From assembly GCF_026341775.1 (NCBI RefSeq), contig NZ_JAPEOB010000001.1, positions 1,612,001 to 1,676,000 on the forward strand: 64,000 bases of DNA. Direction: 5' to 3'. Under the pieces are notes generated by a model. That model was not told where the DNA came from, searched no databases, and saw only the letters and a list, made by a program, of their open reading frames with translations. This document shows, in pieces, positions 1-64,000 of the stretch. The stretch comes from Streptomyces sp. NBC_00654. Its GTDB lineage: Bacteria; Actinomycetota; Actinomycetes; Streptomycetales; Streptomycetaceae. The position numbers and the translations under genes were made by a program. Within the stretch, counting starts at the first letter, position 1; every line of letters begins with the position of its first letter.

Positions 1-2364
1 CAGGACATCGCCCCGGCCGCCCGGGACCTGGTCGCCGACGGCTCCTCGGTGAACTGGGCGGTCGACGCGCTGCCCGCCACCTTCAACGCCTTCCAGGCGG
101 ACGCCGACAGCACCACCGCACGCATCGCCGGAGCGGTGCTGCCCTCCCTCTTCCCGCTGGACGTGACCGGCAGGCCCCGGCTCAACCCGGACTATCTGGA
201 GTCGGCGAAGGTCATCGGGCGCGAGCCCAAGCAGGTCGTGCTCTACAAGCTCAACCAGCAGGCGGTGTGGAGCAACGGCCGGGAGATCGGGGCGCCCGAC
301 TTCGTCGCCCAGTGGCGCGCGCTGAGCGGCAAGGACTCGGCGTTCTGGACCGCCCGCAACGCGGGCTACGACCGGATCGAGAAGATCGAGCGCGGCGCCG
401 ACGACCTCCAGGTCCGGGTCACCTTCTCCAAGCCGTACGCGGACTGGCGCGCGCTGTTCTCGCCGCTGTACCCGAAGGAGGTGACCGGTTCCCCGGACGC
501 CTTCAACGACGGCGCGCGCACCTCGCTCAAGACCTCGGCGGGACCGTTCCGGCTGCGCAGCGTGAGCAAGGAGGAGGGGACCGTCACGCTCGCGCGCGAC
601 CCGCGCTGGTGGGGCGACGAGGCGAAGCTCGACACGCTCGTCCTCCGTGCCGTCAAGCCCCAGGAACGCGCCAAGGCCCTCGCCGACGGCACCCTGGACA
701 TCGCCGACGTCGACCCGGCCGCGGCGCACCGTATCGCCCTGGCCGCCCGGGACGGGGGCGCGGCCGGGCAGCCGCTCACGCACGGCCCCGGGTCCGGCAT
801 GACGCCCGCCGACGCCCTGCGCTCCTGGGCCCTGGCGCACGGCTCGGACGAGGAGGAGGCGGAGAGCGCCCAGGCCGCCAGGGAACGGAACAGGGTGGCC
901 GCGGCGGCGTACGGGGCCGAGCAGAAGGCCCTGCGCGGCTATGCCGTCCGCAAATCCCTGGAGCCCGCCTACACCCAGCTCGCGCTGAACGGCGAGACCG
1001 GGCCGCTCGCGGACGACCGGGTACGCCGGGCGGTGGCCCGCGCCCTGGACCGCCAGGAGCTGGCCGACACCGTACTGGCGCCGCTCGGGCTCCCCGCGAA
1101 CCCGCCCGGCAGTCACCTGGCCCTCGCCGGACAGCCCGGGTACAAGGACGGCAGCGGCGCACTCGGCGACCAGAACACCAAGGAGGCCCAGGCGCTGCTG
1201 GCCGACGCGGGCTGGACCCGGGGCGGCGCCGCCCAGAAACCCAAGGACACCAAGGCGGGCAGCGAGGCGGAGAAGGAGAAGGAGAAGGGAGGGACGGCGG
1301 AGAAGGAGGGGGCGGCCGGGGAGAAGCCCGATGCCGGGAAGAAGACCGAGGACGGCGCGGGGGGCAAGCCCTCGGACAAGGCGGCGGACAGGACACAGGA
1401 CACGGCGGAGAGGAAGGCCGCGGACAAGGAGAAGGGGGACGCGGGCAGGAAGGACGAGTCCGCCTCCGACGAGGGCACCTACATCGTCGGCGAGGACAAC
1501 AAGCCGGGCGACGGACCGGGCGACGGGCCGGGCACCGCGAGCGGCTCCCGGCCGGGCGCCGCCGTCCACATCCTCGCACCCGCCCCCGCCGCGGCCGCCC
1601 AGAGCGCCGCCCTCCTGCGCCAGGCCGGAGCCCTCGTGGACGCGAAGCCCGCGTCGGGTACGGAGGCCAGGGCCGACGGTGCCGCCGAGGAGAAGCCCTC
1701 CAGGGTCAGCGCCCAGGACAAGCAGCCGGGCGGCGCCGCCGGCGCGTACGCCCCCGTGGGCACCGCCGCACCGGCCCCCGCCTCGGTGCGGGGACCGCTC
1801 GGCAAGGAGGGCAAGACGCTGACCCTGCGCTTCGTCCTCCCGTCGGGGCCCGGCTCCCAGCCGCTGCGCAGCGTCGGCGAGAAGATCGCGGCGATGCTGG
1901 ACTCGATCGGCATCGGCACGGAGATCACCAAGGTCCCCGACGACAGCTACTTCAAGGACCACATCGCCTCCGGCGACTACGACCTGGCGCTGTACTCCTG
2001 GCCCGCCACCGCCTACCCGGCGACCGACGGACGCCCGATCTACGCCAAGCCCGAGCCGGCCACCGACGGATCGCTGCTCGTCGAGCAGAACTACACCCGG
2101 GTCGGCACCGACCACATCGACCAGCTCTTCGACCAGGCGGTCTCCGAGCTCGACGAGGACGCCGCCCGGGACCTGATGAAGCAGGCGGACGCACGGATCT
2201 GGGCGGCCGCCGGATCCATTCCGCTCTATCAGCGACCGCAGCTCGTGGCGGTCGACAAGAAGCTCGCGAACATCGGTGCCTTCGGCTTCGCCGCACCCCG
2301 CTACCAGGACATCGGTTTCAAGAAGCCGCAAGCGGCGGGTTCCCCCGCGAATCGTAGGAAGTAG
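1..2364 (+). CDS. Family-5 solute-binding protein, LpqW-like (5' partial)
   Basis: The frame is open from base 1, so the start lies outside the window; 787 residues are visible. It reads as a family-5 (peptide/nickel type) extracytoplasmic solute-binding protein. An early 'WSNGREIGAPDF' block matches the family pattern, and the closing part (around residues 610-775) carries the second half of the domain, with 'LYSWPATAYPATD' and 'SIPLYQRPQLV'. Between about residues 411 and 600 there is a low-complexity insertion rich in Lys, Glu, Ala, Gly and Asp that interrupts the fold. No permease or ATPase gene accompanies it. typA follows on the same strand, and in mycobacteria lpqW, a non-transport member of this family that influences lipoglycan synthesis, sits beside typA. 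The LpqW link is inferred from family and position. A terminator hairpin follows at 2407. Confidence 0.85.
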   Translation, partial: QDIAPAARDLVADGSSVNWAVDALPATFNAFQADADSTTARIAGAVLPSLFPLDVTGRPRLNPDYLESAKVIGREPKQVVLYKLNQQAVWSNGREIGAPDFVAQWRALSGKDSAFWTARNAGYDRIEKIERGADDLQVRVTFSKPYADWRALFSPLYPKEVTGSPDAFNDGARTSLKTSAGPFRLRSVSKEEGTVTLARDPRWWGDEAKLDTLVLRAVKPQERAKALADGTLDIADVDPAAAHRIALAARDGGAAGQPLTHGPGSGMTPADALRSWALAHGSDEEEAESAQAARERNRVAAAAYGAEQKALRGYAVRKSLEPAYTQLALNGETGPLADDRVRRAVARALDRQELADTVLAPLGLPANPPGSHLALAGQPGYKDGSGALGDQNTKEAQALLADAGWTRGGAAQKPKDTKAGSEAEKEKEKGGTAEKEGAAGEKPDAGKKTEDGAGGKPSDKAADRTQDTAERKAADKEKGDAGRKDESASDEGTYIVGEDNKPGDGPGDGPGTASGSRPGAAVHILAPAPAAAAQSAALLRQAGALVDAKPASGTEARADGAAEEKPSRVSAQDKQPGGAAGAYAPVGTAAPAPASVRGPLGKEGKTLTLRFVLPSGPGSQPLRSVGEKIAAMLDSIGIGTEITKVPDDSYFKDHIASGDYDLALYSWPATAYPATDGRPIYAKPEPATDGSLLVEQNYTRVGTDHIDQLFDQAVSELDEDAARDLMKQADARIWAAAGSIPLYQRPQLVAVDKKLANIGAFGFAAPRYQDIGFKKPQAAGSPANRRK

Positions 2365-2406
2365 CAGGTCAAGGCCGTACTCAAAGCTCAGGAGCTGCTC
2401 AATTCC

Positions 2407-2434
2407 CTTGCCCGCCGTTTGCCCGGCGGGCAAG
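2407..2434 (+). terminator. Hairpin terminator after the LpqW-like gene
   Basis: An 11-bp perfect stem (2407-2417 with 2424-2434, arm CTTGCCCGCCG) closes a 6-nt loop 43 bases after the stop codon. There is no long T-tract, which is normal for this genus. It separates the LpqW-like gene from typA. Confidence 0.7.
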
Positions 2435-2721
2435 GTGGTGTCCGTCCCGACCCGGGCTGTTCACCTCCCCCACACCCCCTGATCCACCCTTTTCACCCGG
2501 TTGCCGAGCAGCCGGCCAGTGACCTGATACGGGCTGAATATCGGCTGAATATCGGCTGAATCCCCGTGGAAGAGCGGCCTCGCGGAACGGGCCGGGAAGC
2601 CCGCGACGCGCCGGGCCCGTACCATTGGACGAGCCGTGGCGTGTCCGCCCGGCGGGCGTACGAGGACTCGAGACCGACTGAGACGCCTGATCCCACGATC
2701 CGAGAGAAGCGCAAGCCACCC
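2435..2721 (+). promoter_or_regulatory. typA upstream region with three direct repeats
   Basis: This stretch has no gene that I can support. It holds three copies of GGCTGAAT at 2532-2539, 2543-2550 and 2554-2561, spaced exactly 11 bp apart. That is one helical turn, a spacing typical of protein-binding repeats. A ribosome-binding sequence (GAGAGAAG) lies just before the typA ATG. No promoter hexamers stand out clearly. The frame stays open upstream of the typA ATG, but that extension has no family similarity. Confidence 0.4.
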
Positions 2722-4570
<1,849 letters not shown>

Positions 4571-4596
<26 letters not shown>

Positions 4597-4655
4597 CCGC
4601 GCCAAGGACGGCTGACCGCACCAAGGACGGCCTCGCGCGCCGAGAACGGCTGACC
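4571..4655 (+). repeat. 19-bp repeats duplicating the typA stop region
   Basis: The unit GCGCCAAGAACGGCTGACC, which contains the typA stop codon, occurs at 4580-4598. It recurs at 4599-4617 with one change, as a 13-bp partial copy at 4618-4630, and again at 4637-4655. A 28-bp segment at 4571-4598 recurs at 4628-4655 with a single mismatch, an offset of 57 bp (three units). The extra copies are noncoding and end before the terminator. Confidence 0.85.
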
Positions 4656-4672
4656 TCGCCACGGCGGGCCGA

Positions 4673-4698
4673 GCCCGCTCCGGGTGACCGGAGCGGGC
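4673..4698 (+). terminator. Hairpin terminator after typA
   Basis: A perfect 11-bp stem (GCCCGCTCCGG, 4673-4683 with 4688-4698) with the 4-nt loop GTGA. It lies 77 bases after the typA stop. Confidence 0.75.
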
Positions 4699-4770
4699 GT
4701 TCCGCATGTGTAGATCGTCCGGCGCGGCCAGGGCCTCTTCCGGTCGTACAGTCGGACTTTCGGCACGGGC

Positions 4771-4828
4771 GTTGACAGAAGGTCCGGCCCCCCGCAGAGA
4801 CTGTGGGGGGCCGGACCTTTCCGTCAAC
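4771..4828. terminator. Long inverted-repeat hairpin upstream of first peptide-importer operon
   Basis: A nearly continuous 58-nt inverted repeat. GTTGAC (4771-4776) pairs with GTCAAC (4823-4828). After a short mismatch, 4779-4793 pairs perfectly with 4805-4819, and the inner bases pair to leave a 3-nt loop. TTT follows the GC-rich core. It is probably a second transcriptional barrier between typA and the importer operon. Confidence 0.7.
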
Positions 4829-5163
4829 CATATTTCCTGACCGTGCTGTCCGGATATCGGGCGTCGCTCTCCGGAACATGTGTTAACAGTCCGTTTCGGG
4901 CGTGTCTGTCTGGGATCACTTTGTCCGGATTTCGGGCACACGCGGTGGTCTGATGTTGTCAAACCGAGACCCTTTAAGTGTGGTTTACAGCCCGGCCGTA
5001 CCCAATAGTTGGCTCCATTGAGCTCGGGTCAATGGGTCACGCACTGTGGGGAGTGCCGACTCACGAGCACACTCGGGGCACTGAACGATCACCGTCAGGG
5101 GTGTCGGTGAATCTCTCCAGTGCCCCTCTTGTAGTCAAAAGTGGACTCATGAGGAGGAAACCC
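4829..5163 (+). promoter_or_regulatory. Leader/promoter region of first peptide-importer operon
   Basis: A 335-base region without a convincing gene and A+T-richer than its surroundings. It contains TGTCCGGATATCGGGC at 4847-4862, a shorter relative (GTCCGTTTCGGGC) near 4889-4901, and TGTCCGGATTTCGGGC at 4922-4937. The outer two match at 15 of 16 positions. An inverted repeat, CCATTGA/TCAATGG, sits at 5015-5035. The strong ribosome-binding site GAGGAGG at 5151-5157 serves the ATG at 5164. The operon promoter should lie here, but I could not fix the -10/-35 elements. Confidence 0.5.
5015..5035. promoter_or_regulatory. Inverted repeat CCATTGA-N7-TCAATGG
   Basis: Perfect 7-bp arms (5015-5021 and 5029-5035) about 130 bp upstream of the first peptide-binding lipoprotein gene. 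The same core (CATTGA...TCAATG) recurs upstream of the second operon at 11111-11127, which suggests a shared operator. Confidence 0.45.
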
Positions 5164-6780
5164 ATGCGCGGTGCCAAGAGCGCCAAGTGGGTCGCGGGAG
5201 CGGCAATCATCGCCCTGGCCGCGACTGCCTGTGGTGGCGGCGACAGTGACGAAGGCAAGAAGAACACGTCGGGACAGCCCGCCGGGTACGTCTCGATCGA
5301 CGTCGGCGAGCCGCAGAAGCCTCTGATGCCGGCCGACACGAACGAGAGCAACGGCTCCTACGTCATCCAGTCGCTGTTCACGCAGCTGCTGGACTTCGAC
5401 GACAAGGGCGACATCGTTCTCACGAACGCCGAGTCCGTCGAGACCAAGGACTCCAAGACGTGGACCGTCAAGCTCAAGAAGGGCTGGAAGTTCCACAACG
5501 GTGAGGCCGTCACCTCGCAGTCGTACATCGACGCGTGGAACTGGTACGCCAACGTCAAGAACGCCCAGCAGAACGCGTTCTGGTTCTCGGACATCAAGGG
5601 CTACGCGGACGTCCACCCGGACAAGGGTGACCCGAAGGCCGAGGCCATGTCCGGTCTGAAGGCCGTGGACGACACCACGTTCACGATCGAGCTGACGGAG
5701 AAGGTCCCGTACTTCAACTACAAGCTCGGCTACGCGACGTTCGCGCCGCTGCCCAAGGTCTTCTACGACGACCCGAAGGCGTTCGGCCAGAAGCCGATCG
5801 GTAACGGCCCGTACTCGTTCGAGAAGTGGACCCACAAGAAGCTCATCCAGGTCAAGGCCTTCGATGGGTACCAGGGTCCGAACAAGGCTGCCAACAAGGG
5901 CATCCAGTTCAAGAACTACTCGACCGTCGAGGCCGCGTACCAGGACGTCCTCTCCGGCAACCTGGACATGATCCGCCAGGTCGGTCCGAAGGACCTCCCG
6001 AAGTACAAGACGGACCTCGGTGACGGCGCGATCGAGCAGCCGTACGCCGCGATCCAGTCGCTGAACCCGGCGTTCTACTCCAAGACGTTCAAGGACATCG
6101 ACCCCAAGGTTCTCCAGGGTCTGTCCATGGCGATCGACCGTGACACGATCACGAAGACCGTCCTGAACGGCACCCGCACCCCGGCGACGAGCTTCACGCC
6201 CCCGCAGGTCAAGGGCAACCAGACGCTCGAATCGGACATCCTGAAGTACAACCCGACCAAGGCGAAGCAGCTGATCAAGGACGGCGGCGGCGTCCCTGAG
6301 AACAAGATCTTCATCCAGTACAACGCCGACGGTGGGCACAAGGAGTGGGTGACCGCTGTCTGCGAGTCCATCCGCAACGCCACCGGGGTCGACTGCGTGG
6401 GCGACGCCAAGCCCGACTTCCCGACCGACCTCGAGGCTCGTGACAACGACGAGGTCAAGGGCTTCTACCGCGGTGGCTGGGTGGCCGACTACCCGGTCAA
6501 CGTGAACTTCCTCAAGGAGCTCTACCACTCCAAGGCGGAGTCCAACAACGGCCGCTTCAACGACAAGGAAATCGACGACCTGATGGCGAAGGGGGACAAG
6601 GCCGACTCGCTCGAGGCCTCGGTCGCCGCCTACCAGGAGGTCGAGAAGAAGCTCGTCGAGAAGATGCCGGCCATTCCGCTCTGGTACTACGCCATCAACG
6701 GCGGCCACGGCAAGAACGTCGACAACGTCAAGGTCGACTTCCACGGTGACCTCGAACTGACCGGCGTCACCACCAAGTAG
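5164..6780 (+). CDS. Oligopeptide ABC transporter, substrate-binding lipoprotein (operon 1)
   Basis: A 538-aa family-5 solute-binding lipoprotein. The signal peptide MRGAKSAKWVAGAAI ends in a lipobox-like ATAC, with Cys23 as the lipidated residue. Family blocks include 'WKFHNGEAVTSQSYIDAW' (residues near 110-127), 'PIGNGPYSFEKW' and 'MPAIPLWYY' near the C-terminus. It should capture peptides outside the membrane and deliver them to the permeases encoded at 6912 and 7834. ATG 5164 is preceded at ideal distance by GAGGAGG; in-frame starts further upstream lack a signal sequence. A hairpin at 6851 lies between this gene and the permease. It is paralogous to the lipoprotein at 11146. The exact substrate cannot be read from sequence. 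Confidence 0.93.
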   Translation: MRGAKSAKWVAGAAIIALAATACGGGDSDEGKKNTSGQPAGYVSIDVGEPQKPLMPADTNESNGSYVIQSLFTQLLDFDDKGDIVLTNAESVETKDSKTWTVKLKKGWKFHNGEAVTSQSYIDAWNWYANVKNAQQNAFWFSDIKGYADVHPDKGDPKAEAMSGLKAVDDTTFTIELTEKVPYFNYKLGYATFAPLPKVFYDDPKAFGQKPIGNGPYSFEKWTHKKLIQVKAFDGYQGPNKAANKGIQFKNYSTVEAAYQDVLSGNLDMIRQVGPKDLPKYKTDLGDGAIEQPYAAIQSLNPAFYSKTFKDIDPKVLQGLSMAIDRDTITKTVLNGTRTPATSFTPPQVKGNQTLESDILKYNPTKAKQLIKDGGGVPENKIFIQYNADGGHKEWVTAVCESIRNATGVDCVGDAKPDFPTDLEARDNDEVKGFYRGGWVADYPVNVNFLKELYHSKAESNNGRFNDKEIDDLMAKGDKADSLEASVAAYQEVEKKLVEKMPAIPLWYYAINGGHGKNVDNVKVDFHGDLELTGVTTK

Positions 6781-6850
6781 TACGCCGGCGGGTCATTTCC
6801 CCACTTGGCCGTTATCCGGTACAGCTGCCCCTCAGCGGTGCCGGAGGCTC

Positions 6851-6880
6851 GGGGGTCGTCTCTGCGAAGAGGCGGCCCCC
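6851..6880 (+). terminator. Attenuator-like hairpin between binding-protein and permease genes, operon 1
   Basis: A 12-bp stem with two G-T pairs (6851-6862 with 6869-6880) and a 6-nt loop, in the 131-base gap after the lipoprotein gene. Such hairpins commonly reduce read-through so that binding protein is made in excess. The second operon has one at the same place. Confidence 0.55.
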
Positions 6881-6911
6881 GCGCCGCAGTTATCCCCACA
6901 CGGAGGCACCC

Positions 6912-7841
6912 ATGGGGCGCTATGTCGCACGACGACTGCTCCAGATGATCCCGGTCTTCCTCGGGTCGACCCTGCTGGTCTTCCTGATGATGTACGCACT
7001 GCCCGGCGACCCCGTCAGAGCGCTGGCCGGTGAACAGCATGTCGATCCCTCTCAGATCGCCGCGCTGAAGGCGGAGTACGGGCTCGACAAGCCGATCTGG
7101 CAGCAGTATTTGAACTACCTGGGCAATCTGTTCCAGGGCGATTTCGGCACGCAGATCGGAACGCAGCGTCCGGTCTCCGAAGTCATCGCCGACGCCTACC
7201 CGGTCACGATCCAGTTGGCGCTCTTCGCCTTCGTCTTCACGGTCGTCGCGGGCATCTCCCTCGGCATCATCGCCGGGCTGAAGGCCGAGTCCCTCCGGGA
7301 CCGCGGTCTGCTCGGCCTGACGCTGGTGCTGATCTCCATGCCGTCCTTCGTGCTGGGTTTCCTCGTCCAGTACTTCGTCGCGTTCAAGCTGGGCATCGCG
7401 AACCCGAACGTGAGCATCGACCCGACGCCGACCGAGCTGATCATGCCGGCCATCGTCCTGGCGTCGCTGTCCCTCGCCTATGTGGCCCGTCTGACGCGTA
7501 CCTCGGTCGCGGAGAACATCCGCGCCGACTACATGCGCACGGCCGTCGCCAAGGGCCTGCCGCGCCGCCGCGTCATCGGCGTCCACCTGATGCGCAACTC
7601 GCTCATCCCGGTCATCACCTTCCTCGGCACCGACATCGGTGCCCTGATGGGCGGCGCGATCGTGACCGAGGGCATCTTCAACATCAAGGGCGTCGGATCG
7701 CTCGTCTTCGAGGCGCTCGCCAAGCGTGAGGGCGCCACCGTCGTAGGCGTTGTGACGCTGCTCGTCATCGTCTATCTCGTCTGCAGCCTGCTCGTCGACC
7801 TGCTCTACGCGGTCCTGGACCCGAGGATCCGGTATGCCTGA
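6912..7841 (+). CDS. Oligopeptide ABC transporter permease, DppB/OppB type (operon 1)
   Basis: A 309-aa inner-membrane permease. The start 'MGRYVARRLLQMIPVFLGSTLLVF' is the classic OppB/DppB N-terminus, with the first membrane segment at about residues 9-29. The cytoplasmic coupling loop appears as 'DYMRTAVAKGLPRRRVIGVHLMRNSLIP', the EAA motif that contacts the ATPases. The C-terminus ends 'DLLYAVLDPRIRYA', as in the family. ATG 6912 follows GGAGG. It overlaps the next permease gene by 8 bp, implying translational coupling and a heterodimeric channel. Confidence 0.94.
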   Translation: MGRYVARRLLQMIPVFLGSTLLVFLMMYALPGDPVRALAGEQHVDPSQIAALKAEYGLDKPIWQQYLNYLGNLFQGDFGTQIGTQRPVSEVIADAYPVTIQLALFAFVFTVVAGISLGIIAGLKAESLRDRGLLGLTLVLISMPSFVLGFLVQYFVAFKLGIANPNVSIDPTPTELIMPAIVLASLSLAYVARLTRTSVAENIRADYMRTAVAKGLPRRRVIGVHLMRNSLIPVITFLGTDIGALMGGAIVTEGIFNIKGVGSLVFEALAKREGATVVGVVTLLVIVYLVCSLLVDLLYAVLDPRIRYA

Positions 7842-8787
7842 CACCACCGCACTCAAGAGCACCGACGCTCCGGCCACCGGCGTGGAGGCGCCCGCCCTGA
7901 CGGACTCCGGGCCCGCTCCCGGCAAGCCGCGCAGCCTCTGGTCCGACGCCTGGCACGATCTGCGCCGCAACCCGCTGTTCATCATCTCGATGGCGCTGAT
8001 CCTGCTGCTCGCCGTCATGGCGATCTTCCCGGGCCTGTTCACCAGCGCCTCGCCGCGGGACGCCAATCTGGCCGAGCACTACCTCCAGCACCCGAAGTGG
8101 GGCAACTTCTTCGCCCCCGACTGGCTCGGCTACGACGTTCAGGGCCGTTCGATCTACGCGCGTGTCGTGTACGGGGCCCGAGCCTCCATCACCGTCGGTG
8201 TGGTCGTGACCATCGCGGTCACCGTCACCGGCCTGGTGGTCGGCATGATCGCCGGTTACTTCGGCGGCTGGATCGACACGATCCTCTCCCGCATCACCGA
8301 CGTCTTCTTCGGTGTTCCGTTCATCGTCGGCGCCATGGTCATCCTGACCAGCTTCGAGGAGCGCTCGGTCTGGGTCGTGATCCTGTCGATGGCCTTCCTC
8401 GGCTGGACGCAGATCGCCCGTGTCGCCCGCGGCTCGGTCATCACGATCAAGCAGGCCGACTACGTGGTCGCCGCCAAGGCGCTCGGCGCCTCCACCACCC
8501 GGATCCTGACGCGGCACATCCTGCCGAACGCCATCGCTCCGGTGATCGTGGTCGCCACCATCGCGCTCGGCGGCTACATCGCCGCCGAGGCCACCCTGTC
8601 GTTCCTCGGCATCGGTCTCGCCGAGCCGACGGTCTCGTGGGGCATCGATGTGTCCTCCGCGAAGGACCAGCTCCGCAACGCCCCGTACGTCCTGGTCATC
8701 CCCTCGGTGATGGTCTCGGTCACGGTGCTGTCCTTCCTGATGTTCGGCGATGCGGTCCGCAACGCCCTCGACCCCAAGATGCGCTGA
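7834..8787 (+). CDS. Oligopeptide ABC transporter permease, DppC/OppC type (operon 1)
   Basis: A 317-aa permease that pairs with the product at 6912. A 40-residue cytoplasmic N-terminal extension precedes 'SLWSDAWHDLRRNPLFIISMALILLLAV', the conserved OppC N-terminal region and first membrane helix. The EAA loop reads 'DYVVAAKALGASTTRILTRHILPNAI'. The end 'FGDAVRNALDPKMR' is family-typical. It overlaps the upstream gene by 8 bp, and the ATPase gene begins 11 bases downstream. Confidence 0.94.
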   Translation: MPDTTALKSTDAPATGVEAPALTDSGPAPGKPRSLWSDAWHDLRRNPLFIISMALILLLAVMAIFPGLFTSASPRDANLAEHYLQHPKWGNFFAPDWLGYDVQGRSIYARVVYGARASITVGVVVTIAVTVTGLVVGMIAGYFGGWIDTILSRITDVFFGVPFIVGAMVILTSFEERSVWVVILSMAFLGWTQIARVARGSVITIKQADYVVAAKALGASTTRILTRHILPNAIAPVIVVATIALGGYIAAEATLSFLGIGLAEPTVSWGIDVSSAKDQLRNAPYVLVIPSVMVSVTVLSFLMFGDAVRNALDPKMR

Positions 8788-8798
8788 GGGAGGCGTTC

Positions 8799-9857
8799 GT
8801 GACTATCATCGACAAGACGGCACACGTCCCCGAGCCGCGGGATTCCGTCAAGGGCGACGGTCCGCTGCTGGACGTCCGCGATCTGCACGTGGAGTTCCAC
8901 ACCCGCGACGGTGTGGCCAAGGCGGTCAACGGTGTGAACTACACCGTCAGCGCCGGCGAGACGCTCGCGGTGCTCGGCGAGTCCGGTTCCGGCAAGTCCG
9001 TGACCGCGCAGACCATCATGGGCATCCTCGACATGCCGCCCGGCAAGATCACCCAGGGTGAGATCCTCTTCCGCGGCCAGGACATGCTCAAGATGTCCAA
9101 CGAGGAGCGCCGGAAGATCCGCGGCCGGAAGATCGCGATGATCTTCCAGGACGCGCTCTCCTCGCTGAACCCGGTCCTGACCGTCGGCTACCAGCTCGGC
9201 GAGATGTTCCGGGTCCACCAGGGCCTGTCCAAGAAGGCCGCCAAGGCCAAGGCCATCGCGCTGATGGACCAGGTCAAGATCCCGGCCGCAGCGGCCCGTA
9301 TCTCCGACTACCCGCACCAGTTCTCCGGCGGTATGCGCCAGCGCATCATGATCGCCATGGCGCTGGCCCTGGAGCCGGACCTGATCATCGCGGACGAGCC
9401 GACCACCGCGCTCGACGTGACGGTGCAGGCCCAGGTCATGGACCTGCTCGCGGAGCTCCAGCGCGAGTACAACATGGGCCTGATCCTGATCACCCACGAC
9501 CTCGGCGTGGTCGCCGACGTCGCGGACAAGATCGCCGTGATGTACGCGGGCCGGATCGTGGAGACGGCACCGGTCGGCGAGCTGTACAGCCGCCCGGCCC
9601 ACCCCTACACCAAGGGTCTGCTGGACTCGATCCCGCGCCTGGACCAGAAGGGCCAGGAGCTCTACGCGATCAAGGGTCTGCCGCCGAACCTCACGCGCAT
9701 CCCCTCCGGCTGTGCGTTCAGCCCGCGGTGCCCGAAGGTGCAGGACATCTGCCGTACGGACACCCCGGCCCTGCTCCCGGTGACCGAGCAGGACGGCACC
9801 GAGCTGGACGGCCGCGGCAGCGCGTGCCACTTCTGGAAGGAGACGATCCATGGCTGA
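8799..9857 (+). CDS. Oligopeptide ABC transporter ATPase, DppD/OppD type (operon 1)
   Basis: A 352-aa ATP-binding subunit that powers import. Walker A is GESGSGKS, the signature is 'FSGGMRQRI', Walker B is '[12 protein letters not shown]', and the switch histidine is in 'LILITHDLG'. The oligopeptide C-terminal domain follows ('GLPPNLTRIPSGCAFSPRCP'), whose Cys-rich end can carry an Fe-S cluster in relatives. I chose GTG 8799 (VTIIDKTAH) because GAGGGAGG stands just upstream and earlier in-frame codons overlap the permease gene. It overlaps the next ATPase gene by 8 bp. Confidence 0.94.
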   Translation: MTIIDKTAHVPEPRDSVKGDGPLLDVRDLHVEFHTRDGVAKAVNGVNYTVSAGETLAVLGESGSGKSVTAQTIMGILDMPPGKITQGEILFRGQDMLKMSNEERRKIRGRKIAMIFQDALSSLNPVLTVGYQLGEMFRVHQGLSKKAAKAKAIALMDQVKIPAAAARISDYPHQFSGGMRQRIMIAMALALEPDLIIADEPTTALDVTVQAQVMDLLAELQREYNMGLILITHDLGVVADVADKIAVMYAGRIVETAPVGELYSRPAHPYTKGLLDSIPRLDQKGQELYAIKGLPPNLTRIPSGCAFSPRCPKVQDICRTDTPALLPVTEQDGTELDGRGSACHFWKETIHG

Positions 9858-10992
9858 GCTCAAGAAGGAGCCCGTGGACGCCACCCCGAACGTCTCCGAC
9901 GTCGAGACCGTGCACGCCGCGACCGAGGCCGAGGCGGTCGCCGCCATCGACGCGCCGGTCTCCCAGGGGGAGCCGATCCTCCAGGTGCGCAACCTGGTCA
10001 AGCACTTCCCGCTGACCCAGGGCATCCTCTTCAAGAAGCAGGTCGGTGCGGTCAAGGCCGTCGACGGGATCTCCTTCGATCTCTACGCGGGCGAGACCCT
10101 GGGCATCGTGGGCGAGTCCGGCTGTGGCAAGTCCACGGTCGCCAAGCTCCTGATGACGCTGGAGCGCGCCACCGCCGGTGAGGTCTTCTACAAGGGCCAG
10201 GACATCACCAAGCTGTCCGGCCGCGCGCTGAAGGCCGTGCGCCGCAACATCCAGATGGTGTTCCAGGACCCGTACACCTCGCTGAACCCGCGTATGACGG
10301 TCGGCGACATCATCGGGGAGACCTTCGAGATCCACCCCGAGGTGGCCCCGAAGGGTGACCGCCGCCGCCGGGTGCAGGAGCTGCTGGACGTCGTCGGGCT
10401 CAACCCGGAGTACATCAACCGGTACCCGCACCAGTTCTCCGGCGGTCAGCGCCAGCGCATCGGCATCGCCCGCGGCCTCGCGCTCAACCCGGAGATCATC
10501 ATCTGCGACGAGCCGGTCTCCGCGCTCGACGTGTCGGTGCAGGCCCAGGTCATCAACCTGATGGAGAAGCTCCAGGACGAGTTCAACCTGTCCTACCTCT
10601 TCATCGCGCACGACCTGTCGATCGTGCGGCACATCTCGGACCGGGTCGGCGTCATGTACCTCGGCAAGATGGCCGAGATCGGTACGGACACCGAGATCTA
10701 CGACCACCCGACGCACCCCTACACCCAGGCGCTGCTGTCGGCCGTCCCGGTGCCGGACCCGTCGGCGCGCGAAGGCCGTGAGCGGATCATCCTGAGCGGT
10801 GACGTTCCGTCACCGGCGAACCCGCCGTCCGGCTGCCGGTTCCGTACCCGCTGCTGGAAGGCGGAGGACAAGTGCGCCACGGAGATGCCCCTGCTGGCCA
10901 TCCCCGAGCGCTTCAAGTCCTCCACCACCCCGGCCGCGCACGAGTCCGCGTGCCACTTCGCCGAGGAGCGGGACGTCGTGCACGCGGCGTGA
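9850..10992 (+). CDS. Oligopeptide ABC transporter ATPase, DppF/OppF type (operon 1)
   Basis: A 380-aa second ATPase. A ~40-residue acidic N-terminal extension precedes '[30 protein letters not shown]', the OppF hallmark. Walker A is GESGCGKS, the signature '[19 protein letters not shown]', Walker B '[14 protein letters not shown]', and the switch region '[22 protein letters not shown]'. The C-terminal oligopeptide domain has '[18 protein letters not shown]'. It is the last gene of operon 1; a terminator follows at 11016. Confidence 0.94.
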   Translation: MAELKKEPVDATPNVSDVETVHAATEAEAVAAIDAPVSQGEPILQVRNLVKHFPLTQGILFKKQVGAVKAVDGISFDLYAGETLGIVGESGCGKSTVAKLLMTLERATAGEVFYKGQDITKLSGRALKAVRRNIQMVFQDPYTSLNPRMTVGDIIGETFEIHPEVAPKGDRRRRVQELLDVVGLNPEYINRYPHQFSGGQRQRIGIARGLALNPEIIICDEPVSALDVSVQAQVINLMEKLQDEFNLSYLFIAHDLSIVRHISDRVGVMYLGKMAEIGTDTEIYDHPTHPYTQALLSAVPVPDPSAREGRERIILSGDVPSPANPPSGCRFRTRCWKAEDKCATEMPLLAIPERFKSSTTPAAHESACHFAEERDVVHAA

Positions 10993-11015
10993 TCCTCCCG
11001 AGTACGTGAGCGAGA

Positions 11016-11047
11016 GGCGCCCGGTCCCCCTTGGGGGGCCGGGCGCC
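11016..11047 (+). terminator. Terminator of first peptide-importer operon
   Basis: A hairpin with a 9-bp perfect outer stem (GGCGCCCGG, 11016-11024 with 11039-11047) extended by C/G pairs inside. It lies 24 bases after the last gene of operon 1. Confidence 0.75.
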
Positions 11048-11110
11048 TTCGCGTGTGCCCGTACGGGGTAAGCGAAAATGCGATAGGCCATCAAATGGGG
11101 TGATATAGGG

Positions 11111-11127
11111 CATTGAGCTACTCAATG
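11111..11127. promoter_or_regulatory. Inverted repeat CATTGAG-N3-CTCAATG
   Basis: Perfect 7-bp arms (11111-11117 and 11121-11127) just before the ribosome-binding site (AGGAGG, 11134-11139) of the second peptide-binding gene. It shares the CATTGA/TCAATG core with the inverted repeat at 5015-5035. It could be an operator, or an mRNA hairpin near the start codon at 11146. Confidence 0.5.
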
Positions 11128-11145
11128 GACTCTAGGAGGCACTTC

Positions 11146-12777
11146 ATGCGCGGAGCCACACAGGCCAGGTGGGCCGCATGTGCGGTGGCTGTCGCCCTGA
11201 CAGCGACGGCCTGCGGCGGCGGGGACAGTGACAGTGGCGGTGGTGGCGCCGACGGGATCGTGAGCTCCTCCTGGGGCGATCCGCAGAATCCGCTGGAGCC
11301 CGCGAACACCAACGAGGTGCAGGGCGGCAAGGTCCTCGACATGGTCTTCCGGGGTCTCAAGAGGTACGACCCGAAGACCGGCGAGGCCACCGACATGCTC
11401 GCCGAGAAGATCGAGACGACGGACTCGCAGAACTTCACGATCACGATCAAGGACGGCTGGACGTTCTCCAACGGCGAGAAGATCACCTCCAAGTCCTTCG
11501 TCGACGCCTGGAACTACGGCGCCGCGCTGAAGAACAACCAGAAGAACGCCTACTTCTTCCAGTACATCGACGGCTACGACAAGGTGCACCCGGAGAGCGG
11601 CACCGCCAGTGCGGCCGCCCTCGCCGGGCTCAAGATCGTCAATGACAGGACCTTCACGGCCAAGCTCAGCCAGAAGTTCTCGCTGTGGCCCGACACCCTC
11701 GGCTACCCGGCGTTCGCCCCACTGCCCCAGCAGTTCTTCACGGACCACGACGCCTGGCTGTCCAAGCCGGTGGGCAACGGCCCGTACACCATCGACAAGT
11801 ACGCCAAGGGCTCGTCGATGAACCTGCGCAAGTGGGACGAGTACCCCGGCGACGACAAGGCGCAGAACGGCGGCATCGACCTCAAGGTCTACACGGACAA
11901 CAACACCGCCTACACCGACCTGACGGCCGGCAACCTCGACCTCGTCGACGATGTGCCCGCCTCCCAGCTCAAGAACGTCAAGGCGGACCTCGGCGACCGC
12001 TACATCAACACCCCGGCCGGCATCATCCAGACCCTCGCCTTCCCCTTCTACGAGAAGGCCTGGGACACCCCGGACGGGGCCAAGGTCCGCCAGGGCCTGT
12101 CGATGGCGATCAACCGGGTGCAGATCACCGACCAGATCTTCCAGAAGACCCGCACTCCCGCCTCCGACTGGACCTCCCCGGTCCTCGGCGCGGACGGCGG
12201 CTTCAAGGAGGGGCTGTGCGGCAAGGAGTGCACGTACGACAAGACCGCGGCCAAGAAGCTGATCGAGGAGGGCGGTGGCATCCCCGGCGGCCAGCTCAAG
12301 ATCTCGTACAACGCGGACACCGGCTCCCACAAGGAATGGGTCGACGCCGTCTGCAACAGCATCAACAACGTCATGGGCGACAACAAGGCCTGCGTCGGCG
12401 GCCCGGTCGGCACCTTCGCCGACTTCCGCAGCCAGGTCTCCCAGCAGAAGCTGTCCGGCGCCTGGCGCGCGGGCTGGCAGATGGACTACCCGCTGATCCA
12501 GAACTTCCTGCAGCCGGTCTACTACACCAACGCCCCGTCCAACGACGGCAAGTGGAGCGACCAGAAGTTCGACGACCTGGTCGACCAGGCGAACGCCGAG
12601 ACCGACAAGGCGAAGGCCGTCTCCACCTTCCAGGACGCGGAGAAGATCCTCGTCCAGCAGATGCCCGTCATCCCGCTCTGGTACCAGAACGGCAGCGCCG
12701 GCTACTCGGACCGGGTCTCGAACGTCGCGCTGAACTCCTTCAGCGTCCCGGTCTACGAAGAGATCAAGGTCAAGTGA
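11146..12777 (+). CDS. Oligopeptide ABC transporter, substrate-binding lipoprotein (operon 2)
   Basis: A 543-aa family-5 binding lipoprotein, paralogous to the product at 5164. The signal peptide MRGATQARWAACAVAVA ends ATAC with Cys23 lipidated. Family blocks include 'WTFSNGEKITSKSFVDAW', 'PVGNGPYTIDKY' and 'MPVIPLWYQNG'. Four internal cysteines ('EGLCGKECTYD', 'AVCNSIN', 'KACVGG') could form disulfides. ATG 11146 has AGGAGG at ideal spacing. A TTG 33 bases upstream is in frame, but its extension would disrupt the signal peptide. A hairpin at 12788 separates it from its permease gene. It differs enough from the first paralogue that a different peptide range is likely (inference). Confidence 0.93.
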   Translation: MRGATQARWAACAVAVALTATACGGGDSDSGGGGADGIVSSSWGDPQNPLEPANTNEVQGGKVLDMVFRGLKRYDPKTGEATDMLAEKIETTDSQNFTITIKDGWTFSNGEKITSKSFVDAWNYGAALKNNQKNAYFFQYIDGYDKVHPESGTASAAALAGLKIVNDRTFTAKLSQKFSLWPDTLGYPAFAPLPQQFFTDHDAWLSKPVGNGPYTIDKYAKGSSMNLRKWDEYPGDDKAQNGGIDLKVYTDNNTAYTDLTAGNLDLVDDVPASQLKNVKADLGDRYINTPAGIIQTLAFPFYEKAWDTPDGAKVRQGLSMAINRVQITDQIFQKTRTPASDWTSPVLGADGGFKEGLCGKECTYDKTAAKKLIEEGGGIPGGQLKISYNADTGSHKEWVDAVCNSINNVMGDNKACVGGPVGTFADFRSQVSQQKLSGAWRAGWQMDYPLIQNFLQPVYYTNAPSNDGKWSDQKFDDLVDQANAETDKAKAVSTFQDAEKILVQQMPVIPLWYQNGSAGYSDRVSNVALNSFSVPVYEEIKVK

Positions 12778-12787
12778 CCCCCTGACA

Positions 12788-12826
12788 CCGGGTGGCGGGG
12801 GCGTCCCGAGCGCCCCCGCCACCCGG
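12788..12826 (+). terminator. Attenuator-like hairpin between binding-protein and permease genes, operon 2
   Basis: A perfect 16-bp stem (CCGGGTGGCGGGGGCG, 12788-12803 with 12811-12826) and a 7-nt loop, 10 bases after the lipoprotein stop. It is equivalent in place to the hairpin in operon 1 but much stronger. Confidence 0.65.
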
Positions 12827-12887
12827 CCCGGGGCACGCCACGGTCTCCCCTTCCCCCGCCTGTTCGCCCCGACCCCCGGAGCCCCTC

Positions 12888-13811
12888 ATGGGACGTTATG
12901 TGATCCGGCGGCTGCTGCAGATGATCCCCGTCTTCTTCGGCACCACGCTGTTGATCTTCCTCATGGTGAACGTGATGGGCGACCCCATCGCGGGCCTCTG
13001 CGGCGACCGCCAGTGCGACCCGGCCACCGCCGCGCAACTGGAGGCGGAGTTCGGCCTCGACAAGCCGGTCTGGCAGCAATACCTGACCTATATGGGCAAC
13101 GTCTTCACCGGCGACTTCGGCACCGCGTTCAACGGGCAGCCGGTCACCGAGCTGATGGCCACCGCCTTCCCCATCACCATCCGGCTCACCATCATCGCGA
13201 TCGTCTTCGAGATCGTCATCGGCATCAGCCTCGGCGTCGTCACCGGCCTGCGCCGGGGCCGGCCCATCGACACCACCGTGCTGATCCTCACCCTGGTCGT
13301 CATCTCCATCCCGACCTTCGTCACCGGTCTGCTGCTCCAGCTCCTCCTCGGCGTCGAATGGGGCATCATCAAGCCCTCCGTGTCGCCCGAGGCCCCCGTC
13401 AACGAGCTGCTCATCCCCGGACTCGTGCTCGCCTCGGTCTCACTGGCCTACGTCACCCGGCTCACCCGGACCTCGATCGCCGAGAACGCCCGCGCCGACT
13501 ACGTACGCACCGCCGTCGCCAAGGGGCTGCCCCGGCGCCGCGTGGTCGTCCGGCACCTGCTGCGCAACTCGCTGATCCCCGTCGTCACCTTCATCGGTAC
13601 GGACGTGGGCGCCCTGATGGGCGGGGCGATCGTCACCGAGCGGATCTTCAACATCCACGGCGTCGGCTATCAGCTCTACCAGGGCATCCTGCGCCAGAAC
13701 TCCCAGACCGTCGTCGGGTTCGTCACCGTACTCGTCCTCGTCTTCCTGGCGGCCAACCTGATCGTCGACCTCCTGTACGCCGTACTCGACCCGAGGATCC
13801 GCTATGCCTGA
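12888..13811 (+). CDS. Oligopeptide ABC transporter permease, DppB/OppB type (operon 2)
   Basis: A 307-aa permease, paralogous to the product at 6912. The start 'MGRYVIRRLLQMIPVFFGTTLLIF' begins at ATG 12888; the upstream in-frame extension is Pro/Ala-rich with no family match. The EAA loop reads 'DYVRTAVAKGLPRRRVVVRHLLRNSLIP'. A short Cys-containing loop ('GLCGDRQCDP', residues near 37-46) in the first periplasmic segment is absent from the operon 1 paralogue. It overlaps the next gene by 8 bp, as in operon 1. Confidence 0.93.
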   Translation: MGRYVIRRLLQMIPVFFGTTLLIFLMVNVMGDPIAGLCGDRQCDPATAAQLEAEFGLDKPVWQQYLTYMGNVFTGDFGTAFNGQPVTELMATAFPITIRLTIIAIVFEIVIGISLGVVTGLRRGRPIDTTVLILTLVVISIPTFVTGLLLQLLLGVEWGIIKPSVSPEAPVNELLIPGLVLASVSLAYVTRLTRTSIAENARADYVRTAVAKGLPRRRVVVRHLLRNSLIPVVTFIGTDVGALMGGAIVTERIFNIHGVGYQLYQGILRQNSQTVVGFVTVLVLVFLAANLIVDLLYAVLDPRIRYA

Positions 13812-14781
13812 GCCGCTGTCATCGGACGGAGCGATCTCCCCGGCGGGAGCCGGCGCCGGGATGGACCTCGCCCTGGAGGAGGGGGTGACCCTGGAGAAGA
13901 CACCGGGCGGACCCGAGGGGATGGGCCCGTCCGGCAAACCGCACAGCCTGTGGTCCGACGCCTGGCGGGACCTTCGCCGCAACCCCGTCTTCATCATCTC
14001 CGGGCTGGTCATCCTCTTCCTGGTCATCATCTCCATCTGGCCGTCGCTGATCGCGAGCGGCGACCCGCTCCAGGCCAACCTGGACGACGCGCAGAAGGGC
14101 TCCGAACCGGGCCACCCCTTCGGCTTCGACCCGCAGGGCCGCGACGTCTACACCCGGGTCGTCTACGGCACCCGGACCTCCGTGACCGTCGGCGTCTGCG
14201 CCACCTTCGGCGTCGCGATCCTGGGCAGCGTGCTCGGCGGCCTGGCCGGCTTCTTCGGCGGCTTCTGGGACGCGATCCTCTCCCGGATCACCGACGTCTT
14301 CTTCGGTATCCCGGTGGTCCTCGGCGGTCTCGTCTTCCTCTCCGTCGTCACCAGCTCCACCGTCTGGCCCGTCGTCGGCTTCATCGTCCTGCTGGGCTGG
14401 CCCCAGATCGCCCGCATCGCCCGCGGCTCGGTGATCACCGCGAAGCAGAACGACTACGTCCAGGCCGCCCGCGCGCTGGGCGCCTCCAACACCCGGATGA
14501 TGCTGCGCCACATCACCCCCAACGCCATCGCGCCGGTCATCGTCGTAGCGACGATCGCGCTCGGTACGTACATCTCGCTGGAGGCGACCCTCTCGTACCT
14601 GGGCGTCGGCCTGAAGGACCCCGCCGTGTCCTGGGGCATCGACATCTCCGCCGCGTCCAACTACATCCGCAACGCCCCGCACATGCTGCTCTGGCCCGCC
14701 GGAGCGCTGGCGGTCACCGTGCTCGCGTTCATCATGCTCGGCGACGCGGTGCGCGACGCCCTCGACCCCAAGCTGCGCTGA
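13804..14781 (+). CDS. Oligopeptide ABC transporter permease, DppC/OppC type (operon 2)
   Basis: A 325-aa permease, partner of the product at 12888. A 45-residue Gly/Pro/Glu-rich cytoplasmic leader precedes 'SLWSDAWRDLRRNPVFIISGLVILFLVI'. The EAA loop reads 'DYVQAARALGASNTRMMLRHITPNAI', and the end is 'LGDAVRDALDPKLR'. It overlaps the upstream gene by 8 bp and is followed after 13 bases by the ATPase gene. Confidence 0.93.
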   Translation: MPEPLSSDGAISPAGAGAGMDLALEEGVTLEKTPGGPEGMGPSGKPHSLWSDAWRDLRRNPVFIISGLVILFLVIISIWPSLIASGDPLQANLDDAQKGSEPGHPFGFDPQGRDVYTRVVYGTRTSVTVGVCATFGVAILGSVLGGLAGFFGGFWDAILSRITDVFFGIPVVLGGLVFLSVVTSSTVWPVVGFIVLLGWPQIARIARGSVITAKQNDYVQAARALGASNTRMMLRHITPNAIAPVIVVATIALGTYISLEATLSYLGVGLKDPAVSWGIDISAASNYIRNAPHMLLWPAGALAVTVLAFIMLGDAVRDALDPKLR

Positions 14782-14794
14782 GGAGTCCGTTGCC

Positions 14795-15772
14795 ATGCTG
14801 CTGGAAGTGCGCGATCTGCACGTGGAGTTCCACACCCGCGACGGCGTGGCCAAGGCCGTCAACGGGGTCAACTACTCGGTCTCCGAGGGGGAGACGCTCG
14901 CCGTCCTGGGCGAGTCCGGCTCCGGGAAGTCGGTCACCGCCCAGGCGATCATGGGCATCCTCGACATGCCGCCCGGGCGGATCGGCGGCGGCGAGATCCT
15001 CTTCAAGGGCCGCGATCTGCTGAAGCTCAAGCCGGAGGAGCGCCGAAAGGTCCGCGGCCAGGAGATGGCGATGATCTTCCAGGACGCGCTGTCCTCGCTG
15101 AACCCGGTCCTGACGGTGGGCGAGCAGCTCGGCGAGATGTTCGTCGTGCACCGGGGGATGTCCCGCAAGAACGCCCGCGCCAAGGCCATCGAGCTGATGG
15201 ACCGGGTCCGTATCCCGGCCGCCAAGGAGCGGGTCGGGAACTATCCGCACCAGTTCTCCGGCGGTATGCGCCAGCGCATCATGATCGCCATGGCGCTGGC
15301 CCTGGAGCCCTCCCTGATCATCGCCGACGAACCCACCACCGCGCTCGACGTGACGGTGCAGGCCCAGGTCATGGATCTGCTCGCGGAGCTCCAGCGCGAG
15401 CTGAACATGGGCCTGATCCTGATCACCCACGACCTCGGCGTGGTCGCCGACGTCGCGGACAAGATCGCCGTGATGTACGCGGGCCGGATCGTCGAGACCT
15501 CCCCGGTCCACGAGATCTACCGGGCCCCGGCCCACCCCTACACCAAGGGCCTGCTCCGTTCCATCCCGCGGCTGGACCAGAAGGGCCGGGAGCTGTACGC
15601 GATCAAGGGCCTGCCGCCCAACCTGCTGCACATCCCGCCCGGCTGTGCCTTCAACCCCCGCTGCCCGATGGCCCAGGCCGTGTGCCGCACCGACGAGCCG
15701 CCGCTGTACGACGTGGCCGAGCACCGTCAGAGCGCCTGCCACTTCTGGAAGGAGACGCTCGATGCACGCTGA
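14795..15772 (+). CDS. Oligopeptide ABC transporter ATPase, DppD/OppD type (operon 2)
   Basis: A 325-aa ATPase. It begins directly with '[27 protein letters not shown]', lacking the ~20-residue leader of the operon 1 copy. Walker A GESGSGKS, signature 'FSGGMRQRI', Walker B '[12 protein letters not shown]' and the oligopeptide C-terminal domain ('[18 protein letters not shown]') are all present. Several stretches are identical in protein to the product at 8799, which argues for duplication of the whole operon. It overlaps the next gene by 11 bp. Confidence 0.93.
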
Positions 15773-17048
15773 CCACTCCGGCGGACGCAAGCAAGCACGC
15801 GAGGAGGGCGAGGTGGCCGCCACCCTGCTGTCCAAGGCGCGGGAGCGGACGGCGTACGCGAACGGCGACCCGATCCTGGAGGTCCGGGACCTCGTCAAGC
15901 ACTACCCGCTGACCCAGGGCATCCTGATCAAGAAACAGATCGGGGCCGTCAAGGCCGTCGACGGGGTCAGCTTCGACCTCGCGGCCGGCGAGACCCTGGG
16001 CATCGTGGGGGAGTCCGGCTGCGGCAAGTCGACCGTGGCCCGGATGCTGGTCCACCTGGAACGGCCGACGGCGGGCGCGATCCGCTACAAGGGCGAGGAC
16101 ATCACCAAGCTGTCCGGCCGGGCGCTGAAGACCGTGCGCCGCAACATCCAGATGGTGTTCCAGGACCCGTACACCTCGCTGAACCCGCGTATGACGGTCG
16201 GCGACATCATCGGGGAGCCGTACGAGATCCACCCCGAGGTCGCCCCCAAGGGCAGCCGGCGCCAGAAGGTCCAGGACCTGCTGGACGTCGTCGGGCTCAA
16301 CCCGGAGTACATCAACCGCTATCCGCACCAGTTCTCCGGCGGTCAGCGCCAGCGCATCGGCATCGCCCGCGGCCTCGCGCTCAACCCCGAGATCATCGTG
16401 GCCGACGAGCCGGTCTCCGCGCTCGACGTCTCCGTCCAGGCACAGGTGGTCAACCTGCTGGACCGGCTCCAGGCGGAGTTCAACCTCAGCTTCGTTTTCA
16501 TCGCCCACGACCTGTCGATCGTCCGGCACATCTCCGACCGGGTCGGGGTGATGTATCTGGGCCGGATCGTCGAGATCGGCACCGACGCGGAGATCTACGA
16601 CCACCCCACGCACCCGTACACCCAGGCGCTGCTCTCGGCCGTCCCGGTGCCGGACCCGATGGCCCGCGAGTACCGCGAGCGGATCATCCTGCACGGCGAC
16701 GTGCCCTCGCCCGCGCACCCGCCGTCCGGCTGCCGCTTCCGCACCCGGTGCTGGAAGGCCCAGGAGCGGTGTGAGCTGGAGGTGCCGCTGCTGGCGGTCC
16801 CGGCGGTGTTCCGGCTGGTGGACAGTCCGGCGAAGCACGATTCGGCCTGCCACTTCGCGGAGGAGAAGCGGGTGGTGCCGACGGAGGGACAGCTGGACCC
16901 CCAGGACGGGACCCAGGACGGGACCCAGGACGGGACCCAGGACGGGAACCCGGGCCCGGATGTGGAGGCCCCCGGCACGGCACTCAGGAAAGGCCGGCCG
17001 CCGCAGGACGAGGACCCTTCCGCGCCGGAGCCGGAAAACGGTCCGTGA
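15762..17048 (+). CDS. Oligopeptide ABC transporter ATPase, DppF/OppF type with repeat tail (operon 2)
   Basis: A 428-aa ATPase, about 50 residues longer than the operon 1 copy because of a C-terminal tail. The core begins '[30 protein letters not shown]'. Walker A is GESGCGKS, the signature '[16 protein letters not shown]' and Walker B '[14 protein letters not shown]'. The oligopeptide domain ends '[15 protein letters not shown]'. The tail holds four repeats of a 12-bp unit (see 16901-16948) encoding QDGT units and then an acidic/proline end. I chose ATG 15762 because it overlaps the previous gene, as in operon 1. The tail is probably disordered and dispensable (inference). Confidence 0.93.
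16901..16948 (+). repeat. Four copies of 12-bp CCCAGGACGGGA inside the ATPase tail
   Basis: Four perfect tandem copies at 16901-16912, 16913-16924, 16925-16936 and 16937-16948, in frame, encoding the repeated tetrapeptide TQDG. The operon 1 paralogue has nothing comparable. Confidence 0.9.
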
Positions 17049-17396
17049 CTCCGCTCGGAAAACACCGGAAACGGTCCGCGGATTACGGGGAGCCGCCGGA
17101 TGAATATCTCGCGGAAGGAATCCGGCCGGAATCCGGAAAGATTCCGAACCGGAATGCGGAGCCGGGCGGCATACGGCGACAAATGCGCACCGGATTCGTT
17201 AACACGGAGGCAACTCGACTGTCGCCGCACCGATATACGAACGCTCCACGATGAACAGCGTACGGCCGTGCGGGTGCCGTGAACCGGCCGGGGTGTCGTC
17301 ATGTCGCCCCGGCCGGTTGCCCGTTCCCGTACCCCTGGCCGCGATTCCCTCCGGATCCCCTTGTTCATCGCCACGGGGCAGTGGAGTATCGCCGGT
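17049..17396 (+). other. Gap after operon 2: A+T-richer spacer, terminator, promoter region
   Basis: No supportable gene. The first ~200 bases are visibly A+T-richer than their neighbours and contain several GGAAT/ATTCC-type words (around 17115-17160). They are followed by the hairpin at 17282-17318. Short open frames here match nothing I recognise. The remaining ~80 bases should hold the promoter of the membrane-protein gene that starts at 17397. Confidence 0.5.
17282..17318 (+). terminator. Terminator hairpin downstream of operon 2
   Basis: A perfect 12-bp stem (AACCGGCCGGGG, 17282-17293 with 17307-17318) around a 13-nt loop. An in-frame ATG at 17301 falls inside this loop. That makes it an unlikely start for the next gene and supports the GTG at 17397. 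Confidence 0.65.
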
Positions 17397-18572
17397 GTGA
17401 CGTTGACTCGGGGAGCAAGAATCACCGGCGCCGTGCTGTGCGCGGTACTCGCGCTGATTGCGGCGGGCTGGATAGTGCGGGACCTCAGGGCCCTCGGCGG
17501 ACCGGTCGAGCTGTGGGAGTACTGGGCCGGCTACATGGACTCCCGGCCGAAGGGAGTGCCCGCGACCTCGCGGGACGGCGCGGTGCTGCTCGTGGTCTAC
17601 GTGCTGGCCGCCGTCGCCGCGCTGCGGTCCTCCGTCGCCGCCTCGGCGCTGGTCGCCACCGGGGTGGTCACCCTGGCCGTGCGGCTCCCCGGCATCTGGA
17701 TCATCGGCGCCTCCTGGATGGACGGTTCCTACGCGGACGAGCTGCGCACCCGCGCGATGATCGGCACCTTCGTGGCCCTGGCGGCCGCGCTCGCGCTGAT
17801 CATCACCGGTGCGGCGGGCCGCCGTCCCGCGGACGAGACCGGCGGGGAGCGGCCCACCAGGCCCGGCCGGGGCGTCTCGGCCCTCGCCTTCCTGGTGCTG
17901 GGTGCCATGGGGGCGGTCTACCTCGCGTGGGAGATCCGGCAGGCGTTCACCCTGCCGTCCTCCGTCTACCCCGACTGGTACACCGGAGGGGAGCGGATCC
18001 GGGTCGCGCTGACCGACGTGCCGCCCGGCTGGAGCAGCGTGTCCGTCGCCCTGCTCTGTCTGGTCGCCGCCTTCAGCGCCCTCGTCCACGCGGTCCACAC
18101 CCGGCCGTTGGGCCTGATCGCCGGAGGGTTCGTGCTCTCCTCGGGCGTCCTGGGCGTCGCCCGCACGGTCCACCACGACATGCTGGACGACTTCGCCGAC
18201 ATGGGGACCGAGCTCCAGCTGAACATGCTGACCATGTTCTTCTCGGTCCTCGCCGGGGCGGTGACGCTGATCGCCCTGGCCCGCAGGGGCGTCGAGCAGG
18301 TCCCCGGCGGGAACCAGGGCTACGGCCCCGGCGGCTGGGGCCAGGGCTGGGGACCCGGCGCCGCGCCCGGTCAGGGAGCCGGACCGGGGTACGGACCGGG
18401 ATACGCGCCGCCGGCCGGGCAGGGTCCGGGATACGGCTACCCGCCCGTCCCCGGCCAGGCGCCCGGCTACGGCTACCCGCAGGGCGGGCCCGCCGCCGCG
18501 CCGGGCACCCCGCCCGCCGGCCCGCCCGGCTACGGCCCGCCGCCGCCCTCCTCCCCGCCGCCCGGCTGGTGA
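17397..18572 (+). CDS. Multi-pass membrane protein with Gly/Pro/Tyr-rich C-terminal tail
   Basis: A 391-aa protein from GTG 17397 (VTLTRGARITGAVLC). Hydrophobic helices appear near residues 9-25, 60-100, 120-145, 165-185, 215-235 and 275-290. From about residue 300 the protein becomes a low-complexity tail of GYG, GPGYG and PPGYG units, probably cytosolic and disordered. An ATG at 17301 is in frame but lies in a terminator loop and would add a non-hydrophobic, unconserved-looking leader. I do not recognise a family. Similar tails are common on actinobacterial membrane proteins. It converges on the peptidase gene at 18669 across a hairpin. Confidence 0.75.
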   Translation: MTLTRGARITGAVLCAVLALIAAGWIVRDLRALGGPVELWEYWAGYMDSRPKGVPATSRDGAVLLVVYVLAAVAALRSSVAASALVATGVVTLAVRLPGIWIIGASWMDGSYADELRTRAMIGTFVALAAALALIITGAAGRRPADETGGERPTRPGRGVSALAFLVLGAMGAVYLAWEIRQAFTLPSSVYPDWYTGGERIRVALTDVPPGWSSVSVALLCLVAAFSALVHAVHTRPLGLIAGGFVLSSGVLGVARTVHHDMLDDFADMGTELQLNMLTMFFSVLAGAVTLIALARRGVEQVPGGNQGYGPGGWGQGWGPGAAPGQGAGPGYGPGYAPPAGQGPGYGYPPVPGQAPGYGYPQGGPAAAPGTPPAGPPGYGPPPPSSPPPGW

Positions 18573-18578
18573 CGGGGC

Positions 18579-18606
18579 CCTCCGGGCGCCCTCGGGTGCC
18601 CGGAGG
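18579..18606. terminator. Hairpin between convergent genes
   Basis: A 9-bp stem (CCTCCGGGC, 18579-18587 with 18598-18606) and a 10-nt loop, immediately after the membrane-protein stop and upstream of the convergent peptidase end. The surrounding bases can form further GC-rich structure. Confidence 0.45.
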
Positions 18607-18668
18607 CCCGGAGAGGGCCCGGCGACGGCGCGGGAAGCCCGGCCGCGCGGGCCTGCCCCGGCCGGCTC

Positions 18669-20795
18669 TCAGCCGGTCTTCAGGCCCAGGGACCGCTTGA
18701 GGAAGTCCACCTGGAGCAGCAGCAGGTTCTCCGCCACCTGCTCCTGCGGGGTCATGTGCGTCACCCCGCTCAGCGGCAGCACCTCGTGCGGCCGGCCCGC
18801 GGCGAGCAGCGCCGAGGACAGCCGCAGGGCGTGGGCGACCACCACGTTGTCGTCCGCCAGGCCGTGCACGATCATCATCGGCCGCATCTCGTCGGCGGGT
18901 TCGGACAGCCCGTCGTCCGTCATCAGGGCGTTGCGCGCGTACACCTCGGGCTGCTCGGCGGGGTCGCCGAGATAGCGCTCGGTGTAGTGGGTGTCGTACA
19001 GCCGCCAGTCGGTGACCGGCGCGCCCACGACCGCCGCGTGGAAGACGTCCGGGCGCCGCAGCACCGCGAGCCCCGCCAGATAGCCGCCGAAGGACCAGCC
19101 GCGGATCGCGACGCGGGACAGATCCAGCGGAAAGCGCCCGGCGAGCGCGTGCAGTGCCTCGATCTGGTCGTCGAGGGTGAGCACGAAGTCGTCCCGGACC
19201 GCCTTCTCCCAGCCCGGTGAACGGCCCGGTGCGCCCCGGCCGTCCGCGACGACCACCGCGAATCCCTGGTCGGCGAACCACTGGGACGTCAGATGCGCGT
19301 TGTGCGCGGCGACCACCCGGCGGCCGTGCGGCCCGCCGTACGGATCCATCAGAACCGGAAGCGGACCGTCCGACTCCTGATAGCCCGTGGGAAGCAGCAC
19401 GGCGCACGGAATCCGCCGTGCGCCCCCCTCGGTGAGCGTCACCCGGGCGGACAGCACCGGTTCCTGGGCAAAGTTCGCGATCCGGGCGATCGGCTTGCCG
19501 TCCCGGAGCACCTGCACGGCGGCCCCCGGCCGCTCCGGCGACGCCGAGACCAGCACCGTCAGCGCACCGGACCGGACCGCCGAATGCACCCCCTCGCCCT
19601 CGGAGATCCGCTCGACGCCCAGCTCGTTGACCCGGTACACATGGCTCTGCCCGGTCTCCGCGACGGCCGCCTCCTCGCCCGCCGTCGCCGACACCAGGAC
19701 ATCCGACTCACCGATGTCCAGCACCGCCTGGATGTGCAACTGGGCCCCCGTCAGCGGCCGGTCGCCCACCGCGAGCACCCGCGCGCCGCCCTCGTCGGCG
19801 ATCCGTACGAGCCGCCCGTCCGGTGCCCACGCGGGCACCCCGGGGAAAAGATCAAGCCATACCGGGTCCTCGTCGGCATGCACGGTCCGCGTCGCACCGC
19901 TCTCGGTGTCCACCGCCACATACCGCTGGCCGCGCTGGTCCCGGGCCTGCACCAGCAGCAGCGGAGCACCCGCCGACGACCAGTGCACCTGGGCGAGATA
20001 CGGGTACTGCGCCCGGTCCCAGACCACCTCGGTACGGGCCCCGTCCAGGTCCATCAGGAAGAGCCGCACATCGGCGTTGGGCGTCCCCGCGGCCGGGTAG
20101 GCGACCTCGGCGGGCCTGCGCTCCGGATGCGCCGGATCGGCGATCCACCAACGCTGTACGGGGCTGTCGTCGGCGCGGGCCACCAGCAGCCGGTCCGATT
20201 CCGGCGACCACCAGAAGCCCCGGAAGCGGTGCATCTCCTCGGCCGCGACGAACTCCGCGAGGCCGTAGGTGACGTCGGGGGCCTCCGGTTCGGCGACCGC
20301 CCGGTCGTTCTCGCCGGCCGCGCACACGACCCGCAGCGCACCCTTCGTCACATAGGCGATGTGCCGTCCGTCGGGGGACGGCCGCGGGTCGATCACCGGA
20401 CCCGGCACCGGCAGCGCCCGTGCCGTCCCGGCCCGCAATTCGGCCACGTACACCTTTCCGGAGAGGGCGAACGCCGCCAACTCGGCGGCGCTGTCGACCG
20501 CGTAGCCGACGATGCCCGCCGACCCCTCCCGGGTCCGTTCGCGCCGGGCCCGCTCCTGGGGCGACAGCTTCTCCGCCGAACCGCCCAGCAGGGCTTCGGG
20601 GTCGGCGGCCAGGCGCTCCTCGCCGGTCGCCGGGTCCAGCACCCAGAGCCGGTTGGTCCGGTCGGTGCCCGAGGACGAGCGAAGGAAAATCACCCGCGTC
20701 TCATCCGGTGAGACGGTGAACGCGCGCGGTGCGCCGAGAGTGAACCGTTGGGTCCGTGCGTGCTGGCGGGGAAAAGACAGCTTCTGCGAGGTCAT
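18669..20795 (-). CDS. S9 family serine peptidase (prolyl oligopeptidase / DPP-IV type)
   Basis: A 708-aa peptidase. The N-terminal two thirds look like a beta-propeller ('AFTVSPDETRVIFLRS', 'IDPRPSPDGRHIAYV', DPP-IV-like 'GLAEFVAAEEMHRFRGFWWSPE'). The C-terminal alpha/beta-hydrolase domain has the nucleophile in GWSFGG (Ser568), the acid in 'HGLADDNV' (Asp near 648) and the base in 'SGVTHMT' (His680). No signal peptide is visible, so it is probably cytosolic and may trim imported peptides; two peptide importers lie just upstream, but that connection is inference. ATG at 20795 begins MTSQKLSFPRQ; the open frame further upstream lacks family features. A Glu-Glu pair in 'AAEEMHRF' fits recognition of a substrate N-terminus. 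Confidence 0.92.
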   Translation of the reverse strand: MTSQKLSFPRQHARTQRFTLGAPRAFTVSPDETRVIFLRSSSGTDRTNRLWVLDPATGEERLAADPEALLGGSAEKLSPQERARRERTREGSAGIVGYAVDSAAELAAFALSGKVYVAELRAGTARALPVPGPVIDPRPSPDGRHIAYVTKGALRVVCAAGENDRAVAEPEAPDVTYGLAEFVAAEEMHRFRGFWWSPESDRLLVARADDSPVQRWWIADPAHPERRPAEVAYPAAGTPNADVRLFLMDLDGARTEVVWDRAQYPYLAQVHWSSAGAPLLLVQARDQRGQRYVAVDTESGATRTVHADEDPVWLDLFPGVPAWAPDGRLVRIADEGGARVLAVGDRPLTGAQLHIQAVLDIGESDVLVSATAGEEAAVAETGQSHVYRVNELGVERISEGEGVHSAVRSGALTVLVSASPERPGAAVQVLRDGKPIARIANFAQEPVLSARVTLTEGGARRIPCAVLLPTGYQESDGPLPVLMDPYGGPHGRRVVAAHNAHLTSQWFADQGFAVVVADGRGAPGRSPGWEKAVRDDFVLTLDDQIEALHALAGRFPLDLSRVAIRGWSFGGYLAGLAVLRRPDVFHAAVVGAPVTDWRLYDTHYTERYLGDPAEQPEVYARNALMTDDGLSEPADEMRPMMIVHGLADDNVVVAHALRLSSALLAAGRPHEVLPLSGVTHMTPQEQVAENLLLLQVDFLKRSLGLKTG

Positions 20796-20861
20796 GGCTC
20801 CGAACTTAGCCCCGGGGAACGGTTCGTGCGCCCCTCGTGCTGCCGTGCCCCGATCAATGCC

Positions 20862-20890
20862 TTGGCACGGATAGTTATGATCCGTAGCGC
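20862..20890 (+). promoter_or_regulatory. Candidate promoter of the 64-aa membrane-protein gene
   Basis: TTGGCA (20862-20867) and TAGCGC (20885-20890) are separated by 17 bases, about 70 bp before the GTG at 20961. The -35 resembles the vegetative consensus; the -10 is weak. It lies in the gap between divergent genes. Confidence 0.3.
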
Positions 20891-20960
20891 TCGGTGGGTA
20901 TGAACCTGCTGGCTCCACGTGTGCTGCCCGTCCCGACCGTACTGATGGAGGTGAACCGCC

Positions 20961-21155
20961 GTGGCGCTCTCGATTTCGGCGGTAGTGCTGCTGGCGATCA
21001 TCGTCTTCCTGCTGATCCGGAAATCCGGACTGAAGGGCGGACACGCGGTGGTCTGCATGCTGCTGGGGTTCTACATCGCGAGTTCGTCCATCGCGCCGAC
21101 CATCTCCGATCTGACGAGCAACGTGGCGGGGATGATCGGCAGCATCAAGTTCTGA
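20961..21155 (+). CDS. Small membrane protein, 64 aa
   Basis: A 64-residue protein starting at GTG 20961 with GGAGG about 10 bases upstream. It has two hydrophobic segments: 'ISAVVLLAIIVFLLI' (residues 4-18) and 'VVCMLLGFYIASSSIAP' (about 30-46), separated by a basic turn 'RKSGLKGGH'. The C-terminal 'TISDLTSNVAGMIGSIKF' looks amphipathic. I recall close relatives in many Streptomyces, but no assigned function. It is divergent from the peptidase gene and precedes mshB. Confidence 0.75.
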   Translation: MALSISAVVLLAIIVFLLIRKSGLKGGHAVVCMLLGFYIASSSIAPTISDLTSNVAGMIGSIKF

Positions 21156-21282
21156 CTGTGTGCGCCCGTCTTCTGACCGTGTGCGCTCGGCTTCTGCCCG
21201 CGCACCGGTCGATGCCGGGTATCTGAGCCCCAGCCCCGGATGCCGGACCCCGGACCCGGGGCCGGGCTCGTAGGGTGTCCTC

Positions 21283-22266
21283 ATGAAGGACCTTCCCGCG
21301 CGCCGGCTGCTCCTGGTGCACGCGCACCCCGACGACGAGTCGATCAACAACGGCGCCACCATGGCCAGGTACGCGGCCGAGGGTGCCCACGTCACGCTGG
21401 TGACGTGCACGCTCGGCGAGGAGGGCGAGATCATCCCGCCCGCGCTCGCCCACCTCGCCGCCGACCGGGACGACACGCTGGGGGCCCACCGCATCGGTGA
21501 ACTCACCGCCGCGATGCGGGAGCTCCGCGTGTCCGATCACCGCTTCCTCGGCGGCCCGGGACGGTTCCGCGACTCCGGCATGATGGGCGCCGCGCAGAAC
21601 CACCGGCCCGGAGCGTTCTGGGACACCGCCGTCGACGACGCCGCCGCCCCGCTCGTCGGGGTGATCCGGGAGGTCCGCCCCCAGGTCCTCGTCACCTACG
21701 ACCCCGACGGCGGCTACGGGCACCCCGACCACATCCAGGCGCACCGGGTCGCGATGCGCGCCGCGGAGCTCGCCGCCGACCCGGCGTACGGCACCGGCCC
21801 CGGCACCGCCGCACCCCACGCGATCGCGAAGATCTACTGGAACCGGGTGCCCCGGCCGGTGGCCGAGGCGGGCTTCGAGCGGCTGAGGGCCACCGCCCCG
21901 GACGCCTTCGCGGGCATCGCCGCCGTCGACGACGTGCCGGGTGTGGTCGAGGACGCGCGGATCACCGCGGAGATCGACGGCTCGGCGTACGCGGAGGCGA
22001 AGACGGCCGCCCTGCGCGCCCATGCCACCCAGATCGCGGTCCAGGGCCCCTTCTTCGCCCTCTCGAACGACCTCGGGCAGCCCGTCTTCACGACGGAGTA
22101 CTACGAGCTGGTGCACGGGGTTCCGGGGGCCGGAGGGGAGGCCCGGGAGACGGACCTCTTCGCGGGTCTGCCCGAAGCGGAGCACGGACCGGAGCACGGA
22201 CCGGACACGGAGCACGGACCGCACGGCGTGCCGGACGCGGCAGAGGCACCCGGAGCGCGGGCATGA
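21283..22266 (+). CDS. mshB: Mycothiol biosynthesis deacetylase MshB
   Basis: A 327-aa zinc deacetylase (LmbE/PIG-L fold) that removes acetate from GlcNAc-inositol, the second committed step of mycothiol synthesis. The zinc site is readable: AHPDDE with His15 and Asp18, plus His147 in '[13 protein letters not shown]'. '[15 protein letters not shown]' and '[20 protein letters not shown]' are MshB-specific. The C-terminus ends in a short tail with a 12-bp DNA repeat unit (GGAGCACGGACC at 22179, 22191 and 22209) encoding EHGP. ATG 21283 matches the family start. It overlaps the next gene by 4 bp (ATGA), implying coupled translation. Confidence 0.95.
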
Positions 22267-22727
22267 GCGACGGCAAGGACAAGGTGCGGGCCCAGGCGCG
22301 TTCGCCGCGCACCAACGCACCGCCCAGGAGCCCGCGGCCCACCGGTCTCGCCGCGCCGCTGAACCCCTCCCGGATCGCCGCCTACGTCGGCCTCGCGGTG
22401 CTGGGGGCGCTGGTCGCGCTGGCCGGATCGTTTGTCCAGGCGGCCTGGTTCCCCGGCGGACTGCTGCTCGCCCTGGCCGCGTCCGCGGGAGTCTTCTACG
22501 GCGGCCGGACGCTGTTCGGGACCCAGCTCGGCGCGCTGGCACCGGGCGCGGGCTGGCTCGTCGCGGTGATCGTCCTGCTGGGCGGCCGGCCCGAGGGCGA
22601 CTATGTCTTCGGGGACGAACTCGGCCTGACGCTCTTCCTGCTCGGCGGGACGGCCGTCGCTGTGATCTGTGCCACCACCTCCAGGCTGCCCCGGCCGGCC
22701 ACCGACACGGGCCGGTCCGGTACGTGA
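22263..22727 (+). CDS. DUF6113-like membrane protein downstream of mshB
   Basis: A 154-aa protein with a ~40-residue basic N-terminus, then four hydrophobic segments (about residues 41-58, 62-78, 88-104 and 118-136) and the short C-terminal tail '[14 protein letters not shown]'. The start overlaps the mshB stop by 4 bp, so the two are co-translated. From memory, small membrane proteins of this kind follow mshB across actinobacteria (Rv1171 in M. tuberculosis occupies the same place). Function unknown. The DUF number is recalled, not verified. Confidence 0.8.
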
Positions 22728-22902
22728 TGTGCCATGTCCGATCCCGGAATGACCCTCACGGGTGTGATGCGGGGGTGGAGGTTTTCCCCGGTCGCGAAAT
22801 GTCCTTCGGCGGCGGCCAGTATGGTGGTGCGCGCGCCGAGCCGTCCCCTGGCCTGCGGCATGGGGGAAGTACGGGCGGCGGAGCCAATCGGGAGAACCTG
22901 CT

Positions 22903-24933
22903 TTGAGTCGTGAAACTGACAGTTCGTCCTCCGGGCCCCAGGGGCGCGGCGGAGCCGCGTACCCGTCGGGTACGCCGCCGTACGGATCCCGCCAGTATCC
23001 GTCGCAGGACGGTCCGGGCGAGGCCCCGGACCCTGCGGACCCGCCCCGGCCCGAGGAACCCAGAACCGAGACGACGCTGACGACGCGTATCCGGATCAAC
23101 ATCCCCGGTTCGCGCCCCATCCCGCCGGTCGTGATGCGTACGCCGATGGGCGAGGGCGACACCTCCGGCGGCCGTCCCGAGTCCGAGCGCACGGGCAGCT
23201 CCGTGCGTCCCGGCACGCTCCCGCCCGGGTTCGCGCCCGCGGCGGACGGCGCGGGCTCCGGCGGGCCGGACCCGGAGGCGCGGGACGGCGCCGCCGAGCC
23301 GCCCGCCGCCAGGCCGGGCAAGGAGAAGAGCGGCAGCGACTGGTTCGCCCCGCGCAAGACCCCGACGACCACCTCGGTGGCCGGCCCCGCCGGAGCCGGT
23401 ACGGGGGCCGGGGCCACCCCGCCCCGTGCCGACCTGCCGTACTTCTCGGACGGCCCGCAGCCCGGCGGCAGCGCCCTGGACGAGTTCGGCGACCGGGCTC
23501 CCGGCGGGGGCCCCAGGGCCACGCCGAACCTCGGGGTGCGCACCCCGGGCCCGTCCGGTCCCACCACGGGTCCGGCCACCGGCAGTTCGTTCCTGACCCC
23601 CGACCTCGGGGGAGTCCACGGCATCGGCGGCCCGGCGGGCTCCGGTCCGTCGGGGCCGGGCGGTCCCGGTGCCCCGGGCCCCGGTGGGCCCGGTCCGATG
23701 GTGCCCGGTGCCCCCGGCGGTGTACCGCCGCGGATGTCGGACGACACCGCGATACTGACCCCGCAGGCCCCGGCCCCCGAGCCCGGCCCCGGCGGCCATG
23801 TCTCCGGTAACACGCTCACCAGCGGCATCCCCGTCGTGCCGAGCGAGCCCCGCTCGTCGTTCCCGAGCCGGCCCGGCGGAGCCGACGGCACGGGACCGGG
23901 CCCGATGGGCAGCGGACCCGCCGGTGCGTCCGTCCCGGCGCCCGGACCCGCCGCCCGCCCGGCCCCGAAGGCCGCGCCCGCCAAGAAGGGCCGCTCCAAG
24001 CTGGTCCTGCTCGGCGCGGGTGCCGTCGTGCTGCTCGGTGTCGCGTACGGCGCGGGGCTCGTGATGAACCACTCCGAGGTTCCCAAGGGCACCACGGTGC
24101 TCGGCGTCGACATCGGCGGCGGCACGAAGGAGGAGGCGGTCGGCACGCTCGAAGCCGCCCTCGGCAAGCGTGCCCAGGCTCCCCTCCAGCTGTCCGTGGA
24201 CGGCAAGAAGGAGACGCTCGTCCCGGAGAAGGCCGGTCTCACCCTGGACAGCCAGGCGACCGTGCGTGCTGCCGCGGGCAGCGACTACAACCCGGTCTCG
24301 GTGATCGGTTCCCTGTTCGGCGGCGAGCGTCCGGCCGACCCGGTGATCCCGGTCGACGAGGAGAAGCTCGGGGTCGCGCTGACCGACCTGGCGGGCGTCT
24401 CCGGCTCCGCGACCGAGGGCACGATCAAGTTCGAGCCGTACAAGGCCGTCGCCGTACCGGGCAAGGCGGGCAAGGCGCTGGACGTCAACCAGTCCCTGAT
24501 CTCCGTGCGGGACGCCTACCGGGCCCAGGTGCAGACCGGGAAGGCGGGCGTCGTCGAACTGCCCGTCGCCACGCACGAACCCACCATCACCCAGGCCGAA
24601 CTGGACCGGGCGATGAAGGAGTTCGCCAAGCCCGCGATGTCCGGTCTGATCCTCATCAAGGCCGGTCCCAAGCAGATCCTGTTCGGCCCGGCGAAGTCCC
24701 TGCCGAAGATCCTGTCCATGAAGGCGATCGACGGCCGGCTCGTCGACCACTACGACAAGCAGGCCATCGACACCCTGTGCGACGGAGTCTTCGACGGTGT
24801 CATGGCGGTCAAGGGCGACGGCAAGAAGCACCAGGTCAGCGCGGACGACGTGGCCCAGGCCATCAAGACCGCACTGGCGGGGAAGACCGCGGCCGAGCGC
24901 ACCGTCACGATCGATCTGACGGGCCAGGGCTGA
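22903..24933 (+). CDS. Membrane-anchored peptidoglycan-binding-domain protein (PG_binding_4 type)
   Basis: A 676-aa single-pass protein. Residues 1 to about 360 are a disordered Gly/Pro/Ser-rich cytoplasmic region. A membrane helix follows at about 367-387 ('LVLLGAGAVVLLGVAYGAGL'). The extracytoplasmic part has two repeats of the putative peptidoglycan-binding domain seen in YoaR/VanW and L,D-transpeptidase proteins ('GTTVLGVDIGG', then 'FEPYKAVAVPGKAGKALDVN'). No VanW or transpeptidase catalytic domain follows, so it may be a wall-binding scaffold (inference). TTG 22903 is preceded by GGGAGA and starts 'SRETDSSSSG'; no ATG or GTG nearby fits better. Confidence 0.85.
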   Translation: MSRETDSSSSGPQGRGGAAYPSGTPPYGSRQYPSQDGPGEAPDPADPPRPEEPRTETTLTTRIRINIPGSRPIPPVVMRTPMGEGDTSGGRPESERTGSSVRPGTLPPGFAPAADGAGSGGPDPEARDGAAEPPAARPGKEKSGSDWFAPRKTPTTTSVAGPAGAGTGAGATPPRADLPYFSDGPQPGGSALDEFGDRAPGGGPRATPNLGVRTPGPSGPTTGPATGSSFLTPDLGGVHGIGGPAGSGPSGPGGPGAPGPGGPGPMVPGAPGGVPPRMSDDTAILTPQAPAPEPGPGGHVSGNTLTSGIPVVPSEPRSSFPSRPGGADGTGPGPMGSGPAGASVPAPGPAARPAPKAAPAKKGRSKLVLLGAGAVVLLGVAYGAGLVMNHSEVPKGTTVLGVDIGGGTKEEAVGTLEAALGKRAQAPLQLSVDGKKETLVPEKAGLTLDSQATVRAAAGSDYNPVSVIGSLFGGERPADPVIPVDEEKLGVALTDLAGVSGSATEGTIKFEPYKAVAVPGKAGKALDVNQSLISVRDAYRAQVQTGKAGVVELPVATHEPTITQAELDRAMKEFAKPAMSGLILIKAGPKQILFGPAKSLPKILSMKAIDGRLVDHYDKQAIDTLCDGVFDGVMAVKGDGKKHQVSADDVAQAIKTALAGKTAAERTVTIDLTGQG

Positions 24934-24979
24934 CCGGCCGCCGCCCGTAAGCACCCGCGTACGCACCCGCGCACACGCC

Positions 24980-25013
24980 CCGCCCCCGGCCGGAACCCTC
25001 CGGCCGGGGGCGG
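24980..25013 (+). terminator. Terminator after the peptidoglycan-binding-protein gene
   Basis: A 14-bp perfect stem (CCGCCCCCGGCCGG, 24980-24993 with 25000-25013) and a 6-nt loop, 46 bases after the stop codon. Confidence 0.75.
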
Positions 25014-25025
25014 CGTCGTACGCCC

Positions 25026-25053
25026 GTCATCGGCCCGGCATGACATCTGTCAT
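25026..25053. promoter_or_regulatory. Palindrome ATGACA-TC-TGTCAT plus extra half-site
   Basis: ATGACATCTGTCAT (25040-25053) is a 14-bp inverted repeat with a 2-base centre. A third half-site GTCAT lies at 25026-25030. It resembles dyad operators of NarL-type response regulators that control ABC-2 exporter operons (for example DesR in Bacillus; general resemblance only). It stands directly upstream of the ABC/response-regulator remnant that starts at 25063. Confidence 0.5.
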
Positions 25054-25062
25054 CCCACATTT

Positions 25063-25803
25063 ACGACCCTCGATCTGCTCCTCGGGCTGCGCACCCCCGA
25101 CTCCGGTACGGTCCGGCTCTTCGGCACCGGCCCCCGGGAGGCGATCGTCGCGGGCCGGGTCGGCGCGATGCTCCAGAGCGGCGGCCTGATGGAGGACGTC
25201 ACCGTCGGGGAACTGGTCCGCCTCGTCCGCGGGCTGCACCCCAGGCCGTATCCGGTGGACGAGGTGCTCGCCAGGGCCGGGATCGCACAGATCGCCGGAC
25301 GGATGGTCAACAAGCTCTCCGGCGGCCAGGAACAGCGCGTACGGTTCGCGCTCGCCACCGCCGGGGACAGCGATCTGATCGTCCTCGACGAGCCGACGAC
25401 CGGCATGGACGTCACCGCCCGCCAGGCCTTCTGGGCCACCATGCGCGAGCAGGCGGGCCAGGGCCGTACCGTCCTGTTCGCCACCCACTACCTCGAAGAG
25501 GCCGACGCGATCGCGGACCGTGTCCTCGTCCTGCACAAGGGCCGCCTCCTCGCCGACGGCAGCGCGAGGTGGCCGCCCAGGTCGCCCGCGGTGACGAGGT
25601 TCTGGCCGCCGCCCGCGAACACCGACCGCGAGCGCGATGTGCTGCGCGCGGCGGCCGACGGCTCCACCAACGCGGAGATCGCGAGCGCGCTGCACCTCTC
25701 GCAGGGGACCGTGCGCAACTACCTCTCCACGGCCATCCAGAAGATGGTGGCCCGCAACCGGGCGGAAGCCGTCCGGATCGCCCGCGAGAAGGGCTGGCTG
25801 TAG
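25063..25803 (+). pseudogene. Fused remnant: ABC exporter ATPase fragment joined to NarL-type HTH
   Basis: The frame opens abruptly at 'TTLDLLLGLRTPDSGTVRLFG', the sequence that follows the Walker A lysine in ABC-2 exporter ATPases. The first ~40 codons, including the start and the P-loop glycines, are gone and no start codon is available upstream. The signature 'KLSGGQEQRVRFALA', Walker B 'LIVLDEPTTGMD' and switch 'LFATHYLEEAD' are intact. At about 25560-25615 the ATPase breaks off, and the frame continues as 'DRERDVLRAAADGSTNAEIASALHLSQGTVRNYL' through 'REKGWL', the LuxR-type HTH end of a response regulator. The rest of the ATPase, the permease, the kinase and the receiver domain are missing. 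A short product from ATG 25168 is possible but could not be a working ATPase. Confidence 0.85.
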
Positions 25804-25831
25804 CGGGCGGGCGACGGGCCGTCCGGGCGGC

Positions 25832-26494
25832 TCACCGGCCGGTGGCCGACACCAGCCCCGCCTCGTAAGCGATGATCACCAGCCGCACCCGGTCCCGGGC
25901 GTCCAGCTTGGTGAGCAGCCGGGACAGATACGTCTTCGCGGTGGCGACGCTGATGTTCAGCCGCTCGGCGATCTCGGTGTTGGACAGACCGTTCCCGACC
26001 AGGGTCAGCACCTCGCGCTCGCGCTCGGTGACCGCGGAGAGCGGCCGCGCGGCAGGCGACGGTGCGGCCGGGCGTCCGGCGAAGTCCTTGATCAGACGGC
26101 GGGTGACGCTCGGCGAGATCAGGGCGTCCCCGGCGGCGACGACCCGGATCGCGGCGAGGATGCCGTCCAGCGCCATGTCCTTGACCAGGAAGCCGGACGC
26201 ACCGGCGCGCAGGGCCCCGTAGACGTACTCGTCGTCGTCGAACGTCGTCAGGACGACGACCTGCGCGGCCGTGGGGCCCCCGGTGATCAGGGAGGTCGCC
26301 TCGATGCCGTCCATGCCCGGCATCCGGATGTCCATCACCACGACATCGGGGCGCAGTTCGGCGGTCAGCCGGACCGCCTCCGCACCCGTACCGGCCTCAC
26401 CGACGACCTCGACGTCGGGGGTGCCGGTGATGACCATGTTCAGCGCGGCCCGTACGAGCGGCTGGTCGTCGGCGAGGACGACACGGACGCTCAT
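25832..26494 (-). CDS. NarL/FixJ-family response regulator
   Basis: A 220-aa response regulator. Receiver domain: acidic pair 'LADDQPLVR' (residues 9-10), phospho-acceptor Asp55 in 'VVMDIRMPG', conserved 'VVVLTTFDDDEYVYGALRAGASGFLVKD'. A linker follows, then a LuxR-type HTH ('LTEREREVL'-like 'VTEREREVLTLVGNGLSNTEIAERLNIS...VKTYLSRLLTKL'). Its start overlaps the kinase stop by 4 bp, so the pair is co-translated. It presumably controls the divergent ABC exporter genes at 27903-29668. Confidence 0.94.
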   Translation of the reverse strand: MSVRVVLADDQPLVRAALNMVITGTPDVEVVGEAGTGAEAVRLTAELRPDVVVMDIRMPGMDGIEATSLITGGPTAAQVVVLTTFDDDEYVYGALRAGASGFLVKDMALDGILAAIRVVAAGDALISPSVTRRLIKDFAGRPAAPSPAARPLSAVTEREREVLTLVGNGLSNTEIAERLNISVATAKTYLSRLLTKLDARDRVRLVIIAYEAGLVSATGR

Positions 26495-27777
26495 CGTCCG
26501 GCCCCCGCCGGTACCGGCAGCCGGACCGCGACCCGGAAGCCGCCCGAGGGGACCGGCGCGGCGCTGAACTCGCCCTTCAGCAGCGCCACCCGCTCCCGCA
26601 TGCCGACCAGGCCGAATCCGCTCTCCGGCGAACTCCCGCCGCCCCGGCCGCTGTCGGTGATCTCGATGGCCAGCTCCTCGGCGCCGTAGCCGACGGACAC
26701 CCGGCAGGAGCCGGTGGCCGCGTGCCGCACCACGTTGGTGACCGACTCCTGGATGATCCGGAACGCCGACAGGTCGATGTCCGGCGGCAGCGGCCGCCGC
26801 TCACCGTGCCACCGCACGTCCACCCGGACCCCGGCGCCGGTCGTCGCCGCGGCCAGCCGCTCGACGTCCGCGAGGCCCTCGGCGGGCCGCGACGGTGCCG
26901 GTCCGTCCCGCCGTACGTCCGCGTGGGGCTCCGGTACTCGCCGGGGACCGGCGGCGGGCTCAGGCACCAGCCCCTGCCCGTCCGCCGGTTCGGGCTGCCG
27001 CAGGGCGACGAGCATCCGGCGCAGCCCAGCCAGCGTCTCCCGCCCGGCCAGTTCCACCACCGTCATCGCCTCGCGCGCCGCGTCGGGCCGGGTGTCGACG
27101 ACCCGGGCCGCCGCACCGGCCTGAAGGGCGATGATGCCGATGCTGTGCGCGACGCTGTCGTGCATCTCGCGGGCGATCCGCAGCCGTTCGGCGGTGACCG
27201 CCTGCGCCGCCGCGCGGGCCGTCAGCTCCCGTGCGTACTCGCGTGTCCGGCGCACCGACAGCCCGGCCAGACAGGCGATCACCGACAGCAGGGTGAAGGT
27301 CTCCCAGGAGGTCCAGCTCGTGTCGGCGCTGTGCGGGAACCGCAGGGGCAGGCCCAGCAGGGAGCGCAGCAGCGCATGGCCGGGCAGCGCCGCGACGGTC
27401 AGGACGAAGGCGGGCGCCCAGGTGCGGCGCGGCCGGGTCGCCACGATGACGCCGAGCGCGATGTCCAGGGCCAGATGGTGGAGGAACGCGAGCCCCACCG
27501 AGTCCACCGCCAGCGCGGCCCCGAGCGAGCCGGTGACCAGCAGGGCGAGCGCGGCCAGGGGCCGCGTGGACAGCCGTCCGCAGCCCGTCAGCGCCAGGAG
27601 GGCGGCCGCCGCCAGGAGCAGCCAGTCCCCGGCGTCCAGAAGGCGGACGCCCTGCGGCATCCCCGGAATCCCGAACTGCGCACGGATCGAGGAGAGTGTG
27701 GCGGCGCACCACAGGAAGGCCGCCCAGGCGGCCGGCGACAGCCGGTTGAGCAGCGGGAGGGACGGCTTCGTGGGCAT
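26491..27777 (-). CDS. Sensor histidine kinase, HPK7/DesK-like (HisKA_3)
   Basis: A 428-aa kinase. About five hydrophobic segments (residues 15-130 and 160-176) form the sensor. The dimerisation helix follows with phospho-accepting His206 in 'RIAREMHDSVAHSIG'. After a variable Pro/Ala-rich linker comes the HATPase domain ('ESVTNVVRHA', 'DSGRGGGSSPESGFGLVGMRERV'). Partner of the response regulator with which it overlaps by 4 bp. I chose ATG 27777 (MPTKPSLPLLNRLS). Another ATG at 27813 is in frame and cannot be excluded. Confidence 0.9.
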   Translation of the reverse strand: MPTKPSLPLLNRLSPAAWAAFLWCAATLSSIRAQFGIPGMPQGVRLLDAGDWLLLAAAALLALTGCGRLSTRPLAALALLVTGSLGAALAVDSVGLAFLHHLALDIALGVIVATRPRRTWAPAFVLTVAALPGHALLRSLLGLPLRFPHSADTSWTSWETFTLLSVIACLAGLSVRRTREYARELTARAAAQAVTAERLRIAREMHDSVAHSIGIIALQAGAAARVVDTRPDAAREAMTVVELAGRETLAGLRRMLVALRQPEPADGQGLVPEPAAGPRRVPEPHADVRRDGPAPSRPAEGLADVERLAAATTGAGVRVDVRWHGERRPLPPDIDLSAFRIIQESVTNVVRHAATGSCRVSVGYGAEELAIEITDSGRGGGSSPESGFGLVGMRERVALLKGEFSAAPVPSGGFRVAVRLPVPAGAGR

Positions 27778-27811
27778 GGGGGCGATCGTAGCCAGGCGCT
27801 CCCGCGGTGCC

Positions 27812-27825
27812 ATCCGCCCACGGAT
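27812..27825. promoter_or_regulatory. Inverted repeat ATCCG-N4-CGGAT between divergent kinase and exporter genes
   Basis: A 5-bp dyad in the 125-bp region between the kinase start (27777, minus strand) and the ABC ATPase start (27903, plus strand). ACACCC and GGGTGT at about 27830-27870 form a second, wider dyad. Either could bind the response regulator. Evidence is weak. Confidence 0.3.
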
Positions 27826-27902
27826 GTACACCCCTGGCCGACAGGCGGCCCCGACGGGTGTCAGCGGTGGGCCGATGACGCGCGGGTGCGGCCGGCGGCA
27901 CC

Positions 27903-28826
27903 GTGGTCACCGTGATCGAAGTCAAGGGACTCACCAAGCGATACGGGGCGGCCACCGCCGTCAGCGACCTCACGTTCACCGTGTGCCCCGGCCGGGTCAC
28001 CGGTTTCCTGGGCCCCAACGGCGCGGGCAAGACCACCACCCTGCGGATGCTGCTCGGCCTGGTCGAGCCCACGTCCGGAACGGCCACTCTGGACGGGCGG
28101 CCGTTCCGCGAGCGCCCGCGCGGACTGCGGCACGTCGGCGCGCTCCTCGACGCGGGCGACGTCCACGGCGGGCGCACGGCCCGCGCCCATCTGTCCGCGC
28201 TGGCCCGCGGTAACGGCATCCCGCGCAGCCGGGTCGACGAAGTGCTCCGGGACGCGGGGCTGGCCGGTGCGGCCCGCCGCCGCATCGGGGGCTTCTCCCT
28301 CGGGATGCGCCAGCGCCTCGGCATCGCCACCGCGCTGCTCGGCGACCCTCCGGTGCTCCTGTTCGACGAACCGCTCAACGGGCTCGACCCGGAAGGGGTG
28401 CTGTGGGTGCGCGGCCTGTTCCGCGGGCTCGCCGCCGAGGGCCGCACCGTGTTCGTCTCCAGCCATCTGATGACCGAGATGGAGAGCACCGCCGACCACC
28501 TCGTCGTCATCGGCCGGGGCCGGCTGATCGCCGCGGAGAGCCTCGCACGGTTCGCGGCCCGGGGCACCGGGTCCGGCGTGAGCGTACGCACCCCGGACGC
28601 CGCCCGGCTCGCGGCGCTGCTGGAGGCGGAGGGCGCCTCGGTGCGGCGCGGGCCGGAGGACGGCCCGCTCTCGGTGACCGGTATGGACGCGGCCCGGGTC
28701 GGTGAACTCGCCTTCCGGCACCGCGTGCAGCTGCATGAACTCCTCACCCGGAGCTCCTCCCTGGAGCAGGCCTTCATGGAACTGACGGCCGACAGCGTCG
28801 AATACCCCGCAGGAGACCCCCGATGA
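27903..28826 (+). CDS. ABC-2 type exporter ATP-binding protein
   Basis: A 307-aa ATPase. Walker A is GPNGAGKT (residues 38-45), the signature 'GFSLGMRQRLGIATALLG', Walker B 'VLLFDEPLNGLDPEG', and the switch region 'VFVSSHLMTEMEST'. The C-terminal extension from about residue 225 fits the drug/bacteriocin exporter class. Starts at GTG 27903 (VTVIEVKGL) and GTG 27912 are both possible. It overlaps the permease gene by 4 bp (ATGA). It is divergent from the two-component pair. Confidence 0.93.
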   Translation: MVTVIEVKGLTKRYGAATAVSDLTFTVCPGRVTGFLGPNGAGKTTTLRMLLGLVEPTSGTATLDGRPFRERPRGLRHVGALLDAGDVHGGRTARAHLSALARGNGIPRSRVDEVLRDAGLAGAARRRIGGFSLGMRQRLGIATALLGDPPVLLFDEPLNGLDPEGVLWVRGLFRGLAAEGRTVFVSSHLMTEMESTADHLVVIGRGRLIAAESLARFAARGTGSGVSVRTPDAARLAALLEAEGASVRRGPEDGPLSVTGMDAARVGELAFRHRVQLHELLTRSSSLEQAFMELTADSVEYPAGDPR

Positions 28827-29668
28827 CCGCGGAGACGACCGCGCCCGCCCGCCGTGCGACGGACACCGGCCCCCGCGCCCGCTTCACCGATCTGCTGGCC
28901 GCCGAGTGGATCAAGCTGTGGTCCCTGCGCTCGGCCCCCTGGGCGTATCTGGTCACCGCGCTGGTGGTCATCGGGTTCAACGTGGGCACGGCGTACGACC
29001 ACTACACGTACTGGTACGAGCACGACGAGGGCCGGAGCGGCTTCGTCGCCGACGGCATGCCCCTGATGGACGCCTTCACCACGAACGCGGGCATGCTGCT
29101 GGCGCTGGCCACCGGTGCCATCGGCGCCGTGGCGGTCACCGCCGAGTACGGTTCCGGTCTGATCCGCACGACGTTCACCGCCGTCCCGGACCGCCGCTCG
29201 GTGATGGCGGCCAAGGCAGCCGTGCTCACCTCGGTCATGACGGTGTTCGGCGCGGTCGTCGCGGGGACGTCGTTCTGGCTGACCCAGGCGATCCTGTCCG
29301 GGCGGGACGCCGGGGTCTCCCTCGGCCACCCGGGTGCCCTGCGGGTCGTCGTGGCCTCGGCGCTGCTCGCCCCCGTGGCCGCGCTCACCGGTCTGGCGCT
29401 GGGCACCCTCGTCCGGCACGGCGCGGGCTCCGTGGTCACCTCCGTCGTGGTGCTGCTCCTGCTCCCGATGGTGATCGGCGACCGCCGGTATGTGACGGCG
29501 GTCCTCGCCCACGGCCTGCCGCTGAGCGCCTGGACCAAGCTGACCGATGTCCGGCACCTGCCCGTGCCGTTCCCGTGGACGAACGCGGGGGCGTGGACCG
29601 TGTACGCGGTGTGGGCGCTCGCGGCCGGGGCCGTCGCGGTCACGGCGGTGCACCGGCGCGACCAGTAG
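28823..29668 (+). CDS. ABC-2 type exporter permease
   Basis: A 281-aa membrane protein with six hydrophobic segments (about residues 36-52, 90-112, 132-155, 170-195, 205-225 and 255-275). 'FTDLLAAEWIKLWSLRSAPWAYL' and 'VTAEYGSGLIRTTFTAVPDRRSVMAAKA' are typical of actinobacterial ABC-2 permeases. Translationally coupled to the ATPase gene by a 4-bp overlap. The exported substrate is unknown. Confidence 0.92.
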   Translation: MTAETTAPARRATDTGPRARFTDLLAAEWIKLWSLRSAPWAYLVTALVVIGFNVGTAYDHYTYWYEHDEGRSGFVADGMPLMDAFTTNAGMLLALATGAIGAVAVTAEYGSGLIRTTFTAVPDRRSVMAAKAAVLTSVMTVFGAVVAGTSFWLTQAILSGRDAGVSLGHPGALRVVVASALLAPVAALTGLALGTLVRHGAGSVVTSVVVLLLLPMVIGDRRYVTAVLAHGLPLSAWTKLTDVRHLPVPFPWTNAGAWTVYAVWALAAGAVAVTAVHRRDQ

Positions 29669-29734
29669 GGCGGTCCCCGGACGCCGACGGAGGTCCGCGG
29701 CGGGTACGCGAGCGGGGGACCGCGGGGTACGCGA

Positions 29735-29770
29735 GCGGGGTGGGGAGCCAGGACCGGCTCCCCACCCCGC
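29735..29770. terminator. Bidirectional terminator, exporter permease / beta-helix gene
   Basis: A perfect 15-bp stem (GCGGGGTGGGGAGCC, 29735-29749 with 29756-29770) and a 6-nt loop between convergent genes. Two copies of GGTACGCGAGCGGGG lie just upstream. Confidence 0.8.
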
Positions 29771-29771
29771 C

Positions 29772-29794
29772 GTGGTGTCCTTCCCGCAGCCCCT

Positions 29795-29812
<18 letters not shown>
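29772..29812 (-). terminator. Hairpin spanning the 3' end of the beta-helix gene
   Basis: A 15-bp stem (29772-29786 with 29798-29812, including GGTGTCCTTCCCG) that overlaps the last codons and stop (29795) of the minus-strand gene. It may terminate that transcript or protect its 3' end. Confidence 0.5.
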
Positions 29813-31570
<1,758 letters not shown>

Positions 31571-31663
31571 GACGGTACGTCTCCTGGGGTCGTGGTACGG
31601 GTGCACGACGAATGACCGGGAGAGCCTGCCGGAGGCGGCCGCGGGGAAGGCCCGCGGACTCCG

Positions 31664-31677
31664 TGAGAGCGCTCTCT
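31664..31677. promoter_or_regulatory. LacI-family-type operator TGAGAGCGCTCTCT
   Basis: GAGAGCGCTCTC (31665-31676) is a perfect 12-bp palindrome with the central CG of LacI/GalR-family operators. CebR-type boxes in Streptomyces, such as TGGGAGCGCTCCCA, have the same layout. It lies about 95 bp upstream of the beta-helix gene start, where it could block transcription. Confidence 0.65.
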
Positions 31678-31821
31678 CGTGCGGGAGATGCTTCCGCCGT
31701 TGCCCTGAACACGTCAAGAGGTGTGCGTCAGAAGGGCCGCTCCGATGTGCTGAGCGCAACAATTAACGGCAACGGAACGGCAATTGACCCGTTACGACCC
31801 CAGTCGGGGGACCCGCTGACT

Positions 31822-32388
31822 TCACAGGATGATGTGGGGGGAGCCGGAGCGCCCACCCAGCTCGCGCACCATGACCGAGAACCTCGGACTGTCCGGGAAG
31901 GGCCGCTGGTCGCCGACGCGCCGGTAGCCCCAGGACTCGTACAGGGCCAGCACCCCGGGGTGCTCCGGGTCGCACAGCAGCGTGACGCGCTCCTCCGGAC
32001 GCGGCCTCAGCAGCTCCTCGTGTATTCGGCGCGCGGCACCCGTCCCCTGCCAGGGGGCCCGGACCATCAGCTCGAACAGGGCGAGGGTGCGCGACCCGTC
32101 CTCGTCCGCGAACCCCTCGGGCAGCGGGGTCGTCATGTGCGACCACCAGCGGGCCCCCCGGCCCAGCGGAGCGCCGTACGCGTAGCCGACCGGCCGGTCA
32201 CCGTCGTAGCCGATCACCGCCTCCCACCCGTCACCGGCCGAGTGGTTGGTCAGCCGCCGGTCGAACCGGTCCAGGCTGGTGAACGGGACGTGCAGCTCGT
32301 CCGCGTACACCTCCGCGTAGACATCCAGGAGTACGGGGCGGACGGCGGGCAGGTCGTCGGCGGTGAACCGGCGCAACTGGACGGTCAT
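31822..32388 (-). CDS. GNAT family N-acetyltransferase
   Basis: A 188-aa GNAT protein. 'MTVQLRRFTADDLPAVRPVLLDVYAEVY' begins the fold. The acetyl-CoA-binding motif appears as 'LFELMVRAPWQGTGAARRIHEELL' (Q/R-x-x-G-x-G/A type), and 'LLCDPEHPGVLALYESWGYRRVG' gives the typical end strands. The gene starts inside the last codons of the upstream regulator gene (4-bp overlap), so the two are expressed together. Acceptor unknown. Confidence 0.9.
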   Translation of the reverse strand: MTVQLRRFTADDLPAVRPVLLDVYAEVYADELHVPFTSLDRFDRRLTNHSAGDGWEAVIGYDGDRPVGYAYGAPLGRGARWWSHMTTPLPEGFADEDGSRTLALFELMVRAPWQGTGAARRIHEELLRPRPEERVTLLCDPEHPGVLALYESWGYRRVGDQRPFPDSPRFSVMVRELGGRSGSPHIIL

Positions 32389-33665
32389 GGTGTGGGTGTC
32401 CCCTTCGCTGTCCGCTGGAGCCATTCCTGGGCGAGTGGTGCCGGGTGTACCGCCAGCCGCTGGCGGAACCCGTCGAGGAGGTGACCGATGCGCAGGCTGC
32501 CGGGCGCGGTTCCGGCCGTGGCCAGCGCCCGGTCGGCACTCGCGCAGGCCGCCTCGACGTCCTGCTGGCCGAGCTGCGCCAGCGCCAGCTGGGCGGTGTA
32601 GTAGACCCGGTTGCGCGTCAGCCCCGGGTCCAGCTGCGCGAGGGCCTGATGGATCCGGGCCTCGGCCGGCTCGGCCCGGCCGAGGCGGTAGTGGACGATG
32701 CCCGCCAGCCCGTGCAGCTCGGCCTGGTCGTAGAAGCTCAGCCAGGTGGGCCGGCGGCCCATGTCCGCGCGGGCGAGAGCGTCCTCCGCGTGTCCCAGGG
32801 CCCGCAGCGCGGACTGCTTGTCGCGCAGCCGGGCATGGGACAGCGCGATGCGCGCGTGGGCCTGCGAGGCGTACAGCGGATCGCGCCGCGCCATACCGGC
32901 GTCCCGCACCGCCTGCGCGGCGTGCAGCGCCTCGATGAGGCTGCCCCGCTGTCCGGCGAGTATGGCGACGTTGTTCCACACCCGGTGCATCGACTCCCCG
33001 TCCCCGGACAGCCCCGCGAGCGTCACCGCGCGGTCGAGATACTGCGCCGCGCGCTGCTGGTTGCGTGAGTCGAGCGCGGCCCAGGCGGCGGTGCTGGCCG
33101 CGTTCGAGGCGGCGGCGTAGAGCATGGACCGTACCCGGGAGGAGGCGCGCCCCGACTCCAGGAGCGACAGGGCGTGACGCATCCAGTGCAGGAACTGCGC
33201 CTCGATCCGGCTGGTGCCGCCGACCCTGCTCTCCTGACGGTAGAGGGCGGCGAACGCCTGCCCGACGCGCTTCACATCGGCGATGCCGACGGTGGTGCGG
33301 CCGGGCGGCAGAACGACCGTCGCGGCCATCACGGCGGCCCGCTGGTTGAAGTCCCGCCGCACCACGGGATCGCCCGAGCCCGGCCCCGGGGCCCCGCTCG
33401 TCCGGGAGCCGGTCCGTTGCCGCGGAATGAATCCGAGTTCCTCGGCGGTGCAGCCGAATTCCTTTTCCAGGGCGATCCGTTGACGGGCATGCGGCCAACG
33501 CGTCGTGCCGGTCAGATAGTTCCGGATATGCCGGTCCTGCAGGGACCCCGGTTGCCCCGTGAGGCTCTCGATGTGCTCATTGAGCCGACTCGCGAGCTCG
33601 TGCTGCTTCAGCCCGGCGGCGCTCATACGGGCGGCCAGCAGAACATTGCCGGTCTTCCTCGTCAT
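32385..33665 (-). CDS. HTH regulator with TPR-like C-terminal half
   Basis: A 426-aa protein. The N-terminal part (about residues 5-75) looks like an XRE-type DNA-binding domain ('MSAAGLKQHELASRLNEHIE', 'LQDRHIRNYLTGTTRWPHARQRIALEKEFG'). From residue 110 to the end it is alpha-helical with degenerate TPR units ('AAQYLDRAVTLAGLSGD', 'EALHAAQAVRDAGMARRDPLYASQAHARIALSHARL', 'AEARIHQALAQLDPGL'). This layout recalls peptide-responsive RRNPP regulators and the many Streptomyces TPR regulators. It overlaps the GNAT gene by 4 bp and is divergent from the small gene at 33853. Any ligand is unknown. Confidence 0.88.
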   Translation of the reverse strand: MTRKTGNVLLAARMSAAGLKQHELASRLNEHIESLTGQPGSLQDRHIRNYLTGTTRWPHARQRIALEKEFGCTAEELGFIPRQRTGSRTSGAPGPGSGDPVVRRDFNQRAAVMAATVVLPPGRTTVGIADVKRVGQAFAALYRQESRVGGTSRIEAQFLHWMRHALSLLESGRASSRVRSMLYAAASNAASTAAWAALDSRNQQRAAQYLDRAVTLAGLSGDGESMHRVWNNVAILAGQRGSLIEALHAAQAVRDAGMARRDPLYASQAHARIALSHARLRDKQSALRALGHAEDALARADMGRRPTWLSFYDQAELHGLAGIVHYRLGRAEPAEARIHQALAQLDPGLTRNRVYYTAQLALAQLGQQDVEAACASADRALATAGTAPGSLRIGHLLDGFRQRLAVHPAPLAQEWLQRTAKGTPTP

Positions 33666-33852
33666 GAAACATCACCGTAGCGGTTCTCGTACCGCCGGAT
33701 GGCCGATGATCCGGTCGAAATTTCCGGTTTCCGGTGAGTGGGAGAAACGCCGAATTGCCTGGGTTCCCATGCCGTTTGCCGTTCTTCTTGATACTTCACT
33801 GCCGGAAGAGCGGCCGGTGGCGGCCACCGCCGGCCACCGGGGAGGAGGACAT

Positions 33853-34218
33853 GTGACCGATGCCGACGTCACTCCGCCACGCATGAGCGTCGATACCGAG
33901 GCGGTCGCGGCGGCCGTGGACCACGCGCTCGCCACCCGCCCGGCCCTCCCGCCGCGCAGCGTCATCAACGCGGGTACCGACCAGTTGATCGGCCAGCTGC
34001 GCTCCCTGATGGCCCTGGACGACTACGGCCATGACGAGCCGGGGCGCGGGGCGGTCCGGGTGCTGTTCCGGGTCGCCTACCGCAACCTCGACCGCGCCGT
34101 GCGTCCCGACGAGACGACCTCGGACGCGGACGCGTACACGTACTGGCGGACGGTCGCGAGCCTGGCGGCCGCGTTCCGGGACCTGTACGTGAACCTGCCG
34201 CGCGGGCGGCCCGAGTGA
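33853..34218 (+). CDS. Small hypothetical protein, possibly DUF6415-like
   Basis: A 121-aa soluble, mostly helical protein from GTG 33853, with a strong GGAGGAGG 5 bases upstream. The segment 'RALFRVAYRNLDRAV'-like 'VRVLFRVAYRNLDRAVRPDETTSDADAYTYWRTVASLAAAFRDLYVNLPRGRP' resembles small proteins encoded beside HTH regulators in Streptomyces. The DUF number is from memory and unsure. It is divergent from the HTH-TPR gene, sharing a ~190-bp A+T-richer promoter region (33666-33852). Function unknown. Confidence 0.75.
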   Translation: MTDADVTPPRMSVDTEAVAAAVDHALATRPALPPRSVINAGTDQLIGQLRSLMALDDYGHDEPGRGAVRVLFRVAYRNLDRAVRPDETTSDADAYTYWRTVASLAAAFRDLYVNLPRGRPE

Positions 34219-34398
34219 CCGCCCCCGCCCGGACCGCCGATGTGCCGCGTCGGGAGCACGGCTTACGCTGAGCGGCACCGGAAACGGTGACGCGGGGGTG
34301 GACATGCCGCAGAGGTGCGGGAGGCGCGGCCGGTACGTGGTCGCTCGGTGAGCCGCACCGTTCCACCGCGCCGCCGACGTTCGTGGAAAGGCCCTGCG

Positions 34399-35271
34399 AT
34401 GCCGGCCGTCCTGGTGCTCCTGCTCTCCGGGACCTGGCTGCTGTCCGGCGCCCTGGTCACCGGGACCGATCCGCTGATCGTCGCGGTCGGCCGCACCGCG
34501 GTCTGCTGCACCGTGCTCACCGCCGTGGCCGTCTCCACGCCGGGCGGCCGGGCCGATCTGCGCCGTGCGGCGGCCCGCCCCGGCACCGTATGGCTGCTGG
34601 GCCTGCTCGGCTTCGCCGGATACGCCGCGGGCACGCTGCTCGCCATCCCGCGCATCGGCACTTCGCTCGCCAACCTCGTGGTCGCGCTGATGCCGTGCGC
34701 GTCGGTGGCGGTGGGGGCGCTGTTCTTCGCCGAACGGTCCGGGCCGCGCAAGGCGGCCGGGGCGGCGCTCGCCTGCGCGGCGGCGGCCGGGTACGCGGCG
34801 CTCGGCGCGGACGCGCGCGACATGGACGGACCGGGGCTGCTGCTGGTGGCGGGGGCGACCGTGGCCTTCGCGGTGTACGGGTTCCTGTACCGGCGGCGGA
34901 TGTCCGGGCTGCCCCCGTCGGCCGTCCTGCCCGTACTGCTCGCGGCGGCCACCTGCCTGCTGCTGCCGATGGCCCTGCCCGCGCTGACCGCCCACCCCCC
35001 GACGCTCGCCGCGACGGGCGGGATCGTGGTGCTCGGCGCGGTCGTGTACGCGCCCGCCTACCTCGTACAGCACCGCCTCATCCTGCGCCGCGGGCCGGTC
35101 TTCACCGCCGCGGTCCAGCTGGCCGTACCGTTCGCCGTGCGCCTGGGGGACTGGACGCTGGGCACCGCGCCCGTGCCCTCGCCGGCCGAACTGCTGCTCC
35201 TGGCCGTGTGCTGCGGGGGCATCGCCCTGGTCACCGTCCAGCCGGACACCCGGCTCGCCGCGAAGGCGTGA
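34399..35271 (+). CDS. EamA/DMT-family transporter
   Basis: A 290-aa integral membrane protein with about ten hydrophobic helices from residue 3 onward ('AVLVLLLSGTWLLSGALV'). The internal two-fold EamA layout is visible: the first half ends near 'VALMPCASVAVGALFFAERSGPRKAAGAALACAA', whose 'ERSGPRKAAGAAL' is the usual inter-helix motif, and the second repeat begins near 'MDGPGLLLVAGATVAFAVYGFLYRR'. Probably a metabolite exporter. I chose ATG 34399, with GAAAGG upstream; earlier in-frame starts add a basic leader. Confidence 0.85.
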   Translation: MPAVLVLLLSGTWLLSGALVTGTDPLIVAVGRTAVCCTVLTAVAVSTPGGRADLRRAAARPGTVWLLGLLGFAGYAAGTLLAIPRIGTSLANLVVALMPCASVAVGALFFAERSGPRKAAGAALACAAAAGYAALGADARDMDGPGLLLVAGATVAFAVYGFLYRRRMSGLPPSAVLPVLLAAATCLLLPMALPALTAHPPTLAATGGIVVLGAVVYAPAYLVQHRLILRRGPVFTAAVQLAVPFAVRLGDWTLGTAPVPSPAELLLLAVCCGGIALVTVQPDTRLAAKA

Positions 35272-35307
35272 CCGGCAGGCCTGCGCGGGACCTCGCGGCG
35301 GACCGGA

Positions 35308-35895
35308 TCAGCCGGCCTCGCCGGCCACGCCGTCCTCCGGGCCGATCCTCCGGATCACCCGCGCCGGATTGCCGACCGCCACGACGTTCGCCGGCAGGTC
35401 CTTCGTGACCACCGATCCGGCGCCGACCACCGTGTTCTCACCGATGGTCACCCCCGGGCAGACGATCACGCCGCCGCCCAGCCAGACGTTGTCGCCGATC
35501 GTGACGGGCCGGGCCGCCTCCCACTTGGCCCGGCGCGGCTCGGGGTCGACCGGGTGGGTGGGGGTGAGGAGCTGGACGTTCGGGCCGATCTGCGCGTCGG
35601 CGCCGATGCTGATCCGGCCGACGTCGAGAAGGACGGCCCCGACATTGATGAACGTACGGGCGCCGATGGAGATCTGATAGCCGAAGTCCACCCGCAGCGG
35701 AGGCCGGACCTCCACGCCCTCGCCCAGATCGCCCACGAGCTCGGCGAGTGCCGCGCGCCGGGCCTCGGGGTCGGCGGCGGAGGTGGCGTTGAAGCGCTCG
35801 GTCAGCACGTCGGCGCGCAGGGCGTCGGCGCTCAGTTCCGGGTCGTCGGCGAGGTAGAGCTCACCGGCGAGCATGGCTTCCTTCTGGCTGGTCAC
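35308..35895 (-). CDS. Sugar O-acetyltransferase (maltose/galactoside acetyltransferase family)
   Basis: A 195-aa left-handed beta-helix acetyltransferase. The N-terminal 'MTSQKEAMLAGELYLADDPELSADALRADVLTERFN' is the Maa/LacA cap domain. The hexapeptide repeats follow: 'ISIGADAQIGPNVQLLTPTHPVDPEPRRAKWE', with the catalytic His in TPTHP, then 'TIGDNVWLGGGVIVCPGVTIGENTVVGAGSVVTKDLPANVVAVGNPARVIR'. It transfers acetyl from acetyl-CoA to a sugar hydroxyl. Length is normal. It is convergent with the EamA gene. Confidence 0.93.
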   Translation of the reverse strand: MTSQKEAMLAGELYLADDPELSADALRADVLTERFNATSAADPEARRAALAELVGDLGEGVEVRPPLRVDFGYQISIGARTFINVGAVLLDVGRISIGADAQIGPNVQLLTPTHPVDPEPRRAKWEAARPVTIGDNVWLGGGVIVCPGVTIGENTVVGAGSVVTKDLPANVVAVGNPARVIRRIGPEDGVAGEAG

Positions 35896-36012
35896 GTGAC
35901 GCGTCCTCTCGTCCGGGTCGTCCCTCGTCCCGGTACGTCACGATAAAGCGCGGTGGTGGCCCCGGCGGGCGAGGGGCGGGCACGCCGGTCCCGGCGCGGG
36001 CCCGCCCGCCGG

Positions 36013-36966
36013 TCAGTTCAGCAGCGCCAGCGCCGCCCGCGCCCGTCGCCGGACCGCTTCGGCCGTCGCCGGATCGAACCCGGCGACGATCTCCGCGTAC
36101 TCCTCCATCTCCGCGGCCCCGCGCCGGAACTCCCCGCGCTGCACGAGGAGCTGGGCCCGTTCGTAGCGGAGCCTGGCCGGGTGCGAGGGCAGCAGCAGCG
36201 ACAGATCGACCGCCCACAGCGCCACATCGGTCCGCTCGGGGCGGGCCGCCGCCCAGGCCCTGATGTTGTTCAGGATCCGCAGCACGGTCTCCAACGGCCT
36301 CGCGGGCACCAGCATCGACTCCTCCAGCGGCGCCCCGGTGGTGCCGGCCACCATCAGCTCGGCGTCCTGCCCGGTCAGCGGCGCACCACCGGCGAACGGA
36401 TCGGCCAGCACCCGCTCCCCGGGGTCCCCGAATCCGACGACGAAGTGACCGGGCAGCGCCACCCCGTACACCGGGGCGCCCGCCCGCCGCGCGACCTCGA
36501 TCCAGATCACGGACAGCAGGATCGGCAGCCCGCGGCGGCGGCGCAGCACCTGTTGGAGCAGCGACGACTCCAGCCGCTGGTAGTCGGCCGGCGAACCCGC
36601 GAATCCGCACCGCTCACCGAGCAGTCCGGCCACCGCCGAGGCCCAGGCGCGGGCGGAGCGCGCACCGTACGGCAGCAGCCCGGCCAACCGGTCCAGCTCG
36701 ATCTGCGCGGCGTCGATACCGTACGGATCGGGCGATTCGGCCCCCGCGTCACCGATTCCCGCGTCACCGATTCCCGCGGTACCGGCTCCCGCGTCACCGG
36801 TTCCCGCGGCGCCCGCCCCCGGACGCCCCGCACCCGTACCCGCCGGCGGGCCCGCCTCCGCGCCGAGCAGCAGGCAGAGCAGCGCGAGGTCCGGCCGCTC
36901 CGCGCGGGCCTCCTCGGCGAACCGCCGCCGCCGTTCGGCCGCCCCGGAATCGTGGTGCCCGCTCAT
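36013..36966 (-). CDS. SirB1-like (transglutaminase-like / TPR) protein
   Basis: A 317-aa protein of the SirB1 family. 'RLAGLLPYGARSARAWASAVAGLLGERCGFAG', 'YQRLESSLLQQVLRRRRGLPILLSVIWIEVARRAGAPVYGVALPGHFVVGF' (transglutaminase-like core, with His in PGHF) and a TPR-like end ('LLVQRGEFRRGAAEMEEYAEI') are readable. The thiol position of true transglutaminases is not obvious, so activity is doubtful. An insertion near residues 40-70 of G/A/I/D repeats comes from a 15-bp DNA repeat (36743-36802). ATG 36966 (MSGHHDSG) chosen; a GTG 9 bases earlier is in frame. Confidence 0.85.
   Translation of the reverse strand: MSGHHDSGAAERRRRFAEEARAERPDLALLCLLLGAEAGPPAGTGAGRPGAGAAGTGDAGAGTAGIGDAGIGDAGAESPDPYGIDAAQIELDRLAGLLPYGARSARAWASAVAGLLGERCGFAGSPADYQRLESSLLQQVLRRRRGLPILLSVIWIEVARRAGAPVYGVALPGHFVVGFGDPGERVLADPFAGGAPLTGQDAELMVAGTTGAPLEESMLVPARPLETVLRILNNIRAWAAARPERTDVALWAVDLSLLLPSHPARLRYERAQLLVQRGEFRRGAAEMEEYAEIVAGFDPATAEAVRRRARAALALLN
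36743..36802 (-). repeat. Four 15-bp repeats inside the SirB1-like gene
   Basis: CCCGCGTCACCGATT at 36743-36757 and 36758-36772 (identical), then variants at 36773-36787 and 36788-36802. In frame, they encode five-residue units such as GIGDA in a non-conserved loop. Confidence 0.85.
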
Positions 36967-37009
36967 CCGCCGCACTCGCCCGACGTGCTCCCGGGACCCC
37001 CGCCGGTGC

Positions 37010-38014
37010 TCACTCCGCGGCCCGGAAGTGGTGATAGCGGTGATGGGCCGCGAAGCCCATCCTGTCGTAGAGCGCCCGCGCCCCCTCGTTGTCCGTCTCC
37101 ACCTGGAGCCACGCGGCCGACGCGCCCTCGTCCAGCGCGCGGCGCGCCAGCGCGGTCATCACCGAGGTCGCCAGCCCCCGGCGCCGGTACTCCGGGCCCA
37201 CCTCGACAGCCATGAACCCGGCCCAGCGCCCGTCCACCACGCACCGCCCGATCGCCGCGGGGGTGCCGTCCTCCGCGTCGCCGGGCACGGAGGCGAACCA
37301 CACCGAGGGCCCCGATCCCAGGACCCGGAGCACATGGTCGCCGGGAGTGTCGAAGCGCTGGTAGCGGGAGAGCCACGCGGTGTCCGGCTCACGGTGCAGC
37401 CGGACCGCCGTCACCTCCGCGTCCAGATCCCCGACCGGCGCCAGCGCCGCGATCCGCACCTCGGCCGACACCTCGCGCAGCCAGCCGTGCCGTTCCAGCT
37501 CCGCGCACAGCTCCTCCTGCGTGCCCTCGGCGCCGGTCGCGGTCTGGATGTACGCGGGCAGCCCCCGCTCCCCGTACCAGCGCCGCACCCGCCCGAGCGC
37601 CTCACCGAGCGGCAGCCCCGGATCGCCGAGCGGCAGCACGGAGTTGGCCCGCCGGGTGAACCCCGCGGCGGCGCGCAGCCGCCAGTCGCCCAGGGGTTCG
37701 CTCTCCACCGGCTGCCAGGCCCGTGCGCAGGCCCGTGCCAGCTCGTCGAAGGAGGCCGCAGGACCCCGGCGCCGGGCCGGGGCGGCGGGCACGACCTTCC
37801 CGGCCACCAGTGTGGATTCCGCGATACGGACGCCCTCGCCGCTCTTCGGTGTGATCGAGAGCACACCGTCGTCCCATGATGTGAGAACCCCGACCGTGTC
37901 CGTGAACATGGCGCCTTGGCCGGCCCCCTCGGGGCGACGCCTGACCGATACGCGTTTGCCCACGTCAGCCGGTGTGATGCGGACTTCCAGCCGTCCGCCG
38001 ATGGTGAATTCCAC
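37010..38014 (-). CDS. GNAT family N-acetyltransferase with N-terminal extension
   Basis: A 334-aa protein. Residues 1 to about 75 form a small beta-rich domain ('RLEVRITPADVGKRVSVRRRPE', 'FTDTVGVLTSWDDGVLSITPKSGEGVRIAESTLVAGKVVPAAPARRRG'). A linker and a degenerate GNAT half follow ('SFDELARACARAWQPVESEPLGDWRLRAAAGFTRRANSVLPLGDPG'). The functional C-terminal GNAT domain has the acetyl-CoA motif in 'MAVEVGPEYRRRGLATSVMTALARRALDEGA' and the end 'TDNEGARALYDRMGFAAHHRYHHFRA'. The double-GNAT layout resembles mycothiol synthase MshD, but it is not MshD itself. Divergent from fdxA; acceptor unknown. Confidence 0.88.
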   Translation of the reverse strand: MEFTIGGRLEVRITPADVGKRVSVRRRPEGAGQGAMFTDTVGVLTSWDDGVLSITPKSGEGVRIAESTLVAGKVVPAAPARRRGPAASFDELARACARAWQPVESEPLGDWRLRAAAGFTRRANSVLPLGDPGLPLGEALGRVRRWYGERGLPAYIQTATGAEGTQEELCAELERHGWLREVSAEVRIAALAPVGDLDAEVTAVRLHREPDTAWLSRYQRFDTPGDHVLRVLGSGPSVWFASVPGDAEDGTPAAIGRCVVDGRWAGFMAVEVGPEYRRRGLATSVMTALARRALDEGASAAWLQVETDNEGARALYDRMGFAAHHRYHHFRAAE

Positions 38015-38131
38015 AGCTCTGTGCGCCCCTCCTGTTCGGATCGTGCCCGGGAACGGAGATACTAGGTGCGGGCATCGACGACGCCGCGCTCCCGCGCGAG
38101 AGCCAACGCCCTACCGAGGAGGAACGACAGC

Positions 38132-38452
38132 GTGACCTACGTCATCGCGCAGCCTTGTGTCGACGTAAAGGACAAGGCCTGCATCGAAGAGTGCCCCGTC
38201 GACTGTATCTACGAGGGCCAGCGGTCCTTGTACATCCACCCGGACGAATGCGTCGACTGCGGAGCCTGTGAGCCGGTCTGCCCGGTCGAGGCCATCTTCT
38301 ACGAGGACGACACCCCGGAGGAGTGGAAGGACTACTACAAGGCGAACGTCGAGTTCTTCGACGACCTCGGTTCGCCGGGCGGCGCCTCCAAGCTGGGCCT
38401 GATCGAGCGCGACCACGCGTTCATCGCCGCGCTGCCGCCGCAGAACCAGTAA
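38132..38452 (+). CDS. fdxA: 7Fe ferredoxin FdxA/FdxC
   Basis: A 106-aa ferredoxin with one [3Fe-4S] and one [4Fe-4S] cluster. Cys9, Cys17, Cys21 and Cys25 come first, and the second motif is Cys40-x2-Cys43-x2-Cys46-x3-Cys50-Pro. The tail ('EEWKDYYKANVEFFDDLGSPGGASKLGLIERDHAFIAALPPQNQ') is that of the actinobacterial FdxA group, electron donors to cytochromes P450 and other redox enzymes. GTG 38132 follows GAGGAGG at good spacing. It is followed by a terminator and then dapC, the same pairing as fdxC/dapC in M. tuberculosis. Confidence 0.96.
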   Translation: MTYVIAQPCVDVKDKACIEECPVDCIYEGQRSLYIHPDECVDCGACEPVCPVEAIFYEDDTPEEWKDYYKANVEFFDDLGSPGGASKLGLIERDHAFIAALPPQNQ

Positions 38453-38476
38453 GCAGCGGCAGCACGCGCGCCGCCC

Positions 38477-38507
38477 GGTCCCGTACGGCTCGTCACCGTA
38501 CGGGACC
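38477..38507 (+). terminator. Terminator after fdxA
   Basis: A perfect 12-bp stem (GGTCCCGTACGG, 38477-38488 with 38496-38507) and a 7-nt loop, 24 bases after the ferredoxin stop. Confidence 0.75.
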
Positions 38508-38528
38508 GCGGTGTTTCCGGCGCCCGGC

Positions 38529-38556
38529 GGCCGCCCGCGTCACCGTGCGGGCGGCC
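38529..38556 (+). terminator. Second hairpin upstream of dapC
   Basis: A perfect 10-bp stem (GGCCGCCCGC, 38529-38538 with 38547-38556) and an 8-nt loop, 39 bases before the dapC start. With the previous hairpin it makes a tandem barrier. It could also attenuate read-through into dapC. Confidence 0.45.
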
Positions 38557-38594
38557 CCTCGTAGTCCGTCGCCCGTACGAGAAAGCAGAGTTCC

Positions 38595-39692
38595 GTGTCC
38601 GCACCAGTCTCCTCCCGCCTCCCGGTCTTTCCCTGGGACAAGCTCGCGCCGTACAGGACGACGGCCGTCGCCCATCCGGACGGCATCGTCGACCTGTCGG
38701 TGGGTACGCCGGTCGACCCGGTGCCCGAGCTGATCCAGCAGGCGCTCGTCGCCGCCGCGAACAGCCCCGGCTATCCGACGGTGTGGGGGACCGCCGCCCT
38801 GCGCGACGCCCTCACCGGCTGGGTGGAGCGGCGTCTGGGCGCGGTCGCGGTGGCCCACGAGAACGTTCTGCCGGTCGTCGGCTCCAAGGAGTTGGTGGCC
38901 TGGCTGCCGACCCAGCTGGGCCTCGGCGCGGGCGACCGGGTGGCCTACCCGCGGCTCGCCTACCCGACGTACGAGGTGGGCGCCCGGCTCTGCGGCGCCG
39001 AGCCCGTCGTCTACGACGACCCCACCGAGCTGGACCCGGCGGGCCTCAAGCTGCTCTGGCTCAACTCCCCGTCCAACCCGACCGGCCGGGTGCTGGCCAA
39101 GGACGAACTGACCCGGATCGTCGCCTGGGCGCGCGAGCACGGCATCCTCGTCTTCAGCGACGAGTGCTACCTGGAGCTGGGCTGGGAGGCCGAGCCGGTC
39201 TCCGTGCTCCACCCGGATGTCTGCGGCGGCAGCTACGAGGGCATCGTCGCCGTCCACTCGCTCTCCAAGCGCTCCAACCTCGCCGGATACCGCGCCGCCT
39301 TCATCGCGGGCGACGCGGCCGTCCTCGGCGAGCTGCTGCTGATCCGCAAGCACGGCGGGATGATGACGCCCGCCCCGGTCCAGGCGGCCACCGTCGCGGC
39401 CCTCGGCGACGACACCCATGTCGCGGAGCAGCGCGTCCGGTACGCGGAGCGGCGCACCGCCCTGCGCGCCGCGCTGGAGGCCCACGGCTTCCGGATCGAG
39501 CACAGCGAGGCGAGCCTCTACCTGTGGGCGACGCGCGACGAGCCGTGCTGGGAGACGGTGGCCCACCTCGCCGAACTGGGCATCCTGGTCGCTCCCGGCG
39601 ACTTCTACGGTCCGGCCGGCGACACCTTCGTACGTGTGGCGCTCACGGCGACCGACGAGCGGGTGGCGGCGGCGGTCGAGCGGCTGTCCTGA
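38595..39692 (+). CDS. dapC: Succinyldiaminopimelate transaminase DapC
   Basis: A 365-aa class-I/II PLP aminotransferase. It forms N-succinyl-LL-2,6-diaminopimelate in the succinylase branch of lysine/meso-DAP synthesis. Visible features: 'VGSKELVAWLPTQLGLGAGD', 'LNSPSNPTGRVL' (cofactor pocket Asn), 'FSDECYLELGWE' and the Schiff-base lysine K225 in 'HSLSKRSNLAGYR'. The C-terminal arginine is in 'FVRVALTATDERV'. Starts at GTG 38595. dapE, the next step in the branch, lies 2 kb downstream; dapD is not between them. A very strong bidirectional terminator follows. Confidence 0.94.
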   Translation: MSAPVSSRLPVFPWDKLAPYRTTAVAHPDGIVDLSVGTPVDPVPELIQQALVAAANSPGYPTVWGTAALRDALTGWVERRLGAVAVAHENVLPVVGSKELVAWLPTQLGLGAGDRVAYPRLAYPTYEVGARLCGAEPVVYDDPTELDPAGLKLLWLNSPSNPTGRVLAKDELTRIVAWAREHGILVFSDECYLELGWEAEPVSVLHPDVCGGSYEGIVAVHSLSKRSNLAGYRAAFIAGDAAVLGELLLIRKHGGMMTPAPVQAATVAALGDDTHVAEQRVRYAERRTALRAALEAHGFRIEHSEASLYLWATRDEPCWETVAHLAELGILVAPGDFYGPAGDTFVRVALTATDERVAAAVERLS

Positions 39693-39756
39693 CCGGCCCG
39701 TTCACGCCGCCGGCCGGGCGACCGGCCGGGCCGCACGCCCAGGTGTGCGGCGCCGC

Positions 39757-39814
39757 CGGACACGCGCCGAGGGCCTCGGGAGTGCGCACTCCCGAGGCCC
39801 TCGGCGCGTGTCCG
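39757..39814. terminator. 58-bp perfect palindrome between convergent dapC and a secreted-protein gene
   Basis: Bases 39757-39785 are the exact reverse complement of 39786-39814: 29-bp arms with no spacer, so an RNA hairpin would have a minimal loop. It lies between the dapC stop (39692) and the convergent stop at 39832, and would terminate both transcripts. Confidence 0.85.
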
Positions 39815-39831
39815 ACCGTTCGGTGTGCCGG

Positions 39832-40281
39832 TCAGCCGATCGGCAGCTCGGTGGGGAGGCCGCCGCCGAGAGCGTCGGTGGGCAGGGCGCCGCCCAGCGC
39901 GTCGGTGGGCAGGGCGCCGCCGGTCGCGGCACCGGCGGTGCTCCCGAGGAGCTCACCGGCGTTGCCCGCGGTCCCGCCGGCGGTCTTCTGGGCGACGGGA
40001 GCGGCGACAGCGCCCGCCTTGCCGACGGTCTTGCCCGCGGCCGGGAGGGTGGTGCCGACGAGCCGGCCGCCGGTCTCGCCCGCGGCCTCGGTGCCCTGCT
40101 GCGAGGCGCTGTCCAGGGTGTTGCCGAGACCGGCGCCGTCGAGCGCGGTCAGGCCGCCCAGGTCCGGGGCCGGCGGGAGCTCCGCGGCACCCGCGGCACC
40201 GGCCGCGCCGACCACGGGTGCCGCGCCCGCGGCGATCAGCAGCGCGGCACGGGCGATCCGACGGCTCAGGGGGAGGGACAT
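39832..40281 (-). CDS. Small secreted Ala/Gly-rich protein
   Basis: A 149-aa protein with a Sec signal peptide (MSLPLSRRIARAALLIAAGAAPVVGAAG, cut probable after AGAAGAA near residue 33). The mature part is low-complexity Ala/Gly/Thr-rich. It ends with near-repeats GGALPTDAL, GGALPTDAL, GGGLPTELPIG. No enzyme motif is visible. Similar Streptomyces proteins are often named 'ATP-binding protein' with no supporting motif. Role probably at the cell surface; unknown. Confidence 0.8.
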   Translation of the reverse strand: MSLPLSRRIARAALLIAAGAAPVVGAAGAAGAAELPPAPDLGGLTALDGAGLGNTLDSASQQGTEAAGETGGRLVGTTLPAAGKTVGKAGAVAAPVAQKTAGGTAGNAGELLGSTAGAATGGALPTDALGGALPTDALGGGLPTELPIG

Positions 40282-40581
40282 GATGCTCCTTCGACAGGAA
40301 TTCAGAACAGATTTCGGAGTCTGTCTGTCCGTTGATCGGACGCACTGACAACCGGTCCGGGGGCGGGGAAGGTTGCGGTGCGGGAAGGTAAAGAGTCAGC
40401 AACGCGTCCGATGATCCGCGGCGGAGGAACCCGGGCAAACGACGCCCCGGGTGTCCGGGGGACGGACCGTCACTCCCCTGTGACAGCAAGGGAATCGGCG
40501 CTCAGGGACGTGGTTGCGGGACAAGCCGCCGAAGCGGCTGCCGGGGAGCGGCCGGATGCCCCGTGCGGGTGATCCGCCGTA
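40282..40581. other. Promoter region between secreted-protein gene and minus-strand lysozyme-like gene
   Basis: No gene is supportable here. It should hold the promoter of the secreted-protein gene (reading leftward). A GTCCG-N5-CGGAC dyad lies at 40327-40341, and a short A+T-richer patch at 40285-40360 fits promoter DNA. I could not assign -10/-35 elements. Confidence 0.4.
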
Positions 40582-41508
40582 CTACTGCGCGAGCCGGATT
40601 CTGACCTCGGCGGTGCCCGATTCCTGCTGCTCCGCGCGTTCCGTCCGCCAGCCCTCACCGTCCGACCACACCCGGTCCGCGAAGCCGACCTCGTCGATCC
40701 GCAGCGCCTCGGCGCGGGCGACGGCCCAGTGCGCCAGCTCCCAGCCGCGCTGCGACGCCGCGTCGTCCCCGGTCTTCGCCGACGCCGCCGGTACGGGCAC
40801 CGAGACCGTGGACGCGGCGGCCGCCCCGGCCGCCCCGGCCGACGGCAGGACGCCCTGGCCGAAGGCGCGCACCAGCTCGGAACGGACCTTCGCCGCATCG
40901 CCCGGACCGGACACGGTCGCCGTGGACGGGGAGCAGTTCAGCGCGGCGGGCGCCCGCCCGGTCAGGGCGGCGGCCAGCAGCGTGGCGTCCGGCTCGTGCT
41001 TCGCGTAGGCCTGGGGGAAACCGCTGAGCTGCACCCGCTGCGCGGCGACCGTCAGCGGAAGCCTGGAGTAGCCGGGCACCTTGGCGAGCCGGTCGTAGAA
41101 GATCCCGGCGGAGTAGACCGGATCCATGATCTGCCGCGCGGATCCCCAGCCCTGTGAGGGGCGCTGCTGGAAGAGCCCCAGCGAGTCCCGGTCGCCGTGG
41201 TCGAGATTGCGCAGCGCGGACTCCTGCAGGGCCGTCGCCAGCGCGATGGTCACCGCGCGCTCCGGCATGCCGCGAGTGGTGCCGACCGCCGAGATCGTCG
41301 CCGCGTTGGCGGCCTGCTCGGGGCTCATCTCGTACGTACGCCCCTCGTCGCCCGCCCCGTCGGCGGCGCGCACCGTGCACCGGGGCACCCCCTTGTTGCC
41401 CGAGACGTACTGCATCGCCAGATATCCGCCCAGAGCCACGAGCACGGCGAAGGCGGCCGTGAGGCGGAAGAGGCGGCTGCGGCGGGTGGGGGTCGCGGTC
41501 CGGGGCAC
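40582..41508 (-). CDS. Membrane-anchored lysozyme-like (putative muralytic) protein
   Basis: A 308-aa protein from GTG 41508 (VPRTATPTRRSRLFR), with a signal anchor at about residues 14-33 ('FRLTAAFAVLVALGGYLAMQYV'). The extracytoplasmic core 'EQAANAATISAVGTTRGMPERAVTIALATALQESALRNLDHGDRDSLGLFQQRPSQGWGSARQIMDPVYSAGIFYDRL' has the layout of the goose-lysozyme/transglycosylase superfamily: a Glu in 'ALQESALRN' placed like the catalytic Glu and the 'SLGLFQQRPSQGWG' motif. Relatives are commonly labelled 'heavy metal transporter', which the sequence does not support. It sits between dapC and dapE, so a wall role is plausible (inference). Confidence 0.82.
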   Translation of the reverse strand: MPRTATPTRRSRLFRLTAAFAVLVALGGYLAMQYVSGNKGVPRCTVRAADGAGDEGRTYEMSPEQAANAATISAVGTTRGMPERAVTIALATALQESALRNLDHGDRDSLGLFQQRPSQGWGSARQIMDPVYSAGIFYDRLAKVPGYSRLPLTVAAQRVQLSGFPQAYAKHEPDATLLAAALTGRAPAALNCSPSTATVSGPGDAAKVRSELVRAFGQGVLPSAGAAGAAAASTVSVPVPAASAKTGDDAASQRGWELAHWAVARAEALRIDEVGFADRVWSDGEGWRTERAEQQESGTAEVRIRLAQ

Positions 41509-41585
41509 GGGCCCACCGTACTGGAGGGTACGAGCGAGGTGGAGCGAAAGCCGCCACGGCCCGCTCCCGGGTATCACCGTGTGCC

Positions 41586-41689
41586 GCTCCCCGTACGCCG
41601 CCGTCTCCGGCTCCCCGTACGCCGCCGTCTCCGGCGCCCCGTACGCCGCCGTCTCCGGCGCCCGGTACGCCGCCGTCTCCGGAGCCCGG
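41586..41689. repeat. 24-bp tandem repeat, about 4.3 copies
   Basis: Copies at 41586-41609, 41610-41633, 41634-41657 and 41658-41681, plus an 8-bp partial. They differ at one or two positions (core CCCCGTACGCCGCCGTCTCC). The array lies between the divergent lysozyme-like gene and dapE, ending 29 bases before the dapE ATG, and is probably noncoding. Confidence 0.9.
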
Positions 41690-41718
41690 CCGCGGGAGAG
41701 GCCGTTAGGGTCGTGGCC

Positions 41719-42798
41719 ATGGCCACCAGCACACTTGACCTCACCCTGGACGGACCGGCGCTGACCGCCCGGCTCGTGGACTTCCCCTCGGTCAGCGGGG
41801 AGGAGAAGACGCTCGCCGACGCGATCGAGACCGCGCTGCGCGGTCTCCCGCACCTGACCGTCGACCGCTACGGCAACAACGTCGTGGCCAGGACGCGTCT
41901 GGGGCGCGCGGAGCGCGTCGTGCTCGCGGGGCACATCGACACCGTGCCGATCGCCGACAACGTCCCCTCCCGGCTCGACGGCGACGGCGTGCTGTGGGGC
42001 TGCGGGACCTCCGACATGAAGTCGGGCGTCGCCGTCCAGCTGCGCATCGCCGCGACCGTCCCCGAGCCCAACCGCGACCTCACCTTCATCTTCTACGACA
42101 ACGAAGAGGTCGCCGCTCACCTCAACGGCCTCGGTCACATCGCCGAGGCCCACCCCGACTGGCTCGACGGGGACTTCGCCGTCCTCCTGGAGCCCTCCGA
42201 CGGTGAGGTCGAGGGCGGCTGCCAGGGCACGCTGCGGGTCCTTCTGCACATGACGGGGGAGCGGGCCCACTCCGCGCGCAGCTGGATGGGCTCCAACGCC
42301 ATCCACGCCGCGGCCCCGGTCCTGGCCAGGCTCGCCGCGTACGAACCGCGCCGTCCGGTCATCGACGGGCTCGAATACCACGAGGGCCTCAACGCCGTAC
42401 GGATCGAGGGCGGCGTCGCCGACAACGTCATCCCGGACGCCTGCACGGTGGTGGTCAACTACCGGTACGCCCCCGACCTCGGGGCCGAGGAGGCGCTGGC
42501 CCACGTCCATGAGGTCTTCGCGGACTGCGGAGTCGCCGGGTTCACCGTGGACGACCACTCCGGTGCCGCGATGCCCGGACTCACGCACCCGGCGGCGGAG
42601 GCGTTCATGGCGGCCGTCGGCGGCACGGCCCGGCCCAAGTTCGGCTGGACGGACGTCTCCCGCTTCGGCGCGCTCGGTGTGCCCGCGGTGAACTACGGCC
42701 CCGGCGACCCGATCTTCGCCCACAAGCGCGACGAGCATGTGGCGGTCGACCGGATCACCCACTGCGAGGACCGGCTCCGCTCCTGGCTCACCAGCTGA
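41719..42798 (+). CDS. dapE: Succinyl-diaminopimelate desuccinylase DapE
   Basis: A 359-aa M20-family zinc hydrolase that frees succinate to give LL-DAP. Metal and catalytic motifs: 'VVLAGHIDTVPIADN' (His, catalytic Asp), 'WGCGTSDMKSGVAV' (bridging Asp), 'IFYDNEEVAAH' (Glu-Glu) and the dimerisation domain 'GERAHSARSWMGSNAIHAAAPVLARL'. The final metal His is in 'FAHKRDEHVAVDRI'. ATG 41719 chosen; the GTG two codons earlier is an alternative. Its leader includes the end of a 24-bp repeat array. Confidence 0.95.
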   Translation: MATSTLDLTLDGPALTARLVDFPSVSGEEKTLADAIETALRGLPHLTVDRYGNNVVARTRLGRAERVVLAGHIDTVPIADNVPSRLDGDGVLWGCGTSDMKSGVAVQLRIAATVPEPNRDLTFIFYDNEEVAAHLNGLGHIAEAHPDWLDGDFAVLLEPSDGEVEGGCQGTLRVLLHMTGERAHSARSWMGSNAIHAAAPVLARLAAYEPRRPVIDGLEYHEGLNAVRIEGGVADNVIPDACTVVVNYRYAPDLGAEEALAHVHEVFADCGVAGFTVDDHSGAAMPGLTHPAAEAFMAAVGGTARPKFGWTDVSRFGALGVPAVNYGPGDPIFAHKRDEHVAVDRITHCEDRLRSWLTS

Positions 42799-42882
42799 CT
42801 CATGGCATTCCCCTGCCCGTAACCCCGGTGGATCTACGCTGGCCCGAACAGGCACATCGCAGGTCGGCGGAGGGAGCAGGTC

Positions 42883-43668
42883 ATGGGCAACCCCGAGGAT
42901 GCACGGATCCCCGAGAACGCGGAGGTCCCCGAGGGCGCGGTCAGGCCCGAGGAACAGCGGATGGGCCCGGTGCTGCGCCGTCGGGAGCAGGTGCAGCCCG
43001 GTACGACCGATCAGCGGCTGCTGGACTCCGAGGGCGACTCCGAGTGGGTGCACACCGACCCCTGGCGGGTGATGCGCATCCAGTCGGAGTTCGTCGAGGG
43101 GTTCGGCGCCCTGGCCGAACTGCCGAGCGCCATCAGCGTCTTCGGATCGGCCCGCACGGCGCCCGGTACGGCGGACTACGAGGCGGGCGTGCGGATCGGC
43201 GGGGCGCTCGTCGAGGCGGGCTTCGCCGTGATCACCGGCGGCGGCCCGGGGGCGATGGAGGCGGCGAACAAGGGCGCGCGGGAGGCGAAGGGCGTCTCGG
43301 TCGGGCTCGGCATCGAGCTGCCGTTCGAGTCGGGGCTGAATCCGCACGTCGACATCGGAGTCAACTTCCGTTACTTCTTTGTCCGGAAGACGATGTTTGT
43401 GAAGTATGCCCAGGGCTTCGTCGTCCTGCCCGGCGGCCTCGGCACGCTGGACGAGCTCTTCGAGGCGCTGACCCTGGTCCAGACGGGCAAGGTGACCCGC
43501 TTCCCGATCGTGCTCTTCGGCTCGGCGTACTGGGGCGGCCTCGTCGACTGGCTCCGGGACACCGTGGTCGCCCAGGGCAAGGCGTCCGAGAAGGACCTGC
43601 TGCTCTTCCACGTCACGGACGACGTGGAGGAGGCGGTCATGCTGGTGACCAAGGAGGTCGGCCGGTAG
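42883..43668 (+). CDS. LOG-like Rossmann-fold protein (TIGR00730 family)
   Basis: A 261-aa protein. The lysine-decarboxylase-like/LOG motif PGGLGTLDE is at residues 183-191, and 'VITGGGPGAMEAANKGAREAKG' gives the nucleotide-binding region. Family members are cytokinin-activating phosphoribohydrolases or nucleotide-5'-monophosphate nucleosidases. A ~70-residue N-terminal extension ('PVLRRREQVQPGTTDQRLLD') marks the long actinobacterial subgroup. Same position (dapE, LOG-like, folP2) as Rv1205 in M. tuberculosis. Confidence 0.92.
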   Translation: MGNPEDARIPENAEVPEGAVRPEEQRMGPVLRRREQVQPGTTDQRLLDSEGDSEWVHTDPWRVMRIQSEFVEGFGALAELPSAISVFGSARTAPGTADYEAGVRIGGALVEAGFAVITGGGPGAMEAANKGAREAKGVSVGLGIELPFESGLNPHVDIGVNFRYFFVRKTMFVKYAQGFVVLPGGLGTLDELFEALTLVQTGKVTRFPIVLFGSAYWGGLVDWLRDTVVAQGKASEKDLLLFHVTDDVEEAVMLVTKEVGR

Positions 43669-43680
43669 GTCCGGCGCCCG

Positions 43681-43714
43681 CGGGCGGGTCCGGACGACGC
43701 TCCGGACCCGCCCG
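43681..43714. terminator. Bidirectional terminator, LOG-like gene / folP
   Basis: A perfect 14-bp stem (CGGGCGGGTCCGGA, 43681-43694 with 43701-43714) and a 6-nt loop between convergent genes. Confidence 0.8.
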
Positions 43715-43737
43715 ATCAGAGGTCACCCGACAGGCTC

Positions 43738-44610
43738 TCAGGCCAGCCCGCGCCGTGCCACCGCCGGCGCCCGGTGCCCGGCGATCGACGCCACCATGTC
43801 CAGCACCTGCCGTGTCTCGGCCACCTCGTGCACCCGGTACACCCGGGCCCCGAGCCATGCGGAGACCGCGGTCGTCGCGAGCGTGCCGATCACCCGTTCC
43901 TTGACCGGCCGGTCAAGGGTCTCCCCGACGAAGTCCTTGTTGGACAGCGAGACGAGCACCGGCCACCCGGTCTCCGCCATCTCGCCGAGCCGCCGCGTCG
44001 CCTCCAGGGAGTGCCGGGTGTTCTTCCCGAAGTCGTGACCGGGGTCGATCATGATCCCGTCGGCCCGCACGCCCAGTTCCACGGCCCGCTCGGCCAGCCC
44101 CACCGTCACCCGCAGGATGTCCGCCATCACGTCCTCGTACGCGATCCGGTGCGGCCGGGTCCGCGGCTCGGCGCCGCCCGCGTGCGTGCACACCAGGCCC
44201 GCCCCGTACCGCGCCGCGACCTCCGCGAGCTCGGGGTCGACCCCGCCCCACGCGTCGTTCAGCAGATCCGCGCCCGCCTCGCAGACCGCCTCGCCCACAT
44301 CGTGGCGCCAGGTGTCCACGCTGATCACCACGTCCGGGTGCCGGCGGCGGACCTCGGCGACGAACCCGACCGTGCGGCGGGCCTCCTCCTCGGCGGACAC
44401 GTCCTCGCCGGGGCCCGCCTTCACCCCGCCGATGTCGATGATCGCGGCGCCCTCGGCGACCGCCTGCTCGACCCGGGCCAGCGCCGGCTCGTCCCCGAAC
44501 GTCGCGCCCTGGTCGTAGAAGGAGTCCGGGGTCCGGTTCACGATCGCCATGATCACCGGCTCGTGCGGCCCGAATTCCCGCCGTCCGAGCCTCAGTGCAC
44601 CGCTTCGCAT
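43738..44610 (-). CDS. folP: Dihydropteroate synthase (FolP2-like)
   Basis: A 290-aa TIM-barrel protein. 'MAIVNRTPDSFYDQGATF' (pterin-site loop 1), 'IDIGGVKAGPGEDVSAEEEARR' (loop 2), 'ISVDTWRHDV', 'LLNDAWGG' and 'IMIDPGHDFGKNTRHSLEATRR' match the family. Loop 2 reads GGVKAGPG rather than the canonical GGxSTRPG of p-aminobenzoate-using enzymes. In M. tuberculosis the gene in this context is folP2, whose product is reported to lack normal DHPS activity, so the catalytic role here is uncertain. Convergent with the LOG-like gene. Confidence 0.92.
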   Translation of the reverse strand: MRSGALRLGRREFGPHEPVIMAIVNRTPDSFYDQGATFGDEPALARVEQAVAEGAAIIDIGGVKAGPGEDVSAEEEARRTVGFVAEVRRRHPDVVISVDTWRHDVGEAVCEAGADLLNDAWGGVDPELAEVAARYGAGLVCTHAGGAEPRTRPHRIAYEDVMADILRVTVGLAERAVELGVRADGIMIDPGHDFGKNTRHSLEATRRLGEMAETGWPVLVSLSNKDFVGETLDRPVKERVIGTLATTAVSAWLGARVYRVHEVAETRQVLDMVASIAGHRAPAVARRGLA

Positions 44611-44702
44611 CCCGTTGTTCCTCCTCAGTAGGTCGCCTGCGACCCTAACCGCCGGTGCCGCATGGCACGATCGGACCCGGACAGGATTCCGCCCCCGGGG
44701 AG

Positions 44703-45110
44703 ATGCTCGTGTTCTGGTTCTTGCTGCTGACGATGGTCGTGGTGGTCGCCGCGGTCACCCTCGCGGTGGTCGGCGGTGGTGGGAGCCCCGTGCTCCAGGA
44801 CGTGGGGCCCGAGCGGCTCACCGACCCGCTGCCCGCGACGCGCCCGGTCGGCCGGGCGGATGTCGAGGCGCTGCGTCTGCCGATGGCGCCCCGCGGTTAC
44901 CGGATGGCGGATGTCGACGAGGCGCTCGGCCGGCTCGGCGCCGAACTGGCCGAGCGGGATTCCCGGATCGCCGAGCTGGAGTCCGCGCTCGCCGGTGCCC
45001 AGGCGGCCGCGGCGGGCGGACCCGATCTGTTCAAGCGCCCCGGCGATCCGCTGGGGCAGGACCCGGGCCGGTTCCGGGACGAGGAGGACGAGGAGGGCGG
45101 GCAGCGATGA
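44703..45110 (+). CDS. DivIVA-domain membrane protein (Rv1209-like)
   Basis: A 135-aa protein with an N-terminal membrane helix (MLVFWFLLLTMVVVVAAVTL, residues 1-20), then 'LRLPMAPRGYRMADVDEALGRLGAELAERDSRIAELESAL'. The GYRMxDVDxxLxxL motif and following coiled coil are DivIVA-type. The tail is acidic. ATG 44703 is preceded by GGGGAG. It overlaps the tag gene by 4 bp, as Rv1209 precedes tagA in M. tuberculosis. Possible role at the poles or septum (inference). Confidence 0.88.
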   Translation: MLVFWFLLLTMVVVVAAVTLAVVGGGGSPVLQDVGPERLTDPLPATRPVGRADVEALRLPMAPRGYRMADVDEALGRLGAELAERDSRIAELESALAGAQAAAAGGPDLFKRPGDPLGQDPGRFRDEEDEEGGQR

Positions 45111-45694
45111 GCGGCGGCGCCGAAGCGGCTCCGGACGGCAGGCTGCGCTGCCCCTGGGGGCTGTCCACGGAGGACTACCTCAGCTACCACGACACCGAGT
45201 GGGGCCGCCCGGTCCACGGCGACGACGCCCTCTTCGAGCGGCTCTGTCTGGAGGCCTTCCAGTCCGGCCTGTCGTGGCTGACGATCCTGCGCCGCCGCGA
45301 GGGCTTCCGTGCGGCCTTCGCCGGGTTCAGCATTCCCGCGGTCGCGGAGTTCACCGACGCCGACAGGGATCGGCTGCTGGCCGACGCCGGCATCATCCGC
45401 AACCGCGCCAAGATCGACGCCACCCTCGCCAACGCGAAGGTGCTGGCCGGCTGGGCGCCCAATGAGCTGGACGCCCTGATCTGGTCGTACGCCCCCGACC
45501 CGGCCGGGCGGCCCGCCCCGCGGGTGCTGGGGGACGTCCCGGCGATCACCCCCGAGTCCACCGCGCTCGCCAAGGAACTGAAGAAGCGCTCCATCCGCTT
45601 CGTCGGCCCCACGACCGCGTACGCCCTGATGCAGGCCTGCGGCCTGGTCGACGACCACCTCGCCGACTGCGTGGCCCGCGGCCCCCGGCCGTAG
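45107..45694 (+). CDS. tag: DNA-3-methyladenine glycosylase I
   Basis: A 195-aa Tag-family glycosylase that excises 3-methyladenine from alkylated DNA. 'RCPWGLSTEDYLSYHDTEWGRPVHGDDALFERLCLEAFQSGLSWLTILRRREGFRAAF' is the family hallmark, with catalytic/recognition Glu and Trp in HDTEWG. 'RNRAKIDATLANA' and 'RFVGPTTAYALMQACGLVDDH' are also typical. The usual C-terminal His/Cys zinc ligands are partly degenerate ('LVDDHLADC'). The ATG overlaps the previous stop (ATGA). Confidence 0.95.
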   Translation: MSGGAEAAPDGRLRCPWGLSTEDYLSYHDTEWGRPVHGDDALFERLCLEAFQSGLSWLTILRRREGFRAAFAGFSIPAVAEFTDADRDRLLADAGIIRNRAKIDATLANAKVLAGWAPNELDALIWSYAPDPAGRPAPRVLGDVPAITPESTALAKELKKRSIRFVGPTTAYALMQACGLVDDHLADCVARGPRP

Positions 45695-45740
45695 CCGCCG
45701 CGCCCGGGACCGCGGGTGTCCCGGACCGGCGCCCGGCCAC

Positions 45741-46553
45741 CTACTTTCCGAGGTACTCCGGCTTCCGCTTGGCCAGGAAGGCCTCCACCGCGATGGTGTG
45801 GTCCTGCGACGCGCCCGCCGCCGTCTGGAGTTCGTCCTCCTTCTCCAGCGTCTCGGTGAGGGTGTGCCCCGCCCCGTACGCCATGGACTCCTTCAGCGCC
45901 GCGTACGCCACCGTCGGCCCCTGTGCCAGGGCGCGGGCCACGGCGGCGGCCTCGTCGGCCAGCTCGGCGGCGGGCACCACCCGGTTCGCGATGCCCAGCT
46001 CGTACGCGTCCTGCGCGGAGATCGAACGCGGGAAGAACAGCAGGTCGGTGGCGCGGCTCCGGCCGATCAGCCGGGGCAGTGTCCAGGACACCCCCGAGTC
46101 GGCGGTCAGCGCGACGCCCGCGAAGGACGTGTTGAAGGAGGCCGTGTCGGCGACCACCCGGTAGTCGGCCGCCAGCGCGAATCCGAAGCCCGCTCCGGCG
46201 GCGACGCCGTTGACCCCGGCGACGACCGGCTTCGCCATCTCCGTGATCGCCCGTACGACGGGGTTGTAGTGCTCCCGCACGGTGCTCAGCGCGTTGCCGC
46301 CGCCCGCCTCCCGGGTGGCCGCGAGCGTCGCGACATGCTCCTTGAGGTCCTGACCCACGCAGAAGGCCCGCCCGGTCGCCGTGAGGAGGACCGCCCGCAC
46401 GGCGGGGTCGTCCGCCGCCGACCGCAGGGCGTCCCGGAGCGCGACCTTGGCCTCGGTGTTCATGGCGTTCATCGCGTCGGGACGGTTGATCGTGATCGTC
46501 GCGAGTCCGTCGCTCACGGAGTGGAGCACGGTGTTCGCCATCTCGTCGGCCAT
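45741..46553 (-). CDS. Enoyl-CoA hydratase/isomerase family protein
   Basis: A 270-aa crotonase-fold protein. 'ITINRPDAMNAMNTEAKVALRDAL', the oxyanion-hole region 'GRAFCVGQDLKEHVA', and 'AKPVVAGVNGVAAGAGFGFALAADYRV' are readable. Where true hydratases have two catalytic Glu residues, one position reads Asp/Ser ('ALTADSGVSWTLPRLIG'), resembling the PaaG-type isomerases. It therefore may be an isomerase (inference). No pathway partners are adjacent. Confidence 0.92.
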   Translation of the reverse strand: MADEMANTVLHSVSDGLATITINRPDAMNAMNTEAKVALRDALRSAADDPAVRAVLLTATGRAFCVGQDLKEHVATLAATREAGGGNALSTVREHYNPVVRAITEMAKPVVAGVNGVAAGAGFGFALAADYRVVADTASFNTSFAGVALTADSGVSWTLPRLIGRSRATDLLFFPRSISAQDAYELGIANRVVPAAELADEAAAVARALAQGPTVAYAALKESMAYGAGHTLTETLEKEDELQTAAGASQDHTIAVEAFLAKRKPEYLGK

Positions 46554-46868
46554 TCCGGTATCCCCTTACGGCTCGGGCATCGTTGCCACTGGAGGCAAGC
46601 ATGTCCGACTCCGGGCGGACGGAACATGTGACCTGCGTCTAACAATTCGCCCCCACCTGGGGGTCGAAGGCGGCGAAGTATCGCAGCCGGATCGCCGAAT
46701 TGGGTGGTTTTGCGGGAGTGCGTTGCGCAAGCGATGCCGACCGATGTTGGTCATCGGGGTCTTTGATGCGGGATAATGGTGAGGAAGCAATGTGTTCGAT
46801 GCCGGTGAGGCAGCGCCTGTCATGGGGCCGCCGGTTGCGATGAGCTGGTTTCAGGAAGGGGAACGAGC
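46554..46868 (+). promoter_or_regulatory. Intergenic region upstream of the DUF3117 gene
   Basis: 315 bases between divergent genes, notably A+T-richer than the coding DNA. It contains a candidate promoter at 46747-46777 and the hairpin-like words CATGTCC and GGAACATG around 46600-46628. I see no gene in it. Confidence 0.4.
46747..46777 (+). promoter_or_regulatory. Candidate promoter of the DUF3117 gene
   Basis: TTGGTC (46747-46752) and GATAAT (46772-46777) with a 19-base spacer, slightly long for the vegetative sigma factor, about 92 bp before the ATG. The -10 is an unusually good match to TANNNT for this sequence. Confidence 0.35.
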
Positions 46869-47036
46869 ATGGCGGCCATGAAGCCGCGGACGGGCGACGG
46901 CCCGCTCGAGGTGACAAAGGAGGGGCGGGGCATCGTCATGCGCGTTCCGCTCGAAGGCGGCGGTCGGCTTGTTGTCGAGCTGACCCCGGACGAGGCCGAT
47001 GCCCTCGGCGATGCCCTGAAGAAGGTCGTCGGCTGA
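46869..47036 (+). CDS. DUF3117 protein, 55 aa (Rv1211-like)
   Basis: A 55-residue protein: MAAMKPRTGDGPLEVTKEG, then 'RGIVMRVPLEGGGRLVVELTP', then 'DEADALGDALKKVVG'. It is short but clearly conserved; DUF3117 proteins of this length occur across actinobacteria, and Rv1211 lies just after tagA in M. tuberculosis. AAGGGGAACGAG upstream supplies the ribosome-binding site. A perfect terminator follows. Function unknown; the beta-hairpin plus helix could be a small regulatory fold (inference). Confidence 0.92.
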   Translation: MAAMKPRTGDGPLEVTKEGRGIVMRVPLEGGGRLVVELTPDEADALGDALKKVVG

Positions 47037-47056
47037 CGCGGAGCGCCCACTCTTGA

Positions 47057-47094
47057 CCACTGCCCCGGCACGGATGTCCGTGCCGGGGCAGTGG
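47057..47094. terminator. Bidirectional terminator, DUF3117 / methyltransferase
   Basis: A perfect 17-bp stem (47057-47073 with 47078-47094, beginning CCACTGCCCCGGCACGG) and the 4-nt loop ATGT between convergent genes. Confidence 0.85.
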
Positions 47095-47143
47095 CGCGTC
47101 CGGGAAGGCGCGTCCGGGAAACGTCCGGAACCCCGGAACGGCG

Positions 47144-47830
47144 TCAGCCGCGCCGGACCGCGCAGAGCAGTCCGTCGCCGACCGGCAGCAGGGTCGACAT
47201 CAGCTCCTGGCTCTCCCGCACGGCCCGGAGCAGCTCACGCAGACGCAGCACCTCGGCGGGCTGGGCCGCCGAATCGACGGTGCGGCCGTCCGCGAAGACA
47301 CCCTCGAAACAGACCAGCCCGCCCGGCCGCAGCAGACGCAACGATTCAGCGAGGCAGTCGAGGCTCTCCAGCCGGTCACCGTCGCAGAAGACGAGGTCGT
47401 AGCCACCGTCCGCGAGCCTGGGCAGGACGTCCAGGGCGCGCCCTGGGATGAACCGGGCCCGGTTGGCGGCGAAGCCCGCGGCGCGGAACGCCTCGCGGGC
47501 GAACTGCTGGCGCTCCGGTTCCGGATCGACCGTGGTCAGCACGCCGTCCGGGCGCATTCCGTGCAGCAGATGGATGCCGGATACGCCGGTCCCGGTGCCG
47601 ATTTCCGCCACCGCTTTGGCGTCCACGGCGGCAGCCAGCAGGCGCAGCGCGGCACCGGTGCCGGGGGACACCGAGCGGAGCCCTGCCTCGTGGGCCCGCT
47701 CCCGGGCCCAGTGCAGTGCTTCGTCCTCGGCGACAAAGGCGTCGGCGAACGCCCAGCTCGTCTGCCGGTTGGCGGTAATGACCCTCTCCTGTCCCCGTAG
47801 TTGGCGCAACGGTGACTGTATCCGCTGCAC
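47144..47830 (-). CDS. O-methyltransferase (Rv1220c-like)
   Basis: A SAM-dependent methyltransferase of the catechol/caffeoyl-CoA type. '[20 protein letters not shown]' is motif I, '[19 protein letters not shown]' the ribose-binding acidic strand, and '[34 protein letters not shown]' the catalytic-metal region. The coordinates use the GTG at 47830 (228 aa). TTG 47809 and the ATT at 47779, which alone has a well-placed GGAGAG, are also possible; relatives align from about '[16 protein letters not shown]'. It is divergent from sigE. In mycobacteria Rv1220c likewise flanks sigE. Confidence 0.9.
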
Positions 47831-47988
47831 CCGGGAACCCGCAGATGGGACCGGGCGTTAGGGAAGGGCAGGGGAAAGCGCAGGTACGGGCCCGCCGATC
47901 GGACCCGCGGCCGTGCGCCGGCAGTTCCCGGGCGACGCCCGGCCCCAGCAGGAAAAAGGCTTATCCGGAGCTAACGGGCGAGGTGGCT

Positions 47989-48750
47989 ATGGTAGGGGCT
48001 CCACTGGACACCACCAGAGCCGATAGGGGAGGTGCGGCTGCGCCTGTGGACCGGAGAGGAGTGCTGCGGCGCTTCCTCGGGCCGGCGGGTGAGCCGAAAT
48101 CCGTGACCAACATTGCTGACCGTTCTTCCAACGACTCCGCAACGACCGCGACCTTCGCCTCAGATGCGGACTCCCAGGCGTGGACCCCGCCCTCATGGGA
48201 AGAGATCGTCAGCACGCACAGCGGACGTGTGTACCGCCTTGCCTACCGGCTGACGGGCAACCAGCACGATGCCGAGGACCTCACCCAGGAAGTCTTCGTC
48301 CGGGTGTTCCGTTCACTGTCGACCTACACCCCCGGCACGTTCGAGGGCTGGCTGCACCGCATCACGACCAACCTCTTCCTGGACATGGTCCGCCGCAAGC
48401 AGCGGATCCGTTTCGACTCCCTGGGCGATGACGCCGCCGAGCGGCTGCCGAGCCGTGAGCCGTCCCCGCAGCAGGTCTTCAACGACACCCATTTCGACGC
48501 CGACGTGCAGCAGGCCCTGGACACCCTCGCGCCCGAATTCCGGGCGGCGGTGGTGCTCTGCGACATCGAGGGGCTCAGCTACGAGGAGATCGCCGCGACC
48601 CTCGGCGTGAAGCTCGGCACCGTGCGCAGCCGTATCCACCGCGGCCGCTCGCACCTGCGCAAGGCGCTCAAGCACCGTTCGCCCGAGGCCCGCGCCGAGC
48701 AGCGCTCCCTGGCGGGCGCGGTCCTGGCAGGGGAGGGCGGAACGGCGTGA
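47989..48750 (+). CDS. sigE: ECF sigma factor SigE (envelope stress)
   Basis: A 253-aa extracytoplasmic-function sigma factor. Region 2: '[69 protein letters not shown]' (about residues 66-140). Region 4: '[52 protein letters not shown]' (about 180-232). The ~60-residue N-terminal extension fits the mycobacterial SigE type. ATG 47989 follows GAGG. The anti-sigma gene overlaps its stop by 4 bp and htrA and tatB follow, as in M. tuberculosis. The symbol follows that synteny; it is not S. coelicolor's original sigE, the partner of cseBC. Confidence 0.93.
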
Positions 48751-49745
48751 GTGGCACAGGCCCGACACCCGCGGAGCAGCATCTGGGGGACCGGCTTGCC
48801 GCGCTGGTCGACGGCGAGCTGAAACATGACGCCCGTGAGCGGGTCCTGGCCCATCTGGCCACGTGTCCCAAGTGCAAGGCCGAGGCCGACGCCCAGCGGC
48901 GGCTGAAGAGCGCCTTCGCGATGTCGGCCTCACCCTCGCCCTCCGAGGGGTTCCTGGCCCGCCTCCAGGGCCTTCCCGGGGGTCCCAGCGGCGGTGACGG
49001 CGGACCGGGCGGACCGTTCGGCGGCGGCGGACGCTTCGCCGACGAGTTCTTCCCCCCGATGCGCCCCTCCGGCAGCAGCCGCGCGGACACGGCCAAGGGC
49101 ACCTCGCCGCTGGACACCTTCGGCTTCCTCCCCACCGCGCACGGCTCCACCGCGGTCCTGCCGGGCGGCGGCCCGCGCGGCGCCTTCCGCATCCACGACG
49201 TGGCCCGTGACGCCGACCGGTCGCCCTGGCGCGGCCGGAGATTCGCCTTCGCCGCTGCCAGCGCGGTCTCGCTGGCAGCCATCGCGCTCGGCGGCACCCT
49301 GCCGCTGGACTCCGCGCCCGACAGCGCGCTCCGTGCCGAGGGCGCGGGCAGCAGCGTGACCCCGATCGACGCCGACGCCCGCGCCGACGCCAGCAATTCC
49401 GCGGCCAGCCGCCGGGGCAGCGGCGGTGGCGCGCTCGCCCTGAACGGCGGCGGTCCGGCCACCGGCACCGCGGCGGCCCCGCCCGTCGCCCCCGCGGCCA
49501 CGCCCGCACCACCGGTCCTCGTGGCGGTGCCCTCGTTGCTCGGCGCCGCGCCGCTCACCGGGCACTCGTTCGCCCTCCCCGTCCTGAACGTGTCCCTGTC
49601 GCCGCTGATACGCCCGACCGGCACCACCCCGCTGCTCGCGGCCGCGCTCGGCAGCACTCCGGAACCGAAGCCGGCCCTGCCCCCGGCGCCGGCCTCGGGC
49701 ATGCCGACCAACGATCACGCACTGCCGCATTCCTCCCGGCGCTGA
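48747..49745 (+). CDS. Zinc-finger anti-sigma factor (RseA-like) with long extracytoplasmic part
   Basis: A 332-aa protein. The ZAS anti-sigma domain is in the first ~60 residues, with His36-x3-Cys40-x2-Cys43 ('HLATCPKC'), the zinc/redox motif that clamps the sigma factor. Gly-rich disorder follows, then a membrane helix near residues 162-182 ('[20 protein letters not shown]') and a ~150-residue Ala/Pro-rich exterior. It is roughly twice the size of the mycobacterial RseA, so it may sense through its outer part. GTG start overlaps sigE by 4 bp (GTGA). The htrA gene follows and may cleave it (inference). Confidence 0.9.
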
Positions 49746-49834
49746 CGGGACCCTGCGCGAGGATTCGCAAACCTGGTTGAATTCCGGGAGGGACGCCTCT
49801 GTGGGGGCGTACAGAGGCCAGTTGCGGGGAGAGC

Positions 49835-51718
49835 ATGGACGACGGGAAGCCCACCGGGCCGACGGCGAAGTGGTGGAGCCGCCCCACGCCGGGGCGCGAC
49901 GACCGCACGGAACCGGCAGGCGTAGCACCCGTCGAGGACTCATCCGTCGAGGACGCCGCGGACGCCGCGGACTCCGCGAGCGCCACCGGCGTGACGAGTG
50001 ACGCAGACGTCGCGAGTGCCGTGGATGTCGCGGGTGTCGCGGGTGTCGCGGGTGTCGCGGAACCGGCGGACGCCGTGGCGGTGGAGCGCCCGGCGACGGC
50101 CGATGAGCGTCCCGCCCCCGCCGGACCGCCGGCCCGCCCCGCCGAGGAGCCGCCGCGGCCGGCCCCCGCGAGGAAGCCCCTGCACGAACCCGACGAGTAC
50201 AGCACCCCGCCGTACGGCGGTCCCGGCCCGTGGGCTCCCGCGCCGCCCGTCCAGCGGCCGGTGCCGACCCCGGCGCACGGCACCCCCGTACCCCCGCAGT
50301 ACGCCGGGGCGCACGCGGCTCCCCCCACCGTCGACCCGGGGCCGCAGCCCGGCCCGGTACCGGGCGGTGTGCAGCCCCGGACCCCGCCGCAGCACCTCCC
50401 GCCCCATCAGCAGCTCCAGCACCCTGCCCCGCACGGACCGCAGCAGCTCACGCAGCCGGCCCCGCAGCAGGTCCCGCACCAGCAGACCGGGCAGCAGACC
50501 GGGCAGCAGACCCCCTCCCAGTGGCTCCAGTACGACCCCTGGGGCGCGCGGCAGCAGCCGCTGACCCAGCAGGGCCCCCCGCTCGGGACCGAACCCGTCG
50601 GGCGCCGGAGGAGCCGCCGCGGCACGGTCCTGATCGGGGCCCTTCTGCTGGCGGTGGTCGCGGGCGGGATCGGCGGCGGGATCGGCGCGTACATCGAGCG
50701 CAACGGCGGCCTGACCAGCGTCGAGCTGCCGCAGGCGGGCCGGGACAACGGCGGCCGGGCCCCCGACAGTGTCGCGGGGATCGCCGCCAGCGCCCTGCCC
50801 AGCGTGGTCACCCTGCACGTCAGCGGTTCCGCCGAGTCCGGCACCGGCACGGGCTTCGTCCTCGACAACGAGGGCCACATCCTCACCAACAACCACGTCG
50901 TCTCCCCGGCCGGCTCCAGCGGCGACATCACCGTGACGTTCAGCGGCGGCGAGACGGCGTCCGCCGAGATCGTCGGCAAGGACAGCGGCTACGACCTGGC
51001 CGTCGTCAAGGTCACCGGAGTCTCCGGGCTCAAGCCGCTGCCCCTCGGCAACTCCGACAATGTGCAGGTGGGCGACCCGGTGGTGGCCATCGGTGCCCCC
51101 TTCGACCTGTCGAACACGGTCACCTCCGGCATCATCAGTGCCAAGCAGCGGCCGATCACCGCGGGCGGCGAGAAGGGCGACGGCACCGACATCAGCTATG
51201 TCGACGCGCTCCAGACCGACGCCCCGATCAACCCCGGCAACTCCGGCGGCCCGCTGGTCGACGCCCAGGCCCATGTCATCGGCATCAACAGCGCCATCCG
51301 CGCGGCCGACACCGGCGCCGGACCCGAGGGCGGCCAGTCCGGTTCCATCGGCCTCGGCTTCGCCATACCGATCAACCAGGGCAAGCGGGTCGCCGAGGAG
51401 CTGATCAACACGGGCAGGGCGACCCACCCCGTGATCGGCGTCACCCTGGACATGAAGTACACGGGTGACGGGGCGAAGGTCGGGGCGAAGGGCGCGGACG
51501 GCGGCCCCGCGGTCACCGCCGACGGCCCCGGGGCCAAGGCCGGCATCAAGCCCGGCGACGTCATCCACGAGGTGGAGGGCCAGCGGGTGCACAGCGGCGA
51601 GGAGCTGATCGTGAAGATCCGCGCCCACCGGCCCGGGGACAAGCTGAACCTCCGGCTGACCCGCGGTGGTAAAGACCTGTCCATGACTTTGACGCTCGGC
51701 TCCGCGAGCGGCACGTAA
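49835..51718 (+). CDS. htrA: HtrA-like trypsin-fold protease with PDZ domain
   Basis: A 627-aa membrane-anchored DegP/HtrA protease. Residues 1 to about 260 are a disordered cytoplasmic region, first acidic/Ala-Val rich (with a 9-bp DNA repeat), then Pro/Gln rich. A membrane helix lies at about 265-285. The protease domain has the full triad His354 ('LTNNHVV'), Asp387 ('SGYDLAVVKV') and Ser470 ('NPGNSGGPLV'). The PDZ domain occupies the last ~100 residues ('GPGAKAGIKPGDVIHEVEGQRV'). Position after sigE/rseA equals Rv1223. It should degrade damaged exported proteins and may act on the anti-sigma factor. ATG 49835 follows GGGGAGAG. Confidence 0.94.
   Translation: MDDGKPTGPTAKWWSRPTPGRDDRTEPAGVAPVEDSSVEDAADAADSASATGVTSDADVASAVDVAGVAGVAGVAEPADAVAVERPATADERPAPAGPPARPAEEPPRPAPARKPLHEPDEYSTPPYGGPGPWAPAPPVQRPVPTPAHGTPVPPQYAGAHAAPPTVDPGPQPGPVPGGVQPRTPPQHLPPHQQLQHPAPHGPQQLTQPAPQQVPHQQTGQQTGQQTPSQWLQYDPWGARQQPLTQQGPPLGTEPVGRRRSRRGTVLIGALLLAVVAGGIGGGIGAYIERNGGLTSVELPQAGRDNGGRAPDSVAGIAASALPSVVTLHVSGSAESGTGTGFVLDNEGHILTNNHVVSPAGSSGDITVTFSGGETASAEIVGKDSGYDLAVVKVTGVSGLKPLPLGNSDNVQVGDPVVAIGAPFDLSNTVTSGIISAKQRPITAGGEKGDGTDISYVDALQTDAPINPGNSGGPLVDAQAHVIGINSAIRAADTGAGPEGGQSGSIGLGFAIPINQGKRVAEELINTGRATHPVIGVTLDMKYTGDGAKVGAKGADGGPAVTADGPGAKAGIKPGDVIHEVEGQRVHSGEELIVKIRAHRPGDKLNLRLTRGGKDLSMTLTLGSASGT
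50027..50060 (+). repeat. 9-bp repeat GTCGCGGGT in the htrA 5' end
   Basis: Three perfect copies (50027-50035, 50036-50044 and 50045-50053) and a 7-bp partial, encoding the VAG repeats in the disordered cytoplasmic segment. Confidence 0.85.
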
Positions 51719-51836
51719 CGGTCACCGGAAGGTACCGCCCGGACAGCTTCGCCAGGTACCTTTGAGCGGTCCGGGCCCTCATCCGGCCTGGCAGGGAACA
51801 CACGGAGAACACGCGGAGAACACGAGGAGCAGCTAG

Positions 51837-52337
51837 GTGTTCAATGACATAGGCGCACTGGAGCTGCTGACGCTCATCGTTCTCGCCGTGCTGGTCTTCG
51901 GTCCCGACAAGCTTCCGAAGGTCATCCAGGACGTCACGCGCACCATCCGTAAGATCCGCGAGTTCTCGGACAGCGCCAAGGAAGACATCCGCTCGGAGCT
52001 CGGGCCGCAGTTCAAGGACTTCGAGTTCGAGGACCTCAACCCCAAGACGTTCGTCCGCAAGCAGCTGATGGACGGCAATGACGACCTGGGGCTGAAGGAG
52101 ATCCGCGAGAGCTTCGACCTGCGCAAGGAGATGGCCGAGGTCACCGACGCGGTGAACGGGCGCGAGAGCGCGTCGGCCTCCTCCGCCACCAGTGCGGCGA
52201 ACGGATCGGCGAAGGAGTCGTCGGGCGGCCTCGCCGGCGGTACGGCGAACGGTGCCTCCAGCACCCCTGACCTGCTCAAGAAGCCCGCGCAGCCCGTCAA
52301 GGACGAGCGCCCGCCCTTCGACGCCGACGCCACCTGA
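51837..52337 (+). CDS. tatB: Twin-arginine translocase subunit TatB
   Basis: A 166-aa protein with the TatB signature: N-terminal 'MFNDIGALELLTLIVLAVLVFGPDKLPKV' (membrane helix about residues 6-21, then the FGPDKLP hinge), an amphipathic helix ('IQDVTRTIRKIREFSD'), and a charged, finally Ser/Ala-rich tail. It helps recognise twin-arginine signal peptides with TatC. GTG 51837 follows GAGGAGC. Position after htrA matches Rv1224. Upstream of it (51730-51765) the word AGGTACC occurs twice. Confidence 0.94.
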   Translation: MFNDIGALELLTLIVLAVLVFGPDKLPKVIQDVTRTIRKIREFSDSAKEDIRSELGPQFKDFEFEDLNPKTFVRKQLMDGNDDLGLKEIRESFDLRKEMAEVTDAVNGRESASASSATSAANGSAKESSGGLAGGTANGASSTPDLLKKPAQPVKDERPPFDADAT

Positions 52338-52461
52338 GACCAGTCAATCCCGACTCGTCCGTACGGTATGGCTATTCTCCATCTGTCCGGTTGCGAGACG
52401 CCCGAGCCCGCGGGGGGCGGGCCGCTCCGGACCGCGACAGATCGAGGAGGCGGCCGGGCAG

Positions 52462-53121
52462 ATGGAGACGACAAGTCGGGTAGGCGCGGAAGGTGCGCCC
52501 AGCACAGTCACCGCAGAGGGGGTGCCGGCGGCCCGGCGTACGGTCGACGGCTATCTGCGGGCACCGTTCCCCTGGTACGGGCTGGACGAGGCCTTCACCG
52601 GGCCGCGCTGGCTGATGCAGGTCGGCACCGCCGCGGACGGCACCGTGCAGCACGGGTCCACCGGACACGGTGACGAGCCCTCGCTGCGGTCCGACGCACG
52701 CACGGAGAAGGAACGCTTCGCGGTCGTCGTCACGGTGGCCAGCAGCCCCGTGCGGCGCAGCGGTGACGGTACGGGCGTGCTGGACGCCACCACGGTCTCC
52801 TCGGCGGCCTGGCTGGCGGGCTCCGGCCTGCTGGCGTACACCTGGCCGCCGCAGCTGGACCACGCGCTGCGGGACGACTGGCTGGACCAGCAGACCGAGA
52901 CGGCGTTCGAGCTGGCCGACGACCTCGGCGGCCCGCCCTGGTCGAAGCTCTCGCTCCCGGTGGACGGCGTACCGGTGGAGTTCCACTACCGCGAGTCCGA
53001 GTTCGGCTGGGTGCTGGCCGGATCGGCGCACGACGGTGTGCACCTCGGGGCGTACGGGCGGGGGATGAGCGCGTACGGCCTGGGCTTCGCGGTGGTCGGC
53101 GACATCACCACGTACGCCTGA
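52462..53121 (+). CDS. Hypothetical protein between tatB and mrp
   Basis: A 219-aa soluble protein of unknown function. Notable stretches are 'TVDGYLRAPFPWYGLDEAFTGPRWLMQVGTAADGTVQHGSTGHGDEPSLRSD', 'ERFAVVVTVASSPVRRSGDG', 'LPVDGVPVEFHYRESEFGWVLAGSAHDGVHLGAYGRGMSAYGLGFAVVGD'. No signal peptide or membrane helix, and no catalytic motif I can name. The gene starts at ATG 52462 with GAGGAGG 11 bases upstream and ends at a terminator shared with mrp. I recall it as conserved among Streptomyces at this place. Confidence 0.8.
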   Translation: METTSRVGAEGAPSTVTAEGVPAARRTVDGYLRAPFPWYGLDEAFTGPRWLMQVGTAADGTVQHGSTGHGDEPSLRSDARTEKERFAVVVTVASSPVRRSGDGTGVLDATTVSSAAWLAGSGLLAYTWPPQLDHALRDDWLDQQTETAFELADDLGGPPWSKLSLPVDGVPVEFHYRESEFGWVLAGSAHDGVHLGAYGRGMSAYGLGFAVVGDITTYA

Positions 53122-53134
53122 AGGTCCACCGGCA

Positions 53135-53187
53135 CACGGCGGCCGGGGTACGACGGGACGACCACCCGTCGTACCCCGGCCGCCGTG
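53135..53187. terminator. Bidirectional terminator, hypothetical gene / mrp
   Basis: A perfect 23-bp stem (53135-53157 with 53165-53187; the inner bases include GGTACGACGGG) and a 7-nt loop between convergent genes; the right arm ends 4 bases before the mrp stop codon. Confidence 0.85.
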
Positions 53188-53190
53188 CTG

Positions 53191-54324
53191 TCAGAACTTG
53201 TTGCGGGGGGTGATGCCCAGCGACATGCCGGACAGGCCGCGCTGACGGCCGCTCAGCTTGCCCGCGATGGACCGCAGCGCGCTGCCGGCCGGGGAGTCGG
53301 GGTCGGACAGGACCACCGGCTTGCCCTCGTCGCCGCCCTCGCGCAGCCGTACGTCGATCGGGATGGAGCCCAGCACCGGCACCTCGGCGCCGACCGTCCT
53401 CGTCAGGCCCTCCGCGACCCGCGCACCGCCGCCGGAGCCGAACACATCGACCATCTCGTCGCAGTGCGGGCACGGCATGCCCGACATGTTCTCGACGACG
53501 CCGACGATCTTCTGGTGGGTCTGTACGGCGATGGAGCCGGCCCGCTCGGCGACCTCGGCCGCCGCCTGCTGCGGGGTCGTGACGACGAGGATCTCCGCGT
53601 TCGGCACGAGCTGTGCCACGGAGATCGCGATGTCACCGGTGCCCGGCGGCAGGTCGAGCAGCAGGACGTCCAGGTCGCCCCAGTACACATCGGCGAGGAA
53701 CTGCTGGAGCGCGCGGTGCAGCATCGGTCCGCGCCAGACCACGGGGGCGTTGCCCGGGGTGAACATCCCGATGGAGATGACCTTCACACCGTGCGCGGAC
53801 GGCGGCATGATCATGTTCTCGACCTGGGTCGGCCGGCCGTCCGCGCCGAGCATCCGGGGCACGCTGTGCCCGTAGATGTCCGCGTCCACGACGCCCACCT
53901 TGAGCCCGTCGGCCGCCATCGCCGCCGCGAGGTTCACCGTCACCGAGGACTTGCCGACGCCGCCCTTGCCGGAGGCGACCGCGTACACCCGGGTCAGCGA
54001 GCCGGGCTGGGCGAACGGCACCTCGCGCTCGGCCGTGCCGCCGCGCAGCGACGACGCCAGTTCCTTGCGCTGCTCGTCGCTCATCACGTCGAGCGTGACG
54101 TCGACGCGCGAGACACCCTCGACCCGGGCGACCGCGTCGGTCACGTTCTTGGTGATCGTCTCGCGCATCGGGCAGCCGGAGACCGTGAGATACACCGTGA
54201 CAGCGACTACACCGTCAGCATCGATCTCGACCGATTTCACCATGCCCAGTTCGGTGATCGGACGGTGGATCTCCGGGTCGTTCACTGTCGACAGTGCTTC
54301 ACGCACCGCGTCTTCCGTAGCCAT
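53191..54324 (-). CDS. mrp: Mrp/ApbC iron-sulfur cluster carrier ATPase
   Basis: A 377-aa P-loop protein. The N-terminal MIP18/PaaD-like domain occupies residues 1-85 ('LSTVNDPEIHRPITELGMVKSVEI', Cys51 in 'TVSGCPMRETI'). The deviant Walker A GKGGVGKS is at 119-126, 'VGVVDADIYGHSVPRMLG' follows, and the cluster-binding CxxC is Cys285-Cys288 ('SGMPCPHCDEM'). It assembles or delivers Fe-S clusters to apo-proteins. ATG 54324 (MATEDAVREAL) matches the family start. Rv1229c (mrp) has the same context. Confidence 0.95.
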   Translation of the reverse strand: MATEDAVREALSTVNDPEIHRPITELGMVKSVEIDADGVVAVTVYLTVSGCPMRETITKNVTDAVARVEGVSRVDVTLDVMSDEQRKELASSLRGGTAEREVPFAQPGSLTRVYAVASGKGGVGKSSVTVNLAAAMAADGLKVGVVDADIYGHSVPRMLGADGRPTQVENMIMPPSAHGVKVISIGMFTPGNAPVVWRGPMLHRALQQFLADVYWGDLDVLLLDLPPGTGDIAISVAQLVPNAEILVVTTPQQAAAEVAERAGSIAVQTHQKIVGVVENMSGMPCPHCDEMVDVFGSGGGARVAEGLTRTVGAEVPVLGSIPIDVRLREGGDEGKPVVLSDPDSPAGSALRSIAGKLSGRQRGLSGMSLGITPRNKF

Positions 54325-54367
54325 AGGGACGATGGTACGGCGCAAGGCCGTACGCGCGGGTAACCCC

Positions 54368-54928
54368 TCAGCGGTCGCCTTCGTCACTCTCCGCCGGGAC
54401 GAGCACCTGCCGGTCCTCCATGTCCTTCACCATGTCCTGGAGTTCCGACCTGATCCAGTCCCGGGTGGCGACCTCGCCCAGGCCCATCCGCAGTGCGGCG
54501 ATCTCCCGGGTGAGGTATTCGGTGTCGGCGATGGAGCGCTCGTTCTGCTTGCGGTCCTGCTCGTGGGTGACCCGGTCCCGGTCGTCCTGCCGGTTCTGCG
54601 CGAGCAGGATCAGCGGTGCGGCGTACGAGGCCTGGAGGGAGAGCATCAGCGTCAGGAAGATGAACGGGTACTCGTCGAACCGCAGGGCGGGCGGCGCGAA
54701 GATGTTCCACAGCACCCAGACGATGATGATCAGCGTCATCCAGACGATGAACCGCCCGGTGCCCAGGAAGCGGGCGATCCGCTCCGAGAACCGGCCGAAC
54801 GCCTCCGGGTCGTACTCCGGCAGCAGCTTGCGGCGCGGGTCCTTCGGCTGGTCGATCCGGTTCCGCGGGGGGCGCACGATGCCCGAGGAGCCCGTCGACG
54901 CCGCCTTCGAACGCTCCTCACCCGCCAT
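54368..54928 (-). CDS. DUF1003 membrane protein
   Basis: A 186-aa protein with the DUF1003 core: 'RIARFLGTGRFIVWMTLIIIVWVLWN' (first helix, about residues 60-76), 'RFDEYPFIFLTLMLSLQASYAAPLILLAQNRQDDRDR' (second helix, about 90-107), then a charged coiled coil ending 'LQDMVKDMEDRQVLVPAE'. The gene starts inside the 3' end of the upstream MgtE_N/CBS gene (11-bp overlap). This pairing suggests a joint magnesium-related role, though no transport by DUF1003 is established to my knowledge. Confidence 0.92.
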   Translation of the reverse strand: MAGEERSKAASTGSSGIVRPPRNRIDQPKDPRRKLLPEYDPEAFGRFSERIARFLGTGRFIVWMTLIIIVWVLWNIFAPPALRFDEYPFIFLTLMLSLQASYAAPLILLAQNRQDDRDRVTHEQDRKQNERSIADTEYLTREIAALRMGLGEVATRDWIRSELQDMVKDMEDRQVLVPAESDEGDR

Positions 54929-56192
54929 GGCTGATCCCCTCCTCGCCGTGGAAGTCCGTCTCGCGCCAGTCCTCGGGCAGCAGGTGGTCCAGTACGTCGT
55001 CGACGGTCACCGCGCCGAGCAGCGAACCGCTCTCGTCCACGACGGGCACCGAGACCAGGTTGTACGCCGCCAGATAGCTGGTCACGGTCGGCAGCGGGGT
55101 GTCCGGGGACAGCGGTACGAGGTCGCTGTCGACGATCGAGCTGACCAGGGTGAACGGCGGATCGCGCAGCAGCCGCTGGAAGTGCACCGTGCCCAGGTAC
55201 TTGCCGGTCGGGGTCTCGTCCGGCGACCGGCAGACGTACACCTGCGCGGCCAGCGCCGGCGACAGGTCCGACTGCCTGACCCGGGCGAGCGCGTCGGCCA
55301 CTGTCGCGTCCGGGCGCAGCACGATCGGCTCGGTCGTCATCAGCCCGCCCGCGGTGCGCTCCTCGTACGACATCAGACGGCGCACATCGGCCGCGTCGTC
55401 CGGCCGCATCAGCGCGAGCAGCCGTTCCTTGTCGTCCTCGGGCAGCTCGGAGAGCAGGTCGGCCGCGTCGTCCGGGTCCATCGCCTCCAGGACGTCGGCG
55501 GCCCGCTCCTCCTGGAGCTTGCCGATGATCTCCACCTGGTCGTCCTCGGGCAGCTCCTCCAGGACGTCGGCGAGCCGGTCGTCGTCCAGCGCGGCGGCGA
55601 CCTCGGCGCGGCGTTTGGGCGAGAGGTGGTGCAGGGCGTTGGCCACATCGGTGGGCCGCAGCCGCTCGAACGTGGCGACCAGGCTCTCGGCACCCTGACC
55701 GTGCTCGTCCAGCGAGAAACCGCTGACCGCCGACCACTCCACCGTCAGCGTCTCGCCCTTGCGGCGCAGCGCCCCGCCGCGCCCCTTGCGGACGAAGTAC
55801 TTGTCGATCTCCCAGTCGCGGCGGGCCGGCAGCTGCTGGATCGCCACATCGAGGACGGTGACCTCCTCGCCGGTCTCCACCAGCCGGACCCGCCGGTCCA
55901 GGAACTCACCGAGGATCAGACGTTCGGTGGGCCGTTGCTCGAAGCGCCGCATGTTGACCACGCCCGTGGTGATGACCTGGCCCGACTCGATCCCCGTCAC
56001 CCGGGTCATCGGCAGGAAGATCCGCCGCCGGCTGAGCACCTCGACGACCAGGCCCAGCAGCCTCGGGGGGCGTCCGCCGACCCGCAGCATCGCCACCAGA
56101 TCGCGGACCTTGCCGACCTGGTCGCCGTTGGGGTCGAAGACCGGCACACCGGAGAGATGCGAGACGAAGACCCTGGGGACGCCTGCCGCCAT
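54918..56192 (-). CDS. Soluble MgtE_N/CBS-domain protein
   Basis: A 424-aa protein. The N-terminal PRC-barrel-like segment ('VPRVFVSHLSGVPVFDPNGDQVGKVRDLVAML') is followed by a variable domain. The MgtE intracellular N domain comes next ('FERLRPTDVANALHHLSPKRRAEVAAALDDDRLADVLEELPEDDQVEIIGKLQEERAADVLEAMDPDDAADLLSELPEDD'), then two CBS domains (from about residue 280). The membrane channel domain of MgtE is absent. It is therefore likely a cytosolic Mg2+/nucleotide sensor rather than a channel (inference). Same gene order as Rv1232c/Rv1231c. Overlaps the DUF1003 gene. Confidence 0.93.
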   Translation of the reverse strand: MAAGVPRVFVSHLSGVPVFDPNGDQVGKVRDLVAMLRVGGRPPRLLGLVVEVLSRRRIFLPMTRVTGIESGQVITTGVVNMRRFEQRPTERLILGEFLDRRVRLVETGEEVTVLDVAIQQLPARRDWEIDKYFVRKGRGGALRRKGETLTVEWSAVSGFSLDEHGQGAESLVATFERLRPTDVANALHHLSPKRRAEVAAALDDDRLADVLEELPEDDQVEIIGKLQEERAADVLEAMDPDDAADLLSELPEDDKERLLALMRPDDAADVRRLMSYEERTAGGLMTTEPIVLRPDATVADALARVRQSDLSPALAAQVYVCRSPDETPTGKYLGTVHFQRLLRDPPFTLVSSIVDSDLVPLSPDTPLPTVTSYLAAYNLVSVPVVDESGSLLGAVTVDDVLDHLLPEDWRETDFHGEEGISHGG

Positions 56193-56418
56193 CCGATGCG
56201 CCTCCTTCGCCCGCCGGTGTCCGTCCGTGACGCGCGCACCGGCGGCACCACGCGTGCCGGCCGGTTCGATTGCGCCGTTATGCCGGGATCAGGCTAGCCC
56301 GTGCCGGGCCACTCCGCCCCGGCGGACCCGGCGGCCCGGCTCCCTGCCGAAGGACCCGGATGTCCCGGGTACGCTGCCGTCTGCCACCCCCGCCATGCAG
56401 ATGAGAGGCAGTGCGCCC

Positions 56419-57180
56419 GTGACCTCCGTTGCCCCAGCCGTCCGGAACCGTCGCCGGACCGCTCTCGCCGTCGTGCTCTGTGCCGGGCTCACCGCAGCCC
56501 TCACAGCATGCGCGGGCGAGGACCCGGACAAGGGGACGAACGGCGTCGGCAGACTCCCGGCCGCCGAGATCGAGACGAAGACCAGAACGGCGGCGGACGC
56601 GGCGGACGCGGTGCGGCTCGCGGGCAAGCTCGTCAGCAAGGGCGGCACGTACACCCTCGACATGCAGCTCAACGAGGAGGGCGGCACGGGCTCCGTCACC
56701 TCGGGGAAGAGCACCTTCGTGCTGCTCCGGGTCGGTGACGAACTCTTCCTCAAGGCCGACTCCGCCTTCTGGAACCACGAGGAGAGCGACCAGGGTTCGG
56801 CCGCCGACCGGGAGGCCGCCGAGAAGCTCGACGGCAAGTACGTCAAGGTCCCCGAGGGCGACCCCACGTACAAGCAGCTGCGTGGCTTCACGGACAAGGA
56901 GATCCTGCTCGACGGCCTGCTCTCGCTGCACGGCAAGGTCAGCAAGGGCGACCGGGACACCGTCTCCGGGCTCCGCACGATCCAGATCTACGGCGGAAAG
57001 GGCGAGGGCGGCGCGCTCGATGTCGCCCTGGAGGGCAAGCCGTACCCGGTGCGCTTCGCCCGCGGCGGCGGCGGGGGCACCGTCCGCCTCCGGGACTGGA
57101 ACAAGCCCTTCGTGCTGGAGGCGCCGGCCGAGGACGACACCGTCGACTACGGCGGCCAGCTCCCGAAGTCCTCGGGCTGA
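56419..57180 (+). CDS. Putative lipoprotein (LppX/LprG-like fold suspected)
   Basis: A 253-aa exported lipoprotein. The signal peptide VTSVAPAVRNRRRTALAVV ends in lipobox L-T-A-C with Cys31. The mature part ('AVRLAGKLVSKGGTYTLDMQLNEEGGTGSVTSGKSTFVLLRVGDELFLKADSAFWN') has alternating strands like LolA/LppX-type lipid-binding lipoproteins. That resemblance is by eye only. GTG 56419 chosen because GAGAGG lies ~10 bases upstream; ATG 56401 and ATG 56395 are in-frame alternatives. Divergent from the MgtE_N/CBS gene. Confidence 0.85.
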   Translation: MTSVAPAVRNRRRTALAVVLCAGLTAALTACAGEDPDKGTNGVGRLPAAEIETKTRTAADAADAVRLAGKLVSKGGTYTLDMQLNEEGGTGSVTSGKSTFVLLRVGDELFLKADSAFWNHEESDQGSAADREAAEKLDGKYVKVPEGDPTYKQLRGFTDKEILLDGLLSLHGKVSKGDRDTVSGLRTIQIYGGKGEGGALDVALEGKPYPVRFARGGGGGTVRLRDWNKPFVLEAPAEDDTVDYGGQLPKSSG

Positions 57181-57204
57181 GCCGCACCCCGGTTGGGCGC
57201 CGCG

Positions 57205-57726
57205 TCAGCTCCGGCGGCGGCGCTTCAGCAGCAGCCGGGGGAGGGCGTCCGGCACCGGCCGGCGGGTGGTCGCCCCGGTCGGCAGCGGGGGCGCGGCGAG
57301 CGAGGTGTCCGGCAGCGCGGTCCGGATCTCGCCGGGCGTCAGCCGTACCACCACGCACTCGCGCGCCCAGCGTTCGGTCATCCGCTCGGCGTCCGGTGCG
57401 TTCAGCCGCTTGCCCTTGAGCTCGGCGACCGCGGCCTCCCACTCCTCGGAGTGCGGTACGAGCACGGCGACCGCCGCGTTCCAGACGACGAGACGGCCGC
57501 CCTTGTCCTTGCTCCGTACGGTGACCTCGGCGGCGGCCCCGTCGGTGATCCCGGGCGGGAAGGGCTGTTCACCGGGGCCGTCGCCGACGAGATGGGCCGC
57601 GCCCTCGTGCCAGACGTGCCACAGCGCGCGGGCGGGCCCGGTGCCCCGTACCCAGATCAGACCGGACTTCTTCGTGGCCTCCTCGACGAGGGCCCGGTCC
57701 AGCAGCACGTCAGCAGCAGCAGTCAT
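57205..57726 (-). CDS. Conserved hypothetical protein beside corA
   Basis: A 173-aa protein I do not recognise with certainty. 'KSGLIWVRGTGPARALWHVWHEGAAHLVGDGPGEQPFPPGITDGAAAEVTVRSKDKGGRLVVWNAAVAVLVPHSEEWEAAVAELKGKRLN' has a strand pattern and a G-x-G-P-A start like split-barrel flavin/F420-binding proteins. The cofactor residues are not clear. The C-terminus is basic (LLLKRRRRS). It lies 31 bases downstream of corA on the same strand, so the two are probably co-transcribed. Confidence 0.8.
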   Translation of the reverse strand: MTAAADVLLDRALVEEATKKSGLIWVRGTGPARALWHVWHEGAAHLVGDGPGEQPFPPGITDGAAAEVTVRSKDKGGRLVVWNAAVAVLVPHSEEWEAAVAELKGKRLNAPDAERMTERWARECVVVRLTPGEIRTALPDTSLAAPPLPTGATTRRPVPDALPRLLLKRRRRS

Positions 57727-57757
57727 GGCCGCACTCTATGGGACCGGGCCGGTGTGC

Positions 57758-58888
57758 TCAGAGCCAGCCGTTGCGCTTGAGGATGCGGTGGATGGAGAAG
57801 CAGACCACCCCGATGACACCCATCACCATGGCGTAGCCGTACTTCCACTGCAGCTCGGGCATGTGATCGAAGTTCATGCCGTAGACGCCGCAGATCATCG
57901 TCGGTACCGCGATGATGGCCGCCCAGGACGTGATCTTGCGCATGTCCTCGTTCTGGGTGACGGTCGCCTGCGCCAGATTGGCCTGGAGGATCGAGTTCAG
58001 CAGCTCGTCGAAGCCGATGACCTCCTCATGGACCCGGGCGAGGTGGTCGGCCACATCACGGAAGTACTTCTGGATGTCGGGGTCGATCAGCCGCATCGGC
58101 CGCTCGCTCAGCAGCTGCATCGGGCGCAGCAGCGGCGAGACGGCCCGCCTGAACTCCATCACCTCGCGCTTGAGCTGGTAGATCCGGCCCGCGTCGGAGC
58201 CGCGCCGGCTGCCCTTCGCGGGGGTGGAGAAGACATCGATCTCCACCTCGTCTATGTCGTCCTGCACGGCTTCGGCCACGGCGATGTAGCCGTCGACGAC
58301 ATGGTCGGCGATCGAGTGCAGTACGGCGGAGGGGCCCTTGGCGAGCAGCTCCGGGTCGTCCTGGAGGCGGCGGCGCAGGGCGCGCAGCGAGCCGTGCCCG
58401 CCGTGCCGGACGGTGATGACGAAGTCCCGGCCGGTGAAGCACATCACCTCGCCGGTCTCGACGACCTCGCTGGTCGCGGTCAGCTCGGCGTGCTCGACGT
58501 AGTGGATGGTCTTGAAGACGGTGAACAGGGTGTCGTCGTATCGCTCCAGCTTGGGGCGCTGGTGGGCGTGGACGGCGTCCTCCACGGCGAGCGGGTGGAG
58601 GCCGAACTCCCGCGCGATGACGGCGAATTCCTCCTCCGTCGGCTCGTGCAGGCCGATCCACGCGAAGCCGCCGCTCTCCCGCACCCGGAGCATCGCCTCG
58701 TGCGGGGTCGGGCAGGCGGACGCCTCGATGCGCCGTCCGTCGCGGTAGACCGCGCAGTCGACGACCGCGCTGGAGGCGGAGGGGTCGCGGGTGGTGTCGT
58801 AACCACCGCTGTACGGAGCGCTGTTCTTACGGAGGGACGGGCGCAGGGACGGGCGCACGGCGGCGCGCAGGTCGCGGATCATCGACAT
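57758..58888 (-). CDS. corA: Magnesium/cobalt channel CorA
   Basis: A 376-aa CorA-family channel. The large cytoplasmic domain includes 'GGFAWIGLHEPTEEEFAVIAREFGLHPLAVEDAVHAHQRPKLERYDDTLFTVFKTIHY'. The long stalk helix precedes two membrane helices: the first ends in the selectivity motif GMN (residues 337-339, 'GVYGMNF'), the second is 'GYAMVMGVIGVVCFSIHRIL', and the basic tail is KRNGW. Position corresponds to Rv1239c. The 412-base upstream region shows no M-box that I can recognise. Confidence 0.95.
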   Translation of the reverse strand: MSMIRDLRAAVRPSLRPSLRKNSAPYSGGYDTTRDPSASSAVVDCAVYRDGRRIEASACPTPHEAMLRVRESGGFAWIGLHEPTEEEFAVIAREFGLHPLAVEDAVHAHQRPKLERYDDTLFTVFKTIHYVEHAELTATSEVVETGEVMCFTGRDFVITVRHGGHGSLRALRRRLQDDPELLAKGPSAVLHSIADHVVDGYIAVAEAVQDDIDEVEIDVFSTPAKGSRRGSDAGRIYQLKREVMEFRRAVSPLLRPMQLLSERPMRLIDPDIQKYFRDVADHLARVHEEVIGFDELLNSILQANLAQATVTQNEDMRKITSWAAIIAVPTMICGVYGMNFDHMPELQWKYGYAMVMGVIGVVCFSIHRILKRNGWL

Positions 58889-59300
58889 GGGCTGACTCCT
58901 TCACGGAGGGCCGTCGGCGGGGCGTGGAACAGCCCGGAATGGGGACGTGTGCTCACGTCCGCAAAGCGGGCGGCACCGCGCGGGCGCGATGACGGCATTC
59001 GCTACAGACAGGCAAAAACGAAAGGCTCTTCCGTGGTGCGAACTGCCGTGGGGCCGTGACCGGGAAGGGGTCAGATCACCGAGGGAAGGCGTCGTGCGGA
59101 AGAGCGGTCGGTACTGCACGGTCGACTTGGATCCATGGCAGTCCCCACCTCCTCCGGCCGGTCCCCCGTGAGGGACGACGTGTCGTCGGGACTGAGAGAG
59201 CGACGCTTCTGCGCGCTGTCCCGACCGGCGGCCAGGCTATCAGCCGCCCAGGGCCCAATCCCTTACTTTGCCCATTCGATACGCGCTCTATGCTCGCCGC
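58889..59300. other. Intergenic region between divergent corA and the SUFU-domain gene
   Basis: 412 bases with no supportable gene. It should hold the corA promoter (leftward) and the SUFU promoter (rightward). The stretch at about 58985-59040 is A+T-richer (AGGCAAAAACGAAAGG). I looked for an Mg2+ riboswitch and for an upstream leader ORF and found neither convincingly. Confidence 0.4.
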
Positions 59301-59885
59301 ATGGGAGAAATTCTTGCGCTGGTCGAGGCGCGGCTGCGGACGGCCCTGGGCGAGCCCGACGCACGCGCCGGTGTGACGTTCCTCGGTACCGAACGCATCG
59401 AGGTGCTCCGCTTCATCGACGGTGACGTGGTGCGCTACGCCACGCTCGGCATGTCCGCCCAGCCGATGGCCGATCCCACCTCGCCGCTCGCCGATCCGGT
59501 GAAGGGGCCCCGGGCCGAACTCGTCCTGTCGGTACGGGCGGGGCTCGCCGACACCGACCAGGTGCTGCGTCCGCTCGCCGTGCTGGCCGCCTCCCCGCAG
59601 GTGGAGGGCCTGATCGTGGCCCCGGGTGCCTCGCTGGACCTCGGGCAGCCGCTGTGGACGGCGGCGCCGTTCAGCTCGGTGCTGGTCGCCGAGCCGGGCG
59701 GACTGGTCGAGGATCTGGAGCTGGACGAGCCGTACGAGCCGGTGCGCTTCCTGCCGTTGCTGCCGATGACGCACAACGAGGCCGCCTGGAAGCGGGTCCG
59801 GGGGGCGCAGGAGCTCCAGGAGCGCTGGCTGTCGCACGGGACGGACCTGCGTGATCCGCTGCGTACGTCCGTGGCGCTGGACTGA
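59301..59885 (+). CDS. Suppressor-of-fused (SUFU) domain protein
   Basis: A 194-aa protein from ATG 59301 (MGEILALVEARLRTALGEP). 'VLRFIDGDVVRYATLGMSAQPMADP', 'GPRAELVLSVRAGLADTDQVLRPLAVLAASPQVEGLIVAPGASLDLG', 'FSSVLVAEPGG' and 'VRFLPLLPMTHNEAAWKRVRGAQELQERW' fit bacterial SUFU-domain proteins, which are often immunity-like or unassigned. No toxin gene is adjacent, so an immunity role is not supported here. Convergent with the MFS gene. Confidence 0.85.
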   Translation: MGEILALVEARLRTALGEPDARAGVTFLGTERIEVLRFIDGDVVRYATLGMSAQPMADPTSPLADPVKGPRAELVLSVRAGLADTDQVLRPLAVLAASPQVEGLIVAPGASLDLGQPLWTAAPFSSVLVAEPGGLVEDLELDEPYEPVRFLPLLPMTHNEAAWKRVRGAQELQERWLSHGTDLRDPLRTSVALD

Positions 59886-59912
59886 ACGGCGCGGCCCCCG
59901 GGGCGGGACCCG

Positions 59913-59930
59913 CCGGCCCCCGGGGGCCGG
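59913..59930. terminator. GC-rich palindrome between SUFU and MFS genes
   Basis: CCGGCCCCCGGGGGCCGG is an 18-bp perfect palindrome between convergent stops (59885 and 59946). As RNA it would form a short hairpin and may end both transcripts. Confidence 0.4.
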
Positions 59931-59945
59931 ACCCGCGTACGCCGG

Positions 59946-61178
59946 TCAGTCGGCGAAGACCGTGACGCCGTTCTCGGTGGCGTGCTTCGTCGCCGGCTCC
60001 TCGGCCTCGTGGGTCAGCGCCGCGCGCCGGAACAGTACGACGGCCGCTCCGGCCAGCGCGGCGAGCGCGGCGACGACGAACGGGATGTGGATGTCGCTCC
60101 ACTCCTCGATCCTCGGGGCGAGGAAGGGGGCCGCGGCCGCGGCGAACCAGCGGACGAAGTTGTACCCGGCGCTCGCCACCGGACGCGGCGCGTCGGAGAC
60201 TCCGAGGGCCAGCTCGGTGTAGACGGTGTTGTTCATGCCGATGAAGGCACCGGAGACGATCGTGCAGACGATGGCCGTGGTGTGGCTGCCGTATCCGAGG
60301 ACCAGCAGGTCGGCGGCGAGCAGTACCAGCGAGGCGCCGACCACCTTCAGCGAGCCGAAGCGCTTCTGCAGCCGCGGGGCGACGAGCACCGAGAAGACCG
60401 CGAGCAGCAGACCCCAGGCGAAGAACACCGCCCCCGACTTGTACGGGGTCATGTTCAGCACGAACGGGGTGAAGGCCAGGATCGTGAAGAACGCGTAGTT
60501 GTAGAAGAACGCCGAGGCCGCGACCGAGGCGAGGCCGCCGTGGCCGAGCGCCTTGAGAGGGTCCAGCAGGGAGGTCTTCCGCGCGGGCCCGGGCTGTTCG
60601 CGGAGGAACGCGGCGATGCACAGGAAGCCGATCGCCATCAGGGCCGCGGTGCCGAAGAAGGGGTAGCGCCAGCTGGCGTCCCCGAGCAGCGCGCCGAGCA
60701 GCGGCCCGCACGCCATGCCGAGGCCGAGCGCCGACTCGTACAGCAGGATCGCGGCGGCGCTGCCGCCGGCCGCCGCGCCGACGATCACCGCGAGCGCGGT
60801 GGAGACGAAGAGCGCGTTGCCCAGGCCCCAGCCCGCCCGGAAGCCGACCAGCTCGGCGACGGAGGACGAGGTCCCGGAGAGCGTGGCGAAGACGACGACC
60901 AGGGCGAGACCGGTCAGCAGCGTCCTGCGGCCGCCGATCCGGCTGGAGACGAAGCCGGTGACGAGCATCGCGACCGCGGTGATCAGGAAGTACGAGGTGA
61001 ACAGCAGCGACACCTGACTGGGCGTCGCTTCGAGTCCCTCGGCGATGGACGGCAGAATCGGGTCCACCAGGCCGATTCCCATGAACGCGACGACGGACGC
61101 GCCCGCGGTCGCCCATACGGCCTTGGGCTGGCGCAGGATGCTTGACGCTTCCTCGTCGAACGGATCCTCTCCCTGCAT
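59946..61178 (-). CDS. MFS transporter
   Basis: A 410-aa major-facilitator protein with about 12 hydrophobic segments. The loop 2-3 motif is 'GFVSSRIGGRRTLLTGLALV', the motif-C-like 'ESALGLGMACGPLLGALLGDASWRYPFFG' lies in helix 5, and 'FVRWFAAAAAPFLAPRIEEW' in the second half. The layout fits drug/proton antiporters. The N-terminus (MQGEDPFDEEASSILRQP) is acidic and cytoplasmic. A TTAG-N5-CTAA element upstream could be a MarR/TetR-type operator, but no regulator gene adjoins. Confidence 0.93.
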   Translation of the reverse strand: MQGEDPFDEEASSILRQPKAVWATAGASVVAFMGIGLVDPILPSIAEGLEATPSQVSLLFTSYFLITAVAMLVTGFVSSRIGGRRTLLTGLALVVVFATLSGTSSSVAELVGFRAGWGLGNALFVSTALAVIVGAAAGGSAAAILLYESALGLGMACGPLLGALLGDASWRYPFFGTAALMAIGFLCIAAFLREQPGPARKTSLLDPLKALGHGGLASVAASAFFYNYAFFTILAFTPFVLNMTPYKSGAVFFAWGLLLAVFSVLVAPRLQKRFGSLKVVGASLVLLAADLLVLGYGSHTTAIVCTIVSGAFIGMNNTVYTELALGVSDAPRPVASAGYNFVRWFAAAAAPFLAPRIEEWSDIHIPFVVAALAALAGAAVVLFRRAALTHEAEEPATKHATENGVTVFAD

Positions 61179-61225
61179 GGGTTCTCTCGCTCTCCACTAG
61201 GTCGTTGTGTGATGCACAGAATAAG

Positions 61226-61238
61226 TTAGTCCGCCTAA
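61226..61238. promoter_or_regulatory. TTAG-N5-CTAA dyad upstream of MFS gene
   Basis: TTAG (61226-61229) and CTAA (61235-61238) in the most A+T-rich stretch of the region, about 50 bp before the MFS start and 100 bp before the divergent gene at 61336. It resembles MarR-family operators in spacing; short arms keep confidence low. Confidence 0.35.
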
Positions 61239-61335
61239 TAAGTGCAAGCTACATCTATTTCTGTGGGCGAGAGCCACGCTGCGGACGGGTGATCGTCCTT
61301 GACGCGGCGACCGCCGCGGAGGACCGTTGGCAGTT

Positions 61336-62013
61336 ATGAGGGGCGAACCCAGTTGCCCGAAGTGCGGTGGCCGGGTCAGGGCGCCCGGTCTCTTCGCCGA
61401 CTCCTGGCAGTGCCCCGCGCATGGTCAGATCCATCCGCTGCAGCCGGTGATCCCGCCCAGCGTCGAGGCGCTCGGGGTGGTCGTGAACCGCGCGCAGGTG
61501 CCGGTCTGGATGCCCTGGCCGCTCCCGGTGGGGTGGCTGTTCACGGGTGTGACGTCCGCGGGGGACGACCGCAGCGGAGGCCGCGCGACCGTGGTCGCCT
61601 GCTCCGGCCCGGGGCCGCTCGGCGGCATGGGGGAGCTGCTGCTCGTCGCCGAGGAACTGGGCGTCGGGCTCGGTGCGCGCTATGCGGGGATCGAGGGACC
61701 CGACCCCGGGCCGCGACTGTGCGTCGACGGAAAACCCGACGCCAAGGTCCTGGCCGCCGGACGCCCCACCCCCCTCTGGCACGTCAGGGGCACCCCGGAG
61801 GACCGGGCGGTCTTCGCCGGTGAGGCGCGCGGGCTGTGGCTCTGGGCGATTGTCTGGCCCGAGCAGGCGGGGCTGCTGCTCCACGACGAGCTGGTGCTGA
61901 CCGATCTGCGTGACGCCGGAGGGGAGTCGGACCTCGTCCCGTGCGGGGCGCTCACTCCCCGGCTGCTCAACGCCCCCGACGGTCCGCCCCGGCAGGGGAC
62001 CGCCGGGATATAG
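61336..62013 (+). CDS. DUF6758-like protein with N-terminal zinc ribbon
   Basis: A 225-aa soluble protein. It begins MRGEPSCPKCGGRVRAPG with CxxC at residues 7-10 and a second Cys/His pair 'WQCPAHGQ', suggesting a zinc ribbon. The rest ('VPVWMPWPLPVGWLFTGVTSAGDDRSGGRATVVACSGPGPLGGMGELLLVAEELGVGLGARYAGIEG') is a single domain known to me only as a Streptomyces family; the DUF number is from memory. ATG 61336 chosen over TTG 61327. It precedes the PHP gene on the same strand by about 88 bases. Confidence 0.85.
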   Translation: MRGEPSCPKCGGRVRAPGLFADSWQCPAHGQIHPLQPVIPPSVEALGVVVNRAQVPVWMPWPLPVGWLFTGVTSAGDDRSGGRATVVACSGPGPLGGMGELLLVAEELGVGLGARYAGIEGPDPGPRLCVDGKPDAKVLAAGRPTPLWHVRGTPEDRAVFAGEARGLWLWAIVWPEQAGLLLHDELVLTDLRDAGGESDLVPCGALTPRLLNAPDGPPRQGTAGI

Positions 62014-62101
62014 GGGGTTCGGGGCGGTTATCCTTGAGCGACCCGTCCGGCCCCACCTGTCACTTTCCCCGCCCGTCCCCGCGAGTTCTGGAGTACGCGT
62101 C

Positions 62102-62968
62102 GTGCGCATCGATCTGCACACCCACTCCGCCGCGTCGGACGGCACGGACACTCCCGCCGAACTGGTGGCGGCCGCCGCGGCCACGGGGCTCGACGTCATC
62201 GCGCTCACCGACCACGACACCGTCGCCGGACACCGTGAGGCCATCGGCGCGCTACCCGAGGGGCTCACCCTCGTCACCGGCGCGGAGCTCTCCTGCAAGC
62301 TCGACGGCGTGGGCCTGCACATGCTGGCGTACCTCTTCGATCCCGAGGAGCCCGAACTGGCCCGCGAACGCGAGCTGGTACGGGACGACCGGGTGCCGCG
62401 CGCCCAGGAGATGGTCCGCAAACTCCAGGCGCTCGGTGTCCCGGTGACCTGGGAGCAGGTCGCCCGCATCGCCGGGGACGGCTCCGTCGGCCGGCCGCAC
62501 GTGGCCACCGCGCTCGTCGAACTCGGCGTCGTCGGGACCGTCTCCGACGCCTTCACGCCCGACTGGCTCGCGGACGGCGGACGGGCGTACGCCGAGAAAC
62601 ACGAACTCGACCCGTTCGACGCGATCCGGCTGGTCCGGGTGGCGGGCGGCGTCACCGTCTTCGCCCACCCGGCCGCCGTGAAGCGCGGCGCCGTGGTGCC
62701 CGAGTCCGCCATCGCCCGGCTCGCCGCCGCGGGGCTCGACGGCATAGAGGTCGACCACATGGACCACGACGAGCCCACCAGGGCCCGGCTGCGCGGGCTC
62801 GCCCGTGAACTGGGACTGCTGACGACCGGGTCCAGCGACTACCACGGCACCCGCAAGACCGTCCGGCTCGGCGAGTACACGACCGACCCCGAGATCTACG
62901 GCGAGATCACCCGGCGCGCCACGGGAGCCTTCCCGGTGCCGGGCGCCGGCGGAACCGGCCACTCGTAG
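62102..62968 (+). CDS. PHP-domain phosphoesterase
   Basis: A 288-aa PHP protein. It opens with the metal-binding 'RIDLHTHSAASDGTDTPAELV' (His6, His8), then 'DVIALTDHDTVAGHREA', 'VTGAELSCKLDGVGLHMLAY', 'GGVTVFAHPAAVKRG' and 'TTGSSDYHG' (the C-terminal Asp-x-His). All five PHP motifs are present, so it should be an active metal-dependent phosphoesterase, possibly an RNase AM/3',5'-nucleotide phosphatase type (inference). GTG 62102 starts exactly at the first strand. Common neighbour of marC in Streptomyces. Confidence 0.93.
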   Translation: MRIDLHTHSAASDGTDTPAELVAAAAATGLDVIALTDHDTVAGHREAIGALPEGLTLVTGAELSCKLDGVGLHMLAYLFDPEEPELARERELVRDDRVPRAQEMVRKLQALGVPVTWEQVARIAGDGSVGRPHVATALVELGVVGTVSDAFTPDWLADGGRAYAEKHELDPFDAIRLVRVAGGVTVFAHPAAVKRGAVVPESAIARLAAAGLDGIEVDHMDHDEPTRARLRGLARELGLLTTGSSDYHGTRKTVRLGEYTTDPEIYGEITRRATGAFPVPGAGGTGHS

Positions 62969-63143
62969 CACCCCCGTTCGCGCGCTCGCGCGCGATCCCG
63001 TACCGCACGCACCGCACCACCGCACACGCTCCCGCGCGCCCGGCCGCCGTCATGCGGCAGCCCCCGGCCGCCGCTGAGGCTGCCCCGGCCCGCGGCCGCG
63101 CACACTCCCCGTACCGCCCGTTTCTCTCCTCGCAAGGCTCACT

Positions 63144-63749
63144 GTGTTCGACGTCGCTGTCTTCGGATCCCTTTTTCTCACGCTTTTTGTGATTATGGAT
63201 CCGCCCGGAATCACTCCGATCTTCCTCGCTCTCACCGCGGGCCGCCCGGCCAAGGTGCAGCGCAAAATGGCGCTCCAGGCGGTCATGGTCGCCTTCGGGG
63301 TGATCGCCGTCTTCGGCCTGCTCGGCCAGCAGATCCTGGACTACCTGCATGTCTCCGTGCCCGCGCTGATGATCGCGGGCGGGCTGCTCCTGCTGCTCAT
63401 CGCGCTGGACCTGCTGACCGGCAAGACCGACGAGCCGACCCAGACCAAGGACGTCAACGTCGCGCTCGTACCGCTGGGCATGCCGCTGCTGGCCGGGCCC
63501 GGCGCGATCGTCTCCGTCATCCTGGCGGTGCAGCACGCGGACGGGGTGGGCGGTCAGGTCTCGGTCTGGTCGGCGATCGTCGCCATGCACGTGGTGCTCT
63601 GGCTGACCATGCGCTATTCGCTGCTGATCATCCGGGTGATCAAGGACGGCGGTGTGGTGCTGGTGACCCGGCTCGCCGGAATGATGCTCTCGGCCATCGC
63701 CGTGCAGCAGATCATCAACGGCGTCACTCAGGTCATCCAGAACGCCTGA
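63144..63749 (+). CDS. MarC family integral membrane protein
   Basis: A 201-aa protein with six hydrophobic segments. 'SLFLTLFVIMDPPGITPIFLALTAGRP' is the MarC/SNARE-associated signature with DPPG in the first helix pair. 'VALVPLGMPLLAGPGAIVSVILAVQHA' is its pseudo-repeat with PLLAGPGAI. The family was once linked to multiple antibiotic resistance, but that has not held up. GTG 63144 chosen, at the start of the first helix. A terminator follows at 63802. Confidence 0.93.
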   Translation: MFDVAVFGSLFLTLFVIMDPPGITPIFLALTAGRPAKVQRKMALQAVMVAFGVIAVFGLLGQQILDYLHVSVPALMIAGGLLLLLIALDLLTGKTDEPTQTKDVNVALVPLGMPLLAGPGAIVSVILAVQHADGVGGQVSVWSAIVAMHVVLWLTMRYSLLIIRVIKDGGVVLVTRLAGMMLSAIAVQQIINGVTQVIQNA

Positions 63750-63801
63750 TCCCGGGCGCGCGCACCACAGCGCCCCCGCGCATCACGGCCCCGCACACCA
63801 C

Positions 63802-63836
63802 AGCGCCCCCGCACGGACCATCCGTGCGGGGGCGCT
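63802..63836. terminator. Bidirectional terminator, marC-family gene / end gene
   Basis: A perfect 15-bp stem (AGCGCCCCCGCACGG, 63802-63816 with 63822-63836), a 5-nt loop and a short T-containing tail, between convergent genes. Confidence 0.85.
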
Positions 63837-63867
63837 TCGTCTTTACGGCGCAATGCGTGACAAGGCG

Positions 63868-64000
63868 TTACGAAGCCGAACTGTCGGCCGGGCGGATATA
63901 GATGCGCCGGCCCACTGCTGCGGCCTGCTGCACGATCCGGTTGACGGAGGCGGCGTCCACGACGGTGCTGTCCACGGCGGTACCGTCGACATCGTCGAGT
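63868..64000 (-). CDS. 3' end of an unknown gene (partial)
   Basis: The complement of 63868-64000 reads an uninterrupted frame to a TAA stop: LDDVDGTAVDSTVVDAAS, then VNRIVQQAAAVGRRIYIRP, then ADSSAS. Codon use fits the genome and the frame continues past the window edge. 44 codons are too few to name a family. It is convergent with the MarC-family gene across a strong terminator, which supports it as real. Confidence 0.6.
   Translation of the reverse strand, partial: LDDVDGTAVDSTVVDAASVNRIVQQAAAVGRRIYIRPADSSAS

Follow-up and report, generated by a model that had tools for sequence, protein, structure and literature searches.

Between positions 25063 and 25803 on the forward strand of Streptomyces sp. 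NBC_00654 DNA (numbered within the window, the whole 64,000-nt stretch that was analysed), one open frame carries part of an ABC exporter ATPase followed by the DNA-binding helix-turn-helix (HTH) of a response regulator. Is this a gene, perhaps one that still supplies a DNA-binding protein, or is it the scar of something larger? A sequence-only reading had taken it for the scar of a four-gene operon (ATPase, permease, kinase, and regulator) and had added that the surviving HTH might be made as a decoy. Comparison with related genomes identifies the operon from which the scar derives, and the locus is very probably a recent, lineage-specific pseudogene produced by multiple deletions.

Three deletions in an exporter operon

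In the sister genome (G019), the same flanking sequences enclose a complete operon at the same place, encoding an ATPase (318 aa), a permease (251 aa), a histidine kinase (394 aa, start approximate), and a response regulator (203 aa), with Pfam matches to ABC_tran, ABC2_membrane, HisKA_3, Response_reg, and GerE. Aligned to this locus (L032, our reference for the deletion sizes), the window shows three collinear deletions of 236, 2302, and 287 bp in the Blast blocks, for a total loss of approximately 2.8 kb; the sequence-only reading had expected a normal locus about 3 kb longer and at least two deletions, and the actual number is three. All junctions are given on the forward strand. The first (25066..25067, AC shared) lies between blocks at window 25067/L032 2457 and window 25066/L032 2692, and its 236 bp held the presumed promoter core, the start codon, and ATPase residues 1-63 including Walker A. 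The second (25565..25565, 1 nt shared; blocks end at L032 3191 and start at L032 5493) removed the 2302 bp that held the end of the ATPase, the permease, the kinase, and the start of the regulator. The third (25621..25624, ACCG shared; blocks end at L032 5552 and start at L032 5836) removed, in 287 bp, the remaining receiver including the phospho-acceptor region. Junction homologies this short (2, 1, and 4 nt) would fit end joining as the maker of the deletions. The lengths of deletions 2 and 3 add up to a multiple of three, which brings the HTH back into the ATPase reading frame; the chance of the frame being kept across these two junctions together is one in three.

What remains at the locus consists, in order, of ATPase residues 64 to approximately 230 (25066..25565; 93.0% DNA identity over 500 bp to L032 2692-3191), a 60-bp scrap of the receiver domain that lies off its original frame in the fused ORF (25565..25624; 96.7% identity to L032 5493-5552), and a NarL/DesR-type HTH with its native stop (25621..25803; regulator residues 144-203, with 98% amino-acid identity to G019). 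The net result is in frame, as had been claimed from the sequence, and it is the bridge at 25565-25624 that departs from that description, being receiver sequence read out of frame. The fused ORF matches ABC_tran (51.4 bits, from profile position 26 of 137) and GerE (59.1 bits, cut-off 23.5), with no Pfam match to Response_reg. Set against the intact operon, the ATPase part starts at T64, just past the Walker A GKS(S), in agreement with the sequence-only reading; Walker A (the P-loop) is absent, and the translation retains LSGGQEQR and LIVLDEPT, which we take to be the ABC signature motif and Walker B, respectively. With regulators of the DesR/NarL family the scar shares a LuxR-type HTH (the GerE domain) with native stop, and JGI names its relatives DesR; it differs from them in that the receiver with its phospho-acceptor Asp is gone (the region removed by deletion 3), save for the out-of-frame 60-bp scrap.

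The frame is open from 24934, and between the preceding stop and ATG 25168 there is no in-frame ATG, GTG, or TTG, so that the ATPase indeed has no start codon of its own. The longest fusion frame with a usual start codon (25168..25803, forward strand, 211 aa) begins at that ATG, an internal ATPase codon, and is probably not a gene. By eye, no clear Shine-Dalgarno-like stretch is present in the 20 nt before ATG 25168 or in front of GTG 25591 and GTG 25639; GTG 25711 is preceded by AGGGG, but is located within the HTH. An unbroken frame does not by itself point to a gene here: one other forward frame and one reverse frame of the same 741-bp span are likewise free of stops, and so are 322 of 1710 247-codon stretches sampled on the window's forward strand.

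The first genome comparison covered the window genome (G000) and 40 others (41 in total), including 24 congeners. Alignment with other genomes, the check that the sequence-only reading had proposed for Streptomyces, recovers the full four-gene locus in G019. Of 38 loci compared outside the window, 32 have the complete set of four genes by tblastn, a proportion that is no frequency because the loci were mostly picked via an ATPase or regulator match. In 27 of these 32, a match to the same upstream gene lies no more than 500 bp away. The remaining six loci are L123, L154, and L156-L159; at L156-L159, the operon is absent behind the same upstream gene. The locus in the window thus carries lineage-specific disabling lesions against intact orthologues at the same place. 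Among the 24 congeners, 14 match the ATPase over approximately 500 bp with a DNA identity of 78% or more (one of them a genome only 79% complete). The best matches of the other ten are weaker, which suggests that the genus can do without the operon.

Other rearrangements were seen in the same comparison. At L123 (7840-9623, genome G081), kinase and regulator are kept at the syntenic place, where a search for the two transporter genes gave no match, and at L154 (9846-10569, genome G010), the permease match is split into three overlapping parts, which looks like the result of frameshifts. The sister genome also has a scar of its own, in the neighbouring two-component pair that is intact in the window: approximately 1.2 kb is gone (L032 6180 is the partner of both 25927 and 27118 of the window, so that window 25928-27117 is missing), joining the end of the regulator to the middle of the kinase gene. 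The region erodes differently in the two sisters.

A known system that resembles the intact form is the AbrA1/A2 operon of Streptomyces coelicolor (SCO1742-1745), for which PMC4193843 describes an ABC ATPase, a permease, a histidine kinase, and a response regulator, and an operon promoter under positive autoregulation. The G019 operon has the same four kinds of gene; at the window locus the operon is broken, and permease and kinase are absent. Because the scar operon sits downstream of mshB (found farther upstream in the window, and presumably SCO5126 in S. coelicolor), it is probably a separate operon of similar type.

The putative operator and promoter layout of the lost operon

Upstream of the first junction, the palindrome ATGACATCTGTCAT (25040..25053, no strand assigned) survives and is exact. 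It is the putative operator of the lost operon's own regulator, and a site of this kind is conserved in relatives. With up to 2 mismatches allowed, the window contains no other match to it; its weight lies in its exactness and conservation, because one match or more at that tolerance also turns up in 35 of 100 shuffles. Across 113 loci (some species entering twice), a TGACA-(2 or 3 nt)-TGTCA site stands upstream of the related ATPase in 89, the misses including distant relatives such as Kribbella. The conserved operator-like site is consistent with autoregulation by the response regulator.

Promoter rows aligned on the site (103 loci tried, yielding 80 distinct rows that have it) share further elements at fixed distances. 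The first occurrence of CTGCC falls exactly at offset 35 in 74 of the 80 rows (shuffles: mean 1.2, maximum 6, over a wider span), and an ATG with an A..T block before it falls at offset 71-73 in 68 of the 80, a count made without shuffle control. In the intact layout, seen at L032 2431-2505 and the aligned loci, the operator is followed by CTGCC at +35 and ATG at approximately +72. Such a fixed arrangement suggests a conserved activator-dependent promoter of a leaderless message; among the top-ranked literature matches, we recognised no paper on a fixed operator/CTGCC/ATG layout. The alignment of the scar locus thereby led to a promoter layout that is common to a paralogous operon of the same genome (see below).

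Seven columns between offsets 12 and 26 are conserved in 70% of the rows or more; the window matches 6 of them, after which ATPase codons follow. Lost to deletion 1 are CTGCC, the -10-like block, and the native ATG, blocks that would make up the promoter core. Since CTGCC and the ATG were taken, the promoter as read here is not intact, and the description of an undamaged promoter palindrome applies to the operator only. A scan of 24900-25900, of a kind that covers only some Streptomyces promoters, returned no sigma-70-like promoter and no terminator.

Uniqueness and age of the fusion

The search for the fusion elsewhere extended, for junction 1, to the 41 genomes of the first comparison and, for junctions 2 and 3, to 392 Streptomyces genomes. 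Among the matches listed from the 392, G000 alone matches 25480-25760 contiguously (508 bits, with the next genome at 226 bits); the listed matches from other genomes cover the ATPase end or the regulator end, never both, and a few at the regulator end extend, less identical, another 13-18 bases into the receiver scrap. Among the matches listed, a fusion joined at these points was found neither in the other genomes of the 392 nor in the protein collection, and these matches likewise show no sign of the same fused gene conserved in distant species, the observation that the sequence-only reading had named as the mark of a real protein. Among plasmids, 132 records match part of 24940-25830 and none covers 80% of it. 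Literature searches on DesR/pseudogene, the operator sequence, leaderless/palindrome operons, and ATPase-regulator fusions brought up no paper on this locus that we recognised among the top-ranked matches.

At the protein level, both domains occurred together only in P0001, from Actinacidiphila glaucinigra, among the best 120 of at least 7923 proteins (8000 candidates scored). This protein shares the joining point in the ATPase to within a few codons and has a different one in the regulator; it keeps Walker A and lacks the phospho-acceptor part. Because five other A. glaucinigra records have a separate regulator (99% identical over the compared part), the P0001 fusion also looks like a recent deletion. 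Two further ATPase-response regulator fusions with different joining points came to light, P0142 (JGI, on a 1.9-kb contig) and P0147 (with a complete regulator); no frequency of such fusions among deletions follows from these counts, since the searches were aimed at that combination.

To place the decay in time, substitutions in ATPase codons 64-229 and HTH codons 146-203 were polarised with seven other genomes. The window branch carries 8 nonsynonymous and 19 synonymous changes and the G019 branch 6 and 9, with 3 ambiguous; these counts reject neutrality over the whole window branch (P = 2.9e-6, on simple site counts without mutation bias). Within the HTH, the window branch shows 1 nonsynonymous and 5 synonymous changes, and both differences in the receiver scrap are synonymous in the original regulator frame, as would be expected of a gene that worked until recently. 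Relaxed selection, a possible proof of pseudogene status, was thus not found in the window branch; the ratio instead bounds the age of the lesions. If the remnant is dead, the neutral part would be at most approximately 11-26% of the branch (one-sided 5% bounds, for a background omega of 0.25 to 0.10). The dN/dS check suggested by the sequence-only reading therefore leaves two explanations for the low ratio, recent decay and continued constraint, of which recent decay is favoured because the start codon and the presumed promoter have been lost.

We therefore place high confidence in recent, lineage-specific loss. An ancestral operon of operator, ATPase, ABC-2 permease, histidine kinase, and DesR/NarL-type regulator, as still present in G019, would have lost its start with the presumed promoter core, its middle, and most of the receiver, through three short-homology deletions in whichever order or through one complex event, and what remains is presumably not expressed. 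Two things count against this reading: the substitution ratio squeezes three deletions into that last part of the branch, and the net frame was kept. Similar losses recur, with no transporter at L123, no operon at L156-L159, and the fusion in A. glaucinigra. Deletion pseudogenes are an ordinary kind of bacterial sequence, and the scar shares with them its short-homology junctions, its lost start, and its lack of conservation in the searched material; it differs in having three deletions with junctions within 0.6 kb and a frame accidentally restored. By itself it is one more ordinary pseudogene, and its use is comparative, as a detailed view of how an exporter/two-component operon common in Streptomyces is lost piece by piece.

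Could the surviving HTH act elsewhere?

The decoy proposed from the sequence does not hold up in its original form. Its start, ATG 25168, is the internal ATPase codon noted above, and its supposed target, the adjacent two-component system (system 2), is not supported: the system 2 regulator in the window (RR2) is only 38% identical to the regulator of the lost operon (RR1), the recognition-helix region differs, and the window holds no second operator within two mismatches.

A better candidate target lies at a distance. The window genome has an ATPase-permease operon (system 3) at C2:2303781-2305655 (L172 5782-7656) with the same operator and promoter layout, the operator being followed by CTGCC at offset 35 and ATG at offset 72 (counted by hand). 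In G000 there is neither kinase nor regulator beside it; in G019 the kinase is present, and no regulator lies within the 14 kb fetched. Six system 3 loci were compared from five other congeners. In all but L180, which has no such regulator, one that is 64-66% identical to RR1 lies approximately 5 kb or less from the kinase. With the system 3 regulator (RR3) as query, the best match in G019 is RR1 itself, at 67%.

It is conceivable, though we consider it highly improbable, that the HTH is still made without its receiver and that it binds both the scar operator and this distant exporter operon, where it would regulate constitutively or compete for the site. G000 has two perfect ATGACANNTGTCAT sites, one at the scar and one at C2:2303781; the best other regulators found there reach only 54% identity to RR1 and 51% to RR3; the HTH remnant is 68% identical to the system 3 HTH of G015; and its near identity to the G019 domain and its mostly synonymous changes, given above, would suit a protein in use. 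Against this stand the deletion of the presumed promoter core and start codon, the lack of a sigma-70-like promoter in the scan described above, and the lack of a clear Shine-Dalgarno sequence before any of ATG 25168, GTG 25591, and GTG 25639, and the low substitution ratio is equally expected from very recent decay. If the HTH acted at all, the C2 operon would be its likeliest target, given the shared operator and the absence of any close regulator found. The fuller proposition, that the receiver-less HTH is the only close DNA-binding partner of this regulator-less operon and that the scar has turned it into a constitutive trans regulator, strikes us as slightly less credible still. An exact ATGAC[AG]NN[TC]GTCAT site was found in none of the six system 3 loci of the other congeners, which offer partial sites at best; in this comparison, a close match to the operator is thus confined to G000 and G019; the partial sites would count against a general shared regulon, and the trans-acting proposal concerns the two exact sites of G000.

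Compared with recent loss of the operon, an assembly artefact concealing an intact operon in the real chromosome is also very unlikely: no second genome with the same junctions appeared among the matches listed from the 392 searched, as an artefact would predict, but three collinear gaps, a 60-bp island, and 1-4 nt of homology are unlike repeat collapse, and the scar lies inside a 4.7-Mb contig. The three other fused proteins (P0001, P0142, and P0147) speak for the fusion as a real, recurrent architecture, an ATPase-tethered DNA-binding domain. This reading can practically be dismissed, since they join at different regulator points and each stands alone in its sequence cluster, P0001 is without the phospho-acceptor part and five other records of its species are unfused, and the window copy has no Walker A.

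Apart from the fate of the scar, which we continue to read as recent decay, the distant operon offers a natural case of an exporter operon that has retained its operator in a genome where the search revealed no close regulator. Its ATPase and permease look maintained, with omega values against G019 of 0.34 and 0.20, respectively. The distant ATPase starts with a repeated GTAA peptide tract (MRKTTGTAAGTAAGTAAG..., L172 5855-5940) that lies outside the alignment to G019.
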